From the NCBI GenBank assembly GCA_030620115.1, contig JAUXFG010000098.1, positions 1 to 14,109 on the forward strand: a stretch of 14,109 nucleotides of DNA. The letters are read 5' to 3'. A program made the position numbers and the translations under genes. Shown here piece after piece: positions 1 through 14,109 of this stretch (positions within the stretch are counted from its first letter, which is position 1; every line of letters begins with the position of its first letter). The stretch is from Candidatus Fermentibacterota bacterium (lineage in GTDB: Bacteria > JAFGKV01). The notes under the pieces were generated by a model. The model did no database searches. It was not told the DNA's origin and saw only the letters and a program-made list of their open reading frames with translations.

Positions 1-30
1 AGCACTTCCCGGCCTGTCCTGAAACATTCC

Positions 31-68
31 TAAATCTCTAGTAAATCTATGGATTTAGTGGAGATTTA
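31..68. other. AT-rich stem-loop, function unknown
   Basis: Two 17-nt arms (31-47, TAAATCTCTAGTAAATC, and 52-68) are complementary except for one G:G mismatch and one T:G wobble, around a 4-nt loop (48-51). The 3' side runs into TTCTT. This could be the terminator of a gene ending left of the window, but the stem is AT-rich and the T-tract is broken, so a transcript-stabilising or dispersed hairpin is equally possible. It lies about 180 bp before the DUF362 gene. Confidence 0.5.
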
Positions 69-246
69 TTCTTGGCGCGACCCTCGACTTGGAATAGCCT
101 TACGGGCACTCCGCATTCATGGTGTTTCTGGGGGTGATGAGCACTGCTGCGAAAATCGTTGCAGGCATTCATGATGGCATGGATATTGCTCACACTGCTG
201 GGTAATCCGGCATGTGCAGGTCGAAGGGATCCATCGGGAGGTTGTT

Positions 247-1566
247 ATGGCCCGGTCTATCAGCAGGAGGCAGTTCATTGGTTCCGGTGCGGCAACAGTG
301 GGGGCCAGTTTCTTGGGTTTTGTGCCCAAGATCTCAGGTGGCCAGCCGCAGAGGGGGGGTGGGCTCTTTCCGGGCATGGGAACCATCGTCTGGCATCCGG
401 AAGCCACCTCGGGGCATAGCGTTGACCTGCACGTGGCGCAGCTGATGGTTGATCGCGGTCTCATGGCGCTCACGGGTGAGGCCGATGCGGTTTCGGCCCT
501 GGAGAGACTTCTTCCCGGGCTCGAGCCGAGCAGCAAGATCGTCATAAAGATCAATCTGATTGCGGGTGTATCCCATTGTTGGACCCGATGGGAGATCGTC
601 CAGTCATTGGTCAATCGCCTGGTGGAAACCCTGGACGGCGTTTTTCCTGCGCAGAATATCACGATATTTGACCAACACGATCTGCCATCTCACGGCTATA
701 CGCAGGAGCGATTCCCGGGAGTCAATCTATCCAGCAGCAACCAGTGCTCATCTGGAGTCATGATTCCTACTCCAGGACGAACCTCTGAGCTCTCCCGGTT
801 CATTGCAGAGGCCCAATTCCTGATCAATTGTCCCGTTCTCAAGAATCATGGCTCGAATGAATTCACCCTGGGCATGAAGAACCACTACGGGAGCGTGAGC
901 CCTTCCACCTGGTGCGGGAATTATGACGGGCTCCTGGAGATCAATAGGTTCGGTGACATCAAAGACAAGACAATGCTCGTATTGCTCGACGGGCTTTTTG
1001 GAACCTTCGTGAGTGGGCTTGGCGGCGGTCCTGATAGCTGGACGCTTTACCCCGGCAATACGCCGAGACGGATTTTCTTGGGCACCGATCCATGCGTGGT
1101 GGAGTATCTCGGCCAGCAGACCATCAACGAACAACGGGAAGCCAGTGGGACCGAAGTGCTGATAGACCACTACTTGTATCGGGCGGGAGCCGCCCCCTAC
1201 AACCTGGGCATTGCGGATCCCGATCAGATGACCATCGAGTTCGTGGACGCTTCGGTTTCCGGAGTCACCCATGGACCAGTTGCCCCTCTGTGGATGTCTC
1301 TGGGCGCGCCGTGGCCAAATCCGTTTCGACGACAGACATCATGGAGACTCAAGCTCGCAAGATCAACGGCTGTTACTGCCTCGGTGCACGATCTTGCGGG
1401 ACGGAGGGTAAGAAGCCTGTTGCGCAGGGAGTTGCCACACGGCACGCATGCTTTGACCTGGGACGGGGCGCGAGATGATGGGGCCTTGGCTGGTACGGGG
1501 AGTTATATACTGACAGTAGAGGCTTCGGACAGAAGGGTATCAGGAGTCGTGACACTGGTAAGATGA
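247..1566 (+). CDS. Tat-exported DUF362 protein with C-terminal FlgD-like Ig domain
   Basis: The product is 439 aa. I chose ATG 247 because GGGAGGT sits 5 nt upstream (235-241) and because it places a twin-arginine signal at the extreme N-terminus: S6-R7-R8-Q9-F10-I11 followed by a Gly/Ala-rich hydrophobic stretch to about residue 28. An upstream ATG at 214 would bury this signal. The core (about 75-320) resembles DUF362, with the typical CPVLKNHG (195-202) and GMKNHYG (209-215) stretches. DUF362 proteins are poorly characterised; some carry ferredoxin domains, but none is visible here. The last 85 residues or so (from about 353, PWPNPF) read like the FlgD-type Ig/T9SS-like sorting domain, with the pattern D-L-x-G-R-x-V, then WDG, then G-S-Y. 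The protein therefore probably works in the periplasm or at the cell surface. Substrate unknown. It appears monocistronic, followed by a repeat-filled gap. Confidence 0.85.
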   Translation: MARSISRRQFIGSGAATVGASFLGFVPKISGGQPQRGGGLFPGMGTIVWHPEATSGHSVDLHVAQLMVDRGLMALTGEADAVSALERLLPGLEPSSKIVIKINLIAGVSHCWTRWEIVQSLVNRLVETLDGVFPAQNITIFDQHDLPSHGYTQERFPGVNLSSSNQCSSGVMIPTPGRTSELSRFIAEAQFLINCPVLKNHGSNEFTLGMKNHYGSVSPSTWCGNYDGLLEINRFGDIKDKTMLVLLDGLFGTFVSGLGGGPDSWTLYPGNTPRRIFLGTDPCVVEYLGQQTINEQREASGTEVLIDHYLYRAGAAPYNLGIADPDQMTIEFVDASVSGVTHGPVAPLWMSLGAPWPNPFRRQTSWRLKLARSTAVTASVHDLAGRRVRSLLRRELPHGTHALTWDGARDDGALAGTGSYILTVEASDRRVSGVVTLVR

Positions 1567-1583
1567 GGTGGCATTTTAGGAGG

Positions 1584-1597
1584 GTTCAGGGTTCAGG
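1584..1597 (+). repeat. GTTCAGGG-type dispersed repeat
   Basis: GTTCAGGGTTCAGG, a short copy of the family that also appears at 3710-3720 and as a four-fold 22-bp tandem at 11535-11611. All copies are intergenic. Confidence 0.6.
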
Positions 1598-1672
1598 ATT
1601 TTGGGTGGTACCGAGAATGTGGGCTTCTTTCGTGACTGCGCTTGGAAGAAGAAACGCCGAACATCCCCTCGC

Positions 1673-1689
1673 CTACGCTTCTTGCGTAG
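1673..1689. other. Small perfect hairpin
   Basis: CTACGC (1673-1678) and GCGTAG (1684-1689) pair around a 5-nt loop. Flanking CCCC (1665-1668) and GGGG (1694-1697) could extend the structure past an internal loop. There is no T-run after it, so a classical terminator is not supported although it lies about 110 bp after the DUF362 stop. Confidence 0.35.
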
Positions 1690-1739
1690 ATGTGGGGAGG
1701 AGTTCGGGACGAAGTCTATGGGGATTTTGTGAGGAAGAT

Positions 1740-1805
1740 GGAGGGCCATGCTCCGTCATGGCCGTTGATGCTCGATACGACTGACGCGACGGAGCGCGTC
1801 CCTCC
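1740..1805. repeat. Imperfect inverted-repeat element with 18-nt arms
   Basis: The left arm (1740-1757, GGAGGGCCATGCTCCGTC) and the right arm (1788-1805) match as inverted repeats at their outer 6 and inner 8 positions, with a poorly matched centre. The 30-nt middle carries no gene. It looks like a dispersed palindromic intergenic element rather than a terminator, since no T-tract follows. Confidence 0.5.
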
Positions 1806-1895
1806 AGAGATTCTGATAGCTCGTGTTGGACGTGACAATGCGTGTCATTCTGAGGGAGGAGGGAGAGCTGATGGCTTGGACAGAAGGATTGAGAG

Positions 1896-1916
1896 ATTGA
1901 ACATCGAACATCAAAC
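1896..1916 (+). repeat. Heptad repeat array (ATCGAAC family), copy 1
   Basis: Three consecutive 7-mers: ATTGAAC, ATCGAAC, ATCAAAC. The same family recurs at 3636-3670, 10443-10471 and, inverted, 10528-10555. This copy ends only 12 bp before the ispG start, so it occupies the place where a ribosome binding site would normally be. Confidence 0.7.
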
Positions 1917-1928
1917 ATCCGCCACCTC

Positions 1929-3620
1929 ATGACACGCAGGCGTTCCAGAGCGGTGGGCGTTGGCGCGGTCACCATTGGGGGGGGGAACCCACCGGTCATT
2001 CAATCCATGACCAACACTGCCACGACTGATGTCGAGTCCACGGTTCGGCAGATCATTGCTTTGCAGCACGGGGGCGCCCGGCTGGTTCGTCTTGCTGTTC
2101 CGGACAGACGAAGTCTTCATGCCCTCCCCGCCATACAAAAGCGGATAACGGAAAGGCATTGCAATGTGCCACTGATCGCCGATGTGCACTTTTCCCTCGC
2201 CATTGCACGAGAGGCGCTGGATCATGTCGAGAAGCTGCGCATTAACCCCGGGAATCTGCTCGAACTTTCCCGAGGCCGATCCTCGGGCAAGGCGGTACGA
2301 GACTCGGCTCATGATTTTGGCGCTGCCGAGGCGTTGGCTGATCTGCTCAAAGCTGCGCGGGATGCGGGCCGTGCCGTGCGCGTGGGGGTGAATCAAGGGA
2401 GTCTCTCGCGGAGGATTGTGGATTCGCTCGGAGTCGGCCCCGAGGCCATGGTTGCCTCGGCGTTGGAGTATGTCCGGGTGGCCGACACTGTGGGTTTCGG
2501 AGATCTCGTGATTTCGCTCAAATCGTCAGATCCTTGGACTGTGGTGAAAGCCCATAGGGATCTCGCCGGGAAAGGCGTACCCTATCCCTTCCATGTCGGC
2601 GTGACCGAAGCGGGCTGGGGGCTTCAAGGCAGGGCACGGAGTGCCGCGGGCTTGGGGCCGCTTCTCAGGGAAGGATTAGTGGACACACTCAGGGTGTCTC
2701 TCGCAGATCCCCCCGAACAAGAGCTTCCCGTGGCACAGGCATTGGTTGCCGCCGAGAGGCCGCTCATCGATTCCTCACACCAACCAGGGAGCGGTCAGGT
2801 TCTGGGCGTGCAGCTAGCTGCCATGGCGGATCGTCAGATCCCCAAGGGAGTGCGATTTCGAATGATCAGCGAGGGAAACTCCGGGGGAGCGAGGCTCTAT
2901 CCCTGTGGCGTTGATAGAGATTTCGTGCCTGTCATAGATGTGGATGACACCATTGTTCCCTCTGTTGAAGAAGGAAGCATATTTCGGATAGTCGGCAAAC
3001 CTGCCTCACCCCAGGAGCTTGCAGATTGGATCCAGAGGCGATTGCTGAACACGGACGTGCCCGCACACGCATCAATGATCCAGCTTCCGTTGCCTGGTCC
3101 CGGATGGGGAGGGCATGAGAACCTGACCAGGTCGCTTGCCGCGTTTTCTTGTCCCCTCTGCTGGGAGGCGCACGTTTTTTCCGAGCAGGAGCTGATGCTG
3201 GCATTGGCGGATCTCGCACAGCTCCATGAGGCTGGGTTGCTTCAGTGGTTAGAGCTTCAGACTGGAGGGATGCCGGCTGAGGATCGAGAGCATGGATTGG
3301 ATGTGCTTCAGGGATTGGGTACAGGGGATTGGTGCGCCGAGATCATTGCATGTCCACAGTGTGGGCGGAACCGGATCGATGTTCCGGGCCTCGCACGCGC
3401 GGTTCGCATCGAGTTCGGGCATCTTGCAGGATTGAAGTTGGCGGTCATGGGGTGTATTGTGAATGGTCCGGGAGAGATGGTCGATGCGGATTTCGGGTTT
3501 GTGGGGCAGGGAGAGGGCCTGGTGGCTCTCTATGCCCATGGGGAAATGACTGAGATGTCTCTGCCGGTAGAGCGGGCGCTGGAACATCTCAAGGAGTTGG
3601 TGACACGGGAAGGCTATTAG
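1929..3620 (+). CDS. ispG: 4-hydroxy-3-methylbut-2-en-1-yl diphosphate synthase, long type (IspG/GcpE)
   Basis: The enzyme converts 2-C-methyl-D-erythritol 2,4-cyclodiphosphate to HMBPP in the MEP isoprenoid pathway; it is a cytoplasmic [4Fe-4S] enzyme. The 563-aa product starts with the family N-terminus (VGAVTIGGGNPPVIQSMTNT), continues through the TIM barrel (ADVHF, RINPGNL, GVTEAGWG, DTLRVSL) and ends with the iron-sulphur domain: C475-PQ-C478 and C509-IVNGPG-E516 match the three cysteines and the glutamate that bind the cluster. Between barrel and cluster domain (about 280-468) lies an insert typical of the long form found in Chlamydia, Bacteroidetes and plants; it makes the protein longer than the roughly 370-400 aa short forms. 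The insert carries an extra C408-x2-C411. ATG 1929 suits the family N-terminus, but no purine-rich ribosome binding site precedes it. Confidence 0.95.
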   Translation: MTRRRSRAVGVGAVTIGGGNPPVIQSMTNTATTDVESTVRQIIALQHGGARLVRLAVPDRRSLHALPAIQKRITERHCNVPLIADVHFSLAIAREALDHVEKLRINPGNLLELSRGRSSGKAVRDSAHDFGAAEALADLLKAARDAGRAVRVGVNQGSLSRRIVDSLGVGPEAMVASALEYVRVADTVGFGDLVISLKSSDPWTVVKAHRDLAGKGVPYPFHVGVTEAGWGLQGRARSAAGLGPLLREGLVDTLRVSLADPPEQELPVAQALVAAERPLIDSSHQPGSGQVLGVQLAAMADRQIPKGVRFRMISEGNSGGARLYPCGVDRDFVPVIDVDDTIVPSVEEGSIFRIVGKPASPQELADWIQRRLLNTDVPAHASMIQLPLPGPGWGGHENLTRSLAAFSCPLCWEAHVFSEQELMLALADLAQLHEAGLLQWLELQTGGMPAEDREHGLDVLQGLGTGDWCAEIIACPQCGRNRIDVPGLARAVRIEFGHLAGLKLAVMGCIVNGPGEMVDADFGFVGQGEGLVALYAHGEMTEMSLPVERALEHLKELVTREGY

Positions 3621-3635
3621 CCAGGGGTCGGAAAC

Positions 3636-3686
3636 GTTCAACATCGAACATTCAACATCGAATGTCGAACCATGGGAACGAAGAAC
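3636..3686 (+). repeat. Heptad repeat array, copy 2, with conserved tail
   Basis: Five 7-mers in a row (GTTCAAC, ATCGAAC, ATTCAAC, ATCGAAT, GTCGAAC; 3636-3670) are followed by ATGGGAACGAAGAAC (3672-3686). The same heptads followed by the identical 15-bp tail occur at 10443-10487, so the repeated module is about 50 bp and more than simple sequence. Confidence 0.75.
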
Positions 3687-3709
3687 GCGCATCCAGTCAC
3701 GTGTCAGAG

Positions 3710-3720
3710 GTTCAGGGTTC
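3710..3720 (+). repeat. GTTCAGGG-type dispersed repeat
   Basis: GTTCAGGGTTC, the same core as at 1584-1597 and in the tandem at 11535-11611. Confidence 0.55.
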
Positions 3721-3740
3721 GGGTCAGACAGGGGAGTAGC

Positions 3741-3777
3741 GTCCATCTGTCTCCATCCTGTTCTTGACGGGATGGAC
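3741..3777 (+). other. Stem-loop with two competing pairings
   Basis: CCATCCTG (3753-3760) pairs with CGGGATGG (3768-3775), with one T:G wobble and a 7-nt loop. Alternatively GTCCATC (3741-3747) pairs perfectly with GATGGAC (3771-3777), using the same right arm. This sits about 80 bp before the membrane-protein gene. It could end ispG transcription or influence the next gene, but no T-tract follows and no regulatory class is recognised. Confidence 0.35.
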
Positions 3778-3857
3778 TGGCTAGGCTTTCGTAGTCACCC
3801 TGACATCATAGTACGATCCGGATTTTGATCTTCGCTTCATCATGGAAGAGGCCAATC

Positions 3858-5123
3858 ATGAGTGAATCACGCGCAACAGCAAGACTTCTGATGGTTCTCT
3901 TGCTGATCTTGATGAAAGCTGTTCTTGTGAGTCTTGTGGTGCCGCCTGGGTACGTGACCAACGAGACCGCCCACTATCGAGCCGCGGAGGCCATCACGAT
4001 CTCCGGCTCCTTGAAGGGATCCGCTACGAAGATAGCGCACAGGGAAGTCTACGTTCTCAGAAAATATGCCGAAGCTGTTGACGGTCACGTGCCGGGCCGC
4101 AGCCATGCGGAGTTCACAAGGCTTGGGAAACAGCTCACACAGCCCGATTCCCGGCACCGCGTCGGGATATCGGATATCTCCCCTCGTGCCAGCATATCTC
4201 CCGCATATTCCGTATTCCTCTCGCGGATAGGCGTCTGGCTTTCATCCGTTGAGCTGCGGTGGCGATGGACGGCAATGCGGTTTCTTAATGTGTGCCTGAT
4301 GCTCGTGACAGCGCTCCTGGTCTATCTCGCTTTGCGCACCATATTCGCCGAACCGAGCGGTCTCCCGTTGCTTGGATGTTTCCTGATCGGGTTTGGACCA
4401 TGGGCAGGGGTTGACTCTGTGCTCCTGGGGTCTGCGCCTCTCCTGGCAGTTCTGTGGGCAGCGTGGTTGTGGCGCATGTCGGCATTGTTGAAGAAGCCAG
4501 GATTGTACGACATGATCCTGGTGCTCCTGATCGCATTGGCGATGTCTTCGGTGGGAGTGGAAGGATTGACGGCATTGGTCTGCACTCTGGGAGCCAGCAT
4601 ATTCCTTTTCTGGAAGGGGCGTGACGACCTCGGTATCCATATATGCATTTTCGCTGTTCTGCTTTCATTGATTGGCATTGTTCTATGGATTCCCCACGCG
4701 ATGTCAGGTACGGCTCCAGTAGGAGTTCCTGAGGGGCTGGATACGTCGTGGGTAGCAATGCTCTTCGGGGCGACTTCTCTCCCTCTGGGAAGTCCGCCAA
4801 AAGCATTTGCCATCTTCTGGGCAGTCATGTTCCTCATCAGCCTCTCTGGTATCATGATCTGGGCGCTGAAAGGAAGATCCGGGCGGAAGCTTGTTGCCGT
4901 ATCCATGCCTGCCCTGATCGGCTTGATTTTGATCGCTGTTGCATGGCCTGGTGCTTACTTTCGGGTGGTGGCGGCCGCACCACTATTGGCCGTAATCATG
5001 GCTGCGGGCCTTGGGGCGGTTAGCGACCGGAGGCAATGGCTCGTCACCGCCAGTGTCGGTGCTATTGTTCTGCTGGATTGGGCAGTCGTGCTTCTATGGC
5101 TCGTATCGGGGCTCTACTCATGA
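3858..5123 (+). CDS. Multi-span membrane protein, DUF2142/GT39-like
   Basis: The product is 421 aa. ATG 3858 is preceded by GGAAGAGG (3844-3851) at 6 nt; a TTG at 3825 would add 11 residues without such a site. One N-terminal membrane segment (about 9-28) is followed by N35-E-T-A-H-Y at the place where DUF2142 and GT39 proteins carry their first-loop PDExxH-like motif, then a soluble loop of about 90 residues, then roughly nine hydrophobic segments to the C-terminus. Such proteins use lipid-linked sugars or assemble surface polysaccharide at the cytoplasmic membrane. Here the usual acidic D before E is N35, so catalytic competence is doubtful. The next gene overlaps by ATGA, so the two probably act together. 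Family assignment rests on motif placement and topology only. Confidence 0.65.
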   Translation: MSESRATARLLMVLLLILMKAVLVSLVVPPGYVTNETAHYRAAEAITISGSLKGSATKIAHREVYVLRKYAEAVDGHVPGRSHAEFTRLGKQLTQPDSRHRVGISDISPRASISPAYSVFLSRIGVWLSSVELRWRWTAMRFLNVCLMLVTALLVYLALRTIFAEPSGLPLLGCFLIGFGPWAGVDSVLLGSAPLLAVLWAAWLWRMSALLKKPGLYDMILVLLIALAMSSVGVEGLTALVCTLGASIFLFWKGRDDLGIHICIFAVLLSLIGIVLWIPHAMSGTAPVGVPEGLDTSWVAMLFGATSLPLGSPPKAFAIFWAVMFLISLSGIMIWALKGRSGRKLVAVSMPALIGLILIAVAWPGAYFRVVAAAPLLAVIMAAGLGAVSDRRQWLVTASVGAIVLLDWAVVLLWLVSGLYS

Positions 5124-5746
5124 GAAGAATGAACGTCACAAGAATCGTGGTGGCAGTGGCGCTTCTGGCGCTTGGCATCGTCTTACCAGTAAGCCGTTTC
5201 TCGAAGCTTTGCTGGCAGGAGGAACAAGCTTGTGGTGGATTGCCTTGTGTGCTCAAGCCGAGGAGCGAAGCCACCTTTTTTCTTACTCTCCACCATTCGG
5301 GCCTTATGGGTTTCTTGGTTCCACTGGTGACCGAATCAAAGCCCGTTTCCGCGGAATTGGAGATTCGATCCGTTCCTGACGGCTCACCGCTTCTGACCGT
5401 TCCCATGGCGTTGCGCGCCGATGCACTCACGACCCGTTTCGATCCGCTCTGGCTTCCCCAAAATCAATCGTTCAGTTTCACTATCAGGCTTGGGGAGGGT
5501 GAGGAGCGCCTGTTCTTGCGATGTAGGCGGGGGGATGGTTCTGGGCGGGAGCGCCCTATGGGGGTGGTCTCTTATGCCTTTGGGGAAGGCAAATGGAGAA
5601 ATGTCCGCGCATGGGTCGATGCCAGGCTCCATCCCTTTGTTCCTCCCGGCGCGTTGGCGGTGGTTTCGTTTCTTCTTCTTTTTGGACCCGGCTTGAGTCT
5701 GGGTGTGGCGGTGTTGGTGTTTTGGCCTTCCAGAAGAAGAGGATAG
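5120..5746 (+). CDS. Small membrane-anchored protein with two transmembrane segments
   Basis: I do not recognise a family. ATG 5120 overlaps the upstream stop as ATGA and gives 208 aa; ATG 5129 is the next option. The protein has an N-terminal hydrophobic segment (about 7-24), a soluble domain of about 150 residues rich in alternating hydrophobic residues that looks beta-stranded (for example SFSFTIRL and RLFLRC), and a C-terminal hydrophobic segment (about 178-203) ending in a positive tail, RRRG. The positive tail and the polarity suggest both ends in the cytoplasm and the domain outside. Translational coupling to the DUF2142-like gene suggests a partner or accessory subunit. Extra-cytoplasmic beta-domains with C-terminal anchors are common beside such membrane proteins, but no function can be assigned. 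Confidence 0.7.
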   Translation: MRRMNVTRIVVAVALLALGIVLPVSRFSKLCWQEEQACGGLPCVLKPRSEATFFLTLHHSGLMGFLVPLVTESKPVSAELEIRSVPDGSPLLTVPMALRADALTTRFDPLWLPQNQSFSFTIRLGEGEERLFLRCRRGDGSGRERPMGVVSYAFGEGKWRNVRAWVDARLHPFVPPGALAVVSFLLLFGPGLSLGVAVLVFWPSRRRG

Positions 5747-5766
5747 GAATGGGGGAAAAGGGAAGA

Positions 5767-5803
5767 GGAATCTATAATCTGTCAATCTGGAATCTATAAT
5801 CTG
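5767..5803 (+). repeat. 22-bp tandem repeat (GGAATCTATAATCTG), 1.7 copies
   Basis: GGAATCTATAATCTG occurs at 5767-5781 and again at 5789-5803, exactly 22 bp apart, in the gap after the small membrane-protein gene. Non-coding. Confidence 0.7.
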
Positions 5804-5819
5804 AGAAGGGAAGCATTTC

Positions 5820-5855
5820 GAATTGCGGGATTGCGGATTGAAGATTGGGAATTGA
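5820..5855 (+). repeat. Degenerate GATTG-rich low-complexity repeat
   Basis: A run of related short words (GGGATTGCGGATTG, AAGATTGGG, AATTGAG) lies directly before the GreA-fusion ribosome binding site. It looks like another intergenic simple-repeat family. No coding potential. Confidence 0.5.
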
Positions 5856-5880
5856 GTCTGCCAGCTGGAGGAAACATCGA

Positions 5881-7938
5881 ATGAGAGATGGTTGGAGGGA
5901 TGGGATGAAAAGGCTTGCTGAGCGGGGAGACTGGGAAGCACTCGAAGAGGCGTGGATTGAGGGGCTGTCCTCCGAGAGGATAGATGTAGACACTCTGGTG
6001 GAGGCAGCCCGAATTGCGGCAAGGAAAGATAGGAAGCATGCGGTGATGCTTCTTGGTCTCTTGGTAGAGGAATTCCTCGAGCAGGAGGATCCTGTGGCGG
6101 CCGAGCCGGCGCTGAGGCTTGCCTTGGACCTTGCTCCCTTGAACCGTGATCTCCGGAAGCAGGTGGGGGAACTGATCCAGCGGAAATTCAAAGACTGCCC
6201 ATTCATCAGTCGAGTGCTTGCGTTCAGCGATCCGGCAGGGAATGCCGGCACCAATGAATGGTGGGCGGCGGTTGAGGACCTGATGGATCTGAGGCCCGGT
6301 GCATATGTCAACCACCGCAGCTGGGGACATGGGATTGTGGTGGAAATGGATCCCCTGGCAGAGGAGTTGGTGATCGATTTCGTCGACAAGGCGGGCCATG
6401 TCATGTCATGGTCCATGGCGCTGAAAGCTCTGGATCCCCTGCCTGCGAACCACCTGTTCGCCTATGCAGTTGATCGACGGGATGAACTCAGTGCCATGGA
6501 GCCCATTGATCTCCTCGGTCTTGCGCTCCGAAGCCTTGAAGGAGAAGCCGAACCCAAACGGATCAGGGCTGTGCTGGAGCCCCTTCTCCCCAAGGGCAGT
6601 TGGACTTCGTGGTGGTCTCAAACAAGAGCCCAGATGGCGCGAGATCCGCGGATTCAAAGCTCTTTGGGGCGTCCACCGCGGTTGCGGTGGGTGGAGGGCA
6701 AAGACTCCGCTGATGCGGCTCGTACTCAGCTCGAGGAACTGAACAGCATGAATGCGGGGGATGCCATCAGATTGGCCCCTCGGGTGGCAAGGGATGAATC
6801 CTTGAGAGATGCAGTCAGGGAGGTCGTTCGACGGAAGCTTCCAGGCGCAGGGAAAGCGCCTTCATTGACCCTGGAGGGGCTTCTCGTATTGCATAAGCTG
6901 GGAGAGGATGCGGCCAAGGAGCAGGCCGAGGCTCTCATACGGGGAGTAGGCGATCCAGTGCCCATGGTCATGTCCATCCGCTTGTTCGAAATCAAAAAGC
7001 AGGCAATCAGTGTCTTGGAGGAGATATCGGAGAAACCCCGCGCCGCATTGGCGGCGGAGCTTTTCTTTGCCGCCAAGAATCCGCGAGATCGTGACTCCAT
7101 TATCAAGTGTCTCACAGAGGAGGAGAAGTCACAACTTGTCTGGACCGTGCTCCGACATCTCCCCGAGCAGGGCAATGCCTACTTCTGGCTGGTTCAGAAA
7201 GCCGAGGAAGGGTATCCATTCCCCTATCCGCGAGTCGAGCGTCTCTCGACATTACTTCAACTCCTCCCTCAGCTTTCGGCACTGTTGAATCCCGTGGCGG
7301 CGTTCCTGGAAGGGGGTCGTGTCGTGCGTGAGGCCGCACAAGAGCGTGGCTTGGAGGGCGCAAGCCAGCTGAAAAAGGTCCTCAGTGACGCACAGCTCCC
7401 CATCAGTCTGCGCAAGGACCTGCTTGACGAAATCGATAGACTATTCCCGGAGCTCAGGGATGAGGGGGAGATTATCTTCACCACTGAGCAGGGTTTGGCG
7501 AAGAGAGGGGAGGAGTTGCGCTATCTTGTGAAGGAGGAGCTCCCTCAGAATAAGCGGGCCATCGCCGAAGCAATGGCCCACGGGGATCTCAAGGAGAACT
7601 TCGAGTACAAGGCGGCAAAGGAGCAGCAGGAGCGTATACTCGGCAGAATAAGTGAGATCGAGAAGGAGCTCTCCAAGGCGCGGCTCCTGAATCCGGACGC
7701 AATCGACACGGAGCGGATCGGACCTGGGTGCTTGGTAACCCTGAGGGATGGAGATGGAACTGAGAGCACGTTGACGATTCTTGGCCCGTGGGAGAGCCAT
7801 CCGGCGCGTCATATATACTCATACTTGGCCCCTGGTGTGCATCCCCTATTGGGCGGACGGGAAGGTGAGAACGTGATCTTGGAGCTTGGCCCCTGGACCG
7901 GGACATATGCGGTGGTTGCCATCCGGGCGTGGCAGTAG
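5881..7938 (+). CDS. GreA/GreB transcription elongation factor with long helical N-terminal extension
   Basis: The product is 685 aa. ATG 5881 is preceded by GGAGGA (5867-5872) at 8 nt; a TTG at 5845 lies inside a repeat and is disfavoured. The last 150 residues or so form a GreA domain: a helical pair with the acidic tip G-D569-L-K-E572-N, then the C-terminal FKBP-like domain (from about 615). D569 and E572 match the tip acids that enter the RNA polymerase secondary channel and stimulate transcript cleavage, so activity is likely. The remaining 530 residues or so are mostly helical with HEAT/TPR-like character, plus a short beta-rich stretch around 139-180 (GAYVNHRSWGHG onwards) resembling a small SH3/CarD-like fold. 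Ordinary GreA is about 158 aa; this layout resembles the roughly 715-aa chlamydial GreA, known in some PVC/FCB lineages. A role in elongation rescue follows; what the extension binds is unknown. The kinase region starts within 80 bp downstream. Confidence 0.9.
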   Translation: MRDGWRDGMKRLAERGDWEALEEAWIEGLSSERIDVDTLVEAARIAARKDRKHAVMLLGLLVEEFLEQEDPVAAEPALRLALDLAPLNRDLRKQVGELIQRKFKDCPFISRVLAFSDPAGNAGTNEWWAAVEDLMDLRPGAYVNHRSWGHGIVVEMDPLAEELVIDFVDKAGHVMSWSMALKALDPLPANHLFAYAVDRRDELSAMEPIDLLGLALRSLEGEAEPKRIRAVLEPLLPKGSWTSWWSQTRAQMARDPRIQSSLGRPPRLRWVEGKDSADAARTQLEELNSMNAGDAIRLAPRVARDESLRDAVREVVRRKLPGAGKAPSLTLEGLLVLHKLGEDAAKEQAEALIRGVGDPVPMVMSIRLFEIKKQAISVLEEISEKPRAALAAELFFAAKNPRDRDSIIKCLTEEEKSQLVWTVLRHLPEQGNAYFWLVQKAEEGYPFPYPRVERLSTLLQLLPQLSALLNPVAAFLEGGRVVREAAQERGLEGASQLKKVLSDAQLPISLRKDLLDEIDRLFPELRDEGEIIFTTEQGLAKRGEELRYLVKEELPQNKRAIAEAMAHGDLKENFEYKAAKEQQERILGRISEIEKELSKARLLNPDAIDTERIGPGCLVTLRDGDGTESTLTILGPWESHPARHIYSYLAPGVHPLLGGREGENVILELGPWTGTYAVVAIRAWQ

Positions 7939-7956
7939 ATACCGGGAGGGGTCATG

Positions 7957-8028
7957 ATGGATGTCCCGAAGGGAGTCTTGGCCATCAAAGGCCTCGGACA
8001 TCATTCTCACGGGGAATGGTCCGTGTGA
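7957..8028 (+). CDS. Possible leader peptide ahead of the kinase (23 aa)
   Basis: A strong Shine-Dalgarno-like run, GGGAGGGG (7944-7951), with core GGAGG 7 nt before ATG 7957, serves a 23-codon frame and not the kinase frame. This frame ends with TGA at 8026-8028, overlapping GTG 8025, which is in frame with the kinase (GTGA overlap). ATG 8016 of the kinase lies 10 nt upstream of the same stop. The peptide (MDVPKGVLAIKGLG...HSHGEWSV) has no recognised motif. It could be a coupling leader or chance. No protein evidence exists here. Confidence 0.35.
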   Translation: MDVPKGVLAIKGLGHHSHGEWSV

Positions 8029-10382
8029 GTCCGGCATATCGGGGGCAGACACTAGTCCCGGGTGTTCTTGTTGCAGGGCGGTATCGCGTAAGGGATTTCT
8101 TGGGGCGCGGAGGGGTAGGTGATGTCTACCTTGTGGAAGATCTTGAGCTCGATGTAGAGGTAGCGCTCAAACTCCTCAGGCCGGAGGCGGCGCAAGATCC
8201 AGAGATGCTTACGCGGTTCCGTCATGAGGTCGTATTGGCCCGAAGGCTCGAGGGCTCTCACGTCGCACGGATCTTTGATATGGGCTCTGATGGGGATTCT
8301 TTTTTCATCACCATGGAGTACCTGCCAGGTCCCAGTCTCTCTGCCCAGATCGCGGAGCGTGCTCCCTTCCCACCGGGACGAACGGTAGAGCTTACCTGTC
8401 AGATCTGCGATGCCGTAGGCGAGGCGCATTCCCTGGGCATTGTCCACCGAGATCTCAAGCCACAGAACATCCTGTTCGATTCCAATGGACGCATAAAGGT
8501 AACCGATTTCGGGATGGCATATGCTCCCGATATTTCAGGGGACACTTCCTCTGGAGCGATCCTTGGAACGCCTCAGTACATGGCTCCAGAACAGGCGGAA
8601 GGGCTGGCCGTGGATCCAAGGACGGATGTGTACGCGATTGGCCTCATCCTCTACGAGATGCTCACAGGCGTTTTTCCATTTGCTACCCACAACCCAATCA
8701 CCTCATTGATCCAAAGGCTGAAGAAGCGGCCGATTTCACCATCAACATACGTGTCGGACATACCCGGGAATCTTGAGCAGCTCATTCTGCAGTGTCTTGA
8801 ACGAAATCCGAAGCGGAGGCCCAAGCACGCAGGGGAGATTCTTCGAATACTGAGAGCCGAGCATCCAGACAAGGAGCTCACCCTGCAGGAGCAAGGAAAT
8901 CCTCACAGGGTGCTTCGTCCCCTCCTCCTGCTCCTGGGCGGATTGGTCGTAGGGAGTCTCGTGTGGATGCTCTTTCCCGCGAGAACGACCTATCCGGGCC
9001 GTGGTCGGCCGTTGGTGATCTCGCACACAGGGGGGGAACTGAGCGAGGGGTTGGCCCGGCATCTCGTTGCAGCCATATCGTGGCAGGTTGATGCTCCTGT
9101 ACGTCTTTCAGTCGTGAGAGGTCATAGGGCGCGTTTTGGGTGCCTGGACGTAATCGTGGATCTACAACTCGCTGAAGAAGGGTTACGGGGAGAGGTCACT
9201 TTGGCGACCCCGGATACGCTCGCATCACGGCCCATTCGGTGGGAGAAGGGCCATGTACGGCTTCGCAAACTCACACAATGGATACTGGGCGGCTTTGGTG
9301 TGCCATCGCGTGAGAATGCGTGGGAAGGTCGATGGGACACGAATACGGCAGCATTTGTCACATACGCCCGTGGGTTGGCTGCTCACAATGAAACGCTTCT
9401 CGTGCATGCGGCTCAGGTCGACCCGGATTGGCCCTGGCCTTCCCTGGCTCTGGGGGAACTCCTGGTTGAGCACAGTCCCGCGGATGCGGCACATGCATTG
9501 CAGGAGGCCCAGCGATTGTCCATTCCCGCTGAGGCTACTCTATTACTTCGAGATCGGATAGAATTATCCAGTGGGGAAGCCGATGCCGTGCTGTCGCGCT
9601 TGCTCACTCGGTCCATTCTCGAGGGGTTCCGTTTTGATGAAACGATTTTTGCGGCGAGAGTGGCCGCTCTCACCGGCGGAGGAGCAGCTCGAGGGCTTGC
9701 TCTTTTTTCACTTTTCCAGTGGAGCCAAGATGGGGAAGTAGCCCTGATGCTCGCGGAAATGGATCGTGGAATGGGAAATGAGCAGGGCGCCATTGATTGG
9801 GCTCACACTGCCCGGAGGGATCTTGGTGCGTCCGGTGACATCCTGACGATCGAGGCTCTTGCCCGTCTGCAAGACGGCGAACCAGAGCAAGCCCAGAGTC
9901 TGGCTCGAGAGCTTCTAAGAATGGAGCATTCGGCCCGGGCTTATGCGCTGATTGCGGAGGCGGCGCTCAGGCAACGCGAGCTGCTCGAGGCGTTCGAGGC
10001 CGCTGAGGAGGGTGTCTCCCGGTTTCCAGAGAATCTTATCCTTCGCCATGAGCTATGGCTTGCTGCGACGGAATTGGGCGCCCACGGCGAGCATTCTCCC
10101 GTACCGCCGGATTCGATCTCCGGGCTTGCCACTCCTCACCAGCGTTTGGCCGCGCTTCTCTACTCGGCTCCTTCATGGGCTATGGATTGTGAGAAGCTTT
10201 GGTGGAAGCTGGCAGTCAGGCATCCTCATCTGCCGGAGACATGGCTTGTGGGTGCATGGATCGCAAGGTTCTTGGAAAGGCCTGAGGTTGTTTGCTTGAG
10301 ATTGGAGAGAGCCCAAAGAGCGGGTCTCTCTGCGCGGGCGCTTTGTCAGGATATCAGGTTCGTTGGCTGGCAGACGGGCTAG
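8016..10382 (+). CDS. Transmembrane serine/threonine protein kinase with extracytoplasmic TPR-like domain
   Basis: The product is 788 aa from ATG 8016, or 785 aa from GTG 8025, which has the better-spaced GGGGA (8011-8015). A GTG at 7929 would overlap the GreA fusion and adds an unlikely N-terminus. The cytoplasmic Hanks-type kinase domain (about 18-270) is intact: glycine loop GRGGVGDV, ATP-binding lysine in VALK (K52), catalytic loop HRDLKPQN (D146), DFG (D164) and APE. One membrane helix (about 299-321) is followed by an extracytoplasmic part: a mixed alpha/beta domain, then helical repeats resembling TPRs to the C-terminus. No PASTA domains. This is the layout of bacterial sensor kinases that phosphorylate Ser/Thr in response to envelope signals. 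Substrates are not evident. It follows the GreA fusion closely and may be co-transcribed with it. Confidence 0.9.
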   Translation: MVRVSPAYRGQTLVPGVLVAGRYRVRDFLGRGGVGDVYLVEDLELDVEVALKLLRPEAAQDPEMLTRFRHEVVLARRLEGSHVARIFDMGSDGDSFFITMEYLPGPSLSAQIAERAPFPPGRTVELTCQICDAVGEAHSLGIVHRDLKPQNILFDSNGRIKVTDFGMAYAPDISGDTSSGAILGTPQYMAPEQAEGLAVDPRTDVYAIGLILYEMLTGVFPFATHNPITSLIQRLKKRPISPSTYVSDIPGNLEQLILQCLERNPKRRPKHAGEILRILRAEHPDKELTLQEQGNPHRVLRPLLLLLGGLVVGSLVWMLFPARTTYPGRGRPLVISHTGGELSEGLARHLVAAISWQVDAPVRLSVVRGHRARFGCLDVIVDLQLAEEGLRGEVTLATPDTLASRPIRWEKGHVRLRKLTQWILGGFGVPSRENAWEGRWDTNTAAFVTYARGLAAHNETLLVHAAQVDPDWPWPSLALGELLVEHSPADAAHALQEAQRLSIPAEATLLLRDRIELSSGEADAVLSRLLTRSILEGFRFDETIFAARVAALTGGGAARGLALFSLFQWSQDGEVALMLAEMDRGMGNEQGAIDWAHTARRDLGASGDILTIEALARLQDGEPEQAQSLARELLRMEHSARAYALIAEAALRQRELLEAFEAAEEGVSRFPENLILRHELWLAATELGAHGEHSPVPPDSISGLATPHQRLAALLYSAPSWAMDCEKLWWKLAVRHPHLPETWLVGAWIARFLERPEVVCLRLERAQRAGLSARALCQDIRFVGWQTG

Positions 10383-10385
10383 AGA

Positions 10386-10439
10386 GGCCACCCGCCGGCC
10401 CACCGACTACGCTCAGGACAGGCGGGGCAGGCCGGTGGG
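10386..10439. repeat. GC-rich inverted repeat just after the kinase gene
   Basis: CCCGCCGGCC (10391-10400) pairs with GGCCGGTGGG (10430-10439) over 10 bp with one G:T, loop 29 nt. It starts 8 bp after the kinase stop but has no T-tract. Its left edge, GGCCACCCGCCGGCC (10386-10400), recurs with one change at 13841-13855, so this is probably a dispersed element that may incidentally slow or stop transcription. Confidence 0.5.
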
Positions 10440-10442
10440 AAC

Positions 10443-10487
10443 GTTCAACATCGCAACATTCAACATCGAACGATGGGAACGAAGAAC
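10443..10487 (+). repeat. Heptad repeat array, copy 3, with conserved tail
   Basis: GTTCAAC, then an 8-mer (one extra base), ATTCAAC and ATCGAAC (10443-10471), followed by ATGGGAACGAAGAAC (10473-10487), identical to the tail of the copy at 3636-3686. Confidence 0.75.
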
Positions 10488-10527
10488 ATGCAACCAACTT
10501 CTGATCTCTTTCACTTAGGCGTTGGAC

Positions 10528-10558
10528 GTTCGATGTTCGATGTTCGATGTTGAATGTT
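10528..10558 (-). repeat. Heptad repeat array, copy 4, inverted and overlapping the radical SAM start
   Basis: GTTCGAT three times, then GTTGAAT, in 7-bp steps: the reverse complement of the ATCGAAC/ATTCAAC family. GTTCGATGTTGAATGTT (10542-10558) is a perfect 17-bp inverted repeat of 10455-10471, with 70 bp between. The apparent start codon at 10547 lies inside this arm. Confidence 0.75.
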
Positions 10559-11524
10559 TATATATCTTGGGATGCCTCTCGACACTGGATAGAGAGATTC
10601 GGGGTTAGAGTGCGAGCTAGAGGCCGCTACCTCGAATTGGTCCCCGGGGGGCAGCTGCGGGAGAGGGCGAGACGGCTCGAGTTGCTGCTCAAACGCTGCC
10701 AATTATGTCCTCGCAGATGCAATGTCGACAGGACTAAGGATCAGGTGGGCGCCTGCGGGATTGGCCGGAATGCTCGAGTGGCCAGCTATGGGCCGCATTT
10801 TGGAGAGGAATCGGTCCTGGTTGGGCAGGGCGGGAGTGGAACGGTATTCCTGGCCGGCTGCAACCTTTCCTGCATCTTCTGCCAGAATTACTCGATCAGT
10901 CATTTTTGTCAGGGAGAAGAGATGGGGACGGAGGATCTGGCCCGGATCATGGTGCGGCTTCAAGAGATGGGATGTGAGAACATCAATTGGGTGACACCAA
11001 CTCATCAAGTGCCGCAGCTTGTCAAGGCGCTCTGTCTGGCAGCGGAAGATGGGCTCACGCTCCCGGTAGTCTATAACTGCGGAGGTTACGAGGATGCATC
11101 TGTTCTTGACCTCCTGGATGGGGTGGTGGATGTGTACCTTCCCGATACGAAGTTCGTCTCGCCTCAGGTGTCCATGGCACTGGCTTCGGCGCCCGACTAC
11201 TTCCCTGTTGCGTGCAGAGCTTTGCGGAAGATGCATCGGCAAGTGGGCTTACTCCGGACCGACTCCAGAGGTGTGGCGATCAAAGGTGTTCTTGTACGGC
11301 ATCTCGTGCTTCCCGGCGATCTGGCGGGGAGCCGCATGTGGGCGAGGGCGCTCTCGAAGTTGTTAGGGAAGCGCGGGGCGGTGAACGTCATGGGACAATA
11401 CCGACCAGCATTTCGTGCTGCGTCGTTCCAACCGCTCCATCGCCCGGTTTTGCCGGATGAGGTACATGCAGCCCGCCGAGAGTTCGAAGCAGTCGGGCTC
11501 CGACTAGTCGATAATCCATGTTAG
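10547..11524 (+). CDS. PflX-type radical SAM protein (COG1313)
   Basis: The product is 325 aa. The radical SAM cluster motif is C105-NLS-C109-IF-C112 (CxxxCxxC, followed by QN). Upstream is a second cysteine set, C51-QL-C54-PRR-C58 with GA-C70-G, typical of the COG1313 'pyruvate formate-lyase activating enzyme-like' (PflX) family. The middle (WVTPTHQVPQ; VVYNCGGYE; DVYLPDTKF) follows this family. The true substrate of the family is not established, and no glycyl-radical enzyme is nearby. The start is uncertain: ATG 10547 lies in an intergenic repeat and lacks a ribosome binding site; GTG 10610 with GGGG upstream would remove 21 residues without touching conserved positions. I keep the longer frame with this caveat. 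The C-terminal end is complete and followed by a repeat-filled gap. Confidence 0.85.
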   Translation: MLNVYISWDASRHWIERFGVRVRARGRYLELVPGGQLRERARRLELLLKRCQLCPRRCNVDRTKDQVGACGIGRNARVASYGPHFGEESVLVGQGGSGTVFLAGCNLSCIFCQNYSISHFCQGEEMGTEDLARIMVRLQEMGCENINWVTPTHQVPQLVKALCLAAEDGLTLPVVYNCGGYEDASVLDLLDGVVDVYLPDTKFVSPQVSMALASAPDYFPVACRALRKMHRQVGLLRTDSRGVAIKGVLVRHLVLPGDLAGSRMWARALSKLLGKRGAVNVMGQYRPAFRAASFQPLHRPVLPDEVHAARREFEAVGLRLVDNPC

Positions 11525-11534
11525 TTGTTCAAAG

Positions 11535-11611
11535 GTTCAGGGTTTGGGGGTTCAGCGTTCAGGGTTTAGGGGTTCAGTGTTCAGGGTTTAGAAGATTAGC
11601 GTTCAGGGTTT
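11535..11611 (+). repeat. 22-bp tandem repeat, four starts
   Basis: GTTCAGGGTTT begins at 11535, 11557, 11579 and 11601, exactly 22 bp apart. The first two units are nearly identical over their full length; the later two diverge in their second half. The period is not a multiple of 3, so the open frame running through it (from 11518) is not coding. The array ends about 35 bp before the ribosome binding site of the next gene. Confidence 0.85.
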
Positions 11612-11661
11612 GGAGGAACTCTGAGCCTGTGAACGCTGACTATCCTTGGAAGGAGAGACCT

Positions 11662-13767
11662 ATGCGTATTGGTAAAACAACAGCGCTTCTTCTGACATTC
11701 TGTGGTGTTTTTTTGTTTTGCTGCGGTGGAAGCGATCATCCCAGGATAGAGATCAAGCTTTCCCAGTGGCCTCAACTTGTTGAGGAGCTTCGGGAGACGG
11801 ATGGCTTTCGAATGGGCGAGCCCGGACATGAAGTTTACCTTGGGGCAGGCTGGGATGAGGTGGAACAGGATCCGGACGGACGATTCTTCAGATGGGCTCT
11901 GGGGGATACGGTGGAGGTGATGGTGCCAATCGTGCGACGCCATGCCTTGAAGTGCCGTATCAGATGGGCGCGCCCACCCCTAGGTGAAGGGCAGGTTCAG
12001 GGCATGGTATTTTTGTTCAATGACACTGATATAGGCCGCACGAGTATTGCCAGCCATCGTTTCAACGATTTCGAGCTATCCATTCCTCAAGATGTGGTAA
12101 GGACCGGCCTCAATATTCTGCGTATCGTCCCCTCCAGGGCGGCCCGAATCCCCGGTGATCCGAGACCGCTCAGATTCTGCGTGCGAGAGATCGGCTGGGA
12201 AGCAGGCGTGCGACGGGAGTTCCAGGAGCTGCCACCAGAGACCAAGTCGCGACTCAAGAATGCGGTGGAGCGGGCTTCGATGTTGGGATTGTCCCACGTG
12301 AGTCAAGAGAATGCCTTTGTTGTTCACCTCCACGTTCCCAAAGGAAGTATCATCAGAGGCATGGTACATCATCTTGGTGTGGATGGCGGTGAGACTGTCG
12401 CCGTCTCCATCATTGGGGCCGAAATGCATGGCGAGGAGCGCGTATTATGGACTCGTGAGGTGGATCCCGGACCGACGCCGACCGTGGTGCGTGTGCCAAT
12501 GGGGCATGCGGTTGATTGGTTTGTGCTTCGTGCAGATGAAGGTGATATCGCCGGGGTCGGCATCGGGGACATGGTGATTGAGGCGCCGGTCGTGCCGGAC
12601 GCAGGCAAGATGATCGCCTTGGTTACCATCGATGGATTGCGGGCGGATATGATACAGCGTAGGGGTACAATCACGCCACGCATGGATGAGATTGCACGGT
12701 CCGGAGTCGTTTTCACGAGGGCGTATGCACCCTCAACTCACCGCATGCCAGTATACTGCAGCCTGATGTCGGGGGTCTATCCCTTTGTGCATGGCGTTTA
12801 TGATGACGGGCACAGCCTGTCCTCAATGACCTCGACGTTGGCCACGGAACTCGGAGCGCAGGGATATACCTGTATTGCAAGTGTCGCGGATCCAGTTCTG
12901 CATGCAGCACGACAGAGCCTCGGGCGTGGATATTCCAGGTTTGATGGCCCCAGTGCCCGATTGTTGTCGGCTGCGGAGCAGACAGATCGCATTATCCGTT
13001 TGCTTTTTGCCAACTGGCATCGCCTTGGCAAGAGCCTGCTGTGGATGCAGTTCGCAGACTTGACGCCTCCATTCGATCCTCCTGATGAGTATGTGGAGAT
13101 ATGTGCCGAATTTGGATGGGCAGAGGAAGAGGACCTCAGAGAGGCGCAAGTTCGATACATGGCGACCGTGTCCTTCATCGATAGTCAGATCGGGAAAATC
13201 CGCGAGGCCATGCAGGTACTTGGTCTCACGGAGCACGGTGTTCTTGTGATGACTGGAGGATTTGGCATGTCATTGGGTGAGCATGGAGCCATGGAGGGCC
13301 ACGCGATGCTTTTCCAAGAGGTGATGCACGTTCCACTGGTGATTGCAGCGCCCGGCCGCGCAGCGCCTGCCAGCATGGCGGCAGCTCCTGTGAGCTTGAT
13401 TGATCTTTTCCCCACGCTCCTTGATCTGGCTGGTGTCTCCATCGCTCAGCGGGATCACGGAAGAAGTCTCACGCCCCTTCTTGCGGGGGAAGCGATGAGT
13501 CCGCAGCCGGTGTTTTCGGAATCGGAAGAAGGAATGTCGGTGGCCTCAGTGGAATGGCCCTACAAGCTGATCCAGGCAACAGATTCCGCGCATCCACCAG
13601 TCTATCTCCAAGAGGAGAGGATGCTTTTCGATCTAGAGCGCGACCCGGGGGAGCAGGAGGATCTTGCCTCGAGCCAGCAGAGTCAGGCTGAGGGGATGTG
13701 GTCGCGGTGGAGCGCGTTCTTGGATGGTTCCGAAGCCAGGTTTCGCTCCGTGTCGCTGGATAGGTAG
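11662..13767 (+). CDS. Sulfatase/alkaline phosphatase-fold lipoprotein, probably inactive
   Basis: The product is 701 aa. ATG 11662 is preceded by GGAAGGAGAG (11648-11657). A hydrophobic signal ends in L-F-C-C-G-G (about 18-23), resembling a degenerate lipobox, so it is probably envelope-anchored. Residues about 25-310 are beta-rich and unrecognised (jelly-roll-like). From about 318 the sulfatase fold follows: VTIDGLRAD (D324), TPRMDEIARSGVVF, SLMSGVYPFVHGV, LATELGAQGY, SLGEHG and VPLVI are in the canonical order. However, the nucleophile position (Cys/Ser/Thr of C/T-x-P-S) is R361 in R-M-P-V-Y; the metal pair of SDHG is replaced (T531-G-G-F534-G); and DPHxPY reads D466-L-T468-P-P-F. Only D324 of the usual metal ligands is clear. 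A pseudoenzyme with a structural or binding role is likelier than a sulfatase. A PflX-type radical SAM gene lies upstream. Confidence 0.85.
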   Translation: MRIGKTTALLLTFCGVFLFCCGGSDHPRIEIKLSQWPQLVEELRETDGFRMGEPGHEVYLGAGWDEVEQDPDGRFFRWALGDTVEVMVPIVRRHALKCRIRWARPPLGEGQVQGMVFLFNDTDIGRTSIASHRFNDFELSIPQDVVRTGLNILRIVPSRAARIPGDPRPLRFCVREIGWEAGVRREFQELPPETKSRLKNAVERASMLGLSHVSQENAFVVHLHVPKGSIIRGMVHHLGVDGGETVAVSIIGAEMHGEERVLWTREVDPGPTPTVVRVPMGHAVDWFVLRADEGDIAGVGIGDMVIEAPVVPDAGKMIALVTIDGLRADMIQRRGTITPRMDEIARSGVVFTRAYAPSTHRMPVYCSLMSGVYPFVHGVYDDGHSLSSMTSTLATELGAQGYTCIASVADPVLHAARQSLGRGYSRFDGPSARLLSAAEQTDRIIRLLFANWHRLGKSLLWMQFADLTPPFDPPDEYVEICAEFGWAEEEDLREAQVRYMATVSFIDSQIGKIREAMQVLGLTEHGVLVMTGGFGMSLGEHGAMEGHAMLFQEVMHVPLVIAAPGRAAPASMAAAPVSLIDLFPTLLDLAGVSIAQRDHGRSLTPLLAGEAMSPQPVFSESEEGMSVASVEWPYKLIQATDSAHPPVYLQEERMLFDLERDPGEQEDLASSQQSQAEGMWSRWSAFLDGSEARFRSVSLDR

Positions 13768-13840
13768 ATTCGGGCATTACGCTCATTCAGAGTGACAGTG
13801 GTGATATCTTGCGCGGTAGAGTTGAGTTTCAGGTCAGTGG

Positions 13841-13855
13841 GGCCACTCGCCGGCC
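13841..13855. repeat. GGCCACTCGCCGGCC dispersed repeat
   Basis: Matches 10386-10400 at 14 of 15 positions. Lies in the 163-bp gap between the sulfatase-fold gene and metG. Confidence 0.5.
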
Positions 13856-13862
13856 AGCGGGA

Positions 13863-13889
13863 TCATTCCATCACGAGACTTTGGAATGA
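13863..13889. terminator. Possible terminator hairpin between convergent genes
   Basis: TCATTCCA (13863-13870) and TGGAATGA (13882-13889) form a perfect 8-bp stem with an 11-nt loop between two converging genes, where a bidirectional terminator would be expected. No T-tract follows on either strand and the stem is weak, so the call is tentative. Confidence 0.25.
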
Positions 13890-13898
13890 ATTGAAGAA

Positions 13899-13922
13899 GT
13901 TCGGGACAAAGTTCGAGACGAA
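13899..13922 (+). repeat. 12-bp tandem repeat (GTTCGGGACAAA / GTTCGAGACGAA)
   Basis: Two consecutive 12-bp units, followed by GTTT. A third copy, GTTCGGGACGAA, is at 1702-1713, over 12 kb away. It starts 8 bp beyond the metG stop. Confidence 0.6.
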
Positions 13923-13930
13923 GTTTCAGA

Positions 13931-14109
13931 TCAGGAGACGGAGGAGCCGGGTTCGACAGGCTCCATAGGTGCCAGGAGGACAACTTTGCCGCTGGTTCTA
14001 TCGCTGGCGGCCAGAAGCATACCGTTTGATTGCACACCGCGCAATCTGGCGGGTTCGAGATTGGTAACCACAACAATCTGTTTCCCCACCAACTGAGTTG
14101 CTTCGTAGA
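13931..14109 (-). CDS. metG: Methionyl-tRNA synthetase, C-terminal tRNA-binding domain (partial)
   Basis: Reading the minus strand from the right edge, the frame starting at 14107 gives 58 residues and a TGA at 13933-13931. It reads [47 protein letters not shown]: the end of the OB-fold tRNA-binding domain fused to bacterial MetRS (also seen as stand-alone CsaA/Arc1p-like domains). In MetRS this domain strengthens tRNA binding and dimerisation. The catalytic part lies outside the window, so a stand-alone tRNA-binding protein cannot be excluded, but the ending L-A-A-S-D, V-V-L-L-x-P, P-G-S is the usual MetRS C-terminus. It converges with the sulfatase-fold gene. Confidence 0.85.

Follow-up and report, generated by a model that had tools for sequence, protein, structure and literature searches.

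A predicted lipoprotein of Fermentibacterota with a sulfatase-fold domain that has lost its catalytic nucleophile and distal metal pair

The window (the whole analysed stretch of 14,109 nucleotides) contains a gene, P0001, that is annotated automatically as a sulfatase. The gene, its parts and its conserved upstream neighbour are located as follows (residues are numbered from the ATG at 11662).

10547..11524, + strand: radical SAM gene, a conserved neighbour in all three genomes, with no NCBIfam match above the cut-off
11650..11657, + strand: Shine-Dalgarno sequence AAGGAGAG, from direct sequence reading
11662..13767, + strand: P0001, gene for a predicted pseudo-sulfatase lipoprotein of 701 aa (clean frame, Shine-Dalgarno sequence at 11650-11657, orthologues)
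11662..11724, + strand: predicted signal peptide and lipobox (LFC-C21), read from the sequence, similar in the G001 and G002 orthologues
11734..12210, + strand: N-terminal domain, residues 25-183, with the GW..VEQDPDGRFFRWA motif; CBM-like beta jelly roll in a low-confidence model
12289..12585, + strand: second beta domain, residues about 210-308 (strands in the AlphaFold model, aligned with paralogues)
12598..13746, + strand: sulfatase-fold domain, residues 313-695 (PF00884, SGSH_C, VIA Z 36)
12631..12633, + strand: D324, retained metal-ligand Asp (D in 59/59 relatives)
12742..12744, + strand: R361 at the nucleophile position (T, C or S in 59/59 relatives; V in the orthologue)
13063..13065, + strand: T468 replacing the His of DPHxPY (H in 59/59; A in the orthologue)
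13258..13263, + strand: G533-F534 replacing the Asp-His metal pair (D in 58/59, H in 59/59; G-R in the orthologue)
13267..13269, + strand: M536, shared-derived with the orthologue (E in 57/59 relatives)

The mechanical open reading frame of P0001 opens at 11518; the ATG at 11662 is taken as the start because it is preceded by the ribosome-binding site and opens a signal peptide, and the sequence and the alignments show that the frame and numbering of the initial annotation (R361, T468 and G533/F534 counted from this ATG) were right. At the place of the lipobox, the orthologues carry ALA-C (G001) and ALG-C (G002); in P0001, read by eye, the residue before the lipobox cysteine (-1) is itself a cysteine, which is unusual. 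P0001 is a predicted bacterial lipoprotein that would be anchored by Cys21 in an envelope membrane. Directly upstream of the gene, short direct repeats of the GTTCAGGGTTTAGGG type are arranged in tandem with a 22-base period; repeats of this type are found between genes at 11535-11616, 1569-1606 and 3704-3723 of the window, and dispersed intergenic repeats of the TTCAACATCGAACATT type at 1896-1919, 3630-3695 and 10437-10559, some of them as an inverted pair (10455-10471 / 10542-10558).

The gene was found in 3/3 Fermentibacterota genomes examined, namely its own (G000), that of a second genus (G001) and G002. The G001 protein, P0002, is a full-length orthologue, 35% identical to P0001 end to end (34% overall in the codon-position comparison), and its gene adjoins the same radical SAM, GreA-fusion and ispG genes. 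The G002 copy is a fragment: its N-terminal part lies where a contig ends, and the radical SAM and GreA-fusion genes are once more its neighbours. The orthologue evidence comprises one full-length orthologue and three genomes. A scan of the genome contigs with the P0001 sequence alone gave no match, the same scan with alignment A1 returned the record of G001 itself and remote sulfatases, and the scan of viral contigs with A1 found no relative. The radical SAM neighbour was considered as an anaerobic sulfatase-maturing enzyme and rejected: no such NCBIfam model matched, and the weak NrdG/AmmeMemo/PflA-type matches are under the cut-off. Further upstream, the window encodes a GreA domain fused to a long N-terminal extension of about 540 aa (5845-7938), a fusion present in all three genomes; a Ser/Thr kinase with a TPR-type C-terminus (7929-10382), in whose place a UbiA-like membrane protein of 772-806 aa is read from the sequence in G001 and G002; and a DUF362 protein with a TAT-like signal and a C-terminal FlgD Ig-like domain (214-1566).

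A Pfam search with P0001 identifies the Sulfatase family, PF00884, with 69.5 bits over residues 320-592 (cut-off 25), and SGSH_C with 46.2 bits. An AlphaFold2 model obtained with alignment A4 reaches a mean pLDDT of 69.8 and exceeds 80 in much of the sulfatase domain; VIA-align matches residues 313-695 to 4upl (Z 36.3, 2.9 Å over 359 residues) and 6hr5 (Z 36.1), an agreement of fold that is partly built in because the alignment behind the model contained sulfatases. Residues 313-695 thus have the sulfatase fold of the alkaline phosphatase superfamily. The superposition is by fold score only, so that the residue correspondence rests on the sequence alignments; in a phmmer comparison with PDB chains, the catalytic Cys of both 4upk and 6ust falls opposite R361, and the Asp-His of 4upi opposite G533/F534.

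The catalytic positions were compared across 59 aligned relatives, 52 of which come from G000, G001 and G002, together with P0001 and P0002. The nucleophile column is Thr in 57 relatives, Cys in one and Ser in one. The sole relative without Asp at column 533 is L021, an open reading frame that ends early at a frame break and has a gap at column 536 (E or D in the other 58 of the 59). This frame and L024 belong to one sulfatase-fold gene whose coding sequence is divided between two frames (G000:C144:9989-10944), either a pseudogene or an assembly error. The Asp of column 324, the first metal ligand of catalytic sulfatase-fold enzymes, is kept in both P0001 and P0002; Q463 of P0001 stands where 54/59 relatives have His, and H547 is kept in P0001 only, being aligned with Leu in P0002. 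Of the 30 columns that are conserved in at least 85% of the relatives, six differ in both orthologues (361, 468, 471, 533, 534 and 536), all of them within catalytic motifs, while both proteins keep the structural Gly, Pro, Tyr and Asp columns 335, 401, 423, 499, 507, 535, 558, 581, 584, 585, 600, 661 and 664. As judged from these alignments, chance is excluded as the cause of the changes at catalytic columns. A register shift that would make T359 the nucleophile was ruled out, because P363 and S367 fix the register of the alignment and the model helix starts at 361. Neither P0001 nor P0002 has the Cys or Ser nucleophile of a formylglycine sulfatase (CxPSR motif), and P0001 lacks the threonine-type (LtaS/EptA-like) combination of a Thr nucleophile and an Asp-His metal pair. 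P0001 very probably does not act as a sulfatase, phosphatase or phosphodiesterase of known type.

These results bear out the proposal of the initial annotation that a sulfatase-fold protein with intact fold landmarks had lost its active site at R361, T468 and G533/F534: the 59 relatives and the PDB alignments agree on all of these assignments and place no alternative Ser, Thr, Cys, Asp or His at the nucleophile or metal positions. The sole close orthologue is also non-catalytic, with partly different residues (V, A, G, R). The structural comparison likewise upholds the fold.

As to the ancestry of the domain, the G000 genome (4.1 Mb, 98% complete) contains 24 PF00884 matches, with one gene split in two. 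The PF00884 paralogues of the three genomes (L001-L022, L078-L107) nearly all have Thr at the nucleophile position and, on this sequence pattern, are probably not formylglycine sulfatases. Genes of the FGE family are present in all three genomes; their relevance to P0001 was dismissed, given that nearly all paralogues are of the Thr type and P0001 has neither Cys nor Ser at the nucleophile. The closest sequence relatives, the Thr-type L090 and L095, share 28-30% identity with P0001 in an alignment that covers the sulfatase domain and extends into part of the second beta domain (from residue 219 in the case of L095), and they keep the DT(F/L)RAD, TxPSHxS, DPHxPY and DHGE motifs, whereas D324 is the only one of their catalytic residues kept by P0001. 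In the tree, P0001 and P0002 are monophyletic (support 100/99) and neighbour the active paralogues L090, L095, L008, L087 and L088 (fork 92/76). Since the active relatives carry Thr and not Cys or Ser, the lost activity was probably of the threonine type and not that of a formylglycine sulfatase; the ancestor of P0001 was probably a hydrolase or a transferase. The residues G325, D410, W452, G533 and M536 are common to P0001 and P0002 and absent from all 59 relatives, which places the death of the active site before the split of the genera.

The N-terminal part of the protein stands out in its conservation. Residues 30-190 are the most conserved stretch of P0001 (47% identity with P0002, compared to 28-37% in the sulfatase domain and 33% in the C-terminal part), and the N-terminal domain is present in a single copy in each of the three genomes. 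The model shows a 20-residue N-terminal signal helix followed by mostly beta strands in residues 25-307, and the N-terminal domain, modelled with a mean pLDDT of 51, resembles CBM27 (VIA Z 9.2), CBM35 (8.7), CBM15 (8.4) and the carbohydrate-binding domain of BcsB (8.4). A PDB profile search with this domain yields nothing significant, and its identification as a carbohydrate-binding jelly roll is tentative, coming from the model. Domains related to it are found, among 386 genomes, in GT-C-type membrane proteins (L122, L124), where they lie towards the C-terminus, in a repeat protein (L121) and in lipoproteins. For example, the N-terminal region of P0004, a lipoprotein from another phylum, aligns with that of P0001 (hhalign E 9e-7), and its short C-terminal part has a weak hhalign match to sulfatases (E 0.0038, probability 9%); full-length relatives of P0004 are found in three more genomes, always adjoining a MalK/UgpC-type ATPase. 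The lipoproteins L123, L127, L128 and L129 (about 540 aa, another phylum), encoded beside a MalK/UgpC-type ATPase, have a P0001-like N-terminal region and possibly a shrunken sulfatase-like C-terminus, with no Pfam match in the one that was scanned. Finally, L138, an 865-aa lipoprotein of G350 (another phylum), contains a sulfatase domain with intact catalytic motifs. The relatives P0004 and L138 indicate that the architecture is wider than the P0001 gene and make an active ancestor plausible.

Between P0001 and P0002, the overall identity is 0.49/0.58/0.31 at codon positions 1/2/3, and the sulfatase domain taken by itself gives 0.46-0.50/0.59-0.60/0.29-0.30; third positions are saturated and first and second positions are held, hence the gene is under purifying selection. 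Together with synteny in three genomes, this is not simple decay, in agreement with the initial reading of a selected non-catalytic protein, for which binding, scaffold or sensor roles remain candidates. With catalytic residues lost and the fold under purifying selection, P0001 is a pseudoenzyme. The branch length separating the pair is 2.24 changes per site, compared to 0.49-1.00 in eight active G000-G001 orthologue pairs, and the rate of evolution of the sulfatase domain is about 2-4 times that of its active paralogues; constraint is therefore relaxed, not absent.

The explanation that we favour, and hold to be somewhat probable, is that P0001 is a conserved pseudoenzyme that serves as a non-catalytic ligand-binding or scaffold lipoprotein of the envelope. 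Its sulfatase-fold domain would descend from a catalytic threonine-type enzyme of the sulfatase/alkaline phosphatase superfamily. The loss of the distal metal-pair Asp and of the DHGE Glu preceded the divergence of the genera, the one step that can be taken as certain, and the nucleophile, its His partner and the substrate His would have been lost by the genus split or soon after, with the structural core kept throughout. Presumably held in the envelope membrane by Cys21, the protein might use its CBM-like head, the dead pocket or both to bind an envelope glycan or a ligand that is ester-bearing or lipid-linked, without turnover, and act as a receptor, sensor or scaffold, in the manner of YejM/PbgA, which reads lipid A with a sulfatase-fold domain. 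Binding is favoured by the conservation of the N-terminal domain, its CBM-like model and the catalytic lipoprotein L138 with a related N-terminal domain; the explanation as a whole is weakened by the single full-length orthologue, the low pLDDT of the N-terminal model, the retention of D324 (in both proteins) and H547 (in P0001), the reported phosphatase activity of YejM, and the fast evolution of the sulfatase domain, which also fits slow domain loss.

The main rival, fairly unlikely in our estimate, takes up this last point: the CBM-like N-terminal domain alone would be functional, and the sulfatase domain, under relaxed constraint and in slow decay, would be no more than a passive spacer. 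The regional difference in identity, the long distance between P0001 and P0002, the fact that P0002 no longer reaches a match to PF00884, and the A7 lipoproteins of another phylum, in which related N-terminal domains are followed by only a short C-terminal part that matches sulfatases weakly, are all compatible with this scenario. However, codon positions 1 and 2 are well conserved inside the sulfatase domain (0.46-0.60) while position 3 is saturated, gaps are few, the structural columns and the C-terminal part are kept, and the dead site has acquired new residues common to the pair. An allosteric partner or decoy of an active threonine-type paralogue in the same genome (a pseudoenzyme-enzyme pair) is improbable. 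There are about two dozen PF00884 loci in G000 to choose from, the closest active relatives, L090 and L095, are in the sister genomes, and in G001 the active sulfatase-fold gene L086 adjoins P0002; but no conserved pairing is seen, the contig of P0001 in G000 carries no paralogue (it lacks the sequence that would flank the far side of the gene), and the conserved neighbours are the radical SAM and GreA-fusion genes. Still less probable is a catalytic P0001 with an active site re-invented around D324, H547 or another residue. YejM, with its unusual site and reported activity (PMC7576196), is a precedent of sorts, and D324 persists in both orthologues; nevertheless, the nucleophile, both distal metal ligands and the substrate His are gone in both, with mostly different replacements (R/V, F/R, T/A), and H547 of P0001 corresponds to Leu in P0002. 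An artefact of assembly or of sequencing, or a pseudogene of recent origin, conceivable in a G000 draft of 296 contigs, has hardly any probability, being already contradicted by P0002, which shows the same dead positions in an independently assembled genome of a second genus, with a full frame and synteny. The favoured reading of P0001 as a non-catalytic binding or scaffold protein implies that the automatic sulfatase annotation is wrong for this gene, and the lineage offers a natural test of the constraints on a pseudoenzyme pocket.

Lipoproteins outside Fermentibacterota share part of this architecture. L138 has a related N-terminal domain (28% identity over residues 43-174, E 0.002) and a sulfatase domain, and differs from P0001 in its intact catalytic motifs and in an insertion within the sulfatase domain. 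P0004 and the other A7 lipoproteins have a related N-terminal region and, like P0001, no catalytic motif, but their C-terminal part is only about 200 aa long and weakly related to sulfatases. It is conceivable, though unlikely, that lipoproteins in which a CBM-like head is joined to a sulfatase-fold pseudoenzyme form a distinct class of envelope glycan receptors or sensors that arose from catalytic lipoproteins at least twice, in Fermentibacterota and, more shrunken and beside a sugar-type ABC ATPase, in the A7 family of another phylum.

Catalytically dead sulfatase-fold proteins are sparsely documented, and in a search of a limited collection of papers YejM/PbgA was the sole bacterial case found. 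In this protein (YejM/PbgA/LapC, NF038282, of Enterobacteria), a sulfatase/LtaS-like domain serves lipid A sensing and regulation, and the protein has been termed a pseudo-hydrolase (PMC13125744); Mg-dependent phosphatase activity has been reported for YejM, which keeps the nucleophile Thr (Thr302) (PMC7576196). The presence of LpxC in all three genomes makes an LPS-bearing outer membrane likely, and a role of P0001 in lipid A sensing or LpxC control no more than possible. Membership of P0001 in the YejM/PbgA/LapC family was ruled out by the score against NF038282 (24.9 bits, E 5.6e-6, versus the curated cut-off of 825) and the lack of a transmembrane domain. P0001 and the periplasmic domain of PbgA share a sulfatase/LtaS-like fold (6xlp: VIA Z 32.4, 2.8 Å over 319 residues), but YejM has five N-terminal TM helices, which are absent from the P0001 model, and retains Thr302, whereas in P0001, a predicted lipoprotein whose N-terminus is CBM-like, the nucleophile is lost. 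If the favoured reading is true, P0001 stands for a second lineage, independent of YejM/PbgA, in which the sulfatase fold has been reused for binding; its architecture differs, and the loss is cleaner in that the nucleophile itself has disappeared.
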